A stretch of DNA of 64,000 nt from Thiotrichaceae bacterium (GCA_023144895.1 JAGLEV010000027.1:1-64000); one strand, 5' to 3'; positions 1 to 64,000 are shown, numbered from the stretch's first letter. Numbers and translations are program-made. The notes: generated by a model from the letters alone, not told the origin.

Positions 1-2
1 TT

Positions 3-797
3 GCGTTTGCGGGCGCGGGCGCGACTGCGGTTATCGGTACGTTTGCGGTTGCTTCGATAGTATTCATCATTGCTAAACTTAGCCAGCAATGGGCAAAAAA
101 CAAACAAAAACTAGCAATATTTTGGCTTCTTTATACTCTCATTATTCTCTTATCTGTCCTTATGGCTCAGATCTTTATTAAAGAGGCAGGACTTTCTATT
201 TTATTATTAATGTTTGTCTTATTACCTATTATTAATGCCTGTTTAGATTGGCTATCTCTTGGTTTTACACGGGGCTTATTAACCTCTATCTGTAAAGGTC
301 ATCACCGTATGAGTCAAGCCTTATTATGGGCTGCTTTGGACTTAATCCTAGCGATGGTTTTTTTACTACTGATTTCCCTTAGCTTGATCTCTGTGATTGG
401 AGTGACAAATATTCTGACAGGAGAGATTATAATTGATTTGAATGTCATATTCACTAGCCTTGCTAACGAAAACTATAAAGAGAACTTTTGGATAATTTTT
501 ATGTTGTTATCTACCTTATTGCCCACTCTTATTCACTTCGCACTAGTAGGTGGAGTTGCCACCCTTTGGCTACCTAGAACATGGCGACGCTGGTTAGTAC
601 AAGATATTGAAACGGATAAACACAAAACAATACTGGCATGGCTTTACCTCAGTATTACCCCTGTAGTTGGCTTCTTTTTATTGCCTGCTTTCATGCTTTG
701 GGGATTATGGTCATTATTAACACTTCCTATAATCAATGACACCATTGGCACATGGTTGCTGGAGGGAGCAAAAGCGTACTATGGTCTATTTGTTTAA
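3..797 (+). CDS. Polytopic membrane protein, start outside window
   Basis: The reading frame is open to the left edge, so the gene begins upstream; the first internal ATG at 162 is only a methionine inside the protein. 264 residues are visible. They open with an Ala/Gly/Phe/Val-rich low-complexity stretch (AFAGAGATAVIGTFAVA), then show five or six long hydrophobic segments separated by short basic loops such as WLPRTWRRWLVQD. No catalytic motif is visible and I do not recognise the family. The stop at 795-797 is followed by a 185-base gap before yaaA. It is an inner-membrane protein of unknown role; the membrane call is firm, the function is not. Confidence 0.75.
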   Translation, partial: AFAGAGATAVIGTFAVASIVFIIAKLSQQWAKNKQKLAIFWLLYTLIILLSVLMAQIFIKEAGLSILLLMFVLLPIINACLDWLSLGFTRGLLTSICKGHHRMSQALLWAALDLILAMVFLLLISLSLISVIGVTNILTGEIIIDLNVIFTSLANENYKENFWIIFMLLSTLLPTLIHFALVGGVATLWLPRTWRRWLVQDIETDKHKTILAWLYLSITPVVGFFLLPAFMLWGLWSLLTLPIINDTIGTWLLEGAKAYYGLFV

Positions 798-982
798 ATA
801 AAGGATGTGAAGTATATGGTGGTATTAGTGTATGTAATAGATGACGACAATTAATGACCTAATATGATTACACGTACCCCAGAATTTGAATGCTGTAAAA
901 CCCTTGGGTATAAACACCACAAAGCTTTCAGGTTTTATTAAATGAATTTGCATTAGCAGTGAACAGAGCGATACAATAAACC

Positions 983-1768
983 ATGCTTATCACTCTATCA
1001 CCCTCAAAAGGGCAAGATTTCGACAGCCCTGCTCCTATTGCTGATTTCACTATTCCAGAACAACTGGACAACACTCTCATTCTTAATAAACAGGCACGAC
1101 AGCTTACTATTGAAGCCATTCGAGAGCTAATGACCGTTAGTGAAAATATTGCTAAGCTTAATCACCAACGCTTTCAAACATTCAGCACACCTTTTACTCT
1201 AACCAATGCAAAGCAAGCACTCTTTGCCTTTAAGGGCGATGTGTATACTGGTATTTCAGCAGTGCAATTTAGTGAAGAGGATATTCACTATGCACAAGAT
1301 CACTTGCGGATGTTATCTGGACTGTATGGTGCTTTACGCCCATTAGACCTTATGCAACCTTATCGTTTAGAGATGAAAACTAAACTAGCGAATCCTCGTG
1401 GTGATAACTTATATCAGTTTTGGGGTGAGATAATTACTGAGCAGTTAAATCAAGCGCTAGAAGGGCATAAAGAGAAAGTATTAATTAACCTTGCATCTAA
1501 TGAATATTTTAAATCAGTTAAACCCAAAGCACTAAAAGCTAAATTATTAACCATTACTTTTAAAGAAGAAAAAGAAGGTAAAGTTCGGATTATTGCTATT
1601 TTTGCTAAACGTGCTCGTGGCATGATGACCGATTACATTATCCGTCACCGTATAGAAACGGTAGAGGGGATTAAAGGCTTTGAAATGGCAGGCTATCGCT
1701 ATTCTGCTGAATATTCTGATGATAAACAAATGACGTTTGTACGCCCTCAACCCCAAAAAAAGAACTAA
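983..1768 (+). CDS. yaaA: YaaA (DUF328) peroxide-stress protein
   Basis: This 261-residue protein has the YaaA family layout: N-terminal MLITLSPSKGQDF, a central LSGLYGALRPLDLMQPYRLEM block, LINLASNEYFKSV, and a C-terminal RGMMTDYIIRHRI helix. The length matches the family (about 258). In E. coli YaaA is a cytoplasmic protein induced by peroxide that limits intracellular iron and oxidative DNA damage; that role is taken from the family. The ATG at 983 has no clear Shine-Dalgarno sequence. The gene is convergent with nadC and the two share four bases at their stops. Confidence 0.9.
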   Translation: MLITLSPSKGQDFDSPAPIADFTIPEQLDNTLILNKQARQLTIEAIRELMTVSENIAKLNHQRFQTFSTPFTLTNAKQALFAFKGDVYTGISAVQFSEEDIHYAQDHLRMLSGLYGALRPLDLMQPYRLEMKTKLANPRGDNLYQFWGEIITEQLNQALEGHKEKVLINLASNEYFKSVKPKALKAKLLTITFKEEKEGKVRIIAIFAKRARGMMTDYIIRHRIETVEGIKGFEMAGYRYSAEYSDDKQMTFVRPQPQKKN

Positions 1769-2610
1769 CTCTCTATCCGCATCGATAAATCAACTGCCGT
1801 AATATTTTTAGTAATCTCACCAATAGAAATATAATCGACACCTGTTTCAGCAATGGCTTGAATAGTCTCTAGGTTAATACCACCCGAGGCTTCAAGCTTT
1901 ATCTTGCCTTTATTTAAAGCATTCTCCGCCACAGCAATACGCATATTTTCCAAACTAAAGTTATCAAGCATAATAATATCGGCTCCCGCTGCTTGTGCCT
2001 GAGCGAATTCATCCATTGTTTCAGCTTCAACTTCAATCAATAGTGTTTTATGTAATTGCTTCGCTTGGCTAACGGCTTGTTCAATAGAACCCGCCGCCAT
2101 AATATGATTTTCTTTAATTAAGACACGATCATATAAACCTATCCGATGATTCACTCCACCGCCACAGGTTACAGCATATTTCTGTGCTGTTCTTAGCCCT
2201 GGTATTGTTTTACGGGTATCGAGAATCTGACTTTTTGATTCTGCAATGGCTTTCACATAAACAGCGGTTAAAGTCGCGGTTGCCGACAAGAGCTGTAAGA
2301 AATTAAGCGCCACACGCTCACCACTCAGTAAGCCACGGGAATGACCTGATATATCACATAATATTGTATTTTCTTTAATATGATCACCGTCTTGGTAATA
2401 CCAATTAATTTTAATACCCGCATCAACTTGGTGAAAAGTCTCATCAACCCATGCTACTCCACATAAAACCGCATCATCACGACACAATATTTTTGCATTC
2501 GATTGTGCATCAGCAGGAATCAAGTCAGCCGTCACATCACCACTGCCCCTATCTTCTTGCAATGCCCATTCAATAGATTGGACACGATCTGTTTTTATTT
2601 TCATCTTCAT
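1765..2610 (-). CDS. nadC: Nicotinate-nucleotide pyrophosphorylase (carboxylating)
   Basis: NadC converts quinolinate and PRPP to nicotinate mononucleotide in de novo NAD synthesis. Visible family motifs are GERVALNFLQLLSATAT, LDTRKTIPGLR, GGGVNHRIGLYDRVLIKENH, and the C-terminal EASGGI and YISIG barrel signatures. I chose the ATG at 2610 (MKMKIKTDR). A TTG at 2628 is in frame but lies against the T-run of the sqr terminator. An ATG at 2604 is also possible. The ribosome binding site is weak. The gene follows sqr on the same strand but is separated from it by a terminator, and its stop overlaps that of yaaA. Confidence 0.92.
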   Translation of the reverse strand: MKMKIKTDRVQSIEWALQEDRGSGDVTADLIPADAQSNAKILCRDDAVLCGVAWVDETFHQVDAGIKINWYYQDGDHIKENTILCDISGHSRGLLSGERVALNFLQLLSATATLTAVYVKAIAESKSQILDTRKTIPGLRTAQKYAVTCGGGVNHRIGLYDRVLIKENHIMAAGSIEQAVSQAKQLHKTLLIEVEAETMDEFAQAQAAGADIIMLDNFSLENMRIAVAENALNKGKIKLEASGGINLETIQAIAETGVDYISIGEITKNITAVDLSMRIES

Positions 2611-2626
2611 TGGATAATCATACCCC

Positions 2627-2664
2627 AAAAAAAAAGAGCGACAAGTGTTATCCTGTTGCTCTTT
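2627..2664 (-). terminator. Terminator after sqr
   Basis: An 11-base-pair stem (2633-2643 with 2654-2664, one G-T pair, nine-base loop) is followed on the minus strand by a run of T residues. It lies just past the sqr stop and just before nadC. Confidence 0.8.
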
Positions 2665-2683
2665 TATGACGTTCTAAGTTGGC

Positions 2684-3988
<1,305 letters not shown>

Positions 3989-4001
3989 TTAATTATCTCT
4001 A

Positions 4002-4030
4002 TATTTATATTTATATTAAATTTTTGTCAA
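4002..4030 (-). promoter_or_regulatory. Possible sigma-70 promoter for sqr
   Basis: On the minus strand a perfect TTGACA (4025-4030) lies upstream of AT-only sequence offering TAAATA or TATAAA as a -10 at 17 or 15 bases. It is about 50-75 bases before the sqr start. The -10 match is poor, so this is tentative. Confidence 0.35.
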
Positions 4031-4170
4031 TATCATCACACTTTTTCTATAGGGTCAATCCACATAAGTTACTGCTAATGTAAATTAAGCAGTGCCAATA
4101 AATAGTTAACAAATCCTTTAATAACAGCTATGCTCACCTGTATTTTTTATCTTTTAGATGACTCGTTAAT

Positions 4171-5424
4171 ATGCGTATTTTACTTGTAGGTGGTGCTGTT
4201 CGTGACCAATTATTGAATCGTCCCGTTAAGGATCATGATTGGGTTGTGGTGGGAGCAACAGAGAAGCAAATGCTTGCCAAAGGTTTTCGCCCTGTCGGTA
4301 AGGATTTCCCTGTCTTCTTACACCCTAAAACTAATGAAGAATATGCATTAGCTCGTATTGAGCGCAAACAAGCTAAGGGCTACCACGGTTTTTCTTTCGA
4401 TAGTTGCCACACAGTCACGCTGGAAGAAGATTTAATGCGTCGTGATTTAACTATTAATGCGATGGCGCAAGACGATAATGGCAAGATTTATGATTACCAT
4501 GGTGGTCAAGATGACATTAAGTATAAATTATTACGTCATGTCTCTGATTCTTTTACTGAAGACCCTGTGCGTATATTGCGGGTGGCTCGTTTTGCAGCAC
4601 GTTATGCTGGCTTAGGTTTTACTGTTGCCAAACCTACGATTAAGCTAATGAAAAAGATGGTGACTAATGGTGAAGTGAATGCACTCGTTGCTGAACGTGT
4701 CTGGCAAGAAACAGAGAAAGCACTCACTGAGCCACATCCTGAAGTTTTCTTTGAAGTACTTCGTGAGTGTGGTGCATTAAAAGTATTGTTTCCTGATATT
4801 GACCGTCTTTTTGGTGTACCACAGCCCCCACAGTGGCACCCCGAAGTCGATACGGGTATTCATACCATGATGGTGCTTCAACAAGCCTGTCGATTAAGTG
4901 ATAATCCTATTATTCGTTTTGCAGCACTGACTCACGATCTTGGTAAGGGAACAACAAAGAAAGAGATTCTGCCCAGTCATCATGGTCATGAGGAGCGTAG
5001 TTATTATTTACTCATACCATTATGTGAGCAATATCGTATTCCAAAGCAATATGCTCAGCTTGCTAAACTGACGGCACGCTATCACACACACATCCATAAA
5101 GCCTTTGAGCTACAGCCTAAGACTCTACTCAAGGTGTTAGAATCTTGTGATGCTTTTCGTCAACCTGACCGTTTTTCTGCACTTTTAACTGCTTGCAAGG
5201 CAGATACTCGTGGTCGTACAGGATTTGAAGAGCGCCAATATCCACAGCAAAAATATTATCAAAAATTAGCTGATGCTTGTGCCAAAGTTGATACTAAAGC
5301 GATTATTTCCGCTGGTTTTAAAGGGATACAGATTAAGGAACAGCTACATCAGAAACGTATTAAAGTCATCAAGCAAATTGCCCACGAACAAAGAGAAAGT
5401 GGGCAAACACAACGTGACTTATAA
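4171..5424 (+). CDS. cca: CCA-adding tRNA nucleotidyltransferase with HD domain
   Basis: This 417-residue enzyme adds or repairs the 3' CCA of tRNAs. The nucleotidyltransferase head opens with LLVGGAVRDQLLNR and KDHDWVVVG. RRDLTINAMA and EDPVRILRVARFAARY follow in order. An HD-type phosphohydrolase domain is visible around residue 250 (ALTHDLGKG), as in the E. coli enzyme of 412 residues. The ATG at 4171 has no obvious ribosome binding site. It heads a plus-strand run with aroK and aroB, but 82 bases separate it from aroK, so co-transcription is uncertain. Confidence 0.94.
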   Translation: MRILLVGGAVRDQLLNRPVKDHDWVVVGATEKQMLAKGFRPVGKDFPVFLHPKTNEEYALARIERKQAKGYHGFSFDSCHTVTLEEDLMRRDLTINAMAQDDNGKIYDYHGGQDDIKYKLLRHVSDSFTEDPVRILRVARFAARYAGLGFTVAKPTIKLMKKMVTNGEVNALVAERVWQETEKALTEPHPEVFFEVLRECGALKVLFPDIDRLFGVPQPPQWHPEVDTGIHTMMVLQQACRLSDNPIIRFAALTHDLGKGTTKKEILPSHHGHEERSYYLLIPLCEQYRIPKQYAQLAKLTARYHTHIHKAFELQPKTLLKVLESCDAFRQPDRFSALLTACKADTRGRTGFEERQYPQQKYYQKLADACAKVDTKAIISAGFKGIQIKEQLHQKRIKVIKQIAHEQRESGQTQRDL

Positions 5425-5506
5425 GTTTCTCAAGCAAACACTTGATTAACAACCTAACAACTGGCATAACCTACATACTCATAAAAATGTCATATTGAAA
5501 GATCAC

Positions 5507-6028
5507 ATGAATAATATTATCCTCACAGGGTTAATGGGCGCAGGAAAGTCCACTATTGGTAAAGCACTAGCACGTCAACGACACTGTCCTTTTTATGATA
5601 GTGATCGTGAGATTGAAGAAAAAACAGGCGTTAATATATCGACTATTTTTGAAATAGAAGGTGAGGAAGGTTTTCGTGATAGAGAAGAGTCAATTATTGC
5701 TGAGCTTTGTGAAATGGAGGGATGTATTATTGCTACGGGTGGCGGGAGCTTATTACGTGAGGCTAATCGTCAAGCAATTATGGGGTCTGGCTGTGTTGTC
5801 TATCTTAAAGCTTCTCCCGCTCAGCTTTATTCACGAATCAAACACGATAAAGCACGTCCATTAATGCAAACTGAGGACCCTCTCAAAACATTAACGGATA
5901 TTTTCATCCAGCGTGAGCCTTATTATATCGAAACGGCTAATATTATTATTCCAACAGGAAGACAGCATGTTAGTACGACTCTGTCACAAATAAAACGTTA
6001 CCTAAAACAAATAGAAGGATTGTGTTAA
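5507..6028 (+). CDS. aroK: Shikimate kinase
   Basis: AroK phosphorylates shikimate at the 3-position in the chorismate pathway. The P-loop is GLMGAGKST near residue 11. The DSDREIEE aspartate motif, the GFRDREE arginine motif, the ATGGGSL loop and the KARPLM lid are all present. The ATG at 5507 gives 173 residues, the family norm, and fits the N-terminus better than an in-frame TTG at 5495. The stop overlaps the aroB start by one base (TAATG), so the two are translationally coupled. Confidence 0.94.
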
Positions 6029-7116
6029 TGAGTAAGCAAACATTAGTCGTCGATTTAGGCGAGCGTCGCTACCCTATTCATATTGGTTCTGGGCTGTTAG
6101 ATAATCCCAATTTATTACTTCCTCATATTCATGGTAAGCAAGTGGTCATTGTCAGCAATACGACGGTTGCACCTTTATATAGTCAGCGTGTTAAAGCGCA
6201 TTTAAGTGATTATGATGTGGTCGATGTTGTGCTACCTGATGGTGAGCAATATAAAAATATGGAGGTTATGCAGGATATTCTCACGACGATGCTTGAACAC
6301 CGTTGTGATCGTACCGCCACGGTAATTGCTTTGGGGGGAGGTGTAGTCGGTGATATTACGGGCTTTGCTTCTTCTTGTTATCAACGGGGTGTTAATTTTA
6401 TTCAAATACCCACGACCTTATTATCACAAGTTGATTCTTCTGTTGGTGGTAAAACAGGTGTTAATCACCCTTTAGGCAAGAATATGATTGGGGCTTTTTA
6501 TCAGCCTCAAGTGGTTATTATCGATATTGATAGCTTGGATACTTTGGATAATCGCCAGTTTTCAGCAGGTATGGCAGAAGTGATTAAATATGGTCTACTT
6601 TGGGATCGACCTTTTTTAGACTGGCTTAATGACAATATGAAAGCATTGATGCAACGTGATAAAACCTTGCTCCGCCAAGCTATTCATCGCTCTTGTGAGA
6701 TTAAAGCTGAAGTGGTTGCTGATGATGAGAAGGAAGCAGGGGTTCGTGCCTTGCTTAATCTAGGGCATACTTTTGGTCATGCTATTGAAAATGCAATGGG
6801 TTATGGTGAGTGGCTACATGGTGAGGCGGTGGGTGCAGGAATGCAAATGGCAGCACAATTATCCATGGAACTTGGCTGGCTAAGTGCTGATGATATAGCG
6901 TATTGTGAGCATATTATTCAAGCCGCAGGTTTACCAATACAACCCCCTAAAACAATGACGATTGAAGACTTTAATACGATTATGGCGATTGATAAGAAAG
7001 TCATTAATGGTGTATTGCGTTTGGTATTAATGAAGTCTTTAGGGGAAGCGGTGCTGGTTAGTGATTTTGATCCAGAGGTATTGCAGAGGACTTTAAGTCA
7101 TTCTCTTGGTCAATGA
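6028..7116 (+). CDS. aroB: 3-dehydroquinate synthase
   Basis: AroB converts DAHP to 3-dehydroquinate using NAD and a divalent metal. Key motifs are [58 protein letters not shown], and the metal site [11 protein letters not shown] followed by LHGEAV. The ATG at 6028 overlaps the aroK stop and has AAGGA upstream inside aroK; an in-frame GTG at 6022 is less likely. The length of about 362 residues equals the E. coli enzyme. The usual downstream damX-type gene is absent: the accessory island starts here instead. Confidence 0.95.
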
Positions 7117-7129
7117 TCAAGACAAAAAA

Positions 7130-7168
7130 AAGCCCATCATAATAGATAGAGGTCTATATGATGAGCTT
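7130..7168. terminator. Hairpin terminator between aroB and the peptide locus
   Basis: An 11-base-pair stem with one mismatch (7130-7140 with 7158-7168) is flanked on its left by eight A residues, which read as a T-run on the minus strand. It can end the minus-strand peptide operon and perhaps aroB. The rest of 7117-7390 shows no gene. Confidence 0.65.
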
Positions 7169-7390
7169 TGGACTATAGCAGGGTGTCAAAATATTACTAC
7201 CTTAGCCTCCATCCACCTAGCGTTGGGGATTGTCTTGTTCTAAGTGTTTAGAAAAAACTACACACTTATGCAATGATAATCCCGTAACCTTTGATCAATG
7301 TCAACAAACTGAAATATTTTATTATATTATAAAATATTAATATAAGCTTACTTAGAGTCACATAAAACCTGAAATCCAGTAGCATAAGAC

Positions 7391-8533
7391 CTACGTGGGA
7401 AATGTAATAGGGTGTCTGGTTTCTCTTGCTGATATGGTGTCGGGATCAGATTTCATAGACTTTTCCAAGGCAGGATTGTTGTCGCTATGAAAGTTAAGAA
7501 TTGAATATTGATGGTTATTTTCTGCATTATTTATAATTTTAGGACATTTGTGGTCAGCAATGCCGAGCATTCCAACCGATGAATATCCAGAGCCTAAACA
7601 GCCTCCATTACATTTTGATTTGTAGCGACAACTATTGCATGTTTTATTATTAATAGTATCTGTTATAATTGATTTATGAACTTTAGATTTAAGTATTTCT
7701 TCTAAGCTTGACTCATTTAAATTACCAGAAGGTAAATGTTCATAACAAGTACATGCTAAAACATCTAAGTTTGGGTATATGTATATTTTCTGAGTCCCTG
7801 ATCCACAATTTTTTACTGTATTTATTTCATTTAGTTGCTTATCTGAAATTAAATCCAATACTTTAAAATCAAATTGTTTTTGTATAAAAATGTTTTTTTG
7901 AAGTTTGTGTTCTTGGATGTACTCAACTAAATTATTCCAGTCTTCTGTGCTAAGGTAGTGACTGCTATCTTTAGCTCTTCCAGCATAAGATACTCTTTTT
8001 ATATTCCATCTCTTAAAGCCAGCTTTAATTAATTTACTCTGAAGAGAAAGAAACTCATTTTTAAATTTAACTGAGGTTACAGTAGTTGAAATAATAACCT
8101 CACATTTTTTAAGTTGTGATAATTTTTCTATTGTTAATATTGATTTATTAAAAGAGCTTTCTCCTCTTATTAAGTCATGAAAAACATCATCCCCATCAAT
8201 AGAAATTTGAACACTTATTTTTGGTATATTCTCTATTAATTCAGAAAAAGAGCTCGTCAAAAAATAATTAGTTGTACCGTTTGAATTAATAATAATATTT
8301 TCAAAATATTGAGAAGCCAATGATAAAACTTCATGAAAGTTTTTCAATATTGTTGGCTCACCACCAGAAAGTATTAACTGAACTGCTGAGGGGAAATTTT
8401 TCAAAATTTCCTTAAAAACATGATCAAAATTCTCTAAAGAAACTTTATTATTATTTTTTACTGAATAATCTCGAATACAATAAAAGCACTTTAAATTGCA
8501 TCCTTTCGTTAATAAAACATATACTTGGTTCAT
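7391..8533 (-). CDS. Radical SAM/SPASM peptide-maturase-like protein
   Basis: The 380-residue protein has the radical SAM CxxxCxxC motif at Cys12, Cys16 and Cys19 (GCNLKCFYC) and a GGEP SAM-binding motif at 57-60. Its SPASM domain has Cys243, Cys261, Cys263, then Cys299-x2-Cys302-x5-Cys308-x3-Cys312 and Cys330, which can hold two extra iron-sulfur clusters. This is the architecture of RiPP peptide maturases and sulfatase maturases; no sulfatase is nearby, and a short peptide gene opens the same operon. It is the last gene, seven bases after the oxygenase stop. The ATG at 8533 is preferred over TTG at 8536. A tail of about 35 residues after the SPASM domain has no counterpart I recognise. The substrate is inferred. 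Confidence 0.85.
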   Translation of the reverse strand: MNQVYVLLTKGCNLKCFYCIRDYSVKNNNKVSLENFDHVFKEILKNFPSAVQLILSGGEPTILKNFHEVLSLASQYFENIIINSNGTTNYFLTSSFSELIENIPKISVQISIDGDDVFHDLIRGESSFNKSILTIEKLSQLKKCEVIISTTVTSVKFKNEFLSLQSKLIKAGFKRWNIKRVSYAGRAKDSSHYLSTEDWNNLVEYIQEHKLQKNIFIQKQFDFKVLDLISDKQLNEINTVKNCGSGTQKIYIYPNLDVLACTCYEHLPSGNLNESSLEEILKSKVHKSIITDTINNKTCNSCRYKSKCNGGCLGSGYSSVGMLGIADHKCPKIINNAENNHQYSILNFHSDNNPALEKSMKSDPDTISARETRHPITFPT

Positions 8534-8540
8534 CAAAGCT

Positions 8541-9467
8541 TTACTCTAGTTCTATTTTGTATTTAGTCTTAATAGCTTTTCTTTCAATACAGCTAAGAAG
8601 GTCATTATCAATCTTAGTTTCCTTTATTAATTTACAAAGGTGATCTATATTTTTTTGGAGAGATTTCTTTGTAAAATTATAAAGAGGCTTTTCCCCAATC
8701 TCTGGGAAATTGTTGTCAATAATTTCAGCTATTACTTCTTTTAATTTAATGGGATTTAAACTTAAAGAGAGATGGATCGAACTATTTTGTTCTGTAAAGG
8801 CATAATGCCAAACTCCTTTTGGAATAAAAAGTAAATCACCTGCTGTAGTAGTTATATCTATAAAGTCTTTTTTATTATCAATATCAGGTTTTTTCTGTTT
8901 ATCAATTGTTTCATTAGTATAAGCTTTCTCCTTATTGTATATTTTCCAATGTTTTGTACCATGTGTTTGAATAGCTAGGACATCCTTATAATCAAAATGA
9001 AGATTTATACCTGTAGTTTTATTATGAGCATAATATAAATTCACGTTCGTATCAGCCAAAAATAGTTCTGATAAGTTATCAGCCAAATCTCTAATTTCTT
9101 GATCAAATATTTGTAGTTTATTTACTACTAAGGTATCACCTTTGGCAATTCTAAATAAAATATTTTTTAAAGATAATTCATTTTCTAAAGCATTTGAATA
9201 TTTATTTGTTGTTCTTTCTATTAAGTCTCTTTTACTAGTCGTGCTATTAAAATTATTTACTGATACATAGGGATCTATTAGTAATGAATTATTTAAATAA
9301 TTATTTAACTTTTCTATAGAAAACAGGAAAGAAACAGTCTCTTTATTTAAAGTAATTTTTTTTACTTGCCTATTTTCTATGCTTTCTTTTAATTCTTTAC
9401 ACTGGTTATCTGTAAAAAAATTGTTTAACATATAACTCGAATTCCATTTTTTATAAGTGTTGTACAT
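8541..9467 (-). CDS. JmjC/cupin_4-type Fe(II)/2-oxoglutarate oxygenase
   Basis: The protein has 308 residues from ATG 9467, or 296 from ATG 9431. The core follows the cupin_4 (ribosomal oxygenase RoxA-like) pattern: an iron-binding H-x-D in NLHFDYKDVLAIQTHG (His157, Asp159 in the longer form), HWKIY, and GDLLFIPKGVWHYAF giving the third ligand His221. Such enzymes hydroxylate protein or peptide side chains. Placed between the LRR and radical SAM genes, it is a plausible second tailoring enzyme for the 53-residue peptide; that role is inferred. The start at 9467 overlaps the LRR gene by 43 bases, the start at 9431 by only seven. Confidence 0.8.
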   Translation of the reverse strand: MYNTYKKWNSSYMLNNFFTDNQCKELKESIENRQVKKITLNKETVSFLFSIEKLNNYLNNSLLIDPYVSVNNFNSTTSKRDLIERTTNKYSNALENELSLKNILFRIAKGDTLVVNKLQIFDQEIRDLADNLSELFLADTNVNLYYAHNKTTGINLHFDYKDVLAIQTHGTKHWKIYNKEKAYTNETIDKQKKPDIDNKKDFIDITTTAGDLLFIPKGVWHYAFTEQNSSIHLSLSLNPIKLKEVIAEIIDNNFPEIGEKPLYNFTKKSLQKNIDHLCKLIKETKIDNDLLSCIERKAIKTKYKIELE

Positions 9468-10594
9468 ATTTCTTCATTAGTAAGGTTGCTAGTTAGCCCT
9501 CTAATATCAATATATTTTAATTTAGGCATAGAAAAAATCCGTTCATCAAGTTGATCTATATTTAGATAGCTTAAGCAGAGAAATTCTAATTTTTTTAGCG
9601 AATAGATGTATTCAGGTAAAGCTTTAATTTTTTTTATTCTCCCTATATTCAGATACTTTAGACTTGGGAATGATTTAGCATCTAAATAAAAAGAATCAAA
9701 GTTATTATTAAATAAAACTAATTTTTCTAACTCTGGAAATATATCTTCTATAATAAGTGTTTGTGCCCTATTTTTAGATATGTTTAAAACTTTCAATTTT
9801 TTTGGAAGGTTTGAGCCAGCTATGACATTCATAATATTGTTAGCAGTTAAATTTAAAACCTCAAGATTTATTAGTTTAGAAAAATTAGGGACTTTTTGTA
9901 AACTATTAGATATTAAATGTAACCTTTTTAATTTATAGTTTTGTTTCTTTATTCTTATATCAGAGTTTTTTATTTTTGCCCTATTGATAATTAAAGAATA
10001 TGATGTACACTCTTCTAAAAAAGAAGAAACATATTTATGGTTTTTTTCAGACCGTAATATAGAATAAAAACCATTTTTTATTGATGTTGTGTCAGTTATC
10101 TCGATATTTATAGGGGTAACGCTATCTTTTGAATCAAAAACAGCATTGTCAATTAAACATTTATAGCTTGATTTATTAACAACTTGCTGTTTAGTATAAA
10201 ATGAAAACAACTCAAATTCTGAAAAACTTGAACCTTCATATAACTTGAAAGGAAAAATGTAATATTTTAATGATAGGTATTTGCAGTAATATTTAATCTG
10301 TTTAAATATAGGAAGGTCTAGCTGAATAGGTTCATTAGTGCCTAATATATAAATAAACAGTTTAAAACCTATAAAATTTTTGCTTGAACCAAGAGTTTCA
10401 AAAAAAACAACCCAATCATTATTTAATTCTTCTTCTCCAAAAACAGGAATAAAACAAATAAGTTCACCATTTACTGAAGGTTTAGATGAGTTGATTTTAT
10501 ATTTTTCAATAGAGTAAATATCTTTATTTGTGAAGCAATTAAATAATTTAATTTTTTCATAGATCCAAGTTATTTTGTTAGAATAAAAAATCAT
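9425..10594 (-). CDS. Leucine-rich repeat protein of the peptide locus
   Basis: The protein has 389 residues from the ATG at 10594, which has GGAA at good spacing; an in-frame TTG at 10606 is less likely. The first 220 residues match no family I know and are rich in Phe, Tyr, Ile and Lys. About six leucine-rich repeats follow from residue 222 to 366 (LKRLHLISNSLQKVP, LEVLNLTANNIMNV, LKVLNISKNRAQTL, LEKLVLFNNNFDSF, LKYLNIGRIKKIKALP). No signal peptide or transmembrane helix is evident. Lying between the precursor-like gene and two modifying enzymes, it could bind the leader or scaffold the enzymes. That is inference. Confidence 0.75.
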   Translation of the reverse strand: MIFYSNKITWIYEKIKLFNCFTNKDIYSIEKYKINSSKPSVNGELICFIPVFGEEELNNDWVVFFETLGSSKNFIGFKLFIYILGTNEPIQLDLPIFKQIKYYCKYLSLKYYIFPFKLYEGSSFSEFELFSFYTKQQVVNKSSYKCLIDNAVFDSKDSVTPINIEITDTTSIKNGFYSILRSEKNHKYVSSFLEECTSYSLIINRAKIKNSDIRIKKQNYKLKRLHLISNSLQKVPNFSKLINLEVLNLTANNIMNVIAGSNLPKKLKVLNISKNRAQTLIIEDIFPELEKLVLFNNNFDSFYLDAKSFPSLKYLNIGRIKKIKALPEYIYSLKKLEFLCLSYLNIDQLDERIFSMPKLKYIDIRGLTSNLTNEEICTTLIKNGIRVIC

Positions 10595-10619
10595 TTTTGA
10601 TTCCAATATTTATAAGTAG

Positions 10620-10731
10620 CTTCTCTATATACAATATACTGCAAGCTATTATTTTTAATTGTTAGCTGTAGTATAATTAGAAATAACCAAAACCCATAGA
10701 GTCTTTATATATTTTGTCGTATATAGAGAAG
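10620..10731 (-). repeat. Inverted repeat between peptide gene and LRR gene
   Basis: A perfect 13-base inverted repeat (10620-10632 with 10719-10731, cttctctatatac) encloses a second, imperfect stem around 10638-10672. On the minus strand it lies in the 158-base spacer after the 53-codon gene and before the LRR gene. It could act as a partial terminator or RNA-stability element letting the small gene be expressed above the enzymes. No clear T-run follows. Confidence 0.6.
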
Positions 10732-10752
10732 TAGTTATTTATACTCTAGTAG

Positions 10753-10914
10753 TTAATCTGCTTCTCTCCAGCTTCCAAACATTTGTTCAAAATCTTTTTC
10801 TGATTTCACAGGTTTTTTCTCATCATTTGATAAGCTTTTTTTAATACAATTCATATTTGCATCTACTAATATAGTCTTTACTTCTTTTACATTTAGCGTA
10901 ACTTCATTCTTCAT
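10753..10914 (-). CDS. Putative RiPP precursor peptide, 53 residues
   Basis: This short gene begins at ATG 10914 behind a strong GGAG site seven bases upstream and ends with TAA at 10753. The peptide is charged and Lys/Glu/Asn-rich (MKNEVTLNVKEVKTILVDAN at the start), carries one Cys at 23, and ends with DFEQMFGSWREAD. The last eight residues hold Phe46, Trp49, Arg50 and the acidic Glu51 and Asp53. It has no transmembrane helix or Sec signal. It is the first gene of the minus-strand run that continues with LRR, oxygenase and radical SAM genes, the usual place and size for a modified-peptide precursor. Leader and core boundaries cannot be fixed: the aromatic tail or the Cys23 region could be the modified part. 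Confidence 0.75.
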   Translation of the reverse strand: MKNEVTLNVKEVKTILVDANMNCIKKSLSNDEKKPVKSEKDFEQMFGSWREAD

Positions 10915-11278
10915 GAACTATCTCCATTATTTAATACATTTTAAAAAATTAGAAATCAAAAACTATTTCTTTGCAACTAAGTAGCTACTTAAAAATACTA
11001 ATTTTTTCCGACACACAGTTTATTATCATTATTATGGTAAGCGTATGGAATACCTAACAGTTTATTAGGCAGCTTCTGCATAACAGTTAGTATAGCCAAA
11101 ACTATATTCTTTTGAATTTATTGAAAATTAATTTAATCTTGGTAGCCCTAACAGAATTAGATAGCTTTCACTTATTTCAGTTAGAGCCACTAATCACTTA
11201 AATGCAGTTTACTACATTTTGCCTAAAATTCAAGCACTATATAAGTGTCTAGATTCAATTCATATGACCATCATGGAA

Positions 11279-11425
11279 GGAGGCGGAAGAAATGGCGCTG
11301 GAATAACCCTACGCCAAAGAATTTCATGCTATGTGAGAAGAATGTTATCTTTTTCTAAAAAAGTGGTTTGACATTATGGGGCAACCAAGCTATTTATAAC
11401 TACCAAGTTATGCACTTCACTGTTG
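11279..11425 (+). pseudogene. Decayed IS1-family transposase fragment
   Basis: Reading frame 11291 onward gives ITLRQRISCYVRRMLSFSKK, which resembles the C-terminal part of IS1-type transposases. A TGA at 11369-11371 interrupts it and the frame shifts near 11395. No start, no intact terminal repeats and no partner frame are seen. It lies just outside the peptide locus and supports past transposition there. The remaining sequence from 10915 to 11474 is AT-rich and shows no other gene; it should contain the promoter of the peptide operon. Confidence 0.5.
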
Positions 11426-11474
11426 AATCTGCCTTATTATTTAACAGTTATCATCAGTATGAGCTGAATTAAAA

Positions 11475-11837
11475 TCATTCATACCACTTATGCATTGTTC
11501 TCTTCTTTCCTGCACGCTGAGTTATAATACCTTCAATTTGTTCAAGTTTAATTTCAAAAGATTCATAACCCTCTTTTAATGCCGTTAAACGATACTTTCC
11601 ATCGCTCACACGAACTTGGCGAAAAATAAATTCATCTTTATTGTCTTTGGCGAAAACATAACTTTTATCACGGACTGTACCCGTTGGATCAATAATAATA
11701 ATACAGTCTGTAGGAAATTCAGGCTCCATGCTGTCATCAATCACTTGTAAGGCAAAAGGTTCTGACTCTGAACAGCTTCCACCATCACTTAGATTTTGCT
11801 TGAAGGCATCTTGAATATTTATTTTTACTTCTTGCAT
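11475..11837 (-). CDS. S24/LexA-fold protein lacking the catalytic lysine
   Basis: This 120-residue protein is an S24 peptidase domain alone, without a DNA-binding N-terminus. The nucleophile motif DDSMEPEFPTDC places Ser36 in the LexA position. Exactly 37 residues later, the spacing found between Ser119 and Lys156 of LexA, is Arg73 (EFIFRQV) rather than Lys. Self-cleavage is therefore doubtful, and the fold may serve as a binding module. It lies 162 bases downstream of cysG on the same strand. Two imperfect 34-base direct repeats fill its upstream region. Confidence 0.75.
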   Translation of the reverse strand: MQEVKINIQDAFKQNLSDGGSCSESEPFALQVIDDSMEPEFPTDCIIIIDPTGTVRDKSYVFAKDNKDEFIFRQVRVSDGKYRLTALKEGYESFEIKLEQIEGIITQRAGKKRTMHKWYE

Positions 11838-11863
11838 TGGAATTCCTATTAAATGCTAGGTTG

Positions 11864-11980
11864 GACTTTAGTCCATCATTTGACAGACTAAAGACTGCCC
11901 TATCCTGTTGTATTGATTTCTTAAATACTCATTAAGCTGTCGCTTAGACTTCAATCCGTCATTTGACAAGCTGAAATCTG
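11864..11980. repeat. Pair of imperfect 34-base direct repeats with internal dyad
   Basis: Units at 11864-11897 and 11947-11980 agree at 26 of 34 positions and share the core tcatttgaca. The first contains a perfect 8-base dyad (ctttagtc and gactaaag). They lie between cysG and the S24-fold gene. They may be operators or copies of a dispersed repeat; part of the left edge (reverse complement aagtccaacctag) resembles sequence near 48434. Confidence 0.6.
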
Positions 11981-11999
11981 ATCGATGAGGGCTTAATCA

Positions 12000-13421
12000 T
12001 TAATCATTTTTACTAAATTCAGTTGCCGCAACATGACGCTTTGGCTCATACCAGTTTAGGGTTTCATGTAATTTAACAACATTACCAATAATGGTTAATG
12101 TCGGCGCTCGTACACCAGAGGTTTTCACCAATTCTGGTAAGTTAGCCACCGTACCAATATGAACACGCTGATTCGATGTTGTGCCTTGTTCAATCAAAGC
12201 AGCAGGCATATCTCCAGCCATACCATGAGCTTGAAGTTGTTTGCTAATAACTTTAATACCCGTTAAGCCCATATAGAAAACGATAGTGTGATTAGGCTGA
12301 ACTAGCTGTTGCCAATTGAGGTTAATACTACCGTCTTTAAGGTGCCCTGTAGCAAAGCTAACGGACTGAGCATAATCTCGATGTGTCAGTGGAATACCAG
12401 CATAAGAAGCACAGCCTGCGGCAGCAGTAACAGCAGGAACGACTTGAAAGGGAATTTTTTTCTCAGCCAAGGTCTCAATTTCTTCACCACCACGACCAAA
12501 AATAAAGGGATCACCACCTTTTAGGCGTAAAACACGTTTACCCTGTAGTGCTAAATCAACGAGAAGGTCATTAATTTTGTTTTGTGGCACGGCATGGTTA
12601 TCTTTTTCTTTGCCGACATAAATGCGTTCGGCATTACGGTTCGCCATATCGAGAATAGTTTTTGAAACAAGACGATCAAATACCATCACATCGGCTTGTT
12701 GCATTAAGCGTAACGCTCTAAAGGTTAATAAATCAGGATCACCAGGGCCTGCACCCACAAGATAAACTTCACCGACTTCAGATCGCGCATTACCTTGCTG
12801 AATAAGCTGTTCTAATAAGGTACGTGCATCATTTAATCGCCCAGCATAAACCAGCTCAGCAAAGCTTCCTCGTAATGCACTTTCCCAGAATAGTTTACGC
12901 TCTTCAACTGTCGCAAAACGCTGTTTCACTTGTTCACGATATTCTTCAGTAATCCCTGCTAGATAACCACAACTCGATGGAATCAATGTTTCTAATTTCA
13001 TCCGTAGTTGGCGGGCTAATACAGGAGAGGCTCCACCTGTAGAAACAGCAATAGTTACAGGAGAACGATCAACAATGGAGGGCATGATATAACTACACAA
13101 AGCAGGATTATCAACGACATTGACTAAGGTGTTTTGCTCATCTGCTTGTTTTGCAATTTCAGCATTTAACACCGTATCAGAGGTTGCAACAATCACGACG
13201 AGAACATGATCAATATCACCTTGCTCATAATGACGCAAGTGTAGGGTAATAAGGCCCTCATTTGCCCATTGTTGAATAGAGGCTGTCACTTCAGGAGCAA
13301 CAATAAGTACTTTACTACCAGCATCCAGTAAGGTTTGTGCTTTGCGCTCGGCAATAACACCACCGCCAATCACGACGGAATGTCGTTGGCGAAGATTTAT
13401 AAAGGCGGGGTATTGATCCAT
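12000..13421 (-). CDS. cysG: Siroheme synthase, trifunctional
   Basis: The 473-residue CysG makes siroheme from uroporphyrinogen III. The N-terminal dehydrogenase/ferrochelatase half (1-200) has the VVIGGGVIAERKA nucleotide motif and VNVVDNPALCSYIMPS. The C-terminal methyltransferase half has VYLVGAGPGDPDLLT, VLRLKGGDPFIFGRGGEE and PAVTAAAGCASYAGIPLTHR. Siroheme is the cofactor of dissimilatory sulfite reductase, and the gene sits in one operon with dsrS, so it probably supplies reverse Dsr as well as assimilation. Its start lies three bases after the preceding stop. Confidence 0.95.
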   Translation of the reverse strand: MDQYPAFINLRQRHSVVIGGGVIAERKAQTLLDAGSKVLIVAPEVTASIQQWANEGLITLHLRHYEQGDIDHVLVVIVATSDTVLNAEIAKQADEQNTLVNVVDNPALCSYIMPSIVDRSPVTIAVSTGGASPVLARQLRMKLETLIPSSCGYLAGITEEYREQVKQRFATVEERKLFWESALRGSFAELVYAGRLNDARTLLEQLIQQGNARSEVGEVYLVGAGPGDPDLLTFRALRLMQQADVMVFDRLVSKTILDMANRNAERIYVGKEKDNHAVPQNKINDLLVDLALQGKRVLRLKGGDPFIFGRGGEEIETLAEKKIPFQVVPAVTAAAGCASYAGIPLTHRDYAQSVSFATGHLKDGSINLNWQQLVQPNHTIVFYMGLTGIKVISKQLQAHGMAGDMPAALIEQGTTSNQRVHIGTVANLPELVKTSGVRAPTLTIIGNVVKLHETLNWYEPKRHVAATEFSKND

Positions 13422-13424
13422 TGC

Positions 13425-13877
13425 TTAAGTTTTCCGTTTAGGTCGGCTTTTATAGGTAACAATACCGCGAACAATTTCACTATACGGAATTGTTTCGATA
13501 CTGCCATAGTATTTGATCGCGAGAGTCAGTATAGCGAAAATATTATTATCTGCTGTCGCCAATAAACCCTGTTTCACCAGCAAAGATTCCAGTTGCAAAC
13601 AACCACCTGCTTGCACTTGTAATTCTTTATTATGTGGCAAAGGACCTTCAATGGTCACAACTTTTAGTGAAAAACGTGAGTTATGACGCATCATATTAAG
13701 AAACCGACGACATTGTGCTAATTCTTGGTCACCTAAACAACCTACTGCTTCACGGGTAGCGATGAGTTTGCGTTCTTTTCTCTCACAATCACAACGACGA
13801 TTATTTAATGCTTTTTCAAACACACAGCGTCGATGATTAACTTGCTTATAGACCGCACGGTAAGCATCTTCATCCAT
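13425..13877 (-). CDS. Cysteine-rich conserved protein in the dsrS-cysG operon
   Basis: The 150-residue cytoplasmic protein has Cys18, Cys29, Cys31, Cys47 and Cys56 in its first 60 residues (RRCVFEKALNNRRCDCERKER), then Cys93. That spacing could bind a metal or iron-sulfur cluster, but it matches no named motif. A later segment reads KYYGSIETIPYSEIVRGI. I do not recognise a named family. It is tightly packed, 26 bases after one gene and three bases before cysG, which ties it to the siroheme/Dsr context. The function is unknown. Confidence 0.7.
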   Translation of the reverse strand: MDEDAYRAVYKQVNHRRCVFEKALNNRRCDCERKERKLIATREAVGCLGDQELAQCRRFLNMMRHNSRFSLKVVTIEGPLPHNKELQVQAGGCLQLESLLVKQGLLATADNNIFAILTLAIKYYGSIETIPYSEIVRGIVTYKSRPKRKT

Positions 13878-13903
13878 AACTCAATAAGCCCATCGCACTG
13901 ACA

Positions 13904-14140
13904 TTATTTTTCCCATTCCATGACAACGCTGTCTTCACGCTTTTCCATTAAAATTTCTTCTGCGGCCAATTGATTAGCAGCATGAATCATCTTAACGGTA
14001 ATACCACTATCTAGCGGTAGGTTTTTACGAATATCACGAGCAATCACTCTAGCTTCACGATAATTTTCTTCTGTCCCTTGAAAATCAAGGTTTTTAATTA
14101 GAGGGGTTGTTTGCTTCACTTTAAATACATAATAAGGCAT
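13904..14140 (-). CDS. Small conserved protein in the dsrS-cysG operon
   Basis: The 78-residue protein begins MPYYVFKVKQTTPLIKNLDF, then has a basic helix (REARVIARDIRKNL) and an acidic helix (NQLAAEEILMEKRED). No cysteine, signal or membrane segment is present. It lies 33 bases after dsrS and 26 bases before the cysteine-rich gene. No function can be assigned. Confidence 0.7.
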   Translation of the reverse strand: MPYYVFKVKQTTPLIKNLDFQGTEENYREARVIARDIRKNLPLDSGITVKMIHAANQLAAEEILMEKREDSVVMEWEK

Positions 14141-14173
14141 TGTTTTATTCCTATCTAGTAACGATACAATAGA

Positions 14174-15295
14174 TTATGCCATTAGATCACTAATCAATGC
14201 TAATAAAGGTACAGTTACTGGCTTTAATCGACGGCGCATGACGGATCCAACAGAATCATTCCCTGCAAATATGGGGATTAAAGTGTCTTCTCCAAGCTGT
14301 CCAAGCATTAAAATGCTTTTTAGTAATGCTATATCTCTCGCTTCCAGCACGGATAATAAGCGGACTAAGTCTTTAGGGCACTCTGTATTCTCTTTATCAC
14401 AATACTGCTCTACACGCTCTGCCGCCCGCTCAATTTCACGAACTCCACGAGTCTCTGCAAAGGTTATATCAACTTGTTCCGATAGCGCAATAAATAAGGC
14501 AATCACTACCTCTTGATCAACAGGTTTAGCTAAGGCTTTCTGCACGGTATACAGCCAGTTTTGCCCTGATTCTGTTAATAGTTCACATAAAGTATTGGCA
14601 TAGATATTACCCTTTTTTCTAAGGGCTTGACTGGCACTTGCAATCCTATTAAGACAAGGATGCTCAGACTGCTTTGCAGGTAAATCATTTTTCGAGAAAC
14701 AAAAACCAACAAAATAGGGATTTTTACGTTGAGCAGTACGCCATAACTTTTCTTTTTGTGCTGAGGTAATCAGCTTACCCTGCAAACAAAGCTTAATGGT
14801 TATTACAACATTGCTTGGATGCTCTTCAAAAGGCAGAAACTCTAGTAAGTACTCAGCCAGCTCCTTACCTAAGTCACCAGCCACCACATCGGGATAATGC
14901 AATAAGCGTCGTCCAACTTCTTCCGTTGGATGCGCCCACCATGCTCGTTTTGCTAGCTGATGGGTTAATGCAGGACTATGAACCATGGCAACAATGGCTT
15001 CTGGCTCACCCAGTAGCAACATCTGCTCTACATTATTATTTGTATGTCCCATTCGCGTCCAGCGCTTAATGAAAATAGGGTAACCCGCAGGTGATCCTGT
15101 CACCTTACTCGCAATCATTTCACGCACCCAACGCAAGTATTGATCATCATTACTGGTTGGGTTGAGTTGCACCTTCGCCTCACCTTGCTCTGTTAAGGCG
15201 TATACCACCATCGTTGCTTCATTAATCCGTATCGCATAAAGGTCTTGCGCTAGCAAAACATTCATTCTTAAATTGTCTTCATTGGAAAGTTGCAT
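14174..15295 (-). CDS. dsrS: DsrS-like protein of sulfur oxidation
   Basis: The 373-residue soluble protein resembles DsrS, encoded at the end of the dsr cluster of Allochromatium vinosum and present in many sulfur oxidisers. Recognised blocks are YALTEQGEAKVQLNP, GYPIFIKRWTRMG, LLLGEPEAIVAMVHSPALT, AKRAWWAHPTEEVGRRLL and QRKNPYFVGF. DsrS is cytoplasmic and its biochemical function is not settled; family work links it to expression of the Dsr pathway. I prefer ATG 15295 to TTG 15301; neither has a clear ribosome binding site. It heads the operon dsrS, 78-residue gene, cysteine-rich gene, cysG. The identification is from memory of family motifs. Confidence 0.7.
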   Translation of the reverse strand: MQLSNEDNLRMNVLLAQDLYAIRINEATMVVYALTEQGEAKVQLNPTSNDDQYLRWVREMIASKVTGSPAGYPIFIKRWTRMGHTNNNVEQMLLLGEPEAIVAMVHSPALTHQLAKRAWWAHPTEEVGRRLLHYPDVVAGDLGKELAEYLLEFLPFEEHPSNVVITIKLCLQGKLITSAQKEKLWRTAQRKNPYFVGFCFSKNDLPAKQSEHPCLNRIASASQALRKKGNIYANTLCELLTESGQNWLYTVQKALAKPVDQEVVIALFIALSEQVDITFAETRGVREIERAAERVEQYCDKENTECPKDLVRLLSVLEARDIALLKSILMLGQLGEDTLIPIFAGNDSVGSVMRRRLKPVTVPLLALISDLMA

Positions 15296-15420
15296 AGTCA
15301 AGAGGCTAATAAATGTGGAAAAGATTTCTAGTCCTAGGCTTATTGTTGACTAGTGCCTAAGGAAACACAATACCCTTATCGAGAGGTTTATCATTTTTTA
15401 TTCACATCTTACCAACAGCC

Positions 15421-15451
15421 TGTGGATAACTTTGTTGATAAGTGTTGATAA
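15421..15451 (-). promoter_or_regulatory. Cluster of three DnaA-box-like sites upstream of dsrS
   Basis: A perfect 9-base DnaA box (15421-15429) is followed by two boxes with one mismatch each (15433-15441 and 15443-15451), all in one orientation. They lie about 120 bases before the dsrS operon in the 640-base gap 15302-15943. The rest of that gap is AT-rich, with an imperfect hairpin near 15330-15360 and a TTGACA at about 15599. No gene is seen there before 15944. Confidence 0.5.
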
Positions 15452-15943
15452 AACCTATAATTACTCTAGTATTTGTTTTATTTACAGAAAATAAACGACC
15501 CTATCAAAAATCATGTTATTAACAAATATATCAATAAGTTATAACAGATAATTAACCCTTAATATTAATTAATTGTGCTAATATAGCATAATTAATAGTT
15601 GACAAGTGAAGCCGTTAATAAATATGGTTTGCTACATAAATAACCACCTACTATATATAGTGTCTAGTGATCAAATTAAGCACTAACAGAATGATCGAAT
15701 AGTCAACTTAGCCTTATAAGAGCCACGAAATTTAAAGTTGAATTTGAAATATATTCGCTGTCTTAATGGTTAATCAAGCTAAAATCAAGGGCTAATGCAA
15801 TAGATATAGATTATTATCATATCAAAATATTATTTATTACTTTATTTTTGTTATAAAAAATGGAAAAATAGACACCAACGAGATGGTTTCCAATTGTAGC
15901 GTTTTACAGTGGCTGTCACGGAAGTTTATTATTAAGGTGAAAC

Positions 15944-16105
15944 ATGAGTGGACCAGCAAAAACTAGACCTAAAGTACCTGAAGGCACTACAGCTCTTTTA
16001 AAGACTCGTCAAAAAGAAGCAACTGAAACAGGTTACGTTGGATATGATCTTATCTGGGAATCATTCCAGACAGAGGTAAAGTACACTACCCCTAAAGCTC
16101 CATAA
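15944..16105 (+). CDS. Small basic protein, 53 residues
   Basis: The ATG at 15944 follows AAGGTG at good spacing. The peptide begins MSGPAKTRPKVPEGTTALLK and ends with YTTPKAP; its middle is GYVGYDLIWESFQTEVKY. It has no cysteine, signal peptide or hydrophobic segment. A strong hairpin follows the stop by 14 bases, which supports a discrete transcript. A long leader lies upstream. I do not recognise it. Its neighbours belong to sulfur metabolism, but it has no clear operon partner. Confidence 0.65.
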   Translation: MSGPAKTRPKVPEGTTALLKTRQKEATETGYVGYDLIWESFQTEVKYTTPKAP

Positions 16106-16118
16106 GATATTAATATCC

Positions 16119-16146
16119 ATCTACGTGACCCTCAGGTCGCGTAGAT
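16119..16146. terminator. Strong hairpin after the 53-residue gene
   Basis: A 12-base-pair stem (16119-16130 with 16135-16146, one G-T pair) closes a four-base loop between convergent genes. No T-run follows on either strand, so efficiency as an intrinsic terminator is uncertain. Confidence 0.6.
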
Positions 16147-16160
16147 TAGCTAGCCAAAGA

Positions 16161-16544
16161 CTATCTATTGTATTTCTGCTTATCAGGTATCACGCCACGT
16201 ACTCCACCTCTTGGATCTTCAACATCACCCTCATAGCGTGGAATCATATGTATATGTATATGCGGAACTGATTGTCCTGCAATTTTACCAACATTGACAC
16301 CCACATTATAAGCATCTGGCTTATGTTTTTGATCGATAGCCTGCTTCATCTCATCCACTAATTCCATCATTGCTATCTTTTCTTCATAACTCGCTTCGAA
16401 GTAATTCGCAATATGTCTATTAGGCATTATTAAAGCATGACCAAGGCTCGCTGGATTTGTATCATAAATAGCAAAGGCTAAATCATTTTTTACAATTCTC
16501 TCATCATCCCCATCACAGAAAGGGCAAAAAGTTTTTTCTGACAT
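16161..16544 (-). CDS. HIT family nucleotide hydrolase
   Basis: The 127-residue protein has the histidine triad SVPHIHIHMIPR near residue 95, the LGHALIMPNRHI strand pair, and an N-terminal CPFC pair that can bind zinc. HIT proteins hydrolyse nucleoside phosphoramidates or dinucleotides; the substrate here cannot be told. The length is normal for the family. It is convergent with the 53-residue gene and lies 69 bases downstream of the TPR gene. Confidence 0.88.
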   Translation of the reverse strand: MSEKTFCPFCDGDDERIVKNDLAFAIYDTNPASLGHALIMPNRHIANYFEASYEEKIAMMELVDEMKQAIDQKHKPDAYNVGVNVGKIAGQSVPHIHIHMIPRYEGDVEDPRGGVRGVIPDKQKYNR

Positions 16545-16613
16545 GTTTTTAGTTAACCTATTTTGGTTGTGACAATCACCTTAATAAAATATCGTTTCAA
16601 TAACTTGACTCAA

Positions 16614-17450
16614 TTATTTAGCTAAGCTTTCAAGTAACTCCTGTGACATTTCTTGCTCTTTTTTAGCTAAATCTAGGTATTCAGTCTTACTATCCGCTAA
16701 AAATGCAACAATGCGTTCTGCATTGGCAACGGACTCTTTTGCTTTATCACTATTCTTTGTCTGTTCTGCAATAATCCTTTGCGTAACAGAAAGATTACTC
16801 ATGACCGTCACCCAGCCTAAAGGGTTTTGCTCTGGATTGATCTTTTGAATCGCAGTTTCAGAGGCTTTAAGTGATTCTTCCAACATATTATTGTCTTGCT
16901 TAATGACTGCCATTAATTGCAGTGAGACACCCACATTGTTTAGGGTAGTTGCCCATTCCAATGGCGTATCATCTTCGGTTCTTAGCGTTAGAGCATTATT
17001 AAAAGCGGAGATAGATTTCATCAAAGTGTGTACACCATTTGAGTGCTCACCTTGCCGTTGAAATATCATCGCAATATTGTTCAGTATCCCAGCCCAAACC
17101 AATGGATTCTCTTGACGCTTGCAAATCATTAAGGCATTTTTATAGACTTCCATTGATTCATTAAGTATCGCCGTTGTATCGGTGATTTCTTGTTGCCCCA
17201 AAGCATGTAATGCATCCGCTAACTTATTTTGAAGAGCACCCCAGTCTTGTGGGGCTTCTTCTTTCTTAATACCTTCAAGAGCCTCTTCAAATTCTTTGAT
17301 TGATTTTTTTAGATTGTCTTTATTCGATGATTGCAGGTCTAAAAGAGCAGCACCAAGGTTAGCTTTTGGTGAAGACCATACTAAAGGAACGGGCTTTTGT
17401 TTTACTTCAGAAAGCTCTGTTTCAAAACGGGTAACTGCATTATCTGTCAT
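16614..17450 (-). CDS. Tetratricopeptide-like helical repeat protein
   Basis: The 278-residue cytoplasmic protein is built of about five helical repeats of roughly 45 residues, each carrying a P-x-W-A/G-x-x-x-x-N signature (NPLVWAGILNNIAMIF, TPLEWATTLNNVGVSL, NPLGWVTVMSNLSV). Such repeats act as protein-binding scaffolds. It follows the SlyD-like gene by 22 bases and may share a transcript with it, which would pair a chaperone with a binding scaffold near the apr genes. The partner is unknown. Confidence 0.75.
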   Translation of the reverse strand: MTDNAVTRFETELSEVKQKPVPLVWSSPKANLGAALLDLQSSNKDNLKKSIKEFEEALEGIKKEEAPQDWGALQNKLADALHALGQQEITDTTAILNESMEVYKNALMICKRQENPLVWAGILNNIAMIFQRQGEHSNGVHTLMKSISAFNNALTLRTEDDTPLEWATTLNNVGVSLQLMAVIKQDNNMLEESLKASETAIQKINPEQNPLGWVTVMSNLSVTQRIIAEQTKNSDKAKESVANAERIVAFLADSKTEYLDLAKKEQEMSQELLESLAK

Positions 17451-17472
17451 TCTATAGACCTGTCAAAAAGTA

Positions 17473-17979
17473 TTAATTATTAAGAATTGCTTCTAAGCTT
17501 GGGTTAGCATCGACCTTGCCACCCAGTGCTATTTCTTCTTCTGTTGCATCTCGTACAGAAAGCACTTCAAGCCTAAAGATGACTTCTCGACCACAGAGAG
17601 GGTTATTACCATCAACGGTTAAGGTCTTATCATCCATTCTAGTCACAATAAAGTTTTTAGGGTCTCCCTTCTCACTCTCCATGGTAATAGTCATGCCAAT
17701 TTCTCGGTATTCCTCTGGAACATTTTCAATGGCATCAGTAAAAACCAAAGACTCGTCTCTAGGTCCATATAATTGATCACAATCGATAGGCACCTCAATA
17801 ACATCACCGACGGATCGTCCTTCTAATTCGGCAGTCACATCAGAGGATAAAACGGAACTTTCATCACCCTGTACATAAGCAATGGGATAATCAACAAAGG
17901 TCAGAACTTCTTCTGTCTTTTTGTCTATTGTTTTATAAGAAAGCTCGACTAACTTATTTTTTTGTATCATTTCTGTCAT
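17473..17979 (-). CDS. FKBP/SlyD-type peptidyl-prolyl isomerase
   Basis: The 168-residue protein has the SlyD layout: an N-terminal FKBP strand (KLVELSYKTIDKKTEEVL), a GDVIEVPID-x-x-x-x-YG motif before an inserted flap, and LCGREVIFRLEVLSVRDAT closing the fold. The His/Cys-rich metal-binding tail of E. coli SlyD is absent. It would act as a folding helper in the cytoplasm. The ATG at 17979 is used, with another at 17970. It lies 21 bases after the 116-residue gene. Confidence 0.85.
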   Translation of the reverse strand: MTEMIQKNKLVELSYKTIDKKTEEVLTFVDYPIAYVQGDESSVLSSDVTAELEGRSVGDVIEVPIDCDQLYGPRDESLVFTDAIENVPEEYREIGMTITMESEKGDPKNFIVTRMDDKTLTVDGNNPLCGREVIFRLEVLSVRDATEEEIALGGKVDANPSLEAILNN

Positions 17980-18000
17980 GGTAATAAAAAATCTAGTTAA

Positions 18001-18351
18001 TTAAAAAAGAGTGGCACCAAAGATTTTTATTTCATCTTCTTCAAAACCTAACACTAAACGACCTAGCCATTCACCTTTCTTTTTCATATTGGTTTGCTTG
18101 AAAAGGACAGTGACATAATCGCCACGACGAATCATACCAAGGTAGTCTCTTTCTTTAGTCAGGTTTTTTGTTAATTCACTTTTTGCGAATTGCTTACCAA
18201 TTTCTACTTCATTAGCGGCAAGCTTCATTGCATGTGCAAAATGACGGGTAAATCCACCATAGTTCTTGTTGTTGGAGTATTTAACAAGATCATCCCAATA
18301 AGGGCTGGCAACTTTTAATATATCTTCATCAGATAGATCAATAATATTCAT
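18001..18351 (-). CDS. Uncharacterised small protein upstream of slyD-like gene
   Basis: The 116-residue soluble protein begins MNIIDLSDEDILKVASPYWD and ends with GRLVLGFEEDEIKIFGATLF. It contains a basic patch (RDYLGMIRRGDYVTVLFKQT) and no cysteine or membrane segment. I know no family for it. It appears to head a three-gene run with the SlyD-like and TPR genes; a terminator at 18521-18554 separates it from aprA, so it is not simply the end of the apr operon. Confidence 0.65.
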   Translation of the reverse strand: MNIIDLSDEDILKVASPYWDDLVKYSNNKNYGGFTRHFAHAMKLAANEVEIGKQFAKSELTKNLTKERDYLGMIRRGDYVTVLFKQTNMKKKGEWLGRLVLGFEEDEIKIFGATLF

Positions 18352-18520
18352 AATAATTCCGAGGTTAAACTGCTTTAAGGAGATTCTAATGAAGTAATCA
18401 GAATTTAGCGTAAAAACAATTGTATTGACCTTGATGGTAATACTCGTTGCTTTGTAGCTGAGTCATTGGACTTAATCAAATACTCTTTAAGGGGGTAGGG
18501 TATATCTTAAAAACAAGGTA

Positions 18521-18554
18521 AAAAAAAGACCAGCACATTCTGCTGGTCTTTTTA
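18521..18554. terminator. Terminator of aprMBA
   Basis: A perfect 11-base-pair stem (18525-18535 with 18541-18551) has a five-base loop, with T-rich tails on both strands. It lies 24 bases after the aprA stop. Confidence 0.9.
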
Positions 18555-18577
18555 TAAACTAGGTACAAACTAGTTTT

Positions 18578-20452
18578 TTACTTCCCTTCTTCACCAATTA
18601 GGTGATAAAGAGGCGCTTTTTCCATTGTGTACTTTCCTGTCTTAGGATCACGATGAGAAACAGTTAATACATGCCAGTTAGCATCATCAAGCTTCATATG
18701 ATCGCCACGGTAGTAATAACCAGGCCAGCGAGTTTCATCACGGAAGAGTGTATGTTGCATTACAGACTCAGACGATAAGATACGGTGCTTAAGCTCCCAT
18801 GCACGAAGTAATTCGTGAATATCTTCTGCTGCAATACTGTTTGTCCAATCTTCTGCCAATGTACCCAGCTTCTTAAGACCAATGTGTAACAATTTTGAGT
18901 TGGTCATATAACTTACTGTAACACCACCACAATACTCATCCATCATCTTCTGTAGACGATCTAGACCCTGTCTAGGGTTGATGTAGTAAGGGTTAACCGA
19001 ACCAGCTGTAATATGGTTGCGGAATAACTTGTAAGTTTCCATCGGCTTGTAGATTTCTTCACGACGCTTATCAATTTGAGCATCAGTGATAGAAATACCG
19101 TCTGCTTTGCCGTCATTGATATACTTAATAGCCGCTTTAGCTGCTAAACGACCTTCAGTGAATGAACCTGATGAGAATGCATGTGGCGTTCCACCAACAG
19201 CATCACCACAACCGAATAGACCATGGACTGTCGTCATACGGTTATAACCCCAGAAGTACTCTTCAGGAGAAAGGTCTTCAGGACCTGAACACCATGCGCC
19301 ACAACCTGTAGCGTGTGATCCCATAACATAAGGCTCAGAGGTTGTTAACTCAGGGTTTTCGTGCTTTGGATCAACATCATTTGATGCCCAAAGTACCGCT
19401 TGACCAACCGTCATGCCTAGGAAGTTATGCCAGCCAATCTCTTCAAGATGCGGATCTTGGAAGGCTTCCATCGTTACCATGTGGATAGGACCTTTACCAG
19501 AGTTAACCTCATTGATAAATGCATGGTTACGTAGACATGTTGGAATCGGCATATGTGAGAAATGCTGATTTTCAGTATCTAAATATTCTTTACCTACCAT
19601 CTCTGCAAGAGCAGGGAACCACTTTGACTCATACTCTTCACCATCACAGTTTTGAGTATACGTCTTAAGATGTAGGAAGTAAGCGCCAACTGGACCATAA
19701 CCGTCTTTAAATCGAGCAAGAACGATCTTGTTTTCCATCTGTGTCATCTTCGCGCCAGCTTCGATCATAAGACCATAAGCAGAACCTGATGACCATGGTG
19801 CGTACCAAACACGACCTGCACCTTCACCCACTGAACGTGGCTTATAGATGTTTGATGCTCCACCAGCACCAACGATTACTGTCTTAGATTTGAATACGTG
19901 ATAGTTACCTGTACGTACATTAAAACCAACAGCACCACCAACACGGTTTTCTTGCGACTCATCCATAAGAAGATGAGTAACACAGATACGGTTAAAGACT
20001 TTATCCGCAGATTTCTTAGCCGCTTCAGCAACCATTGGCTTATAAGATTCACCATGAATCATAATCTGCCAACGACCTTCACGAAGATAAGCACCTGTTT
20101 CTTGGTTCTTCATAATAGGCATTCCCCATTCTTCGAACTGGTGAACAGCCGAATCAACGTGGCGAGCCATATCAAATAATAAATCTTCACGAACCATACC
20201 CATAAGATCCATACGCGCATAACGTACATGATCTTCAGGATTGTTCTCACCAAAACGCGTACCCATGTAACAGTTAATCGCGTAAAGACCCTGTGCTACT
20301 GCACCAGAACGATCGATATTTGCTTTTTCAGCAATGATAATCTTCTTATCCTTGCCCCAGTATCTTGCTTCAAAAGCAGCACCTGTGCCGCCTAAGCCAG
20401 CACCAGCAACAAGTACATCAATATTGTCTTCAATAATTGTCTGATAAGCCAT
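18578..20452 (-). CDS. aprA: Adenylylsulfate reductase, alpha subunit
   Basis: AprA is the FAD catalytic subunit that, in sulfur oxidisers, runs in reverse: sulfite plus AMP gives APS and two electrons. The 624 residues open with the FAD-binding LVAGAGLGGTGAAFEARYWG segment (10-30) and include GAGGASNIYKPRS, the FGCGDAVGGTPHAFSSGSF domain and a C-terminal helical part. The length is typical. The start overlaps the aprB stop (TAATG), with AAGGAG inside aprB, so the subunits are coupled. Gene order aprM-aprB-aprA is seen in many sulfur-oxidising Gammaproteobacteria. Confidence 0.97.
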   Translation of the reverse strand: MAYQTIIEDNIDVLVAGAGLGGTGAAFEARYWGKDKKIIIAEKANIDRSGAVAQGLYAINCYMGTRFGENNPEDHVRYARMDLMGMVREDLLFDMARHVDSAVHQFEEWGMPIMKNQETGAYLREGRWQIMIHGESYKPMVAEAAKKSADKVFNRICVTHLLMDESQENRVGGAVGFNVRTGNYHVFKSKTVIVGAGGASNIYKPRSVGEGAGRVWYAPWSSGSAYGLMIEAGAKMTQMENKIVLARFKDGYGPVGAYFLHLKTYTQNCDGEEYESKWFPALAEMVGKEYLDTENQHFSHMPIPTCLRNHAFINEVNSGKGPIHMVTMEAFQDPHLEEIGWHNFLGMTVGQAVLWASNDVDPKHENPELTTSEPYVMGSHATGCGAWCSGPEDLSPEEYFWGYNRMTTVHGLFGCGDAVGGTPHAFSSGSFTEGRLAAKAAIKYINDGKADGISITDAQIDKRREEIYKPMETYKLFRNHITAGSVNPYYINPRQGLDRLQKMMDEYCGGVTVSYMTNSKLLHIGLKKLGTLAEDWTNSIAAEDIHELLRAWELKHRILSSESVMQHTLFRDETRWPGYYYRGDHMKLDDANWHVLTVSHRDPKTGKYTMEKAPLYHLIGEEGK

Positions 20453-20943
20453 TAGTGATACACTCCTTCTTTCATGACTAATTTATTAGATTTCAGTGTA
20501 TGTAAGCCAATGCCGCCATCGTCTTCCATACGAATGTACTTAGGCTCATTGTAAAGTAGATGACTATTACGCATCTCATCACTTGGCTCATCAACTGTAT
20601 TCAAATCAGGAATTCCTTCTCCCCATGGCTTCGTTGTGATAGGTGCAAGTAGCTCCATATCTTTTTTGCCATTACGGAAGATAATTCTCCAAGCGATAAC
20701 ACCTTTTTCTTCATCACGGTGTACACGAACAGAACTTCCTAATGGTGTAAAGTCGGCATAACCACGAACATCAATTGCATGATGTGGACAAGCTTTTACA
20801 CATGAATAACATTCCCAACACATGTTAGGTTCGATGTTATAAGCACGACGGATAGTTTTGTCGATGTGCATGATATCTGATGGACAGATATCAACACACT
20901 CGCCACAACCATCACAACGGGTCATTTTTACAAACGTAGGCAT
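20452..20943 (-). CDS. aprB: Adenylylsulfate reductase, beta subunit
   Basis: AprB carries two [4Fe-4S] clusters that relay electrons from AprA to the membrane. Cys10, 13, 16 and 20 (CDGCGECVDIC) and Cys42, 45, 48 and 52 (CWECYSCVKAC) form the two ferredoxin motifs. The C-terminal 90 residues wrap the alpha subunit in known structures. A good AGAGGA site precedes ATG 20943, and 33 bases separate it from aprM. Confidence 0.97.
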   Translation of the reverse strand: MPTFVKMTRCDGCGECVDICPSDIMHIDKTIRRAYNIEPNMCWECYSCVKACPHHAIDVRGYADFTPLGSSVRVHRDEEKGVIAWRIIFRNGKKDMELLAPITTKPWGEGIPDLNTVDEPSDEMRNSHLLYNEPKYIRMEDDGGIGLHTLKSNKLVMKEGVYH

Positions 20944-20976
20944 AATAAATCCTCTTAAATAATTCTTAAATAATTC

Positions 20977-21828
20977 TTAATAGTGACGAGCTGCTTCACG
21001 TCTGATACCAGGACCCATATCCGCAGGCTTCTCACCCATATAAGTAGGAATATCAGGGAATTTTTCTTGAAGCTCTTTACTTGTTAAATCAAAATCACCA
21101 GGAAGACCTTCATTACTGCCGTCAGCTTGTATAACTCTCTTTTCAAATGCTGCTGCTGGCTTGAAGAACATATGTGCAAACTTAGACCAGATTACTGTAG
21201 TAAATAAGAATGTAGCCGATGCAACAAATAGGGCAAAGAATAGACCAGCACTAGCGCCTGTTACAGACCAAAGTAGAGCAAAAGTACATGTTGCAAGTAA
21301 AGAAAGAATAAACATATCTGCACGAGGTGCAATTCTATACCAAGGATTACCTTCAGCAGCTACGTCTACACGAATAGCAAACCAGAACCAATATCCACCC
21401 ACACAGAGCATGATAGCGCCTACGTGCCATAGAAGAGGTAATAATGTTGGAGTACCAGCAGCATCGCCTGCATAACCAAAGATCATGATTGCAGTTGTCG
21501 CAACAAAGACAATAAAGCCATACATTGTTAATAAATGTGAAAGGCGACGCTTTGGGTTAGAGAACTCAGATGAAGTCAGTACTTCATTAGTAACAGTCTT
21601 AACCAACATGCCACTTCTTTCACCACTACTTACTTCACGTTTTGCGTTTTTCTTGCCTCGCTTAGTATTTTCAGCGAAGTATTTAGCACTCTTCTTATGC
21701 CATACATCAAATAATGTACCAGCGACGACAGATAGAATCATCAAAACTATATAAGTTTTCATTACTCCTGGGGTAAATACTTCAGATGCCGCACTCAACA
21801 GTGCGAACGGGTTCTCTACAATAAACAT
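20977..21828 (-). CDS. aprM: AprM membrane anchor of APS reductase
   Basis: The 283-residue membrane protein has five or six hydrophobic helices: about 19-42, 90-110, 125-147, 175-195 and 200-220. A basic loop lies at residues 45-75, and the soluble C-terminus ends in GPGIRREAARHY. AprM is held to pass electrons from AprAB to the quinone pool and replaces the QmoABC complex in these bacteria; that follows from comparative work on the family. AGGAG precedes ATG 21828. It is the first gene of the apr operon. Confidence 0.88.
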   Translation of the reverse strand: MFIVENPFALLSAASEVFTPGVMKTYIVLMILSVVAGTLFDVWHKKSAKYFAENTKRGKKNAKREVSSGERSGMLVKTVTNEVLTSSEFSNPKRRLSHLLTMYGFIVFVATTAIMIFGYAGDAAGTPTLLPLLWHVGAIMLCVGGYWFWFAIRVDVAAEGNPWYRIAPRADMFILSLLATCTFALLWSVTGASAGLFFALFVASATFLFTTVIWSKFAHMFFKPAAAFEKRVIQADGSNEGLPGDFDLTSKELQEKFPDIPTYMGEKPADMGPGIRREAARHY

Positions 21829-21879
21829 TTGCTAGGGCTCCTAAAAATGACAGCTAGTTAACTTGTGAATATAATTATC

Positions 21880-22009
21880 AATACTTCGGGCACTTTCTTA
21901 AAATGGTTTGAAGTGACTTTTATTCCTTTTATGGAAGATATGATCCCCTTCGAATTTCAATAGCTTATAGCTTTATGAAGCTTGATTTTCAAAAAGTGTC
22001 CGGAGTATT
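21880..22009. mobile_element. MITE-like 130-base inverted-repeat element
   Basis: Arms of 24 bases (21880-21903 and 21986-22009) agree at 20 positions as an inverted repeat (aatacttcgggcactt against aatactccggacactt). The 82 bases between them carry no gene. Size and termini suit a non-autonomous transposon or the remains of an insertion sequence. No clear target duplication is visible. It lies in the promoter region of aprM. The rest of the gap 21829-22448 has no gene. Confidence 0.5.
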
Positions 22010-22187
22010 AATGACCATTAATCAGTTTTGCAATGCGTTTTTATCACTTCTGTAGCAATAGTTCAACTATACTTTATATTTTGTTTTCGTTAGAACTCAT
22101 GAATATTAGTGCTCAGTACGTAGAATAAAACGACACCTTACTAGTATGAAATAAAATTCAGGGGTAGATTAAGTGGCTAACTTACTC

Positions 22188-22208
22188 GTTATAAACTCAG
22201 TTTATAAC
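22188..22208. promoter_or_regulatory. Perfect 21-base palindrome, possible operator
   Basis: Ten-base arms (gttataaact and agtttataac) flank a single central C. It lies between divergent aprM and the methyltransferase gene, 360 bases from aprM and 240 from the latter. It is typical in size for a dimeric regulator site; the regulator is unknown. Confidence 0.4.
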
Positions 22209-22448
22209 CATGGACAAAAAGAAGTCAAATAAAGAACAAATAACTGATAAGTAAAATAAAAGCAATCGATGATCACTCTCTTACAGGGGTAAGAAAGGCT
22301 TTAGTTTGCTATGTACTTAGAGCAACATTCTTAATAATAGATAGGATTCACATCGATATTGTATGGCTAATAATAATGGCTCACGATGACCATAATAAAT
22401 CAGCACCCTTTGATATAAAACAGAATTAAAGATAAGCGAAAACTTCAA

Positions 22449-23060
22449 ATGACAAACAAACAGCACTGGGAATCTATCTATAAAAACAACGCCCCCAAAA
22501 ATTTAAGCTGGTATCAAACAAAACCTACCCTATCACTCCAACTTATTGAGCATTGCTCACTATCAAAGAACCAAGCCATTATTGATATTGGTGGTGGCGC
22601 TTCATGTTTGGTTGATCATTTATTACAGCAGGGTTATCAACAGCTTTCAGTGCTTGATATATCCGATCATGCACTTCAATATAGTCAGAAACGCTTGGGT
22701 GATAAAGCCAAAATGGTTCACTGGCATGAGGAAAATATTACTCGATTTATACCCCCTTTCGATTATAATCTTTGGCATGACCGTGCTGTGTTCCATTTTC
22801 TTAGAGAAAAAGCGGATCGGCAACACTATATTGAGACCCTTCATTCTGTGATCAAAAAGCAGAGTTTTGTTATTATTGCAGCCTTCCCCATTGGCGGTGT
22901 AGAAAAGTGCAGTGGGTTAGATATTGTTCAATATAATGCTAAAACACTGTCTGCTGAGTTAGGTGATGACTTTATTCTTGTTGAACAGTTAACAGAACAA
23001 CACCTAACACCGAGTAATAATACACAAGATTTTCAGTACTTTCGTTTTAAGAGAGTCTAA
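22449..23060 (+). CDS. Class I SAM-dependent methyltransferase
   Basis: The 203-residue protein begins with QHWESIYKNNAPKNLSWYQ, typical of the thiopurine-methyltransferase-like branch. It has motif I IIDIGGGASCLVDHLL near residue 44, LSVLDISDHAL as the acidic motif, and WHDRAVFHFL as motif IV. The substrate is unknown; relatives methylate small thiols, tellurite or selenite. It is 49 bases upstream of trmL and could be read with it. Confidence 0.85.
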   Translation: MTNKQHWESIYKNNAPKNLSWYQTKPTLSLQLIEHCSLSKNQAIIDIGGGASCLVDHLLQQGYQQLSVLDISDHALQYSQKRLGDKAKMVHWHEENITRFIPPFDYNLWHDRAVFHFLREKADRQHYIETLHSVIKKQSFVIIAAFPIGGVEKCSGLDIVQYNAKTLSAELGDDFILVEQLTEQHLTPSNNTQDFQYFRFKRV

Positions 23061-23109
23061 TTGACGAGAATAACCTGACAGCTCCAGTAAAATTCAATAA
23101 ACTATCCTT

Positions 23110-23577
23110 ATGTTCCATATTGCCTTGTTTGAACCAGAAATCCCGCCAAATACGGGAAACATTATGCGCCTCTGTGTTAATACACATAGTCACTTACACC
23201 TCATACATCCTATTAGCTTTTCTCTGGATGAGAAGCGCCTGCGTCGAGCGGGAATGGATTATCGAGATATTGCTGTGATTAATGAGCACAAAAACTATGA
23301 TGCTTTTATTGAGCACCTAGATAGTGAGCAACGCATTTTTGCATTAACCACCAAAGGCTCGTGTCATCATACACAAGCAGAATATCGGAAAGGTGATGTT
23401 TTCTTATTTGGTCCAGAATCACGAGGGTTGCCCGATAATGTTCTCGAAAGCTTAGCGGATAAGCAAAAAGTTCGATTGCCAATTGCACCCAATTCTCGAA
23501 GTTTAAACCTATCAAATACGGTAGCAATTATGGTTTATGAGGCACTGCGGCAACAGCAGTTTCCTAACTTATCTTAA
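23110..23577 (+). CDS. trmL: tRNA (cytidine/uridine-34 2'-O)-methyltransferase TrmL
   Basis: This 155-residue SPOUT enzyme methylates the wobble ribose of certain leucine tRNAs. Signatures are LFEPEIPPNTGNIMRLC at the N-terminus, FLFGPESRGLP, and the knot motif RLPIAPNSRSLNLSNTVAI. Its length equals E. coli TrmL (157). Nine bases separate its stop from ribF. Confidence 0.93.
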   Translation: MFHIALFEPEIPPNTGNIMRLCVNTHSHLHLIHPISFSLDEKRLRRAGMDYRDIAVINEHKNYDAFIEHLDSEQRIFALTTKGSCHHTQAEYRKGDVFLFGPESRGLPDNVLESLADKQKVRLPIAPNSRSLNLSNTVAIMVYEALRQQQFPNLS

Positions 23578-23586
23578 AGGTGGTTT

Positions 23587-24525
23587 ATGAGGCTTTTGCG
23601 AACACCTGACTTTTCAAGTCATGGGGATTATTCTGGTTGTGTTGCTACGATTGGCAATTTTGATGGTGTTCATACAGGGCATCGCGATATTATTAGCCGT
23701 GTTATTCAACAGGCGAAAGAAAAAAACCTAAAGGCAACGATCATCTCTTTTGAGCCATTACCGACTGAATTTTTTTGTGGTCAATTTGACCGTCGTCTGC
23801 CTCGTCGAATTTATCCTTTTCGTGACAAGCTTCGTTTGATTTCTGAATTAGCCATTGATCATTATGTGAGTTTAAAGTTCTCACAGCGTCTCTGTTATGT
23901 TGAGGCGGCAGATTTTATACATGATATTTTGCTAAAAAAACTCAAGGTAAAACATTTAATTGTTGGTGATGATTTTCGTTTTGGCAAAGGACGTACAGGG
24001 GATTATACCCTATTGCAATCCATCGGTGCCGAACATGGTATGACGGTAGAAGATAGTACAACAACTCGTATTGCCAATGGTAGAGTCAGCAGTACACGAA
24101 TACGTGAATATTTATTCAAAGGCGATATAAAGGGAGCTAATAAACTATTATCCCATCCCTATCAACTTTCAGGTCGTATTGTGAATGGTGATAAACGTGG
24201 GAGAACTATTGGTTTTCCTACATTAAATCAACGTTTGCCTGAGAATATTGCTGTTGCTAAAGGTGTTTATGCAGTAAAAATTTATGGTTTAGATAATGCC
24301 GTACATTATGGTGTAGCCAATGTGGGAACACGTCCAACAGTCGCAGGAATAGAAATGCGCTTAGAAAGCCATGTCTTTGACTTTGAGGCTGATGTTTATG
24401 GGCGCTGTGTCAATGTTGAGTTAGTGAATTATATAAGACCAGAAAAGAAGTTTGATGACTTTGGTTTATTGATGGAGCAGATTCAGAAAGATGCTAAACA
24501 AGCGAGAGATTATTTTTCTCTTTAG
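23587..24525 (+). CDS. ribF: Bifunctional riboflavin kinase / FAD synthetase
   Basis: RibF makes FMN and then FAD from riboflavin. The N-terminal adenylyltransferase half has TIGNFDGVHTGHRDII, the VGDDFRFGKGRTGD motif and the STRIREYL motif. The C-terminal kinase half has GRTIGFPTLNQ, KGVYAV and YGVANVGTRPTV. At 312 residues it has normal length. AGGTGG precedes the ATG. It supplies flavin for nearby AprA and SQR among others, but this is general metabolism. Confidence 0.95.
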   Translation: MRLLRTPDFSSHGDYSGCVATIGNFDGVHTGHRDIISRVIQQAKEKNLKATIISFEPLPTEFFCGQFDRRLPRRIYPFRDKLRLISELAIDHYVSLKFSQRLCYVEAADFIHDILLKKLKVKHLIVGDDFRFGKGRTGDYTLLQSIGAEHGMTVEDSTTTRIANGRVSSTRIREYLFKGDIKGANKLLSHPYQLSGRIVNGDKRGRTIGFPTLNQRLPENIAVAKGVYAVKIYGLDNAVHYGVANVGTRPTVAGIEMRLESHVFDFEADVYGRCVNVELVNYIRPEKKFDDFGLLMEQIQKDAKQARDYFSL

Positions 24526-24665
24526 ATTGAGTGAGATGTTTATCGCTGTGTTGTGATTTTATAGCTTTTGTAGGGCTGGGTTTCTCAATAAAAATATGCG
24601 ATAAAGGTCAGCTCTATATTTAAACAATAATCCTTGCTATTGAGTGTAAACTTTTATTAGTCAAA

Positions 24666-24699
24666 ACCTTCGACATCATGTTTGCACACTGCCGAAGGC
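24666..24699 (-). terminator. Hairpin after the DsrC/TusE gene
   Basis: A short stem (ccttcg 24667-24672 with cgaagg 24693-24698) is followed on the minus strand by TTTTGAC. It lies 13 bases past the stop of the DsrC/TusE-like gene. Moderate support only. Confidence 0.5.
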
Positions 24700-24711
24700 T
24701 CAATAAGCTTT

Positions 24712-25053
24712 TTAGCTACAGCCTTTAGGACGAGGTAGTCCGCCAATTTTATTAGCAGATTTAATCAAGCCACCTTTAGGGAATAGGCTAAATATGTATT
24801 TATTGGTGCTACGATCTTTACCAAATTTAGCTTTCATTAGTTTCATAAATTTACGAGGCTCTGATACTTGGTTATTCTCATAAAAAGCTTCACGAGATAG
24901 GTTAATCAGATCCCAGTGCTCTTCTGTTAACTCATCAATGCCTTCAATATCTGCTGCAATCTTAACCGCAACATCTTCAGTCCATTCATCAAGGTTCATG
25001 ATCCAACCTGCTTCAGAAAGCTCGATAGTTGCGCCGTTTACTTCAATATCCAT
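24712..25053 (-). CDS. tusE: Single-cysteine DsrC/TusE-family sulfur carrier
   Basis: The 113-residue protein has the DsrC fold signature: MDIEVNGATIELSEAGWIMN, WTEDVAVKIAADIEGI, LTEEHWDLI and the C-terminal arm GGLPRPKGCS. Only the near-terminal Cys112 is kept; the second Cys of true DsrC, eleven residues earlier, is Asn101 here. It therefore cannot form the intramolecular trisulfide of the Dsr cycle and is closer to TusE, which passes sulfur in tRNA thiolation, or to other one-cysteine paralogues of sulfur oxidisers. It is monocistronic, with a hairpin after it. Confidence 0.82.
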   Translation of the reverse strand: MDIEVNGATIELSEAGWIMNLDEWTEDVAVKIAADIEGIDELTEEHWDLINLSREAFYENNQVSEPRKFMKLMKAKFGKDRSTNKYIFSLFPKGGLIKSANKIGGLPRPKGCS

Positions 25054-25179
25054 TATATTTTTCCTACAGTATGTATGTCTAGTTAACTCTCTCTATAGTG
25101 GGAGCATATCATCAAATTTCAAGAGCCAAAAATAACCAGAATAAACAATGGTTGTTGTTTCCATTTTAATCGCTTCACT

Positions 25180-26454
25180 TTAGTTAAATTTCACCGCGTC
25201 ATAATAACCACTTTTAAACAACGTTTTACCTTTATTACCAATGACTTGAAATTGATGCGCCTCATTTAGCATAGGGAATTGATAAGACTCTAATTGCTTA
25301 TGTAATACACTCTCTGGCACATCAAATTCACGTTGTTTATTCTGACGAAAAAGCTGCTCCTCAGGCAATAGAAAGACAATTAAACTCACCAAGGCATGAT
25401 AGTCACGTCCTAGTCCACAAATAATCGAACGGAAGTCACTCCGCAAATTCGTTGCATCCCATATGACACCCTGTTTACTTCGCAAAGCGACTTTTAATTG
25501 CTCTTTAGCTGCTTGAATAATCTGTCCTTTATTTTTCTGAATATTACGCTTACCATTTATTTTAGTACGTAATTCATCGAGAGAAATCAAGATATAATCA
25601 GGGTAATTCACTTCGATCCAACTGGATTTACCTGAACCACTAGGGCCACTCATAACAACAAGATGGGGGTGGTTTTTACGGTGTTGATAAGTCATCGCAA
25701 TCACTTCTTCAGCCATAGAAAGCCGACCACTCTCCATCCCTGTAATCGCTTGAGCATAAACATAATTCTGTTCTATTGCACTCAAACCATCAATATGAGG
25801 CGCTAATATCGTATGAATATCTAGTGGCTGTTTCCACACCTGATATTCCTCTGAAAATAAACGATATTCATCTAAGTATAACAATTGTTGCTGGAGATCA
25901 GGGCAAATTCTACCCGACATATCGGCGACTTCTAACCAATAAAGCAACTCCATATCTGCTTGGCGTGCAAGCTTCCAGAAGTGGTGTTGAAGCTGATTTT
26001 TTATCATCAGCAACTTGGGCTTATTATGCTCACCCACAAGGTTTAATACCGTCCAGATCACAGGAAATGACAAGTCGAGTCCCATTAATTTAAAGGCTAA
26101 ATAAGAGCGCCCAATTGCTTCATGTTGAGGTGAAATAACTCGCTCAACACCTTTTATTTCAGCAGTTTTAGTTCGCACAGGTTTGGCTATATCATGTAAA
26201 ATAACCGCAAGTATCAATGCCTGTCTGCGCCATCCCGTAAGATGAGAGGCTCTATCTTTGAATAATTTATAAAGCTCAGCCAGCACCATATTAGTATGAA
26301 TATGTACATTGCCTTCACCATGCCATTCAGGATCTTGTGGAGTATCCTTCAGCAGATTAAGCCAGCTAATCTGTTGTCCTAATTGCTCTATACATTCATC
26401 TAAATCAGGTGTTGCTGACTCTGCAAGACTTGCCAACCAATTACTCTGATTCAT
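25180..26454 (-). CDS. HD-Pnk: HD phosphohydrolase fused to polynucleotide kinase
   Basis: The 424-residue protein joins an HD domain (VILHDIAKP with His87-Asp88, further His at 111 and 143) to a C-terminal P-loop kinase (MSGPSGSGKSSW, 268-279; ISLDELR; IWDATNLRSDFR). The order matches HD-Pnk from Runella slithyformis, which removes 2',3'-phosphates and phosphorylates 5'-OH ends. ATG 26454 is chosen because the domain begins just after it and it overlaps the RNA ligase gene by only 14 bases. With the ligase it forms a complete end-healing and sealing pair. Confidence 0.82.
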   Translation of the reverse strand: MNQSNWLASLAESATPDLDECIEQLGQQISWLNLLKDTPQDPEWHGEGNVHIHTNMVLAELYKLFKDRASHLTGWRRQALILAVILHDIAKPVRTKTAEIKGVERVISPQHEAIGRSYLAFKLMGLDLSFPVIWTVLNLVGEHNKPKLLMIKNQLQHHFWKLARQADMELLYWLEVADMSGRICPDLQQQLLYLDEYRLFSEEYQVWKQPLDIHTILAPHIDGLSAIEQNYVYAQAITGMESGRLSMAEEVIAMTYQHRKNHPHLVVMSGPSGSGKSSWIEVNYPDYILISLDELRTKINGKRNIQKNKGQIIQAAKEQLKVALRSKQGVIWDATNLRSDFRSIICGLGRDYHALVSLIVFLLPEEQLFRQNKQREFDVPESVLHKQLESYQFPMLNEAHQFQVIGNKGKTLFKSGYYDAVKFN

Positions 26455-27091
26455 TATCAACCTCCTGTTGCTGTAAGCCATTGGGCTTAATATCAGCAAA
26501 CATCCAATGTTGATCCGTTTGCACATGATGTGGTCGCACCCATTTAGCAACGCTTCTAGCAAAATCAGCATAAGTAAATTGCGTTGCTAAGCGCACAACA
26601 TAACCTTCACTTGTTTGCTCATCAATGACTAATGATTTTATTTTATCCTCATCCCAGACCCCACGATATAATATGGGAGGTGTGTGGATACCTAGCAAAT
26701 CAAACCATTCCTCAGTTTCTGTCCAGCTCAAGCAATGATTCTTTGCATCCCACAGGGAAAAGCCATAAAAGTAGCTATTAAGGTGGGTATAAATCACTGA
26801 GTGCTGGGCATACATATTTTCACCACAAACCCGCCAGTTTTCAGGTATTTCATGCGCCATACTACAATGCCAACGCTTCACCCAATCACGAGATGCATGA
26901 TGGCGGCTATCTAAGGAGCGCGCATGACTATGGTCACGATAGAGTGAAGTGTTTTCGCCATCCATTTTTTCAGTAACAACAACGGATTTACCAATAAAAT
27001 GATCGGTATTAATCATCCGCACATCATCGCTTGTCGCTCCAGGCGACCATGGTAAATGTACTGTACGGGGGTATTTTTTATATTGAGACAT
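26441..27091 (-). CDS. ATP-dependent RNA ligase, small form
   Basis: The 216-residue nucleotidyltransferase has motif I EKMDGEN with Lys42 as the adenylation site, motif III-like FYGFSLW near 108, motif IV SEGYVVR near 161, and motif V VAKWVRP with Lys173. It resembles Rnl2-like RNA ligases without a large C-terminal domain. It precedes and overlaps HD-Pnk, which prepares 3'-OH and 5'-phosphate ends, so the two probably repair broken RNA, perhaps tRNA cut by toxins. The substrate is inferred. Confidence 0.85.
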   Translation of the reverse strand: MSQYKKYPRTVHLPWSPGATSDDVRMINTDHFIGKSVVVTEKMDGENTSLYRDHSHARSLDSRHHASRDWVKRWHCSMAHEIPENWRVCGENMYAQHSVIYTHLNSYFYGFSLWDAKNHCLSWTETEEWFDLLGIHTPPILYRGVWDEDKIKSLVIDEQTSEGYVVRLATQFTYADFARSVAKWVRPHHVQTDQHWMFADIKPNGLQQQEVDNESE

Positions 27092-27325
27092 ATCTAATCC
27101 TTCTCACATTTTTTTGAGACGCACAGAGTTAAACCTGTTGGTATGGTCTGTGCAATGAATGTGTTTTTGATTAGATAATTACATTGTGATTGTTTTGTAT
27201 TTTATTGGCTAATGCCTGTTTAGTATTTAAATAGTATAGCTACTTTATAGCTGACAATGTAGTAATAATTTATAAGTTGGTTATTGCAACCACTTACTGA
27301 AGCCTGAGCAATTAAAAATAGGCAC

Positions 27326-27364
27326 AAAAAAGGTCAGCAGATACAATGTCATGCTGACCTTTTT
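27326..27364. terminator. Terminator after glnA type III
   Basis: A perfect 12-base-pair stem (27328-27339 with 27352-27363) has U-run potential on both strands. It lies 18 bases after the glutamine synthetase stop. Confidence 0.9.
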
Positions 27365-27381
27365 ATGTCTTACAGAAAAGC

Positions 27382-29556
27382 TTACTTAATAAAAAGCATT
27401 TCTTGATACTTAGGTAATGGCCAAATACTATCTGAAACATTCATTTCTAAGGTATCAGCATGGCTACGAACTTCATCCATTAATGAACGAATATCGTTAG
27501 CACAATATTGAAGATGCTCTTCATCACTTCCAAAGTCTTCTTTCTCTATTACGGTACTGAGTTTAGCAACAGCTGCCATCATTGAATTTGTTTCACTTGC
27601 AACTAGCTCAAGTATTGACTTATCAAAATCAACACCCAAATCTGTCATGCTTGCGCCAGTTAGTGCAAGGTCTGAAAGATACTGAGTGGCTGCTGGATAG
27701 ATTTTAGTCGTTGCAATATCTGTCACCATCTTAGCTTCAAGTATGATTGTTTCAATATATTGCTCAGCATAAACTTCAAAGCGACTCGCTAACTCAAGAG
27801 GTGATAATACGCCAGTACTTTCAAATAGTTCAACGACACTACTTTCTTTATACGCAGGTAATGCATCAGCTGTTGTTGGAATATTTTTAAGTCCACGATC
27901 GTCAACGGCTGTTGTATGCCATTCTTCTGAGTATCCATCACCACCAAAGACCGCATTGCCATGCTCAGTCATTAGTTTCTTCAGTACAGCAATAACGGCT
28001 GTAGTTTGGTCGGCTCCATCATTCAGTACGGCTTCTAGCTCATCAGCAATCCAACCTAATGAATCGGCTAACATGGTGTTCATCGCAACAAGAGGGCCAT
28101 TAACCGACTGCTCAGAACCTACTGCACGGAATTCAAAGCGGTTACCTGTAAAGGCAAAAGGAGAGGTACGATTTCTATCACCAGGGTCTTTAGCAAACGG
28201 TATAATCTGGCTAAGACCAAGATCCATAATGCCGCCGTCTGTAGAACCATCAAGCTTACCGTTTTTGATTTGCTCAAAGACATCTTCAATCTGGCTACCA
28301 AGGTAAACCGAAAGAATCGCAGGAGGGGCTTCATTCGCTCCAAGACGGTGATCATTACCCGCAGAAGCGATAACGGCACGAAGTAATGGCCCATGAAGAT
28401 GAACACCACGAATAACCGCACCACAAAATAGTAAGAAGTTAAGGTTGTCATGTGGATTATTACCAGGGTCAAGTAAGTTACCCTGTGTTGAGTTACCAAC
28501 AGACCAGTTAACGTGCTTACCTGAACCATTGATACCCGCAAAAGGCTTCTCATGCATCAAGCAAACAAAGCCATGTTCTTTTGCTGTATCTTTAAGGATC
28601 GTCATTGTTAGTTGCTGATGATCTGCCGCAACATTGGCTGCTTCATAATAAGGTGCTAATTCAAACTGACCTGGAGCAACCTCGTTATGACGTGTTTTTG
28701 CAGGAATACCGACACGATAAAGTTTATCTTCAATCGCTTGCATATAAACTTGTACACGCTTTGGAATAGCACCAAAATAATGATCATCAAACTGCTGACC
28801 TTTAGCAGACTCTGCACCAAAGAGTGTACGACCTGTAATCATGAGGTCAGGACGTAAGCTTGCTAAGTTTGCATCAACAAGGAAGTATTCTTGCTCAGCA
28901 CCACAACTAGAGTTTAATGTGGCTACGTTTTCTTCCCCCATTAATTTCAATACTCTTTCACCCGCTTTCGCCATGGCAGAGTTTGAACGCATCAGTGGTA
29001 CTTTCTTATCAAGCGCTTCGCCTGTCCAAGAAATAAAGACACAAGGAATACACAATGTAGAACCATTGTCTCTGTGCATGATGTAAGCAGGGCTTGTTGG
29101 GTCCCAAACAGTGTAACCACGCGCAGAGTTAGTCATACGGATGCTACCATTAGGGAATGAAGACCCATCTGGCTCGCCTTTGATTAGTAGGCTTCCTGTA
29201 AATTCTGTAATCGCTTTACCACTGGCATCAGAAATGATGAAGCCATCATGCTTTTCAGCGGTAGCACCTGTCATTGGATAGAAGATATGAGAAAAGAAGT
29301 TTGCACCTTTAGAAATAGCCCAATCTTTCATTGCTGCTGCAACAACATCCGCAGTGGCAGCATCTAAAGCAACACCTGTTTCAACCGTTTTCTTAACTGC
29401 TTTGTAAGCTTTTTTAGAAAGTGCTTCTTCCATTTTTACTAGAGTAAAGGCATCTGTTGCCCAAATCTTATCAAATGCTTTAGGTTTCTTTACCGATGTA
29501 GACTCACGGTTAATTATCTGGTGTATTGCTTGTGCACGAGATTCACTTCCAGTCAT
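27382..29556 (-). CDS. glnN: Type III glutamine synthetase
   Basis: The 724-residue protein is a GSIII, much longer than the 470-residue GlnA. It has the GSIII block FFSHIFYPMTGATAEKHDGF, the metal/glutamate region SSCGAEQEYFLVD, KTRHNEVAPGQFELAPYYE, and the ATP site HEKPFAGINGSGKHVNWS, with RFEFRAVGSEQ near the C-terminal third. It makes glutamine from glutamate and ammonia. ATG 29556 is preferred because the AGAGGA site lies six bases upstream; ATG 29562 is too close to it. It is monocistronic with its own terminator. GSIII is commoner in cyanobacteria and Bacteroidetes. Confidence 0.95.
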   Translation of the reverse strand: MTGSESRAQAIHQIINRESTSVKKPKAFDKIWATDAFTLVKMEEALSKKAYKAVKKTVETGVALDAATADVVAAAMKDWAISKGANFFSHIFYPMTGATAEKHDGFIISDASGKAITEFTGSLLIKGEPDGSSFPNGSIRMTNSARGYTVWDPTSPAYIMHRDNGSTLCIPCVFISWTGEALDKKVPLMRSNSAMAKAGERVLKLMGEENVATLNSSCGAEQEYFLVDANLASLRPDLMITGRTLFGAESAKGQQFDDHYFGAIPKRVQVYMQAIEDKLYRVGIPAKTRHNEVAPGQFELAPYYEAANVAADHQQLTMTILKDTAKEHGFVCLMHEKPFAGINGSGKHVNWSVGNSTQGNLLDPGNNPHDNLNFLLFCGAVIRGVHLHGPLLRAVIASAGNDHRLGANEAPPAILSVYLGSQIEDVFEQIKNGKLDGSTDGGIMDLGLSQIIPFAKDPGDRNRTSPFAFTGNRFEFRAVGSEQSVNGPLVAMNTMLADSLGWIADELEAVLNDGADQTTAVIAVLKKLMTEHGNAVFGGDGYSEEWHTTAVDDRGLKNIPTTADALPAYKESSVVELFESTGVLSPLELASRFEVYAEQYIETIILEAKMVTDIATTKIYPAATQYLSDLALTGASMTDLGVDFDKSILELVASETNSMMAAVAKLSTVIEKEDFGSDEEHLQYCANDIRSLMDEVRSHADTLEMNVSDSIWPLPKYQEMLFIK

Positions 29557-29810
29557 TTCCATTTCCTCTGAATTAAAATTCTTAAGTATTGAGAGATTTT
29601 CTCAATTTTTCTAGACGTTATTAGATATAAGCAATAATCATGCCAAGATAAGCGTTGACTTATCACTGAGCCTGTAGCTATCCCATCTCTAGCTAAAATG
29701 AAATGCTAAAGTGACGTAGATTTCTGACAAACTCGCTGAAATAACGCACCAAAACTATACATGAAGCACTCCTAAAGTGCACGTTATGGTTCTATTTATA
29801 GACTTATCTC

Positions 29811-30050
29811 TTATGATTCATGTTTAACTTCGATACAGACAATATAAAGACCTTCCTTTTCATAACTATCAATCAGACGATGACCATGCACTCGTGCCCA
29901 TGCAGGGATATCATGCAAAACACCAGGGTCACTACAAGTGGCTTCAACGAGTGTTCCTGTCGCTAGTTCTGCCACTTTATCTTGCACGCGAATAACGGGC
30001 ATAGGACAAAGTAGATTTCTAGCATCTATTATTATTTTTTCTGTGGTCAT
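29811..30050 (-). CDS. tusA: TusA-family sulfurtransferase
   Basis: The 79-residue protein has the hallmark DARNLLCPMPVIRV with the active Cys at position 15 of the CPMP motif, and ATCSDPGVLHDIPAWARVHGH. TusA carries sulfane sulfur to tRNA thiolation and, in sulfur oxidisers, feeds DsrEFH and DsrC. Here it is not beside dsr or rhd genes but begins a minus-strand run of small genes downstream of a DUF2782-like gene, twelve bases apart. Confidence 0.9.
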   Translation of the reverse strand: MTTEKIIIDARNLLCPMPVIRVQDKVAELATGTLVEATCSDPGVLHDIPAWARVHGHRLIDSYEKEGLYIVCIEVKHES

Positions 30051-30062
30051 AGTATTTTCTAA

Positions 30063-30353
30063 TTACCAGCTAAAGAGTGTCCATGTTGGGATGCTCAAGC
30101 TATCACCATCGGTGTGTTGATTGAAATCATCAGTACCATCATCACCAATAGGAATAATGTCATAAGGAGCCATTACATTAGGTGTAAACGATATTTTTGA
30201 CTGTACACTTTTAATACGTTTTTCTTTAAGAACTCCACCTTTACCTTCAACAATAATTGTTTCTGCTTTATTACCTGATGGTGGTGCTGCATTGGTAACA
30301 GAGGCAATAAGAAGAAGGCTGGTTGCTAAACTAACGGCTAATAGCTTATACAT
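30063..30353 (-). CDS. DUF2782-like periplasmic protein
   Basis: The 96-residue protein has a signal peptide (LLAVSLATSLLLIASVTNA, cleavage near residue 22) and a mature part with IIVEGKGGVLKEKRIK and KISFTPNVMAPYDIIPIG, closing in PTWTLFSW. This ending is typical of DUF2782 proteins of gammaproteobacteria. The function is unknown. The Gly/Asp-rich DGTDDF segment resembles a metal-binding turn, but that is weak. Confidence 0.7.
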   Translation of the reverse strand: MYKLLAVSLATSLLLIASVTNAAPPSGNKAETIIVEGKGGVLKEKRIKSVQSKISFTPNVMAPYDIIPIGDDGTDDFNQHTDGDSLSIPTWTLFSW

Positions 30354-30402
30354 GATGATATCCTTTGAAAAAGAGATGAATGAGCCTTAAAGAAAGAGAG
30401 AA

Positions 30403-30639
30403 CTATGGAGACTCACTGATAGTATAAGCTTTTATCGTTAGAGCGTGAAGCTCCCCCGATACAATGACTTGATCTAGTATTTTATACACTCGTTGATGAC
30501 GCTTGAGTGTGGAAAGACCTTCAAATTGATCATCAACAATTGAAACGCTATATTTATAGCCATCTCCATCGACTTCAATCTTAGCCTCTGGAAGTTCTTT
30601 TATTAATAATTGATGGATATTTTCGTTAGAAATACTCAT
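30403..30639 (-). CDS. BolA/IbaG-family protein
   Basis: The 78-residue protein has the BolA fold pattern: IHQLLIKELPEAKIEVDGDG, a beta hairpin, then FEGLSTLKRHQRVYKILDQV and a C-terminal ALTIKAYT strand. Members pair with monothiol glutaredoxins in iron-sulfur transfer or act on envelope and stress control. The usual conserved Cys or His ligand near the GDG-hairpin is not evident; His62 of GELHAL matches the conserved C-terminal histidine. Confidence 0.87.
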   Translation of the reverse strand: MSISNENIHQLLIKELPEAKIEVDGDGYKYSVSIVDDQFEGLSTLKRHQRVYKILDQVIVSGELHALTIKAYTISESP

Positions 30640-30775
30640 AAGAAATATGCCTTGATAGTAACCTTGTTATTGATAAGGATTAGTAAGAATAACCTTGAAT
30701 AGACCGAAGTATAAAGTAGGTAGGCACAATTAATCTAATATTGTCTCGTTTATTTTCTGATCTTATTCATTATTG

Positions 30776-31216
30776 CTAGCTCTCAAGATGAAATGTAGCA
30801 GGGCCATCATTGATCAGTTCTACTTTCATATCAGCACCAAAAACACCTGTTTGCAATGGATGGGCTATTTGTGTTTTAGCGACAGAACAAAAAGCTTGAA
30901 AGAGTTTTTCAGCTAAAACAGGAGGCGCAGAGGAAGAGAAACTAGGGCGCTTGCCTTTTTTAGTATTGGCTGCCAAGGTGAACTGAGGTACAACGAGTAG
31001 CTCGCCCTGTTGATCTAAGAGTGACTGATTCATTTTTCCATCACAATCTTCAAAGATTCGATAATTCACTATACGTTCAGCCAATCGCTGGGCATTATTT
31101 ATATCGTCATCCTTTTGTACACCTAATAGCAATAGTATTCCTTTATTAATTTTCCCGACTATTTCACCATTCACACGTACTGAAGCAGAATCAACCCGCT
31201 GAATTAATCCAATCAC
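30776..31216 (-). CDS. dtd: D-aminoacyl-tRNA deacylase
   Basis: The 146-residue enzyme removes D-amino acids (and glycine) wrongly attached to tRNA. Diagnostic motifs are MIGLIQRVDSASVRVNGE, the catalytic SQFTLAA equivalent VPQFTLAA, GKRPSFSSSAPP, and VFGADMKVELINDGPATFHL with the GP dipeptide. The GTG start at 31216 overlaps the pip stop (GTGA), so the genes are coupled. Confidence 0.93.
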   Translation of the reverse strand: MIGLIQRVDSASVRVNGEIVGKINKGILLLLGVQKDDDINNAQRLAERIVNYRIFEDCDGKMNQSLLDQQGELLVVPQFTLAANTKKGKRPSFSSSAPPVLAEKLFQAFCSVAKTQIAHPLQTGVFGADMKVELINDGPATFHLES

Positions 31217-32163
31217 TTCACTAACTCCACTAAGGTATCGGTTGCACTAATCAGTGCACTAATAATATCGGTCTCACTAGCAGCATGTCCTGCTGTCTCT
31301 ACAATATTTAATTCTGAATTAGTCCATACATCGTGAAGTTTATAAGCATTTTCTGCGGGACAGATCACGTCATAACGACCTTGTATAATAAAGCCAGAAA
31401 TATGAGCAAAGGCATTGGCTTCCTTGATAATCTCTAGGTCTTCCATAAAACCATCATTAACAAAATAATGTGCCTCAAGACATGCAAGACTTAGCGCAGT
31501 ATGGGGGTTAGTAAAGTGGTCAATTAAAGACCGCTTGGGGAGTAGAGTCGCTGTACGCGCTTCCCATGTTGCCCACGCCTTGGCACAGCGAATTTGTGCT
31601 AATTCATCATCCCCTGTGAGACGCTGATAATAGGCGTGAAGTAAATTATTCTGTTCCAGAATAGGAATAGGTTCAAGAAAATGTTGCCAATGATCTGGGA
31701 AGAAACGATTCGCTCCACGTTGGTAAAACCATTGAATTTCAGCCTTCGAGCAAAAGTAAATACCACGTACGATAATACCTGATACCTTTTGTGGAAAACG
31801 TACAGAGTAAATCAATGCTAAGGTTGAACCCCAAGAACCACCAAAGACAACCCAGCGATCAATATCCAAGGTGACACGGATTTTCTCCATATCTTTGATT
31901 AAAAAGTCGGTCGTATTATCACGTAATTCAGCATGAGGTCGTGAACGTCCACAGCCTCGTTGATCAAAGAGAATGATCCGATAATGTTCAGGGTTGAAAA
32001 AACGACGATGATAAGACTCACACCCCGCACCAGGACCACCATGTAAAAACACCACAGGGATACCATTAGGGTTACCACATTCTTCAATATACAGCGTGTG
32101 TCTATCATCAACCTTAAGCATTTGTGTTCGATAGGGAAGAATTGCAGGGTAGAGATTTGCCAT
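31213..32163 (-). CDS. pip: Proline iminopeptidase
   Basis: This alpha/beta-hydrolase of 316 residues releases N-terminal proline from peptides. The motifs are VVFLHGGPGAGCESYHRRFF, LFDQRGCGRSRPHAE, the nucleophile elbow VVFGGSWGSTLALIYS and a closing catalytic His in AGHAASE. The acid is probably the Asp of IQGRYDVICP. No signal peptide is seen, so it is cytoplasmic. It is coupled to dtd. Confidence 0.93.
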   Translation of the reverse strand: MANLYPAILPYRTQMLKVDDRHTLYIEECGNPNGIPVVFLHGGPGAGCESYHRRFFNPEHYRIILFDQRGCGRSRPHAELRDNTTDFLIKDMEKIRVTLDIDRWVVFGGSWGSTLALIYSVRFPQKVSGIIVRGIYFCSKAEIQWFYQRGANRFFPDHWQHFLEPIPILEQNNLLHAYYQRLTGDDELAQIRCAKAWATWEARTATLLPKRSLIDHFTNPHTALSLACLEAHYFVNDGFMEDLEIIKEANAFAHISGFIIQGRYDVICPAENAYKLHDVWTNSELNIVETAGHAASETDIISALISATDTLVELVK

Positions 32164-32318
32164 ATTTTATTGTCCGGTTTTAATGATTAGTATTATTTCG
32201 GCTCAGTCTAAGGATATCATCTATGGGCAATAATATTTCTTAGTGTAATCACTCAAAATAGAGTATAGACCTAAGCTAAGGCATCAACCAGCCTGAGTGT
32301 ATAGATTTCTATCGTATT

Positions 32319-33437
32319 TTAGCGATACTCATTGGTTTTTTCTCGTATAGCTGACAGTGCATAACGAGAAGGATCGATAAATGACTGTTTATTATTAATA
32401 ATATCGGTTAGTAAACGTGCTGAACCTAAGCCCATCACCACGCCATAACGATAGTGCCCAGTATTCACATAGAGATTTTCGATTTGCCCTTGCTTGCCAA
32501 TATAAGGGACTCCATTAGGAGAACCGGGTCTTAAACCACTCCATTGTTTAATAATATTGTAGTCTTTCAATGCTGGAATGATTGTTTCGGCAGCGCTCTT
32601 TAGTGATTGCCGAGTCTCTTTTGTTGTAATTTTTTTATAGCCATTCCATTCTATCGTTGAACCACAAAGGATATGACCATCTTCACGAGGGATAACATAC
32701 TTGCCCCGCTCCATAACAATCCGTTTTAGCCAATGTGGTTCGGTCTTGTAAAGAATCATTTGCCCCATGACTGGCTTCACATCAATAGTAGAAAGCTCAG
32801 GAAATAGACTGCTCCATGCACCACTGGCTATCACAACTTTATTTGCTTTGATATTTCCTTGTACAGTACGAACACCCGTCGCTTTGCCATTCTGCTGGTT
32901 AATCCCAGTAACAGGGGTATTTTCTCTAAATTCTACACCTTTTTGCTGTAGGTACTGACGCAAGGATTGTACTAACCATGGATTTCTTAATTGCGCTACA
33001 TTATGTTGTATATAACCTTGTTGATAACTTTTATTAAGCTGTGGTTCGTACTGGTGTAATTCTGATGATTGATAGTCGTGTAATTGTACTTGATATTGTT
33101 GCTGCCAAGCCTGTGATGCTTGACTTTGTGACTTATTTAAGCCCAACATAATAAGCCCTGATTGCAACCATTGTGGATCGATTGTCGACTCTGTGAATAA
33201 CTCTTGGGATAATGCTTCATAGTGCTCTTGTCCATAAGCACTTAAATCATTAATCGCATCATCATAAAGCCAAGGATAAAGTGGTGTTAAAATCCCTCCT
33301 CCTGCCCATGATGATTCTGTTCCAACAGCGGACTGATCAATGATACAAACTTTTTTTTGCTCTGCCTGTAAATAGTAGGCTGTTAATAAGCCAACAACAC
33401 CACCACCAACAATTGCAACATCCATTTGACTGCTCAT
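32319..33437 (-). CDS. thiO: Glycine oxidase-like FAD amine oxidase
   Basis: The 372-residue protein has the FAD motif VAIVGGGVVGLLTAYYLQAE, the SSWAGGGILTPLYPW block typical of ThiO, VIASGAWSS, and the C-terminal GLRPGSPNGVPYIG and GHYRYGVVMGLGSARL. ThiO oxidises glycine to the imine used for the thiazole of thiamine. No other thiamine genes are next to it in the window, so assignment within the DAO family rests on sequence. ATG 33437, with another at 33425. Confidence 0.85.
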   Translation of the reverse strand: MSSQMDVAIVGGGVVGLLTAYYLQAEQKKVCIIDQSAVGTESSWAGGGILTPLYPWLYDDAINDLSAYGQEHYEALSQELFTESTIDPQWLQSGLIMLGLNKSQSQASQAWQQQYQVQLHDYQSSELHQYEPQLNKSYQQGYIQHNVAQLRNPWLVQSLRQYLQQKGVEFRENTPVTGINQQNGKATGVRTVQGNIKANKVVIASGAWSSLFPELSTIDVKPVMGQMILYKTEPHWLKRIVMERGKYVIPREDGHILCGSTIEWNGYKKITTKETRQSLKSAAETIIPALKDYNIIKQWSGLRPGSPNGVPYIGKQGQIENLYVNTGHYRYGVVMGLGSARLLTDIINNKQSFIDPSRYALSAIREKTNEYR

Positions 33438-33508
33438 TTGCTAGCCCTCGACTCTCTATTGAAAGAATAGTCTAACAGATTGAGATTCATTATTTATAGT
33501 GCAAATAA

Positions 33509-34816
33509 TTACCTCTTAGTGACCTGCATCACTGCCAAGCCTTTTAATAAGATGAGTGCTGCCTGAAGCTGAGAGTCCTGATCCACACACTCATTAAGAG
33601 CAATCATTAACTTAGCTCTTTCTTTTGTTCGCTTCTTATCTTTTGCCTCATTCCTAGTATGTCCCTGTAATTTCAGTCCACGAAAGCAAGTATTGATTTT
33701 TTCAGCTTCTACTTTATTTTGTACAATATCAATATCAGGTACAATTCCCCTAGCCTGTATTGACCGACCTTTAGGCGTAAAGTAACGTGAGGTTGTAATC
33801 TTTAGTGCTGTTTTCTTATCTTCTAGCTCAATAACACTTTGTACTGAACCTTTACCAAAGGTTTTTTCCCCAACAATAACCGCTCGCTGATAATCTTGTA
33901 ATGCACCTGTTACTATTTCTGCCGCTGAGGCAGATGAGCCATTGACTAAAACAACTATCGACGCACCGTCAAGGACATCAAAATCATGGGCTATTTCTTC
34001 TTCTCTCTTGGCTTTACCACGAACATCAGTACTAACAATAACACCTTTTTTAATGAACAGATCAGTCACACCAACAGCCGCTTTTAGCAAGCCTCCAGGA
34101 TTATCCCGTAAATCAATAATGATACCTTGTAGTTTACCAAACCGACTTTGCTTAGCCATATTATCTATTGCAAGACTAACAGCATGCTTAGTGTCGCCTT
34201 GAAAAGAATTTATTTTTAAAAAACCAAGTTTTGAGGTAATAAGATTATATTTAACACTTTCTGTTTTAATAATTTCCCGTTTAAGCTTTAGTATTAATGG
34301 CTCCTTTTTATCCCCTCGTAAAATGGCTAATTCTACAACCTCACCAACGAGACCTAATAACATCGCTTCAGCTTTATCTTTTGTTTTGCCCTCAATGTGT
34401 TCACCATTGACACTGATTATTTTATCATTTTTCTTAATGCCTATTCGACCAGCAGGGGAGTTAGCAATCACATTAAGAATCAAAATATCACTTGGCTTAA
34501 TACTGATATCTATCTCTACACCAATACCATCAAACTCTCCAGAAAGTGATCCTTTTATCTCTTTATATTCAGCTTCATTGAGATAGCTAGAATAAGAATC
34601 TAAACTAGAAACCATGCCTTTAATCGCATTGACTATGAGTTCTTCATCTTTAACAGGCTCCACATATTCTTCTTTAATGAGTGCCATAATTTCTGCAAAT
34701 TTATGCAGCTCTAGAATGGGTGGATTATCCTGTTTATCTTGTGCAGAGCACAATGTTGTTATGCTAACAGACAGAATTATTGCTAATAATATATTTTGAT
34801 AGTTTTTGATTTTCAA
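33509..34816 (-). CDS. ctpA: Carboxyl-terminal processing protease (S41)
   Basis: The 435-residue protease has a signal segment (ILLAIILSVSITTLCSA), a PDZ domain at about 95-180 (GEFDGIGVEIDI, NSPAGRIGIKKNDKIISVNGE), and the S41 core with Ser in VNGSSASAAEIVTGALQDYQ and Lys in GEKTFGKGSVQ. It acts in the periplasm on protein C-termini and cell-wall hydrolases. It starts with TTG at 34816; no ATG is available in frame before a stop, and GGGG sits very close upstream. It follows envC, as in many gammaproteobacteria where the pair is conserved. Confidence 0.92.
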   Translation of the reverse strand: MKIKNYQNILLAIILSVSITTLCSAQDKQDNPPILELHKFAEIMALIKEEYVEPVKDEELIVNAIKGMVSSLDSYSSYLNEAEYKEIKGSLSGEFDGIGVEIDISIKPSDILILNVIANSPAGRIGIKKNDKIISVNGEHIEGKTKDKAEAMLLGLVGEVVELAILRGDKKEPLILKLKREIIKTESVKYNLITSKLGFLKINSFQGDTKHAVSLAIDNMAKQSRFGKLQGIIIDLRDNPGGLLKAAVGVTDLFIKKGVIVSTDVRGKAKREEEIAHDFDVLDGASIVVLVNGSSASAAEIVTGALQDYQRAVIVGEKTFGKGSVQSVIELEDKKTALKITTSRYFTPKGRSIQARGIVPDIDIVQNKVEAEKINTCFRGLKLQGHTRNEAKDKKRTKERAKLMIALNECVDQDSQLQAALILLKGLAVMQVTKR

Positions 34817-34950
34817 TCCCCTATTAAGCCCTATTTAGGATGCCCTAAACATTAAATTCGCAATAGAGCTAACTTTTTAAAGCTCATATTGTATAACAAT
34901 GAAGATTTAAGAGCCGTCTTAAGTCTTCGTTATTTATTATTAATCACTAC

Positions 34951-36348
34951 TTATTTCTTCAACCATCGTAAAGGATTAACGGGTCGCTTACCTTTCTGTA
35001 GTTTAAAAAATAATGCATTTTGAGCATGCCCACCAGTATTCCCCACAGAGGCAATCACATGCCCTGCATTAACCCGCTGTCCTTTACGTACAAAAACAGC
35101 CTGATTATGACCATAGATACTGTTATAGCCATTATTGTGACGAACAATCACTAAGTAACCATAGCCTTTAAAATATCCTGCAAAGCTAATTTTACCTGAT
35201 GCAACAACCTTTACTCGTGTACCGCTGGGGGCTTTTATTAATAGCCCATGCCAACGTCTCTTTTCATTTTTCTTTGCACCGTATTTATTGAGTAAGTGCC
35301 CTCGTACTGGCCATGGTAATTTTCCACGTTGACGCGAGAATTTAGCACTACTAAACGTCTGGTTCTTACCCACGACCTTAGCTTTGTTCTTAGCTGTCTT
35401 AGCTTTATTTTTAGCTATCTTTGCTTTGTTACTAGCCTCTACCTTCGCTAGTGCTGTTTTCCTTTTAGATGTTTTTTTAGCTTCCTTGACTCTCTTTCGC
35501 TCCCTGACTACTTCTGCTCTTCTTCTAAAGGCATTGGCTTCTTTTTTCTGTGTTGCTAATTCTCTCCTTTCATCTCTTCGCTCTTTGTCTCTCTTTGCTT
35601 CCTTACGTGCTTCACGTGCCTTTTCTTTCCGAGCCACTCGTTCTAATCGTTTACGCTCAATATGGGCAATTTGCTCTTCTAATCGTGACTCACGTGTCTT
35701 CAATGTTTTTAATTTTTTCTTTCTATAAGCCGTATTATGATTCGCTTTTTTCAAGGCTCTATTTCTACTTTCCAACGTTCTTGCATTCGCTAATTTTTCA
35801 ATCTTGAGTGATTGATACAAAGATTCTAATCGAATAATGTCCTCTTGTATTTTGTCAGATAAACCTACTATTTTTCCCTGTGTCTTCTTTATTGATTGTA
35901 TTTTATTGACACGATTGGCATTCAGCAGTTCAAAATACTTAATCGTTCGACCAATATCTGAAGGGTCTTCTTGCTTCAATAATAGTTTTAAATGTGACTG
36001 CTGACCTGCACTATAAAGTGCTTGCAACTGTTCTCTTAAGGCAATTTGTTGTACCTTCATATCATCGACTAGTTGCAATCTATTTTGGTCTGCACGCTTT
36101 TTACGTATTGTTGTTTGTGCTAGCTCTTTCTCAATTTTATAAATCTTCTTTGCATGCTCAGCGACATTATCCTCAAGCTCTCGCACCTGTTGAGAAAGAT
36201 GTTGAGCAACCTTTTCATCATTGCTCAAGGTTTTACTCACCTGATTAATATTATTTTGAAGTGTTTTAATCTCGCTATTTTCAGCATGTACCACAGTATT
36301 TATACATAGCAATGCAATCAATAGAACTAAGTATCTTTTGAAAATCAT
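34951..36348 (-). CDS. envC: EnvC-type murein hydrolase activator
   Basis: The 465-residue protein has a signal peptide (LVLLIALLCINTVVHA), two coiled-coil blocks (about 25-130 and 175-310, the second very rich in Lys, Arg, Glu and Ala), and a C-terminal LytM/M23 domain (RRWHGLLIKAPSGTRV, YGYLVIVRHNNGYNSIYGHN, GHVIASVGNTGG). The zinc HxH is missing (LFFKLQ), as in E. coli EnvC, so it activates amidases at the septum instead of cutting itself. The Lys/Arg/Ala tract at 235-320 is longer and more basic than in E. coli. Confidence 0.92.
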   Translation of the reverse strand: MIFKRYLVLLIALLCINTVVHAENSEIKTLQNNINQVSKTLSNDEKVAQHLSQQVRELEDNVAEHAKKIYKIEKELAQTTIRKKRADQNRLQLVDDMKVQQIALREQLQALYSAGQQSHLKLLLKQEDPSDIGRTIKYFELLNANRVNKIQSIKKTQGKIVGLSDKIQEDIIRLESLYQSLKIEKLANARTLESRNRALKKANHNTAYRKKKLKTLKTRESRLEEQIAHIERKRLERVARKEKAREARKEAKRDKERRDERRELATQKKEANAFRRRAEVVRERKRVKEAKKTSKRKTALAKVEASNKAKIAKNKAKTAKNKAKVVGKNQTFSSAKFSRQRGKLPWPVRGHLLNKYGAKKNEKRRWHGLLIKAPSGTRVKVVASGKISFAGYFKGYGYLVIVRHNNGYNSIYGHNQAVFVRKGQRVNAGHVIASVGNTGGHAQNALFFKLQKGKRPVNPLRWLKK

Positions 36349-36399
36349 GTTTGTGTCACTTTATCATTATGTAGTAGAGACATAGGTTTTAGGGCAAAA

Positions 36400-36429
36400 G
36401 AAAGGCTTATTTCTGCAAATAAGCCTTTC
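36400..36429 (-). terminator. Perfect hairpin between prlC and envC
   Basis: A perfect 13-base-pair stem (36400-36412 with 36417-36429) with a four-base loop lies about 230 bases after the prlC stop; the minus strand continues CTTTT. The rest of the 312-base gap (36349-36660) shows no gene and should carry the envC promoter. Confidence 0.75.
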
Positions 36430-36660
36430 CTCCTATCATGACAGTTGTAATGGTTTACTTCAAGATTACATTAACTTAGTCCTTAAGATAGGAGATTAAA
36501 TAACATTCAAAACCACTGCTAAATTTTTAGCTCACATCAATGATAGGTCAAAAAATAGCGACTGTCATTCTATCGACTCGTACAAGCGAGCTGAACTTGA
36601 TTTAAGCAAGCTAAAAAAATCGTCATAGACTAGGACGTTATTTATTTTCGTTCATTAGAA

Positions 36661-38688
36661 TCAGCTAATACCCGAATCCTTCAATAATGCAATAATACTT
36701 GGCTCTCTACCTCTAAAAGCAATAAAATTTTCTTTAGTAGAACGTGAGCCACCACGACTAAGGATTTCTTTAAGGAAAGCTTTAGCCGTGTCATTACTAA
36801 AGCCTGTTTCTTCAAAATAACTGAAGGCATCGGCTGATAATACTTCTGCCCATTTATAGCTATAATAACCTGCTGCATATCCACCCGCAAAGATATGTCC
36901 AAAGGCATGTAGGCTTCGATTGTATTCAGGTACAGGAATTAAGCTAGTTCTAGCTCTCACTTTCTTTACCTGCTGCTGGATAGCAACATAGTCATTAAAA
37001 GTCTCACCGGTATGTAGCATCATATCGATTAGTGAAAATTCCAACTGACGCAACATTCCCATCGCACTATTATAATTTTTTGTCATTAATAACTTAGTAA
37101 ATAAATGGGTCGGTATTTTTTCACCCGTCTCATAGTGTCGAGCAAAGACTTCTAATGATTCATGATTCCAACACCAATTTTCCATCAATTGACTCGGCAA
37201 TTCAACGGCATCCCATTCCACACCACTAATACCTGAAACGGTTAAATAATCAACTTGAGTCAGCATATGATGTAAGCCATGACCAAACTCATGAAACAAA
37301 GTCACCACTTCATTATGATCAAGTAGAGCAGGAGTATTATCACTAGGAGGTGCTGCATTACAAGTAAGGTAAGCGATGGGTCGTTGTAAATTCTCACCAT
37401 CAGCCATACGGCTACTATAACTATTCATCCATGCACCACCACGCTTGTTCTCACGTGCATACATGTCCAAATAGAAGCCCGCTATCACCGCACCATGGTC
37501 ATCTTCTATTTGATAGAATTTCACATCTTCATGCCAAACATCCACCTTCTCAACTTCAACCACATGGAAATTATAGAGATCAGTCACCAACAAGAATAAA
37601 CCCTTTAAGACAGCATCTAAGGAGAACCATGGTTTAAGCTCTTCACTATCAAAAGCCAGTTTTTGCTGTTTATATTTCTCAGTAACATAAGCAAGATCCC
37701 AGCCTTTGACCTCATCAAATCCTAAGCTCCCTTTAGCAAAATTTTCGATAACAGCAAATTCTGCCTTAGCTTGTTGGGATGATTTTTCTAATAAATCCTC
37801 AAGGAAGCTAATGACTTCCGTTGCAGATTCTGCCATCTTTTTATCTAAAGAGTATTCTGCATAGTGAGCAAAATCCAACATCTCAGCCATTTCTTTTCTA
37901 CAAGCTAATATTGCTAATATCGTCTCAGTATTATCATGACGAGTATCTTCAGCTTGCTCAGAAGCACGGGTGACAAAAGCTTTATGACACCGCTCTCTTA
38001 ACTGACGATCATCAGCATAGGTAAGAATAGCATTCACAGCAGGATAGTCTAATGTCACTAAGTAGTTATCTTTATCTCGTTGTTTTGCTAATGTTGCGAG
38101 TAGCTCTAACTGACTCTCAGGCAAGCCTGCTAATGCAGATTTGTCATTAACTGATTCAGACCATGCTTTATTCGCATCTAATACATGATTAGAAAAAGTA
38201 TCACTAAGTTTTGATAGCTTAAGACTCAATGCTTTATATTTTTGTTTACTCTTCGCATCAAGATGAACACCTGATCGCTTTTGACTATCGATAATATGCG
38301 TGGCAGCAGCAATTAATGGTTGGTTGTTACCATGATAGCTTTCTAACTTTTCTGTCAGTGCTTTATAGAGAGATTCATTTTGACCATACTCAGTAGAGTA
38401 GTCACTAAATAGTGCAATACCTTCACTATAAACTTCACGCAATGCCTCAGAATTTTTTACCGCATTGAGATGTTCAAAGGGTGACCAAAATAACGCCAAT
38501 TTATTATCAACAGCTTCTAATCCTCGTATGAGTTGCTCTAAGTCCATGCTTGAATCATTGACTAGTGTTGCTATCGATTGCTGACTATCACTGATCAACT
38601 GTTTTATTGTGTCAATACTCGTGCCTAAATCCAATCCATTGAACTGTGGTAGCTCGGTCGTAATATTTAAGGTATTTTGTTTATTCAT
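36661..38688 (-). CDS. prlC: Oligopeptidase A (M3 metallopeptidase)
   Basis: The 675-residue zinc peptidase degrades oligopeptides, including released signal peptides, in the cytoplasm. The zinc motif HEFGHGLHHML is near residue 465, with the third ligand in the following SGVEWDAVELPSQLMENW segment. GGYAAGYYSYKWAEVLSADAF near the C-terminus is the family's substrate loop. Length equals E. coli OpdA (680). It is monocistronic: hairpins lie on both sides. Confidence 0.95.
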   Translation of the reverse strand: MNKQNTLNITTELPQFNGLDLGTSIDTIKQLISDSQQSIATLVNDSSMDLEQLIRGLEAVDNKLALFWSPFEHLNAVKNSEALREVYSEGIALFSDYSTEYGQNESLYKALTEKLESYHGNNQPLIAAATHIIDSQKRSGVHLDAKSKQKYKALSLKLSKLSDTFSNHVLDANKAWSESVNDKSALAGLPESQLELLATLAKQRDKDNYLVTLDYPAVNAILTYADDRQLRERCHKAFVTRASEQAEDTRHDNTETILAILACRKEMAEMLDFAHYAEYSLDKKMAESATEVISFLEDLLEKSSQQAKAEFAVIENFAKGSLGFDEVKGWDLAYVTEKYKQQKLAFDSEELKPWFSLDAVLKGLFLLVTDLYNFHVVEVEKVDVWHEDVKFYQIEDDHGAVIAGFYLDMYARENKRGGAWMNSYSSRMADGENLQRPIAYLTCNAAPPSDNTPALLDHNEVVTLFHEFGHGLHHMLTQVDYLTVSGISGVEWDAVELPSQLMENWCWNHESLEVFARHYETGEKIPTHLFTKLLMTKNYNSAMGMLRQLEFSLIDMMLHTGETFNDYVAIQQQVKKVRARTSLIPVPEYNRSLHAFGHIFAGGYAAGYYSYKWAEVLSADAFSYFEETGFSNDTAKAFLKEILSRGGSRSTKENFIAFRGREPSIIALLKDSGIS

Positions 38689-38771
38689 AAGGTCGCTTCG
38701 CTATTTTTATTAGTGCTATTTTTCTGTTGTATCTTTATTGAATGAAAGAATATGCCTATAGTAAAAAATAA

Positions 38772-38802
38772 AAAAGCCTAGCGCAATGGCGGCTAGGCTT
38801 TT
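38772..38802. terminator. Terminator after gyrB
   Basis: A perfect 11-base-pair stem (38772-38782 with 38792-38802) with A-rich and T-rich flanks lies 42 bases after the gyrB stop. It ends the dnaA-dnaN-recF-gyrB block. Confidence 0.88.
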
Positions 38803-38843
38803 AATCTATCGATTGTTTAAGTGAGTGAAAAGTAGCGAATCAA

Positions 38844-41276
<2,433 letters not shown>

Positions 41277-41420
41277 CTAAAATTTAGAACCCCATTATAC
41301 ACCTTATAGCTTGATGAGTTCTAGTTAAACCATATCGGGTTGATAGCCCTCTACAGTGCTGTATGACCTTATATCCAATAGAAATTAAGGTCAGGTGGAA
41401 TCGCTCGCTAATACATACAA

Positions 41421-41436
41421 TGTTTCACGTGAAACA
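41421..41436. other. parS site 1
   Basis: The perfect 16-base palindrome tgtttcacgtgaaaca is the consensus ParB-binding parS sequence. It lies between gyrB and recF. parA and parB are not in the window. Confidence 0.93.
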
Positions 41437-41509
41437 TTGTGCTGTTCTATTATATTTTGACATGGAATTTTACCTTAACGGTAGAAATATGTTTTAAGAG
41501 AATGATCAT

Positions 41510-41525
41510 TGTTTCACGTGAAACA
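41510..41525. other. parS site 2
   Basis: A second perfect copy of tgtttcacgtgaaaca, 89 bases from the first, lies in the same gyrB-recF gap. Confidence 0.93.
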
Positions 41526-41586
41526 TAATAATTGATCGATTGGCTTGCTTAAATTATGAGAGAAAAATAATGAGTTCAAACGACAA

Positions 41587-42672
41587 TTATTCACATTCTT
41601 TTACACAGCCTTGTTTCACGTGAAACATTCTATGCTGTTTTTTAGTATTAGCTCGTTTGGGTTTAGCGATAGAAGTGACAAAAACTTGACGATTACTAGA
41701 CTCAATAAACAACATAATATCGTTATAATGTTTGGAGTCCAACTCCGAATGAAGGTCATCAAATGCTAATACACCCGATTCTTTTATCGTTAGGCTTTGT
41801 GCAACAAGCAAGAGTATTGCAATCATTTTTGTTTGTCCACGTGAGGCGCTACTTGCAACAGGCTCACCATTTCTAGTCAATAAAATATCAGCAAGATGAG
41901 AACCTTTGAGTGTACGTTTCATCCGTAACTCGTTATGACGCTGACTTTGGTAATAGTTAATTAATGACTCTGTGTCTAATGATACATCCATAGGGAATCC
42001 TGATTGCAAACGAATATCAGGAATATAGATCGCTAAATTATCAGGTGTGATTCTATTGAGAGTCTGTTGTAGTAATTCAATCGCATCTGTTCGTGCTTGA
42101 TGAATCAATGGCTGTAAAGAACATAGCTCAACCGTTAAATGATCCAATGCATAATGAGAATTACTCTGTCGCAATGCAGCATTACGTTGCTTAAGAATTT
42201 TCTGATATTTAAGCCATATAGGATGAAAATCATCATTAAGATAAAAAGCCATCCAGTCGATATAATGTCGACGCAAACGAGCACTACCAGTAATTAATTC
42301 ATAAGAAAGAGGGTGGATAACAGTCAAAGGTAAATGACGAGAAAGCTTTGCCTGAGTATAAACAAACTGTTTATTAATTTTTATTGTCGTCGTATCAGTA
42401 TTTTTAGTAATCCCTATCGGATAGGACTCATGGCCTGCTTCATCACGACAAAGCCTTCCTGTTGTCGTTAGCTTTTTAGCACGATGATTAATCACCTGTT
42501 TAATCTTGACCGTTCGAAACGAACGCCCTATTGAAATCATTGACAGCGCTTCAAGTAAGGAGGTTTTTCCTGAACCATTATCCCCATAAATATAATTAAT
42601 GGTTGGACATAATTTTAAATCCGCTTTAGTGATATTACGGCAATTTTCAATCGATAACGAGCTTAGCCACAT
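41587..42672 (-). CDS. recF: DNA replication and repair protein RecF
   Basis: RecF is an SMC-like ATPase that helps load RecA at gaps. The Walker A motif is YGDNGSGKTSLLEALSM near residue 30, the signature is ASRGQTKMIAILLL, and Walker B is VLAFDDLHSELD. The 361 residues are normal. The start overlaps the dnaN stop by one base (TAATG). Its last codons run through parS site 3, giving the odd peptide MFHVKQ near the C-terminus. Confidence 0.96.
   Translation of the reverse strand: MWLSSLSIENCRNITKADLKLCPTINYIYGDNGSGKTSLLEALSMISIGRSFRTVKIKQVINHRAKKLTTTGRLCRDEAGHESYPIGITKNTDTTTIKINKQFVYTQAKLSRHLPLTVIHPLSYELITGSARLRRHYIDWMAFYLNDDFHPIWLKYQKILKQRNAALRQSNSHYALDHLTVELCSLQPLIHQARTDAIELLQQTLNRITPDNLAIYIPDIRLQSGFPMDVSLDTESLINYYQSQRHNELRMKRTLKGSHLADILLTRNGEPVASSASRGQTKMIAILLLVAQSLTIKESGVLAFDDLHSELDSKHYNDIMLFIESSNRQVFVTSIAKPKRANTKKQHRMFHVKQGCVKECE
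41612..41627. other. parS site 3, inside recF
   Basis: A third perfect tgtttcacgtgaaaca lies within the 3' coding end of recF, so the site is translated. The three sites span 207 bases. Confidence 0.93.
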
Positions 42673-43781
42673 TAGAGTTTGATAGGCATAACAATATTCA
42701 GGCTATTGGGTTCATCAAGGCTAGTTAATGATGAGCTAGAATGTTCATCATTTAAACAAAAGGTAATGGTCTCACTATCAATATGATTAATAGCATCAAG
42801 TAAATAAGTCACATTAAAACCGACTTCAAACTTGTCATCATTATAGTTAATTGCCAAAGTATCAAATGCACTTTCACGCTCTGGATTTGTTGACTGTACT
42901 AATAACTTATTGTTTTCTAAGGTTAAAGAAACTGCTTTGAATTTATCAGCGGTTAATATTCCCACACGAGTTAAACAATTTTTAAGCTGAGTGTAGTCAA
43001 AAGTAATCGTATGTTTACAGTGTTTTGGTAGAGCAGACTGATAGTTAGGATAGTTGCCTTCTAATAGTTTAGTCGTAAATTGCAAATTATCTTTATTTAT
43101 GCGTAGATGAGTTTTATTAATAAGCAGAGACATTGAAACTTGACTGTCGTTGTTAATCAATCGACCTATTTCATTAATGGCTTGTCTAGGAATAATAATA
43201 CTGGATTGAATAACCGTTGTACTTTCAAGGAGGGGGAGCTGACTCGTTGCTAAACGATGTCCATCAGTTGCCACTATGTCGATCGTATTTTCATCTATTT
43301 TAAAATAAATGCCATTTAGGTAGAAACGAACATCATTTTGAGCCATAGCATAGGAAGTCTTATCTAAACCCTTCTTAAAACTGCTCTCAGTGACCGTCAG
43401 AGCCTGATCGAAGCTTAGGTCACCTAGTAGGGGGTACTCTTGGCTAGGAATCACTGACAGGCGAAATAGGCTGCTTTGGCTCTTGATATGAAGTTCATTG
43501 CCCTTCAACTCGATAAGCAACAAACTATCTTGATCCATTGCCTTGGTTATATCGAGTATTTTTTTAGCATTAACGGTGGTTGATCCGTATTTCTCGATCC
43601 CTGTATTTCCTAGTGTACCTATTATTTCTATATTGAGGTTTGTTCCAGCAATTAACAAACCTTCAACACTGGCTGAAAAATAGATATTAGTCAGAATCGG
43701 TTTTGTTGATTTGTATTCAACAGGACTACAGCATTTTTCTAGTATTGGTAAAAATGATTTTCTGGAGATTGTTAACTTCAT
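42672..43781 (-). CDS. dnaN: DNA polymerase III sliding clamp (beta subunit)
   Basis: DnaN forms the ring that holds DNA polymerase on DNA. The 369 residues show the three-domain clamp pattern: SIIIPRQAINEIGRLI, TDGHRLATSQLPL, and a C-terminal PIKL equivalent of the conserved MPMRL, where clamp-binding peptides dock. The gene follows dnaA after the origin gap and overlaps recF. Confidence 0.97.
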   Translation of the reverse strand: MKLTISRKSFLPILEKCCSPVEYKSTKPILTNIYFSASVEGLLIAGTNLNIEIIGTLGNTGIEKYGSTTVNAKKILDITKAMDQDSLLLIELKGNELHIKSQSSLFRLSVIPSQEYPLLGDLSFDQALTVTESSFKKGLDKTSYAMAQNDVRFYLNGIYFKIDENTIDIVATDGHRLATSQLPLLESTTVIQSSIIIPRQAINEIGRLINNDSQVSMSLLINKTHLRINKDNLQFTTKLLEGNYPNYQSALPKHCKHTITFDYTQLKNCLTRVGILTADKFKAVSLTLENNKLLVQSTNPERESAFDTLAINYNDDKFEVGFNVTYLLDAINHIDSETITFCLNDEHSSSSLTSLDEPNSLNIVMPIKL

Positions 43782-43995
43782 ATTATTATATATTTAAAAT
43801 ATAGTAGTAGTAATAGGCACAGTGAAAAACTGTGGATAAGTCGTTATTTCTGTTAGTTATCATTATTTTACAGCAATGATAACTTCTGTATAACTCCTGT
43901 ATAACTTGTGGATAACTTGTGGATAACTCGAAAGTGCGTTTTTATCCACAGGTTATCCACAGGTTATCCACAGGGTTATACATAAGTTATCCACA
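43779..43995. other. Chromosomal replication origin oriC
   Basis: The dnaA-dnaN gap holds seven perfect DnaA boxes: three read tgtggataa (43831-43839, 43907-43915, 43918-43926) and four read ttatccaca (43942-43950, 43953-43961, 43964-43972, 43987-43995). Several are exactly 11 bases apart, one helical turn. Left of the outermost box lies a TAG/TAA trinucleotide tract (43802-43816), which reads as DnaA-trios on the minus strand, and then an AT-only stretch at 43779-43801, the likely unwinding site. The three parS sites 2.2 kb away and the gene orientation agree with this being the origin. Confidence 0.93.
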
Positions 43996-44037
43996 GGCTG
44001 TTATTTCCTTGTTATAAACACTATTAATATAGCTATA

Positions 44038-45399
44038 TCAATTAGTTAGGCTGCGTTTAATGATTCTGTAGGCTTCTTCCATATTTTTCTCTTCTTTGAT
44101 CAATTTGGTCATTTTTTTGTTGCCATGAATCACAGTTGCATGATCTCGATTACCTAGATTACGTCCTATTTCTGGTAAGCTAGATTGTGTTAATTCTTTA
44201 CATAATACCATAGCTAATTGCCTTGGTCTGACTAAAGCACGTTTCCTACTTTTAGAATCCAAATCAGCGATACGAATATTAAAAAAATCGGCGACTGCTT
44301 TCTTTATTAAGTCTATACTGATCTTGCTATTTAGGCTAATTAATTGGTCTTGTAACGCATGTTTAACGACATCCATCGTAATATTGGATGTTTTGGTTAG
44401 CTTCACAGTAGCGATCAATTTAACGAGTGCACCTTCTAATTCACGAATATTGGTATTGAAGCGCTGACCTATAAAGAAGGCAACGTCATTACTAAGGTGT
44501 AAACCCGCCTCCTCGCTCTTTTTTCGTAATATAGCGACACGAGTCTCCAAATCGGGCGGCTGTAGCTCTACACTCAAACCCTTGCTGATACGTGAACGTA
44601 AACGATCAGTAAGTCCTTTAACATCTCTTGGTAAGGTATCACTTGTCAGTACTATATGTTTATTTAGTTCTAGTAGGATATTAAAGGTATGAAAAAATTC
44701 TTCTTGTGAGCGTTCTTTATTGACAAAAAATTGAATATCATCAATCAGCAAAGCATCAACTGAGCGATAATGTTCTTTAAATTTATCCATACTATTTGTA
44801 CGAAGTGCAGAGATCATATCATTAACAAAAGCTTCTGAGTGGAGATAGATAACTGAGGCCTCTGGATCTTGTAGTCGTAGCTGATTACCAATAGCGTGCA
44901 TTAAATGTGTCTTACCCAGCCCAACACCACCATAGATATACAGTGGGTTATAATCATTATCTATATTATCGGCAACATGCCATGAAGCGGCTAAGGCGAG
45001 TTGATTTGATTTGCCTTCAACATAGTTACCAAACGACATTTTTTTATTCAGATAGTTAATAAAAGTACGTTTTTTCATACTATTACTATCAATATTCGGC
45101 TGATAGATTGTTTCAGAAATCTTTTTTGTACCCGCCTTCTGTAAAGAAGAGGCTTTTTGTTCCACTTGAGTACCCACTAGGATAGTGACTTTATGTTCTA
45201 AGTCTCCCGTGATGTCATGGATATGTTTTTGGATGATCTTATGGTAATTTTCATTCACTATTCCACAGACAATTTCGTTAGGGGCAAGTAGATACAATGT
45301 TCCTTCTTCTTCTTTAGCGTGTAAAGGTAAGAGCCAAGAAGCAACATTAGATTCTTTTATATCTAATTTAAGACGGTTTAAGCAGTCGGGCCAGAGCAT
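44038..45399 (-). CDS. dnaA: Chromosomal replication initiator DnaA
   Basis: DnaA binds the boxes in the neighbouring gap and opens the origin. Domain I starts MLWPDCLNRLKLDI, the AAA+ domain has NPLYIYGGVGLGKTHLMHAI and DALLIDDIQFF, and the C-terminal helix-turn-helix has RPRQLAMVLCKELTQSSLPEIGR with RDHATVIHG. ATG 45399 gives 453 residues and matches the family start; TTG 45411 is also in frame. No good ribosome binding site is seen. The gap 45400-45818 is AT-rich, holds no gene or clear DnaA box, and should contain the dnaA promoter. Confidence 0.97.
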   Translation of the reverse strand: MLWPDCLNRLKLDIKESNVASWLLPLHAKEEEGTLYLLAPNEIVCGIVNENYHKIIQKHIHDITGDLEHKVTILVGTQVEQKASSLQKAGTKKISETIYQPNIDSNSMKKRTFINYLNKKMSFGNYVEGKSNQLALAASWHVADNIDNDYNPLYIYGGVGLGKTHLMHAIGNQLRLQDPEASVIYLHSEAFVNDMISALRTNSMDKFKEHYRSVDALLIDDIQFFVNKERSQEEFFHTFNILLELNKHIVLTSDTLPRDVKGLTDRLRSRISKGLSVELQPPDLETRVAILRKKSEEAGLHLSNDVAFFIGQRFNTNIRELEGALVKLIATVKLTKTSNITMDVVKHALQDQLISLNSKISIDLIKKAVADFFNIRIADLDSKSRKRALVRPRQLAMVLCKELTQSSLPEIGRNLGNRDHATVIHGNKKMTKLIKEEKNMEEAYRIIKRSLTN

Positions 45400-45818
45400 A
45401 GGGAATACCAACGGGGAGTGAAGAACTGGGTAATAGTATAGCCTAAAATAGCAGGTAGATTACAGCTAGAGTTAATGTTTTTTGAATAGATAAAGTGATT
45501 CTAAGCGCTTGATTGCTAGTGAATTTTATTGAAATAATAGTTGTAATCTATTGTTATTTAATAGAATTTATGATTTGTATAATGATTGAATGTAGAGCAA
45601 TAATGTTAGTATTTTATACTGATCAGTCTTATTTAACTGCCTTATAAGTTTTTAGCGAAACGTTGGTTGATATCATCAAGTGATGGTGATGGTATTCAGT
45701 TATTTTTATGTTAGGCAAAGTTTGTTTGCTTAGCTTATAAGGAGTCTGTAGTTTATTCTATGGCTCTTATAGTGATAAATTAAATTGATGAGAAAGTGCT
45801 TAGACTAGAGGTTTTATA

Positions 45819-46322
45819 ATGAATAGAATAATAATCATACTGCTTATTTTAGTAGTGCTCATCTTCAGTGCTTTTGTTGGCTATAATCGTTATTATGAAC
45901 AAACACAAATAGTTGCTGATACCCTTGTTCCTGATAATGAATGGAATAGCTTTGCGGCAGAAAAAAGTAGTCATCGACGCAATTTATTACTCAGCCATCA
46001 TCCCAAGATACAAGGAGCCACAGGACAAATTATATGGAATGAGCGATTACAGCAAGGCATGTTACGCTTTCTTGCTTTACCTACTTTACGCAATAACCAA
46101 GTTTATGCTTTATGGCAGTTTAATTTAAAATCCAAGTTGAATAAGCCTATTTTACTGGCTAAGTTTAATCATATTGGTAATAAAAGAGCACCCTTTGATA
46201 TTAGGTTTAGTGCAAAACAGCTAGACAAAGTACTGTATAAGTTTCTCATCACTATCGAAGATAATAATGAAAAGCTAAGCCTACCTAACCAGAAAAAAAG
46301 TGTTTTTATTTCTCACCCTTAG
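45819..46322 (+). CDS. Membrane-anchored anti-sigma-like (RskA C-terminal) protein
   Basis: The 167-residue protein has one N-terminal transmembrane helix (residues 3-21) and a periplasmic part with GATGQIIWNERLQQGMLRFL and NNQVYALWQFN, a pattern like the RskA C-terminal domain of anti-sigma-K factors. The cytoplasmic sigma-binding part is missing, and no sigma factor gene is nearby. A good GAGG site precedes the ATG. Its end overlaps the convergent neighbour by four bases. The assignment is tentative. Confidence 0.6.
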   Translation: MNRIIIILLILVVLIFSAFVGYNRYYEQTQIVADTLVPDNEWNSFAAEKSSHRRNLLLSHHPKIQGATGQIIWNERLQQGMLRFLALPTLRNNQVYALWQFNLKSKLNKPILLAKFNHIGNKRAPFDIRFSAKQLDKVLYKFLITIEDNNEKLSLPNQKKSVFISHP

Positions 46323-47020
46323 CTCGGTATTTTTTTTCGTAATTTATCTTTGTCATACCACCAATTATCATCAACAATGGCATCAAGTATCTGAGACATG
46401 CGAGGTAAAAATGCAGCCGAGTCATTGAGTTCTAAACGTAACATCCAACCATTCATTTCGGATTGGCTAGAAACTTGACTATGGCGCTCAGCAATTTTGG
46501 CTAATAAGCTAGAAGTAAGGAACATCGTACTATCACGCTTCTCACCTTCATACCGTAAATCAGCAATATAATGCGCTACTGCGGCGGCGACTGCTGCACC
46601 ATCAGAGCTAGCAGGCGTATCCTCAATAAAGTTATTTAGCATTACAATGGATAGCTCGGGGTCAATAGGATAAGCCACTGCTAGCCACAAACCATTGCCT
46701 AGTGCAGTCACTGCAGCGGGTAACTCTGTACGGTAAAGTATATCCGCAGCATGAACTGCCTTTTCCCACTGCTCATTCTCGATATAGATCAAGAATGACT
46801 CTTTTGCATAACCCCAAGCCGCCTCAACCATACCAGCATCACTAACTTCTAACATGATTTCAGCCGTTTCTGCTTGTAAATCAGCGCGCTCTAAATCAGG
46901 GGTATTTGGAGTGAGTTGCATTAACAACTGTTGCTTTTCTTTTAGCTGACCACCTAAAAACTGGCGACTTTCATCCGCCGCAGTAAACTCTAAATTGGAC
47001 TCTGTCTTTTCATTACTCAT
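46319..47020 (-). CDS. Uncharacterised helical protein paired with Rieske protein
   Basis: The 233-residue soluble protein is acidic and helical, with TPR-like pairs (GMVEAAWGYAKESFLIYIEN, WEKAVHAADILYRTEL). It has no cysteines, signal or membrane segments. I do not recognise a family. It overlaps the Rieske gene by eight bases, so they are probably translated together and may act together, for instance as a redox protein and its binding partner. Confidence 0.7.
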   Translation of the reverse strand: MSNEKTESNLEFTAADESRQFLGGQLKEKQQLLMQLTPNTPDLERADLQAETAEIMLEVSDAGMVEAAWGYAKESFLIYIENEQWEKAVHAADILYRTELPAAVTALGNGLWLAVAYPIDPELSIVMLNNFIEDTPASSDGAAVAAAVAHYIADLRYEGEKRDSTMFLTSSLLAKIAERHSQVSSQSEMNGWMLRLELNDSAAFLPRMSQILDAIVDDNWWYDKDKLRKKIPS

Positions 47021-47342
47021 GGCTATCCCCTAATTCGATTATAATTCGACCATTAATTAATTGTGTTGGATACGTTTGCAAAGGTAACTCTGCTGGTTCA
47101 ACACTTGCTTCACCCGTGATGACATTAAAACGTCCACCATGTAATGAGCATTCAACATCATGACCTTTTAAACAACCTAAATACAAAGAAGCATCTTCAT
47201 GAGTACACATATCATCAACAGTATAAAATTGATTATTGACATTGCAGACCAGTAGGTTTTTATCTGCTACGGTGAAGCGTTTCATCTTTCCCGATTTTAT
47301 TTGATCACTGCTACCAGCATCAAAGAGCTTAGTTTTATCCAT
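47013..47342 (-). CDS. Rieske [2Fe-2S] ferredoxin
   Basis: The 109-residue soluble protein carries the Rieske ligands: CTHEDA (Cys46, His48) and CSLHGGRF (Cys65, His68). It resembles the small ferredoxins of dioxygenase or nitrite reductase systems. No oxygenase is beside it, so the partner is unknown. Its start codon overlaps the start codon of the divergent epimerase gene on the palindrome CATG. Confidence 0.9.
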   Translation of the reverse strand: MDKTKLFDAGSSDQIKSGKMKRFTVADKNLLVCNVNNQFYTVDDMCTHEDASLYLGCLKGHDVECSLHGGRFNVITGEASVEPAELPLQTYPTQLINGRIIIELGDSHE

Positions 47343-48213
47343 GAATAGTCCGCAAATTAAATCCGTTACAATAATAGGTTGTGGCCGTGTTGGTCAACGT
47401 TTAGCAAAGTTATACCAGAAGCAAGGCATTCAAACCAGTGCTACGGTTTCCAGTATGGAATCTTATCATCAGATTAAAAGGCTTTGCACTGCAGCTTTTC
47501 TAATGAATATTGATCAGCCTTTATCAGCATCTTTGCCATCAACAGACTTAAATCGATTATTTTACTTCGTCCCTCCACCATCGAAAGGCAGAAAAGATCC
47601 TAGAATTGCTCGCTTTCTGAAAAAATATGGGACACAAATAAAACAGATTGTCTTAATTAGTACCAGTGGTGTTTATGGTGATTGCCAAGGACAGTGGATT
47701 GATGAACAACAAGTATTAAATCCCACAGCAGATAGGGCGTATCGCCGCTTAGATGCTGAACATGAAGTAAAGCAATGGGCAAAACAAACGATGGGTAAGT
47801 ATAGTATTTTACGTGTTGCTGGAATTTACTCTAAAGAGCAACTACCAATAGAGCGTATTCGACAAGGAATGCAGGTCGTTAATAATGCCGAGTCTCCTTG
47901 GGTGAATCGAATTCAAGCGGATGACCTTGCCATGATTTGCTACCAAGCAATGAAAGCCACAGGGTTAAGTGGTGAAGTCTTTAATGTCAGTGATGGTCAC
48001 CCTAGTACAATGACAGAATATTTTCATCATATTGCCGATTATGCAAGCTTAGAACGACCCACTGAAATAAGCCTTGCTGAAGCAGAGAAATGCTTATCAA
48101 AAGGCATGTTGAGCTATTTACATGAATCGCGGCGAATGAAAAATGATAAATTGGTAGAAAAATTAAAGATTGAGTTGAAATATCCGAGTTTGGTGGAGGG
48201 TTTGAAAATTTAA
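47341..48213 (+). CDS. NAD(P)-dependent epimerase/SDR-like protein (YeeZ type)
   Basis: The 290-residue protein has an N-terminal Rossmann motif VTIIGCGRVGQRLAKLY, a STSGVYGD-like active-site segment (LISTSGVYGDCQG) with the YRRLDAEHE helix holding the catalytic Tyr-x3-like residue, and VNRIQADDLAMI. Extended SDR proteins of this form are often annotated YeeZ. The substrate is unknown. It starts head to head with the Rieske gene with no space between them. Confidence 0.82.
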   Translation: MNSPQIKSVTIIGCGRVGQRLAKLYQKQGIQTSATVSSMESYHQIKRLCTAAFLMNIDQPLSASLPSTDLNRLFYFVPPPSKGRKDPRIARFLKKYGTQIKQIVLISTSGVYGDCQGQWIDEQQVLNPTADRAYRRLDAEHEVKQWAKQTMGKYSILRVAGIYSKEQLPIERIRQGMQVVNNAESPWVNRIQADDLAMICYQAMKATGLSGEVFNVSDGHPSTMTEYFHHIADYASLERPTEISLAEAEKCLSKGMLSYLHESRRMKNDKLVEKLKIELKYPSLVEGLKI

Positions 48214-48430
48214 GGAAGTCGATTAACTCCCCCCTAATGCTTTCCATTTTGGTGAAGATATTCTTATGTGTTTTTTGTTAAATATTTCTTAATGTAGGCA
48301 AGGTTGGAGGCTTTTCTCTGTACCTTTGTTTCCTATTACCTCGCTAATATGACAACCTATCTTGAAAAACTCATTAGTACCCCTATTATTTCTTCACACA
48401 TTTTATCAGTCATCACTGTATTTGTTGAAC

Positions 48431-48506
48431 TGAAGTCCAACCTACAGGCTTGTTTATCGCTACTTATCCTTTTATAGCAAGATAATAGCCATAACATGTA
48501 GGTTCA
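48431..48506. repeat. Imperfect hairpin repeat before htpG
   Basis: Eight-base arms aacctaca (48439-48446) and tgtaggtt (48497-48504) flank about 50 bases. The left end aagtccaacctac resembles the reverse complement of sequence near 11862, which suggests a dispersed repeat family. The rest of the 363-base gap 48214-48576 shows no gene and should carry the htpG promoter. Confidence 0.4.
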
Positions 48507-48576
48507 ATTTTAGGCGCACGGCACAGAACGACTCTATTATTATCAATAATATCTATCAATAAGGATTATTTGCATC

Positions 48577-50472
48577 ATGAGTGAAGTTAAAAGCAAAGAA
48601 AAAGTACAGTTTCAAGCTGAGGTTGATCAACTACTGCATTTGATGATTCATTCTCTCTATTCTAATAAAGAAATATTTTTACGTGAATTAATTTCAAATG
48701 CTGCTGATGCCTGTGATAAACAGCGTTTTGAAGCACTATCAAATAGTGCGCTTAATGAAGATAATCCTGATTTACGCATTGAGATTGAAACGGATGCAGA
48801 AGCTGGAACCATCACTATTAGAGATAGTGGTATTGGTATGTCTCATGATGAGTTAATCAAGAATATAGGTACGATTGCAAAATCAGGCACAAAAGAATTT
48901 ATTAGCAAGCTAAATGATGAGCAAAGCAAAGATTCTAATATGATTGGTCAATTTGGTGTGGGCTTCTACTCTGCCTTTATTGTGGCAGATAAAGTCACAT
49001 TAACAACGCGCCGAGCAGGTGAGGATATTAGTACAGGTAGTGTTTGGGAGTCTGATGGAAAATCAGGTTATACCATTGAAGCAACAGATAAAGCACAGCG
49101 TGGCACAGAAGTTGTTTTACATTTAAAAGATGATGAAAAAGAATTTGCTAATGATTGGACTATTCGTAGCAATATTTCTAAATATTCTGATCATATTGCT
49201 GTCCCCATCAAAATGCTTAAGAAAGATGATGAAGGAAAGATAACGGATGAGTGGGAAGTGGTTAATAAAGCCACTGCTTTATGGAAGCGTACTAAAAGTG
49301 AGATTAAAGATGAAGAATATAACGAATTCTACAAGCATGTTTCTCATGACTGGGAAGAGCCACTAAGCTGGGTACACAATAGGGTTGAAGGTAATTTAGA
49401 ATATACCTCTTTATTGTATATTCCTTCAAAAGCACCGAATGACTTATGGGATGCTCAGGCTAAAATTAGTGGTCTTAAGTTATATGTACAACGTGTTTTT
49501 ATTATGGAAGACTCAGAACACTTAATGCCACGTTATTTGCGGTTCGTTAAGGGTGTTTTGGATTCTAATGATCTACCGTTGAATGTTTCTAGAGAGCTTT
49601 TACAAAGTAATCGTGTGATTGATACCATGCGTAAAGCTTCTACTAAGAAAGTACTGGGTTTATTGAAGAAGCTAGCTAATAAAGATATAGAAAAATATCA
49701 GCAGTTTTGGAATGAGTTTGGTAATGCATTAAAAGAAGGTCCTGGCGAAGATATGGGTAATAAGGATGCGATTGCAGACCTATTACGCTTTAATACAACC
49801 GCTAATGACTCTAAAGTTCAAAATGTCTCATTACAAGATTATGTTTCACGAATGCGTGAAGATCAGGAAAAAATCTATTTTATTACGGCTGATAGTTATG
49901 CAGCAGCAAAAAATAGCCCTCATCTTGAAGTCTTCAAGAAGAAAGATATTGAAGTTATCTTATTGCATGATCGTGTTGATGAGTGGCTAGTAAGCCATTT
50001 GAATGAATATGATGGTAAATCTTTACAATCTGTTGCTAAGGGCGAGCTTGATTTAGGTCGGTTTGATAGTGATGAAGAGAAAAAGGATCAAGAGGCTGCT
50101 GAGAAGGCTGCTGAAAGTGTATTAAAGCGTATGCAGGAGGCTTTAGGTGATAAGGTTGAAGCAGTACGTGTTTCTCATCGCTTAACAGATTCTCCTTCTT
50201 GTTTGGTTTTGAGTGAGCAGGATATGGCGTTATATATGCAACAATTGATGAAGCAAGCAGGTCAAGAGATGCCATCAAGCAAGCCAACACTGGAGATCAA
50301 TCCAGCACATCATATTATTACTCGTATGGATGGAGAGAAAGATGAGCAGGTCTTTGCTGATTGGGCAGATATTGTGTTTGATCAGGCAATACTTGCAGAA
50401 GGTGGGCAGTTAGAAGATCCTGCCGCCTTTGTTAGTAAGCTCAATAAAATGATGAATGATATTGCTAGTTAG
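48577..50472 (+). CDS. htpG: Chaperone HtpG (Hsp90)
   Basis: The 631-residue HtpG is the bacterial Hsp90. N-terminal ATPase motifs are IFLRELISNAADACDK, IRDSGIGMSHDEL and GQFGVGFYSAFIV. LPLNVSRELLQSNRV is in the middle domain, and RVSHRLTDSPSCLV in the C-terminal dimer domain. The length is close to E. coli HtpG (624). AAGGA lies twelve bases upstream of the ATG, somewhat far. A terminator follows. Confidence 0.97.
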   Translation: MSEVKSKEKVQFQAEVDQLLHLMIHSLYSNKEIFLRELISNAADACDKQRFEALSNSALNEDNPDLRIEIETDAEAGTITIRDSGIGMSHDELIKNIGTIAKSGTKEFISKLNDEQSKDSNMIGQFGVGFYSAFIVADKVTLTTRRAGEDISTGSVWESDGKSGYTIEATDKAQRGTEVVLHLKDDEKEFANDWTIRSNISKYSDHIAVPIKMLKKDDEGKITDEWEVVNKATALWKRTKSEIKDEEYNEFYKHVSHDWEEPLSWVHNRVEGNLEYTSLLYIPSKAPNDLWDAQAKISGLKLYVQRVFIMEDSEHLMPRYLRFVKGVLDSNDLPLNVSRELLQSNRVIDTMRKASTKKVLGLLKKLANKDIEKYQQFWNEFGNALKEGPGEDMGNKDAIADLLRFNTTANDSKVQNVSLQDYVSRMREDQEKIYFITADSYAAAKNSPHLEVFKKKDIEVILLHDRVDEWLVSHLNEYDGKSLQSVAKGELDLGRFDSDEEKKDQEAAEKAAESVLKRMQEALGDKVEAVRVSHRLTDSPSCLVLSEQDMALYMQQLMKQAGQEMPSSKPTLEINPAHHIITRMDGEKDEQVFADWADIVFDQAILAEGGQLEDPAAFVSKLNKMMNDIAS

Positions 50473-50511
50473 TTATTGAACCTTAGTCTATCTCATTAGA
50501 GTAAGACACTA

Positions 50512-50545
50512 AAAAGCCTGATCTCAATTGAGATCGGGCTTTTTT
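50512..50545 (+). terminator. Terminator of htpG
   Basis: A near-perfect stem of about 15 base pairs centred on aatt (50512-50527 with 50529-50544) is followed by a T-run on the plus strand, 40 bases past the htpG stop. Confidence 0.88.
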
Positions 50546-50689
50546 AGTACCTGTGATTAATCTGCCGTTTCTATTACCTCTATGAGTTAATTTGTAGAGG
50601 ATGAAAGTATTCTATTTTTAGCTTAAATTGAAATTGGGTGTTGAAAATCACTAAGCACTATTTTTTACAAAGTGATTCTATTGTCTGAA

Positions 50690-51874
50690 TTACCAAAACC
50701 ATCCAGAGCGACGAGTAGAAGGCTTGTTTCTGCTCGCTTTTTTTTCTGATGTGTTGTTAGCAATGCGTTGACCACCACGTGTTTTAGGTAAGAGGTAATT
50801 AATAACACCTGAATGCCCCATATGTTGGGCGAGATCAAGCGGTGTTTTCCCTCCAGCAGTACGGTTATTGACTCCTTTTCCATAATTAGCCGTTAAGGTA
50901 CGTACAACCCCAGTGTGACCAAAACGAGCCGCATGATGGATAGGTTGCCATTTTTTTGCTGTTTGTGCTTTTGAGTCACCGCTTCTAGCAAGTAGTTGAC
51001 GAACAATCTGATCTCTACCTAAAGCTGCTGCTTCATGGAGTGGAGTTGCTCCTTCCTTATTTCTAGCATTAGGGTTTGCACCAGCATTTAAGAGCGCCTG
51101 AGTAATTTGAGCTAAGCCTTTGCGTGTTGCAACATGTAATAAAGTTTTATTATTATCATAAACCTGCTCTGTATTAATGCCTCTTTCAATTAATTGAAGT
51201 GCTATTTGATTATAACCACGACTGACCGCATGATGAACCATGCTCTCTCCACTAGGCAGAGGAGTGATACCTGCACCACGCTCTAATAAATACTGAACAA
51301 TCTTTGCTTGCCCTGTTGTTACCGCAATTGATAATGCTGTACTACCATCTTGATTGACTTGGCGAACATTGGCACGGCGTTGTAGAAGATACTCAATACC
51401 CGCCAGATGATGTCTTCGAATGGCATCTGATAACATAGACTGACCTTGGTAGTCTTTGGCATTAACATTACCACCTGCATCGTACCAACGATCGACTTCC
51501 TTCATATAGTTACTTTGCAATGAAACACGAAGATTTTTATCAATGGTTGGATTGTTGGCTGCAGGACGTAGTTTTACTGTTTTATCAAGAGGTAATGCCA
51601 TTGGCTTGGGTGGTGGTGGCTTAGGTTTGCTAATAGTGGTTGAAGCAATGCGGGGAGCCGAGGGTCTATGGCTACTAATAGTCCGGGCTGCTACTGGGGC
51701 TCTACGTACAGCGACAGGTGCTCTGCGAACAGGTTTTGGTGCAACTCTCGGTGCAGCTCTTGGTGTTGGCACGAAAGCAGTGGAGGAGTTATCTTCTTGA
51801 TCATCCCAAAAGTCAGCAGATGCTGGCAGGGTGACTACAAAAGAGAGTAAGAAAAGAGTTGTCGTTCTTATCAT
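50690..51874 (-). CDS. Secreted ankyrin-repeat protein
   Basis: The 394-residue protein has a signal peptide (LFLLSFVVTLPASA, cut near residue 20), a Pro/Ala/Arg-rich linker with repeated RRAPVA units (about 35-110), and seven or so ankyrin repeats from about 140 to 365 (GSTALSIAVTTGQAKIVQYL, KEGATPLHEAAALGRDQIV). It ends in a basic Ser/Arg tail with Trp-Phe-Trp. It is probably periplasmic or surface-exposed and binds other proteins. No partner gene is adjacent. Ankyrin proteins are common in symbionts but also in free-living bacteria. Confidence 0.85.
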   Translation of the reverse strand: MIRTTTLFLLSFVVTLPASADFWDDQEDNSSTAFVPTPRAAPRVAPKPVRRAPVAVRRAPVAARTISSHRPSAPRIASTTISKPKPPPPKPMALPLDKTVKLRPAANNPTIDKNLRVSLQSNYMKEVDRWYDAGGNVNAKDYQGQSMLSDAIRRHHLAGIEYLLQRRANVRQVNQDGSTALSIAVTTGQAKIVQYLLERGAGITPLPSGESMVHHAVSRGYNQIALQLIERGINTEQVYDNNKTLLHVATRKGLAQITQALLNAGANPNARNKEGATPLHEAAALGRDQIVRQLLARSGDSKAQTAKKWQPIHHAARFGHTGVVRTLTANYGKGVNNRTAGGKTPLDLAQHMGHSGVINYLLPKTRGGQRIANNTSEKKASRNKPSTRRSGWFW

Positions 51875-52495
51875 GAATAGTGTCCTAGTAAATAATTCTT
51901 AATCTATTCGTCAGGTAAATAATAAAAGGTTGGGAGTAAATATTTTATTAGCTAGCAATTTATATTAAGATACTCTTTTAACCTGACTCTAGCATGAGAC
52001 CTAAAAACAGGCTTATTTTTACTAGAAAGCTTCCAGTATATTTCGCGTGTAAATTAAGTGTGGGCTTATCAATACTTAATCTAATATATAGCGAGTAAGC
52101 CCCTAACTAACTATAGGTATCTTCTGCATAAGATGCATAGATGAATTTATTAATCAACCTAAGTTCATTAGCCAGTTTGATAATATAAAGATAGTCAACC
52201 TAACTGGAATCAGTCGCTTTAATGGGGATGATAGGGTGTATATATTGGTTTATCGGAAGGTTTTAAAAAACTTATCACTACTCCTATAGGGTAGTTTCTT
52301 TAAAATTCCATTTTAATCAATAAGCTATGTTACTTTATTGTAGTGAAAATTACGGTTTTAATTTAACAATAATTTTGTTATAACGCTATACTTTAGATAA
52401 AACTATCGATAAATACCAATACAATGCAGTGACTTAAAGAATCATATTACCGACTTATAGTAAGCTGTCAAGCATCTAGCTCAAGTCTTGATGAT
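51875..52495. other. Intergenic region without recognised gene
   Basis: This 621-base AT-rich stretch lies between the ankyrin gene and the end of prfC. I see a 7-base inverted pair (gtcaggt and acctgac, about 51919 and 51986) and a stem gggctta/taagccc near 52073-52100, but no coding frame with a ribosome binding site. Confidence 0.5.
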
Positions 52496-54091
52496 TTACT
52501 TATGTTCAATTCCATGCTCACGAGTGGCTAAGAATTCGATATCGGGCCATTTTTCTTGAGCTATCTGTAAATTTACTCGTGTTGGCGCAATATAGGTTAA
52601 TTCTCCAGAATGATCTCTAGCAAGATTAGTCGCAGACTTGGTGGTGAATTTTTCCAACATAATCTCATCTTTACAATGTAACCAGCGTGCTGTTTGTACA
52701 TTGACATGCTCAAATTGACAATCGACATTGTACTCATGTTTTAGGCGATGTTCGACCACATCAAATTGCAGGATACCGACAGCTCCTAAAATAAGATCAT
52801 TATTGGTTAAAGGGCGGAAAAGTTGTGTCGCACCCTCCTCACATAGTTGCATTAAACCTTTTAAAAGCTGTTTATTCTTTAATGGGTCTTTCAATTGCGC
52901 CCGACGAAATAACTCAGGTGCAAAGTTAGGAATTCCTGTAAAAGATAGTTTTTCACCTTGAGTAAAAGTATCTCCAATTCGAATCGTTCCATGATTATGA
53001 ATACCAATAATATCACCAGCATAAGCATCTTGAATATGTGCACGTTCCGCTGCTAGGAAAGTAAGAGCATCAGGTATTTTAATATTTTTATCAGTACGTG
53101 TCTGTTTTAATGACATGCCTTTCTTAAATACGCCTGAACAAAGGCGCATAAAGGCAATACGGTCACGATGCTTCGGATCCATATTGGCTTGAATTTTGAA
53201 AATAAAGCCCGTCAGTTTTTCTTCATGAGCTTCTACTACGCGCTGAATTGCTTGGCGCGGTTGTGGTGGTGGTGCGTAATCAGCAAAATCATCCAGTAGT
53301 TCTGAGATACCAAAGTTGTTAATAGCAGAGCCAAAGAATACGGGCGTTAGTTGCCCACTAAGATACTTTTCGATGTCAAATTTATTACTTGCACCTTTGA
53401 CTAATTCAATTTCTTCACGTAATTCTTCAGCAAGGTCACCGACTAATTCATCAAGTCGTGGGTTATCTATGCCTTCAATCACTTCACCTTCTTTAATCAA
53501 GCCACCATGTTGAGGGTCAAAAAGGTGAATACGATCATGATAAAGGTGATAAACCCCTTTAAGGCGCTTCCCCATACCAATAGGCCAAGTAATAGGAGCA
53601 CAAGCAATATTAAGTACCTCTTCAACTTCATCCATTAACTCAATAGGATCACGACCTTCTCTATCGAGTTTGTTAATGAAAGTCATAATCGGTGTATCAC
53701 GTAAACGACAGACTTCCATTAGTTTAATGGTACGATCCTCAACACCTTTGGCAACATCAATAACCATTAATGCTGAATCAACCGCCGTTAATGTTCGATA
53801 AGTATCTTCTGAGAAATCTTCATGCCCAGGTGTATCTAAGAGATTGATAATGCATTTCTTATAAGGAAATTGCATCACTGAAGAAGTCACTGAGATACCA
53901 CGATCTTTTTCCATTTCCATCCAGTCAGAAGTGGCATGGCGTGAGGCTTTACGACCTTTTACTGTTCCCGCCTGCTGGATGGCACGACCAAAAAGTAATA
54001 GCTTTTCAGTAATGGTTGTTTTACCTGCATCAGGGTGAGAGATGATAGCAAAGGTTCGACGGCGATTTATTTCTTCAGTAGCTTGATTCAT
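52496..54091 (-). CDS. prfC: Peptide chain release factor 3
   Basis: RF3 is the GTPase that recycles RF1 and RF2. The G domain begins [34 protein letters not shown] and [12 protein letters not shown] follow. ATG 54091 gives 531 residues, as in E. coli (529); the TTG at 54118 would add nine residues with no family counterpart. No strong ribosome binding site is present. It is monocistronic. Confidence 0.95.
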
Positions 54092-54193
54092 GATGTGATA
54101 GGTCGTCGATAAGCTCAAAGAGGTGCTTTTTTGAGTGTAAGCTTTGAGTATAGTTATATTTTGAGGGTCTAAGCTTGCTTTAAGGGCATAAAA

Positions 54194-54217
54194 AAAGCCG
54201 GTAAAAACCGGCCTTTT
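54194..54217. terminator. Terminator after rpsT
   Basis: A GC-rich stem gccggt/accggc (54197-54202 with 54207-54212) with A-rich and T-rich flanks lies about 30 bases beyond the rpsT stop, between rpsT and prfC. Confidence 0.85.
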
Positions 54218-54247
54218 ATAAGCAAATACTAATTAAATAAGTATTAG

Positions 54248-54508
54248 TTAGAGTGCTTTAATATGTCCATTTAAACGTTGCTTTTTACGAGCAGCATTAT
54301 TTTTATGGAGGATACCTTTGTTGACCATGCTGTCAATAACAGGGCAGGCATCTTTAAAGGCTGCATTAGCCGCATCTTTATTGTTTTCTTCGATAGCAGC
54401 TTGCACTTTTTTAATAGAAGTACGCATTTTTGAACGGTGATGTTTGTTAAGCTGTCGACTTCCTTCAGCTTGACGCGCACGCTTTTTTGCTTGTTTAATG
54501 TTTGGCAC
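54248..54508 (-). CDS. rpsT: Ribosomal protein S20
   Basis: The 86-residue basic protein PNIKQAKKRARQAE to RKKQRLNGHIKAL is S20 of the small subunit, near its usual 87 residues. It starts with GTG at 54508, behind a strong AGGAG site. In E. coli rpsT uses UUG, and its weak start is part of autogenous control, so a non-ATG start is in keeping. It is monocistronic, with several hairpins upstream. Confidence 0.97.
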   Translation of the reverse strand: MPNIKQAKKRARQAEGSRQLNKHHRSKMRTSIKKVQAAIEENNKDAANAAFKDACPVIDSMVNKGILHKNNAARKKQRLNGHIKAL

Positions 54509-54542
54509 GTAAATCTCCTACGAACTTCATAAATAAAAAATA

Positions 54543-54627
54543 GGCGCGAACTATGCGCCATTAACAGTATTTTTACAAGTTTTTTTTGTAAAAATAGATA
54601 AAAAGATGATTAGGCTATCTTTTTATC
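54543..54627 (-). terminator. Three adjacent hairpins upstream of rpsT
   Basis: From the minus-strand view: a perfect 11-base-pair stem (54597-54627) just after the 34-residue gene, a perfect 10-base-pair stem (54569-54595) with a long A/T loop, and a GGCGC/GCGCC stem (54543-54559) followed by TATTTTTTATTT. The first probably ends the small gene. The last looks like an intrinsic terminator and could be an attenuator in the rpsT leader or a second stop. Confidence 0.65.
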
Positions 54628-54636
54628 TCATCAGTA

Positions 54637-54741
54637 TTAGCCAGCAAATAGCTTAGTCCAAGGGATTGATGTCAAGAAAGATACCCATGATAGAAGAACA
54701 AGAATAACGACCATAGCCATTGGCAATTTAAAATCAAACAT
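54637..54741 (-). CDS. 34-residue single-pass membrane protein
   Basis: ATG 54741 follows AGAGG six bases upstream. The peptide begins MFDFKLPMAMVVILVLLSWV and ends SFLTSIPWTKLFAG, so one hydrophobic helix (about 7-24) is flanked by short polar ends. A hairpin follows the stop. I do not recognise it; small proteins of this kind often assist membrane complexes. It lies upstream of rpsT on the same strand and divergent from xseB. Confidence 0.65.
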   Translation of the reverse strand: MFDFKLPMAMVVILVLLSWVSFLTSIPWTKLFAG

Positions 54742-54913
54742 AATACGACCTCTATTGCTAAATATTAATATGCTCATATTATTGCAAAGCAAACGACAGT
54801 GCAACTGATATAGACTGATACATATCAAATGGCATGATGAAAACTTGCATTTTGTGCTAGGAAAGATCAAGATTCACCGTCATTCTTGTGCTTGATTTAA
54901 TGAGTAATACATT

Positions 54914-55120
54914 ATGAATAAAGATAAAGCGCCTCAACTTAGCTTTGAAAAAGCAATGCAGGAGCTAGAACAATTAGTTGAAACAATGGAGAAGGACTCA
55001 TTGAGTTTAGAAGATGCTTTGCAAAAATTTCAACAGGGTGTTGAGTTGACTCGCTACTGTCAACAATCACTCGCTAAGGTAGAGCAAGAGATAAAAATAT
55101 TAACAGCCCATGGTGATTGA
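54914..55120 (+). CDS. xseB: Exodeoxyribonuclease VII small subunit
   Basis: The 68-residue helical protein has the XseB pattern: LSFEKAMQELEQLVETMEKD, SLEDALQKFQQGVELTRYCQ, and a third helix. It joins XseA to degrade single-stranded DNA; xseA is not in the window. Its TGA overlaps the ispA ATG, the common xseB-ispA-dxs arrangement. Confidence 0.94.
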   Translation: MNKDKAPQLSFEKAMQELEQLVETMEKDSLSLEDALQKFQQGVELTRYCQQSLAKVEQEIKILTAHGD

Positions 55121-56022
55121 TGCTTAATAGTGAAGAAGCAACATCATGGCTTATTAATTATCAGCAACGAATTGAAAGTGTTTTAGATAATATACTGCCC
55201 AAAGCCGATGTTCATCCTACCCACCTACACCAAGCAATGCGCTATAGCACCTTAGGGGCAGGAAAACGTATTCGTCCTTCTTTAGTTTATGCGACAGGTA
55301 AGGCATTGGGTGTGGATCTTGATGTATTAGATAGACCTGCTGCAGCACTAGAGCTGATTCATGTTTATTCCTTGGTGCATGATGATTTACCTGCGATGGA
55401 TGATGATGATTTACGTCGTGGCAAGCCAACCTGTCATATTGCCTTTGATGAGGCAACCGCTATTTTAGTTGGGGATGCTTTGCCTGTGTTGGCGCTACAG
55501 TTATTATCTGAACCTAATCAAGAGAATCTTAGTGCAAAGCAACGTTTAGCAATCATTAATGTACTCAGTATTGCCGCAGGATCTTACGGCATGGTGGGAG
55601 GTCAGGCATTAGATTTAAGTTCAACAGGTAAGGTATTAACAGAGCCAGAGCTAGAGAATATGCATCGTTATAAAACGGGAGCATTAATCAGTGCTGGTAT
55701 ACAGATAGCGATTATTTGTGCTCAACAAATAAATACAGAAAAGTCTAAAAATCTAGAGTATTATGCTCAATGTATTGGCTTAGCTTTTCAACTTAGAGAT
55801 GATATTTTGGATGTTGAAGGTGATACAGTGACACTGGGTAAAAGACAAGGCGCTGATCAGGCATTAAATAAAGCGACCTATCCTGCCATTCTTGGTTTAT
55901 CTGCCACACGAGAGAAAACACAATATCTTTATCAGCAAGCCATTGAGGCATTGGCTGATTTTGGTGAGTCAGCAGCACATTTACGTTATATCGCTGACTT
56001 TATTGTGGTTCGATTAAAATAA
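55120..56022 (+). CDS. ispA: Farnesyl diphosphate synthase
   Basis: IspA condenses DMAPP with two IPP to make farnesyl diphosphate. The first Asp-rich motif is DDLPAMDDDD (in VHDDLPAMDDDDLRRGK), the second is QLRDDILD, and GAGKRIRPSLV is the N-terminal substrate motif. ATG 55120 overlaps the xseB stop (TGATG); a TTG at 55117 is unneeded. The 300 residues match the family. Confidence 0.95.
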   Translation: MLNSEEATSWLINYQQRIESVLDNILPKADVHPTHLHQAMRYSTLGAGKRIRPSLVYATGKALGVDLDVLDRPAAALELIHVYSLVHDDLPAMDDDDLRRGKPTCHIAFDEATAILVGDALPVLALQLLSEPNQENLSAKQRLAIINVLSIAAGSYGMVGGQALDLSSTGKVLTEPELENMHRYKTGALISAGIQIAIICAQQINTEKSKNLEYYAQCIGLAFQLRDDILDVEGDTVTLGKRQGADQALNKATYPAILGLSATREKTQYLYQQAIEALADFGESAAHLRYIADFIVVRLK

Positions 56023-56065
56023 CACTAGTATTTGGGTACTATGGTCAATAGGGGAATAATAATCA

Positions 56066-57958
56066 GTGATACAGCAAAAGAATCTTCCTAGAGATATTAA
56101 AGCGCTTGATTCGTCTGCATTAGTTGATCTCTGTGCGGAGTTGCGTAATAGCTTGCTGACCTGTGTGTCTCAATCTGGTGGTCATCTTTCATCAAATCTT
56201 GGCACCGTTGAGTTGACGGTTGCTTTGCATCACACACTGAATCTACCGAGTGATAAAATCGTTTGGGATGTAGGGCATCAAGCTTATATTCATAAAATGC
56301 TGACAGGACGAGAAGAACAGCTAGGTACTATTCGGAAAAAAGAAGGTTTAGCAGGTTTTCCTAAGCGTGATGAGAGTGAATACGATAGCTTTGGTACTGG
56401 GCATTCTAGCACCTCTATCAGTGCGGCTCTGGGTATGGCATTGGCAGCGGATAGCCAAGGTCGTAAACAAGAAACGGTTGCTGTTATTGGCGATGGTGCA
56501 ATGACCGCAGGAATGGCGTATGAAGCCCTAAATCATGCGGGAGATTTAGAGGCAAATATCTTAGTTATTTTGAATGACAATGATATGTCCATCTCTGCTA
56601 ATGTGGGGGCTTTGAGTAAGTATTTAACTCGGCTTATCTCTGGAAAAATGTATGCAAAGCTACGTGAAAGTAGTAAGAGAATGCTGGCTTGCACTCCCAA
56701 CATGAAGCGCTTTACCCAAAAAAGCGAAGAGCATATGAAAGGCATGGTGATGCCAGGAACATTATTTGAGGAAATGGGCTTTACTTACTATGGTCCTGTT
56801 GATGGGCACGATGTTAATGAGTTAGTTGTTATTCTTAAAAATCTAATGAGTCAAACGGGCCCCCGCTTGCTACATGTGCGGACGACTAAAGGTAAGGGCT
56901 ATACGCAAGCAGAACAAGACCCTTGTGCTTATCATGGTGTAGGGAGCTTTAATCTAGATAAAGGTATTAATAAGGATAAACTCAGTCTTCCCATTCCTAA
57001 TCCCACCTATACTCAAGTGTTTAGCCAATGGCTTTGTGACATGGCAGCAGATAATGATGCTTTAGTCGGTATCACCCCAGCAATGAGTGAGGGTTCTGGT
57101 TTAGTTGAATTCTCTGAACGTTATCCTAAACGTTATTATGATGTGGCGATTGCTGAACAACATGCGGTTACCTTAGCAGGAGGCTTGGCTTGTGAAGGCA
57201 GTAAGCCTGTTGTCGCAATATATTCGACCTTTTTGCAACGTGCTTATGATCAATTGTTACATGATATTGCTTTGCAAGATCTTGATGTGACCTTTGCCGT
57301 TGATCGAGCGGGCTTAGTAGGGGCTGATGGTCCAACTCACTCAGGTAACTATGATCTTTCTTTTCTACGTTGTATTCCCAATATTGTCATTATGGCACCT
57401 TCTGATGAAAATGAGTGTCGCCTTATGTTGTCAACGGGATTTAATTACAAGGGTACTGCGATTATTCGTTACCCACGAGGTAAGGGTTCAGGTGAGGTCG
57501 TTGATTCATCATTGGCAACGATTGCAATCGGTCAATCAAGAACATTACATGAAGGTCAAGAGATTTTACTGTTAATGTTTGGTTCCTTACGTGAGGAATG
57601 TGAAAGGGTAGCAAAGCACTTAGGAGCAACGCTCATTGATATGCGCTTCGTCAAGCCATTAGATGGTGCGGTTATTTTGAAGCAAAGCAAGAGACACAAT
57701 CTTATTGTTACTATTGAAGATAATGCGATTATGGGCGGGGCAGGTTCAGCAGTCAATGAGTACCTACATGCCAATAGGCAACACAAGCCAGTATTAAACT
57801 TGGGTATTCCTGATCGATACATTGCTCATGCTGAGCGAGAGCAACAATTGACTGAATGTGGTCTTGATAGTCACGGTATTATATCCGCAATTAAGTCTTA
57901 TGATTATAGTGATACTTGCACAAGTTCTTCGAGGTCGTTACCATCCACTCCAATTTAA
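56066..57958 (+). CDS. dxs: 1-deoxy-D-xylulose-5-phosphate synthase
   Basis: Dxs joins pyruvate and glyceraldehyde-3-phosphate in the first step of the MEP isoprenoid pathway, using thiamine diphosphate. Motifs are VWDVGHQAYIHKMLTGR, VIGDGAMTAGMAYEALNHAG, AIAEQHAVTLAGGLACEG and DRAGLVGADGPTHSGNYDL. The start is GTG with GGGG upstream. It follows ispA by 43 bases, so the pathway's first and last steps are linked. At 630 residues it has normal length. Confidence 0.96.
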   Translation: MIQQKNLPRDIKALDSSALVDLCAELRNSLLTCVSQSGGHLSSNLGTVELTVALHHTLNLPSDKIVWDVGHQAYIHKMLTGREEQLGTIRKKEGLAGFPKRDESEYDSFGTGHSSTSISAALGMALAADSQGRKQETVAVIGDGAMTAGMAYEALNHAGDLEANILVILNDNDMSISANVGALSKYLTRLISGKMYAKLRESSKRMLACTPNMKRFTQKSEEHMKGMVMPGTLFEEMGFTYYGPVDGHDVNELVVILKNLMSQTGPRLLHVRTTKGKGYTQAEQDPCAYHGVGSFNLDKGINKDKLSLPIPNPTYTQVFSQWLCDMAADNDALVGITPAMSEGSGLVEFSERYPKRYYDVAIAEQHAVTLAGGLACEGSKPVVAIYSTFLQRAYDQLLHDIALQDLDVTFAVDRAGLVGADGPTHSGNYDLSFLRCIPNIVIMAPSDENECRLMLSTGFNYKGTAIIRYPRGKGSGEVVDSSLATIAIGQSRTLHEGQEILLLMFGSLREECERVAKHLGATLIDMRFVKPLDGAVILKQSKRHNLIVTIEDNAIMGGAGSAVNEYLHANRQHKPVLNLGIPDRYIAHAEREQQLTECGLDSHGIISAIKSYDYSDTCTSSSRSLPSTPI

Positions 57959-57979
57959 ACTATTTTGTTGATAAGCATC

Positions 57980-58363
57980 ATGCCAGCCCGTTATACCCTA
58001 AAAGTTATTTCTGATTTTGCTTCAGCACATACACTAGTGAATTATCCTGGTGCATGTAGTCGTATGCATGGACATAATTGGAAAATTGAAGCCGAAGCAA
58101 CCGCCAGTTCCCTAGATAAGATAGGGATGGTGATTGACTTTAAAGTCATTAAGAAAGCCGTTAAAGTAGTGACTGATCGCCTTGATCATTATTACCTCAA
58201 TGAAATACCACCTTTCACTGAAATTAACCCAACAGCCGAAAATATTGCCCGTTATATCTATCAAGAAGTCTCTCTTTTACTCAATAACGATAGAATTAGA
58301 CTATCCTCTTTAACAGTATGGGAAACCGAACGGGCTTGTGTGCGTTATGAAGAAACAGAGTAA
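57980..58363 (+). CDS. queD: 6-carboxy-tetrahydropterin synthase QueD
   Basis: QueD converts dihydroneopterin triphosphate to carboxytetrahydropterin for queuosine. The zinc site HTL...RMHGHNWKIE, the catalytic Cys in PGACSRMHGH, and VWETERACVRYEE are present. ATG 57980 (MPARYTLKV) is chosen over upstream TTG codons at 57965 and 57968. It lies 21 bases after dxs and could be read with it. The 127 residues are normal. Confidence 0.9.
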   Translation: MPARYTLKVISDFASAHTLVNYPGACSRMHGHNWKIEAEATASSLDKIGMVIDFKVIKKAVKVVTDRLDHYYLNEIPPFTEINPTAENIARYIYQEVSLLLNNDRIRLSSLTVWETERACVRYEETE

Positions 58364-58507
58364 TAACTTTCATTTATTATGTGCATAACGATTGCTTTTC
58401 ATTGCAACTAAGAGGAAAATTGGGGTTGCATTCCTGTTTGGAAGTCACCACAATAGGTTAACCATTGTATACCCAATTATAAAGCAAACCCACTCAAGGA
58501 GAACTCA

Positions 58508-59140
58508 ATGACTAAATTTTTACATGGCTTTTTTAGCTTCGGATGGTTAAGAGGCCTAGACTTTCTACCCCCATTACTCTTTCGTTTCTTTTTAGCACCT
58601 ATTTTTTGGGTTGAAGGTAGTCGTCGTTTAGGTTTGTTTGCAGGTGACAATGTTGTTATGTGGAATCCTATGACATGGTTTGATAGTGCGACTTATCAAA
58701 AAGGCGTGGAAACACTTTCAAATGCACAAGGCTTACTACCCATCCCTGTTCCAGAAATAATGAATGGTGTTGTTGGTGGTGTTGAAGTGGTTGCTGCCTT
58801 CTTATTGATTATTGGTTTTGCAGTACGTTGGGTTTCATTGCCTCTTATGGGTGTGCTCATTTTAATGGGACTTGCCGCCGCTGACTTCAGTGCGGGCTTC
58901 GTTGAAACAGCACAAAGCTTGCTGATGACTCATGGTTATTTAACGCCTCTTAATAGTGGAATAGAGTCAACAATCACATTATTCCTAATGGTGTTAGCCT
59001 TATTCTTTATCGGTGCTGGACGATTCTTTAGTATCGATTGGTTAATTCATCATCGTTACTACAAAAAGCTTAAAGCACAAGAAGAAGATAATGTTTATAA
59101 GCCAAGTGAAGATGAGTTTAATGTAAATCTTAGTAATTAA
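58508..59140 (+). CDS. DoxX-family membrane protein
   Basis: The 210-residue inner-membrane protein has four hydrophobic helices (about 25-40, 85-105, 108-130, 155-175) in the DoxX arrangement, with RFFLAPIFWVEGSRR in the first helix and an acidic cytoplasmic tail. DoxX relatives act in thiosulfate:quinone oxidation in archaea and in unrelated redox or metallophore (Hvf) loci elsewhere. No doxDA or hvf genes are beside it, so the role is open. CAAGGAG precedes the ATG; a terminator follows. Confidence 0.75.
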   Translation: MTKFLHGFFSFGWLRGLDFLPPLLFRFFLAPIFWVEGSRRLGLFAGDNVVMWNPMTWFDSATYQKGVETLSNAQGLLPIPVPEIMNGVVGGVEVVAAFLLIIGFAVRWVSLPLMGVLILMGLAAADFSAGFVETAQSLLMTHGYLTPLNSGIESTITLFLMVLALFFIGAGRFFSIDWLIHHRYYKKLKAQEEDNVYKPSEDEFNVNLSN

Positions 59141-59163
59141 TTTTTTCTAGAGATTTAATAAAC

Positions 59164-59207
59164 AACACAGCTCGCTATTCGTAAGAATAGTGAGCTGTGT
59201 TGTTTTT
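59164..59207 (+). terminator. Terminator of doxX-like gene
   Basis: A 17-base-pair stem with one mismatch (59164-59180 with 59185-59201, four-base loop) is followed by TGTTTTT on the plus strand. Confidence 0.9.
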
Positions 59208-59227
59208 GCTATTTAGGAATTGAGTGG

Positions 59228-59950
59228 ATGAAAAAGAATAAACCTTTACTACGGTCAGTGGGTCAAGCTTTGGCTGATTTTAATATGATTAATGATGGTG
59301 ATCGTATTTTGCTAGGTTTGTCTGGAGGTAAAGATTCACTCTCCTTATTACATCTGCTGATTCACTTTCAACAACATGCACCTATAACGTTTGATATTGG
59401 TGCTGTTACTGTTGATCCACAGGAGGATAGTTTTGATCCATCACCACTAATACCTTATATGGAGTCACTGGGTATAGAGTATTTTTATCAGCAAGAGCCT
59501 ATAGTAGACCTTGCTAAAAAGCATATGGACAATGATTCTTTTTGTTCTTTTTGTTCACGTATGAAACGAGGCATTATGTATAGCACAGCAAGAGAGAATA
59601 AATATAATGTATTAGCTCTTGCCCAGCACTTAGATGACTTGGCTGAAAGCTTTTTGATGTCGGTTTTCCATGGTGGACAATTAAAAACGATGAAGGCAAA
59701 TTATAGGATAAAGGCAGGTGGTCTACGGGTTATTCGACCTTTGGTTTATACACGAGAGCATCAAACAACAGCATTTGCTCAGCAACAGAAGCTCCCCGTT
59801 ATTTTTGAGAATTGTCCTGCTTGTTTTGCAGTACCAACTCAACGTGAGCATATGAAGCAGCTATTATTAGCCGAAGAAAAGACAAATTCACACCTTTATA
59901 AAAGTATTCAACGCGCTATTTTACCCTTAATGCATATTGATCAAGCATAA
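59228..59950 (+). CDS. TtcA-like PP-loop tRNA thiolation protein, short
   Basis: The 240-residue protein has the PP-loop LLGLSGGKDSLSLLHLL, the CxxC cluster site CSFCSRMKRGIMYSTA, and a later NCPACF pair, all as in TtcA, which makes 2-thiocytidine 32 in tRNA with an iron-sulfur cluster. It is about 70 residues shorter than E. coli TtcA, and the segment QHLDDLAESFLMSVFHGGQL replaces the usual HHRDD. It may be a divergent paralogue with another substrate. Confidence 0.8.
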   Translation: MKKNKPLLRSVGQALADFNMINDGDRILLGLSGGKDSLSLLHLLIHFQQHAPITFDIGAVTVDPQEDSFDPSPLIPYMESLGIEYFYQQEPIVDLAKKHMDNDSFCSFCSRMKRGIMYSTARENKYNVLALAQHLDDLAESFLMSVFHGGQLKTMKANYRIKAGGLRVIRPLVYTREHQTTAFAQQQKLPVIFENCPACFAVPTQREHMKQLLLAEEKTNSHLYKSIQRAILPLMHIDQA

Positions 59951-60014
59951 ATTCAAGCGAGCAATTGAACCTTCCTACCACTATATTAAATATTATTGGC
60001 ATATTTTATTGGTG

Positions 60015-60052
60015 TAGTAGTGATTATTTTAAGGGCTAAATAATCACTACTA
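60015..60052. terminator. Perfect 15-base-pair hairpin after ttcA-like gene
   Basis: Arms tagtagtgattattt (60015-60029) and its complement (60038-60052) close an eight-base loop. No long T-run follows, so it may be a weak terminator or an RNA 3' end. The rest of the gap 59951-60389 is AT-rich with no gene. Confidence 0.65.
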
Positions 60053-60389
60053 AGTTTCAAACCTCTCATTTCTGAGTATAGGTTTAGTCTATTTCCCCTA
60101 CCTTATAGCATAGGTTTCAACCGTTTATCGTTAATAGTTTTTATTATTATATTTCTTTTGAACCAATTAAAAAAGACTGTGTCGAATGTTGTACAAGTAT
60201 GGCAGGAAACCCCCATAGAAAGCCATTCTAGCTATTGAGTGTTAATGTATAATTGTAAATTAGTTTTATCGTTTATCGTAGATAAATCGACTTATAGGAA
60301 GATCTCATGGTAAATAGATAATAATAAATACTAGTATGAATGTTCTATCCTTAAAGGAAGAGCATTCTCCGACCTTAATGGAGAAATAG

Positions 60390-60863
60390 ATGAAAATAAT
60401 GACAAGCACAATGCTAACAGCAGTTATGGGGATAGCAATAGGTCTTTCGGGATGCTCTTCATCAGGTGGTGCTTATACCGCTGCTGATACAGCACGCGTA
60501 AGAACCATTGCTGGAACAGTTATTGGAGGTGTAGTCGGACATCAATTTGGTAAAGGAAGAGGAAAAAAAGTAGCGACAATAGCAGGCGCAGTGCTAGGTG
60601 GATATCTCGCTGGAACGATGACTCCTTACAGTCGTCAACAAACCAATACTGCTTTGGAGAGTAACACTTCATCGTCGTGGACAGAACCAGGTACTAATAA
60701 TAACTATACTGTAACACCAACGAATACCTATACATCAACAGTTAATGGACATCAGTCAACTTGTCGTAATTATACAATGGATGCGTATATCGATGGAAGA
60801 ATGCAGCAAGTAAAAGGCAGAGCCTGTAAAGATGCTAACGGACAATGGGTATCCCAAAGTTAG
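60390..60863 (+). CDS. Glycine-zipper outer-membrane lipoprotein
   Basis: The 157-residue protein has a lipoprotein signal with lipobox LSGC (Cys22), then a glycine-zipper segment GTVIGGVVGHQFGKGRGKK and AGAVLGGYLAGTM, a Thr/Asn/Ser-rich linker, and a C-terminal domain with two Cys (TCRNYTMDAYIDGRMQQVKG and GRACKDANGQW). This is the 17-kDa surface antigen/SmpA-like layout found in many proteobacteria. It is probably anchored in the outer membrane. GGAGA precedes the ATG; a terminator follows. Confidence 0.85.
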   Translation: MKIMTSTMLTAVMGIAIGLSGCSSSGGAYTAADTARVRTIAGTVIGGVVGHQFGKGRGKKVATIAGAVLGGYLAGTMTPYSRQQTNTALESNTSSSWTEPGTNNNYTVTPTNTYTSTVNGHQSTCRNYTMDAYIDGRMQQVKGRACKDANGQWVSQS

Positions 60864-60974
60864 CAAAGAGACTCATTTTTCATTATCAAATAGTCTCAAT
60901 ATGTGAAAAGTAAGGCACAAATGATCGATTTTTTAGACATTTGTGCAAATATGGTATATTAACAATAATAATAA

Positions 60975-60998
60975 AGGGGGCTTTATGCCCCCTACTTT
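60975..60998 (+). terminator. Terminator of the lipoprotein gene
   Basis: A GC-rich stem agggggc/gccccct (60975-60981 with 60987-60993) with a five-base loop is followed by ACTTTT, 110 bases past the stop. Confidence 0.8.
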
Positions 60999-61161
60999 TA
61001 ATGTAGTAGGTTACGAAATATCAATAATAATGTAATAGCTATTATGTATTTAGTGTAGGAAGAGACTAAAAAATACGCTTTAACAATATCGATTGTTTCT
61101 AGACGGTTAGCTGGTTCTTCAGCACGATAGCATAGTGACTATTTGCAAAGGAGATTTACAA

Positions 61162-61497
61162 ATGAAAAATATAGACAACAAAGCAAGTTTTATAAAAGAA
61201 GAAGAAGATTCTGGTAAATTATCGAGCTATTTATTTGCTCGTGCTAAAAATCCATTAACACAAGATCCACTGAATAGTCCCATTACTCCACGTGAGAAAC
61301 ATTGCCTTAGCTGTGCATCAATGGGTAATACATCTAAAGAAATTGGTCTAGAGTTAAATATCTCTGAACATACAGTTAACTTTCATGTGAAAAATTCAAT
61401 CCGCAAATTACATGCGAAGAATAAAACACATGCTGTTGCAATCGCTGTACGTTTTGGTTATATCAATGTGGATCACTTTGAGAAAAATTGGACATAA
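61162..61497 (+). CDS. LuxR-type HTH protein without sensor domain
   Basis: The 111-residue protein is little more than a LuxR/GerE DNA-binding domain: ITPREKHCLSCASMGNTSKE, IGLELNISEHTVNFHVKNSI, then RKLHAKNKTHAVAIAVRFGY. The first 45 residues have no receiver or autoinducer-binding fold. ATG 61162 is chosen because AAAGGAGAT lies eight bases upstream; a GTG at 61135 is in frame but would put that site inside the gene. It may be constitutive or controlled by its amount. Its targets are unknown. Confidence 0.88.
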   Translation: MKNIDNKASFIKEEEDSGKLSSYLFARAKNPLTQDPLNSPITPREKHCLSCASMGNTSKEIGLELNISEHTVNFHVKNSIRKLHAKNKTHAVAIAVRFGYINVDHFEKNWT

Positions 61498-61768
61498 TTA
61501 CTGGAGCAGTCATGGCGGTATAGTGAGCCTATAAATTTCAGAAAGTTTAAATATTCAGTGAAGTAAAAGTTATCAGATGCTAGTGAATTAAATCTAATAG
61601 GTTTCATTGTCTGAGCTTAAATTATTAAATTTTATTCTAATGCTTTTTGAAAAATAAAAAAGTCTTGTATTATCAATAAAATGGATGATTGATCAAATAT
61701 AAGACTATAAAACCACTAAAAAAGGCAGGTTCACAGTTTCGTAAAAACTGATATGTTATAAACAGATT

Positions 61769-61850
61769 CCCTAGTCAAGTACGTTAGAAGTTTACTCCTA
61801 ATAAACGTCACTCCGCTCACATAGTTGCGTTTTTATTGTATTGACTAGGG
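61769..61850. repeat. Long two-tier hairpin before the Yej-type operon end
   Basis: Ten-base arms ccctagtcaa (61769-61778) and ttgactaggg (61841-61850) are perfect complements and enclose a weaker inner stem. It lies 23 bases past the stop of the ABC gene, in the 375-base gap 61498-61872. It may serve as its terminator or be a mobile palindromic element. A second hairpin lies at about 61662-61708. No gene is seen in the gap. Confidence 0.55.
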
Positions 61851-61872
61851 TTTCCCTTTCCTACTCCAAATC

Positions 61873-63495
61873 TTAAATTTGTATACTCTTAATATAATCA
61901 CGCGTCATCTTTGGTGCAGAATTCAGTAGTTGCTGTGTATAAGCATGTTGAGGGTTGAGTACGACTTTATTTAAACTCCCTTGTTCTACAATTTTACCCT
62001 CTTTCATTACGGCAACTTGATGTGCAATCGTTGGTATAATGGAGAGATCATGGGTAATAAATAAATAAGACAGTCCTTCTTCCTTTTGTAGGTGTCTTAA
62101 TAGTCGCAATACTTTTGCACGCACAGAAACATCTAAGGCACTTGTTGGCTCATCACAAATAATCAGCTTAGGCTTAACTGCTAGGGCACGAGCAATACCA
62201 ATACGTTGACGCTGACCACCTGAAAACTCATGAGGGTAGCGCTCTGCAAACTCTGCTTTTAACTCCACTTTTTCTAACAATTCAGCAATCTGTTTATCTT
62301 GTTGTGCAGTGGTTTGCTTTTCTGTTGATAAACTGATGATTCCTTCACGAATAATATTACCAATAGTCATTCGTGGATTGAGAGCAGAATAAGGATCTTG
62401 GAAAATAACCTGAATATGACGGCGTAGTGGTTTGAGTTGTTTTTCTGTTAAGGGTAATAAATTAATCCCATCAAAAATCATCTCTCCTGATTGAGAATCT
62501 TCTAATCGAAGGACTGCTTTACCTATCGTACTCTTACCACTACCTGATTCACCGACTAAGGCCAATGTTTCACCTTTGCGAATGGTTAAGCTCACACCAT
62601 CAACGGCTTTAACGTGACCTGTTGTTCGTTTAAAAAAACCTGTTTTAATCGGATAATAAACTTTAAGGTTATTCACTTCTAATAAGGCTTGATGCATCTC
62701 TGTTTGATCTAAGGGGGTATGTTGTGGCAGAGCATCAGCTAATAGCTTCTTAGTATAAGGATGTTCAGGAGCAGTAAAAAAATGCTCTTTATTGGCTTGT
62801 TCAATAATTTTACCCTCCTTCATGACAGCAATACGATCAGCAATTTCCGCGACTACTCCCATATCATGAGTAATAAATAAAATAGACAAGCCGCGTGTCT
62901 GACGTAATTCATTAAGTAATTGAAGTACTCGTGCTTGTACTGTGACATCTAGTGCTGTAGTCGGCTCATCAGCGACTAATAGCTCAGGTTCACAGGCGAG
63001 TGCCATCGCAATCATAATGCGTTGCTTTTGCCCACCTGAAAGCTGATGGGGATACCAGTGGTAGCGTTGCACTGAATCTTTTAAACCCACTTCCTCCATT
63101 AACTCAATCACTTTGGTATATTGTGCTTTACCCTCTAGCTTGAGATGGGTTTGTAATGCTTCTGCCACTTGCTTGCCCACGGTCATGACAGGATTTAATG
63201 CCGACAATGGTTCTTGAAAGATCATGGCAATAGATTTACCTCTGACCCGCTGCATACTAGTTTCAGTGATTGAAAAGAGAGATTTTCCATAAAGTGTCAC
63301 ATCACCTGAGCTGACTTTAATGACATCAGGTAAGAGCCGCATAATTGCCAGAGAGGTGAGTGATTTACCACTGCCTGATTCACCGACTAAGGAAAAGACT
63401 TCACCCTTTTTAATAGTAAAACTAACATTGTCCAGTAGAGTCTCATCGCCAACACGTAGTGATAAGTCTTTGACTTCAAGAATAGTATCAGTCAT
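61873..63495 (-). CDS. yejF: Oligopeptide ABC transporter, double ATPase (YejF type)
   Basis: The 540-residue protein is two fused ABC ATPases. The first has [16 protein letters not shown], the signature [12 protein letters not shown] and [10 protein letters not shown]; the second, from about 275, has [31 protein letters not shown] and [11 protein letters not shown]. Each half ends in the oligopeptide-transporter extension ([16 protein letters not shown]). It drives peptide uptake together with the permease just upstream, three bases away, as in yejABEF. A minus-strand operon enters from the right edge. Confidence 0.92.
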
Positions 63496-63498
63496 CGT

Positions 63499-64000
63499 TT
63501 AAGCCTCATTACGTGGGTCAAGTACTACTTGAATACGATCAGAAAATAAATTGGCAGCCAATACCAAAACAAACATAAAGAGAAAGGCTGAAAGCAAAGA
63601 CCACCAAACCATTGGTTCGCGTGCCATTTCTAAACGTGCCTGATTAATCATATTACCCCAGCTGTGCATACTAGGGTCAACACCGACACCCACATAGGAC
63701 AAAACTGCTTCGGATAAGACTAAAAAGCTAAAGTCTAATACCACAGAAATCAAGATAATATGCATGAGATTAGGCAAGATATGACGACGCAGTATAGTAA
63801 ACTTCCCCACACCAAAGGCACGAGCGGCGGTAACAAATTCTACTTGTGAAAGCTTGAAAGTTTCAGCACGTAGTAGGCGACAAAGACCCGTCCAGCTGGT
63901 GATGGATAAAATGATAATCAAAAAGAATAGACGTAAATCTGAACGTTCAGTCGCAGTTTCAAACCATTGCGGATTATTATCAATGGTCACTTGCACTACT
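63499..64000 (-). CDS. yejE: Oligopeptide ABC permease (YejE type), 5' end outside window
   Basis: The frame is open to the right edge, so the start lies beyond it; the GTG at 63996 is internal. About 166 residues of the C-terminal half are seen, with the permease EAA-type loop EFVTAARAFGVGKFTILRRHILPN and four transmembrane helices, ending in FSDRIQVVLDPRNEA. Family members have about 340 residues. It is coupled closely to the fused ATPase. Confidence 0.88.
   Translation of the reverse strand, partial: VVQVTIDNNPQWFETATERSDLRLFFLIIILSITSWTGLCRLLRAETFKLSQVEFVTAARAFGVGKFTILRRHILPNLMHIILISVVLDFSFLVLSEAVLSYVGVGVDPSMHSWGNMINQARLEMAREPMVWWSLLSAFLFMFVLVLAANLFSDRIQVVLDPRNEA

Follow-up and report, generated by a model that had tools for sequence, protein, structure and literature searches.

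A probable RiPP-type cassette joining radical SAM/SPASM and JmjC_2 enzymes with an LRR protein in Thiotrichaceae

Which described peptide-modifying systems come closest to a four-gene cassette found in a Thiotrichaceae bacterium? Triceptide clusters are small cassettes in which a SPASM radical SAM (rSAM) enzyme of the 3-CyFE type (XncB, OscB, MscB) accompanies a short precursor with aromatic-X-X near its C terminus, and for 3-CyFE enzymes, links from residue i to residue i+2 have been reported between Phe and Ser, and between Trp and Arg, Asn or Asp (PMC11002830). In the biphenomycin and pbs clusters one RiPP precursor is served by both a JmjC enzyme and an rSAM enzyme; the former, a JmjC/cupin protein (BipG, PbsQ), hydroxylates it on Orn (PMC12707348, PMC12257519). 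PF08007 proteins also occur in RiPP-like contexts (PMC12710340). The darobactin and dynobactin systems (DarE, DynA) share with the present cassette a gammaproteobacterial SPASM rSAM enzyme and a short, Trp-containing core. No family in NCBIfam, Pfam or PADLOC names the system described here, and in open-licence papers we found no RiPP or cluster that combines rSAM/SPASM, JmjC and LRR proteins; the preliminary description, which knew of no named class with this combination, agrees with these searches. Radical SAM and JmjC enzymes are each common kinds of enzyme, and the cassette is probably a new RiPP type in which known kinds meet in a new combination on a new core motif.

The cassette occupies positions 7391–10914 on the minus strand of the window (the whole 64,000-nucleotide stretch of DNA that was analyzed). 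Its four co-oriented, closely packed genes are transcribed in the order peptide, LRR protein, JmjC_2/cupin oxygenase, rSAM/SPASM enzyme (Table 1), with a 43-bp overlap between the LRR and JmjC genes and a 7-bp gap between the JmjC and rSAM genes. The G+C content is 26.3%, against a mean of 38.4% (sd 1.5, minimum 34.6%) for the remaining 3.5-kb stretches of the window. Domain calls from Pfam and NCBIfam are strong for the LRR protein (LRR_4, E 9.1e-14; its ATG at 10594 was rated the best start), the oxygenase (PF08007, E 3.6e-24) and the rSAM protein (Radical_SAM, E 4.5e-15; SPASM, E 2.8e-6), while the peptide has none. A Shine-Dalgarno sequence, GGAGA, lies about 8 nt 5' of the peptide's ATG. 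The preliminary description had claimed a compact AT-rich unit of four co-oriented genes—a short precursor-like gene with a strong ribosome binding site, an LRR gene, a cupin-type oxygenase gene and an rSAM gene with a complete set of SPASM cysteines—and every reading frame was recovered where it had been placed, on the same strand and with these features.

Table 1. Features of the cassette in the window and of the related locus L096
Feature	Position	Strand	Basis or remark
AT-rich island, between aroB and S24/cysG block	7117..11474	.	GC 24-27% in gene core
Radical SAM/SPASM peptide maturase (putative), 380-381 aa	7391..8533 (ATG) or ..8536	-	Pfam PF04055, PF13186
JmjC_2/cupin 2-oxoglutarate-Fe(II) oxygenase, 308 aa	8541..9467	-	Pfam PF08007, triad, fold model
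LRR protein, 389-393 aa, N-terminal domain without assignment	9425..10594 (ATG) or ..10606 (TTG)	-	Pfam LRR_4/LRR_8
Hairpin (perfect 13-bp arms) in the gap from precursor to LRR gene	10620..10731	-	Inverted repeat and RNA fold
Precursor peptide (putative), 53 aa, MKNEVTLNVKEVKTILVDANMNCIKKSLSNDEKKPVKSEKDFEQMFGSWREAD	10753..10914	-	ORF and GGAGA Shine-Dalgarno; 47-aa homologue in L096
C-terminal motif FGSWREAD, likely core	10756..10779	-	Protein-level conservation despite different codons
L096 peptide, 47 aa	7257-7114		Directly upstream of rSAM gene
L096 rSAM	7073-6042		37% identical to window rSAM
L096 JmjC_2	to 5218		PF08007 9.9e-21
L096 nucleotidyltransferase-like protein, 241 aa	after JmjC_2 gene		GSAGR...DID stretch; no significant Pfam match
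L096 LRR protein	4496-3513		Last in transcription order

How widespread is this arrangement? As a check on whether the other three genes recur, the preliminary description had proposed a neighborhood search with the rSAM protein as query. Among 63 genomes of the host's family, the search returned one other relative, in genome G805 (37% identity, E 1.9e-47; locus L096), and this sole close relative adjoins a short peptide, an oxygenase and an LRR gene, the peptide likewise ending in FGSWxEAD. The RiPP reading of the preliminary description thereby passed its own test. Transcription at L096 runs through the peptide, rSAM, JmjC_2, nucleotidyltransferase-like and LRR genes, whereas in the window the LRR gene is second, and the L096 block is also AT-rich (31% G+C vs. 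42–51% around it). Equal gene content in a changed order points to functional linkage rather than to a passively inherited block. Close rSAM relatives were absent from the other five genomes of the host's genus. Searches of 369 genomes of the class (E 1e-30), 399 of an order within it and 399 of the phylum gave none; their loose first filter can miss some relatives. Single-sequence rSAM scans of genome-contig and viral-contig collections gave no matches, and neither the peptide pattern (TTYGGNWSNTGGNNNGARGCNGAY) nor the L096 proteins retrieved a third locus from viral and plasmid collections. The cassette is defined by two loci from one bacterial family, which is the main weakness of the comparison.

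The sharpest likeness between the two loci lies at the end of the peptide. The last residues are DFEQMFGSWREAD in the window peptide and EEFCDSFGSWFEADAC in its L096 counterpart; both end FGSW[R/F]EAD, with seven of the eight residues of FGSWxEAD in agreement and leaders that are unlike. When all 372 stop-to-stop frames of the 13.5-kb L096 locus are compared with the window peptide, this frame matches best, and the score of the local alignment was equaled in 2 of 1,000 shuffles, a conservative figure, since it takes no account of the shared C-terminal place beside an rSAM gene. The codons of the two tails differ (Ser, for instance, is AGC in the window and TCA in L096), so conservation acts at the protein level. 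Shine-Dalgarno sites precede both frames, and a search of the host genome for a second copy of the precursor found none. General features of RiPPs are thus present, namely a short encoded precursor beside modifying enzymes and a core conserved between separate clusters. Because sharp conservation of the precursors is confined to the tail, the tail is likely the shared substrate of the enzymes, judging from the sequences. That the genes are chance neighbors, or a decayed cassette with a spurious peptide frame, is scarcely credible: a lone 53-residue frame is weak evidence at 26% G+C, but the recurrence at L096 speaks strongly against this idea, as do the conservation of the tail in different codons and the presence of Shine-Dalgarno sites and the four kinds of gene at both loci.

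We propose, with a probability of roughly 0.78, that this is a horizontally acquired RiPP-type cassette whose peptide tail is cross-linked by the rSAM enzyme and hydroxylated by the JmjC_2 oxygenase, while the LRR protein scaffolds or protects. The 53-residue peptide would be the precursor, with residues 1 to ~41 as leader and the C-terminal F..xFGSWxEAD as modified core. The rSAM/SPASM enzyme would form one or two C–C cross-links from an aromatic residue to the residue two positions on, the candidates being Phe46–Ser48 and/or Trp49–Glu51; the oxygenase would hydroxylate a conserved core residue (Asp53, Glu51, Ser48 or Trp49); and the LRR protein would act as a scaffold for the peptide or the enzymes, or protect the host. 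We infer the action of the enzymes on the tail, the bonds formed and the role of the LRR protein. A more specific version—a new RiPP class with a Trp-Glu cross-link, an acidic or aromatic residue hydroxylated by the oxygenase, an LRR protein in place of an RRE and a product that stays inside the cell—is conceivable, if doubtful. The system is compact (four genes, two members) and its predicted eight-residue target is sharply defined, which opens several points to direct testing: the bond formed by the rSAM enzyme, the residue chosen by the JmjC enzyme when the tails share no Arg or His, and whether the LRR protein takes over the peptide recognition of an RRE.

How does the rSAM enzyme compare with those of known systems? 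Its CxxxCxxC motif, the seven SPASM cysteines and a further cysteine are intact and all common to the L096 enzyme, and the two form a clade (support 85/86) apart from DarE, MftC, PqqE and the Mycetohabitans/Streptantibioticus pair described below. No NCBIfam cut-off was reached among the families listed. The best score was that of DynA (90 bits vs. a cut-off of 450), and the top-scoring families for the pair include the peptide maturases SkfB, PapB, MftC and AlbA; the 3-CyFE models XyeB, GrrM and FxsB were not among the best 25 NCBIfam matches. With triceptides the cassette shares its small size, a SPASM rSAM enzyme and a short precursor whose tail carries two aromatic-X-X triplets, F-G-S and W-x-E. 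F-G-S is invariant between the two precursors, and in W-x-E the Trp and Glu are invariant and the middle residue is R (window) or F (L096). This is what an i-to-i+2 cross-link would allow, and by analogy the pattern would fit cyclophane chemistry of that kind (FxS, WxE). However, JmjC and LRR partners are undescribed for triceptides in the papers found, and a triceptide precursor ending in FGSWxEAD is not known to us. In sactipeptides and ranthipeptides a core Cys is cross-linked; the window tail has no Cys, which makes a thioether product unlikely, and the peptide's sole Cys (residue 23) is unmatched in L096. Darobactin and dynobactin differ in that DarE falls elsewhere in the rSAM tree, the core sequence is dissimilar and their exporter is absent at both loci; neither the model score nor an exporter, then, places the cassette with them.

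Beside the cassette genes there is neither a protease nor a dedicated exporter for the peptide, at the window locus (as noted in the preliminary description) or at L096. exbB-, exbD- and msbA-like genes do occur near L096, and we read them as ordinary household genes. A cassette free of exporters could instead yield a small redox cofactor or an intracellular signal cut from the tail, in the manner of PQQ or mycofactocin, and not a secreted antimicrobial. In that case Trp would be linked to Glu by the rSAM enzyme, oxidation of the product would fall to the oxygenase and its release to shared proteases. The short, nearly invariant tail and the presence of PqqE and MftC among the relatives of the rSAM enzyme fit such a product. 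Yet the distribution is sporadic, AT-rich and accessory, no dehydrogenase and no PqqD- or MftB-like partner is associated, and no supported branch joins the rSAM enzyme to MftC or PqqE; we consider a cofactor or signal unlikely.

Is the peptide also the substrate of the oxygenase? The iron-binding HxD...H triad is intact (H157, D159, H221) and invariant across an 18-sequence alignment, and the fold model (pLDDT 76) matches NO66, YxbC, MINA53 and YcfD, so that domain, triad and fold together place the protein among ribosomal-oxygenase-like JmjC_2 hydroxylases. Enzymes of the FIH, NO66 and YcfD type hydroxylate repeat or ribosomal proteins and an LRR gene is present at both loci; together with the fold match, this suggests another reading, in which the enzymes have the LRR protein, or some other protein of the host, as their substrate and the peptide serves just as a subunit for regulation or recognition. 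The tail, however, is conserved at seven of eight positions between the loci, and the LRR proteins are barely alike, with weak likeness outside the repeats, in their N-terminal parts (score equaled in 8 of 1,000 shuffles for local alignment and 1 of 1,000 for global); we regard an LRR substrate as very improbable. On plasmids, JmjC_2 genes repeatedly adjoin genes for peptides that are short or rich in Cys, in many cases along with an exporter, and relatives with such neighbors occur in Acinetobacter, E. coli, Kosakonia and Streptomyces. Given these recurrent neighborhoods and the RiPP-like contexts of PF08007 proteins (PMC12710340), a peptide substrate would, by analogy, be the default expectation, and the cassette adds to the evidence for JmjC_2 oxygenases as recurrent RiPP tailoring enzymes. 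For a cross-linked and hydroxylated tail, Arg can be set aside as an unlikely target of the oxygenase, with Phe at that position in L096; as no Arg or His is common to both tails, an acidic residue, Ser or an aromatic residue is the likelier one.

The two oxygenases are 27% identical, and in a tree with long branches their join is unsupported (31/50); the tree does not support a common descent of the two within the cassette. At the level of sequence, the set of functions appears to recur more clearly than the individual proteins. A scan of genome contigs with the JmjC protein returned 45 loci, and no similar rSAM gene lay near any of them, with one borderline match ~6 kb away in L032. Biphenomycin and pbs clusters differ from the window cassette in their B12-dependent rSAM enzyme, MNIO, arginase and TldD protease, all missing here, and their FHAFRF core and Orn hydroxylation are inapplicable to the window peptide (PMC12707348, PMC12257519). 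Clusters with an rSAM/SPASM enzyme, a JmjC_2 enzyme and a short precursor (GC[IF]SN[PI]GGPSC) were also found in Mycetohabitans (L007) and Streptantibioticus cattleyicolor (L018). Their rSAM enzymes are N-terminally extended, their JmjC proteins are longer, with an extra C-terminal part, and no LRR gene was found; we rejected them as homologues, given their other core and distant rSAM enzymes in the tree.

What might the LRR protein do? An RRE domain is the usual leader-binding element of RiPP systems. None was seen here, and the rSAM domain starts at residue 7 of its protein, which leaves no room for one. The LRR protein may stand in for the RRE or, just as well, confer immunity. Its predicted structure is too poor for fold searching (mean pLDDT 47). 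An immunity role recalls a toxin–immunity or phage-defense unit, in which the modified peptide would remain intracellular and the LRR protein, with the nucleotidyltransferase-like protein at L096, would sense or neutralize. The cassette is mobile, sporadic and free of exporters, and its rSAM enzyme resembles prokaryotic viperins (60 bits), a likeness common to many rSAM proteins. Nevertheless, against the NCBIfam model for prokaryotic viperins it reached 48 bits, far from the cut-off of 180; the JmjC and LRR proteins have no PADLOC match, the nucleotidyltransferase-like protein matches an oligonucleotide cyclase only weakly (E 0.027) and the peptide is charged rather than hydrophobic. We hold out little expectation of a defense role.

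The cassette was apparently acquired horizontally. Siblings within the genus, where their next gene is readable, have other genes after aroB and lack the cassette; by our reading of the sequence, the gene in that position is mostly dGTPase-like. Neither att-like direct repeats nor a tRNA was found at the edges of the island. With aprA and a gene resembling that for sulfide-quinone reductase, the host is probably a sulfur oxidizer.

The hairpin between the precursor and LRR genes had escaped the preliminary description. Its RNA fold has an energy of -32.7 kcal/mol (z -3.55), and it has no match in Rfam. An origin as a dispersed repeat (MITE) was rejected, as the 13-bp arm has no other exact copies in the genome. 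At L096, the sequence between the precursor and rSAM genes lacks a comparable structure (z -0.19). In the window, the hairpin could perhaps damp read-through and keep the precursor transcript in excess.

A second type of RiPP-like cluster combining a radical SAM (rSAM)/SPASM enzyme with a JmjC_2 (PF08007) oxygenase spans two distant genera, represented by loci L007 and L018 (see table). Their precursors share the C-terminal end GC[IF]SN[PI]GGPSC, and additional 2OG-Fe oxygenases are encoded close to the clusters.

JmjC_2 genes were also found in other settings. The L006 arrangement recurs on about 25 plasmids similar to pHUSEC41-3, and the tail of its ~230-aa protein is conserved and rich in Gly and Cys (Kosakonia L028 has GCSGKGCGAGCSCNSR, and the E. 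coli tail is almost identical); this unit, carried on small mobilizable plasmids, looks like an undescribed RiPP. In Acinetobacter L023, the short peptide has a double-glycine-like leader, and the row of genes likely encodes a JmjC-modified bacteriocin. The Streptomyces units share one gene order, with peptides of 43-49 aa.

Coordinates of the loci and genes discussed here
Locus	Position	Feature
L007, Mycetohabitans endofungorum plasmid	6031-9381	rSAM/SPASM + JmjC_2 cluster
L018, Streptantibioticus cattleyicolor	7331-12310	as L007
L006, E. coli plasmid pHUSEC41-3	376-3592	~230-aa protein gene, then ABC transporter + JmjC_2 gene
L028, Kosakonia	5526-8861	as L006
L023, Acinetobacter baumannii plasmid	4478-9283	short peptide, JmjC_2, HlyD, peptidase-domain ABC transporter, consecutive
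L021, Streptomyces plasmid	5568-8625	peptide, JmjC_2, aldo/keto reductase
L022, Streptomyces plasmid	5739-8808	as L021
L026/L027, IMG/VR contigs	8115-9269	JmjC_2 gene adjoining apparent phage structural genes
L096, second cassette locus	4500-5225	nucleotidyltransferase-like gene (GSAGR...DID) between JmjC and LRR genes
Window	13425-13877	ORF, 150 aa
Window	14174-15301	ORF, 375 aa

Neither window ORF in the table matched anything above noise in Pfam or NCBIfam. The nucleotidyltransferase-like gene of L096 has no counterpart in the window, and a Pfam search with its protein gave no significant match. Nucleotidyltransferase genes also adjoin paired rSAM genes on Nocardia and Kitasatospora plasmids (L100, L104).
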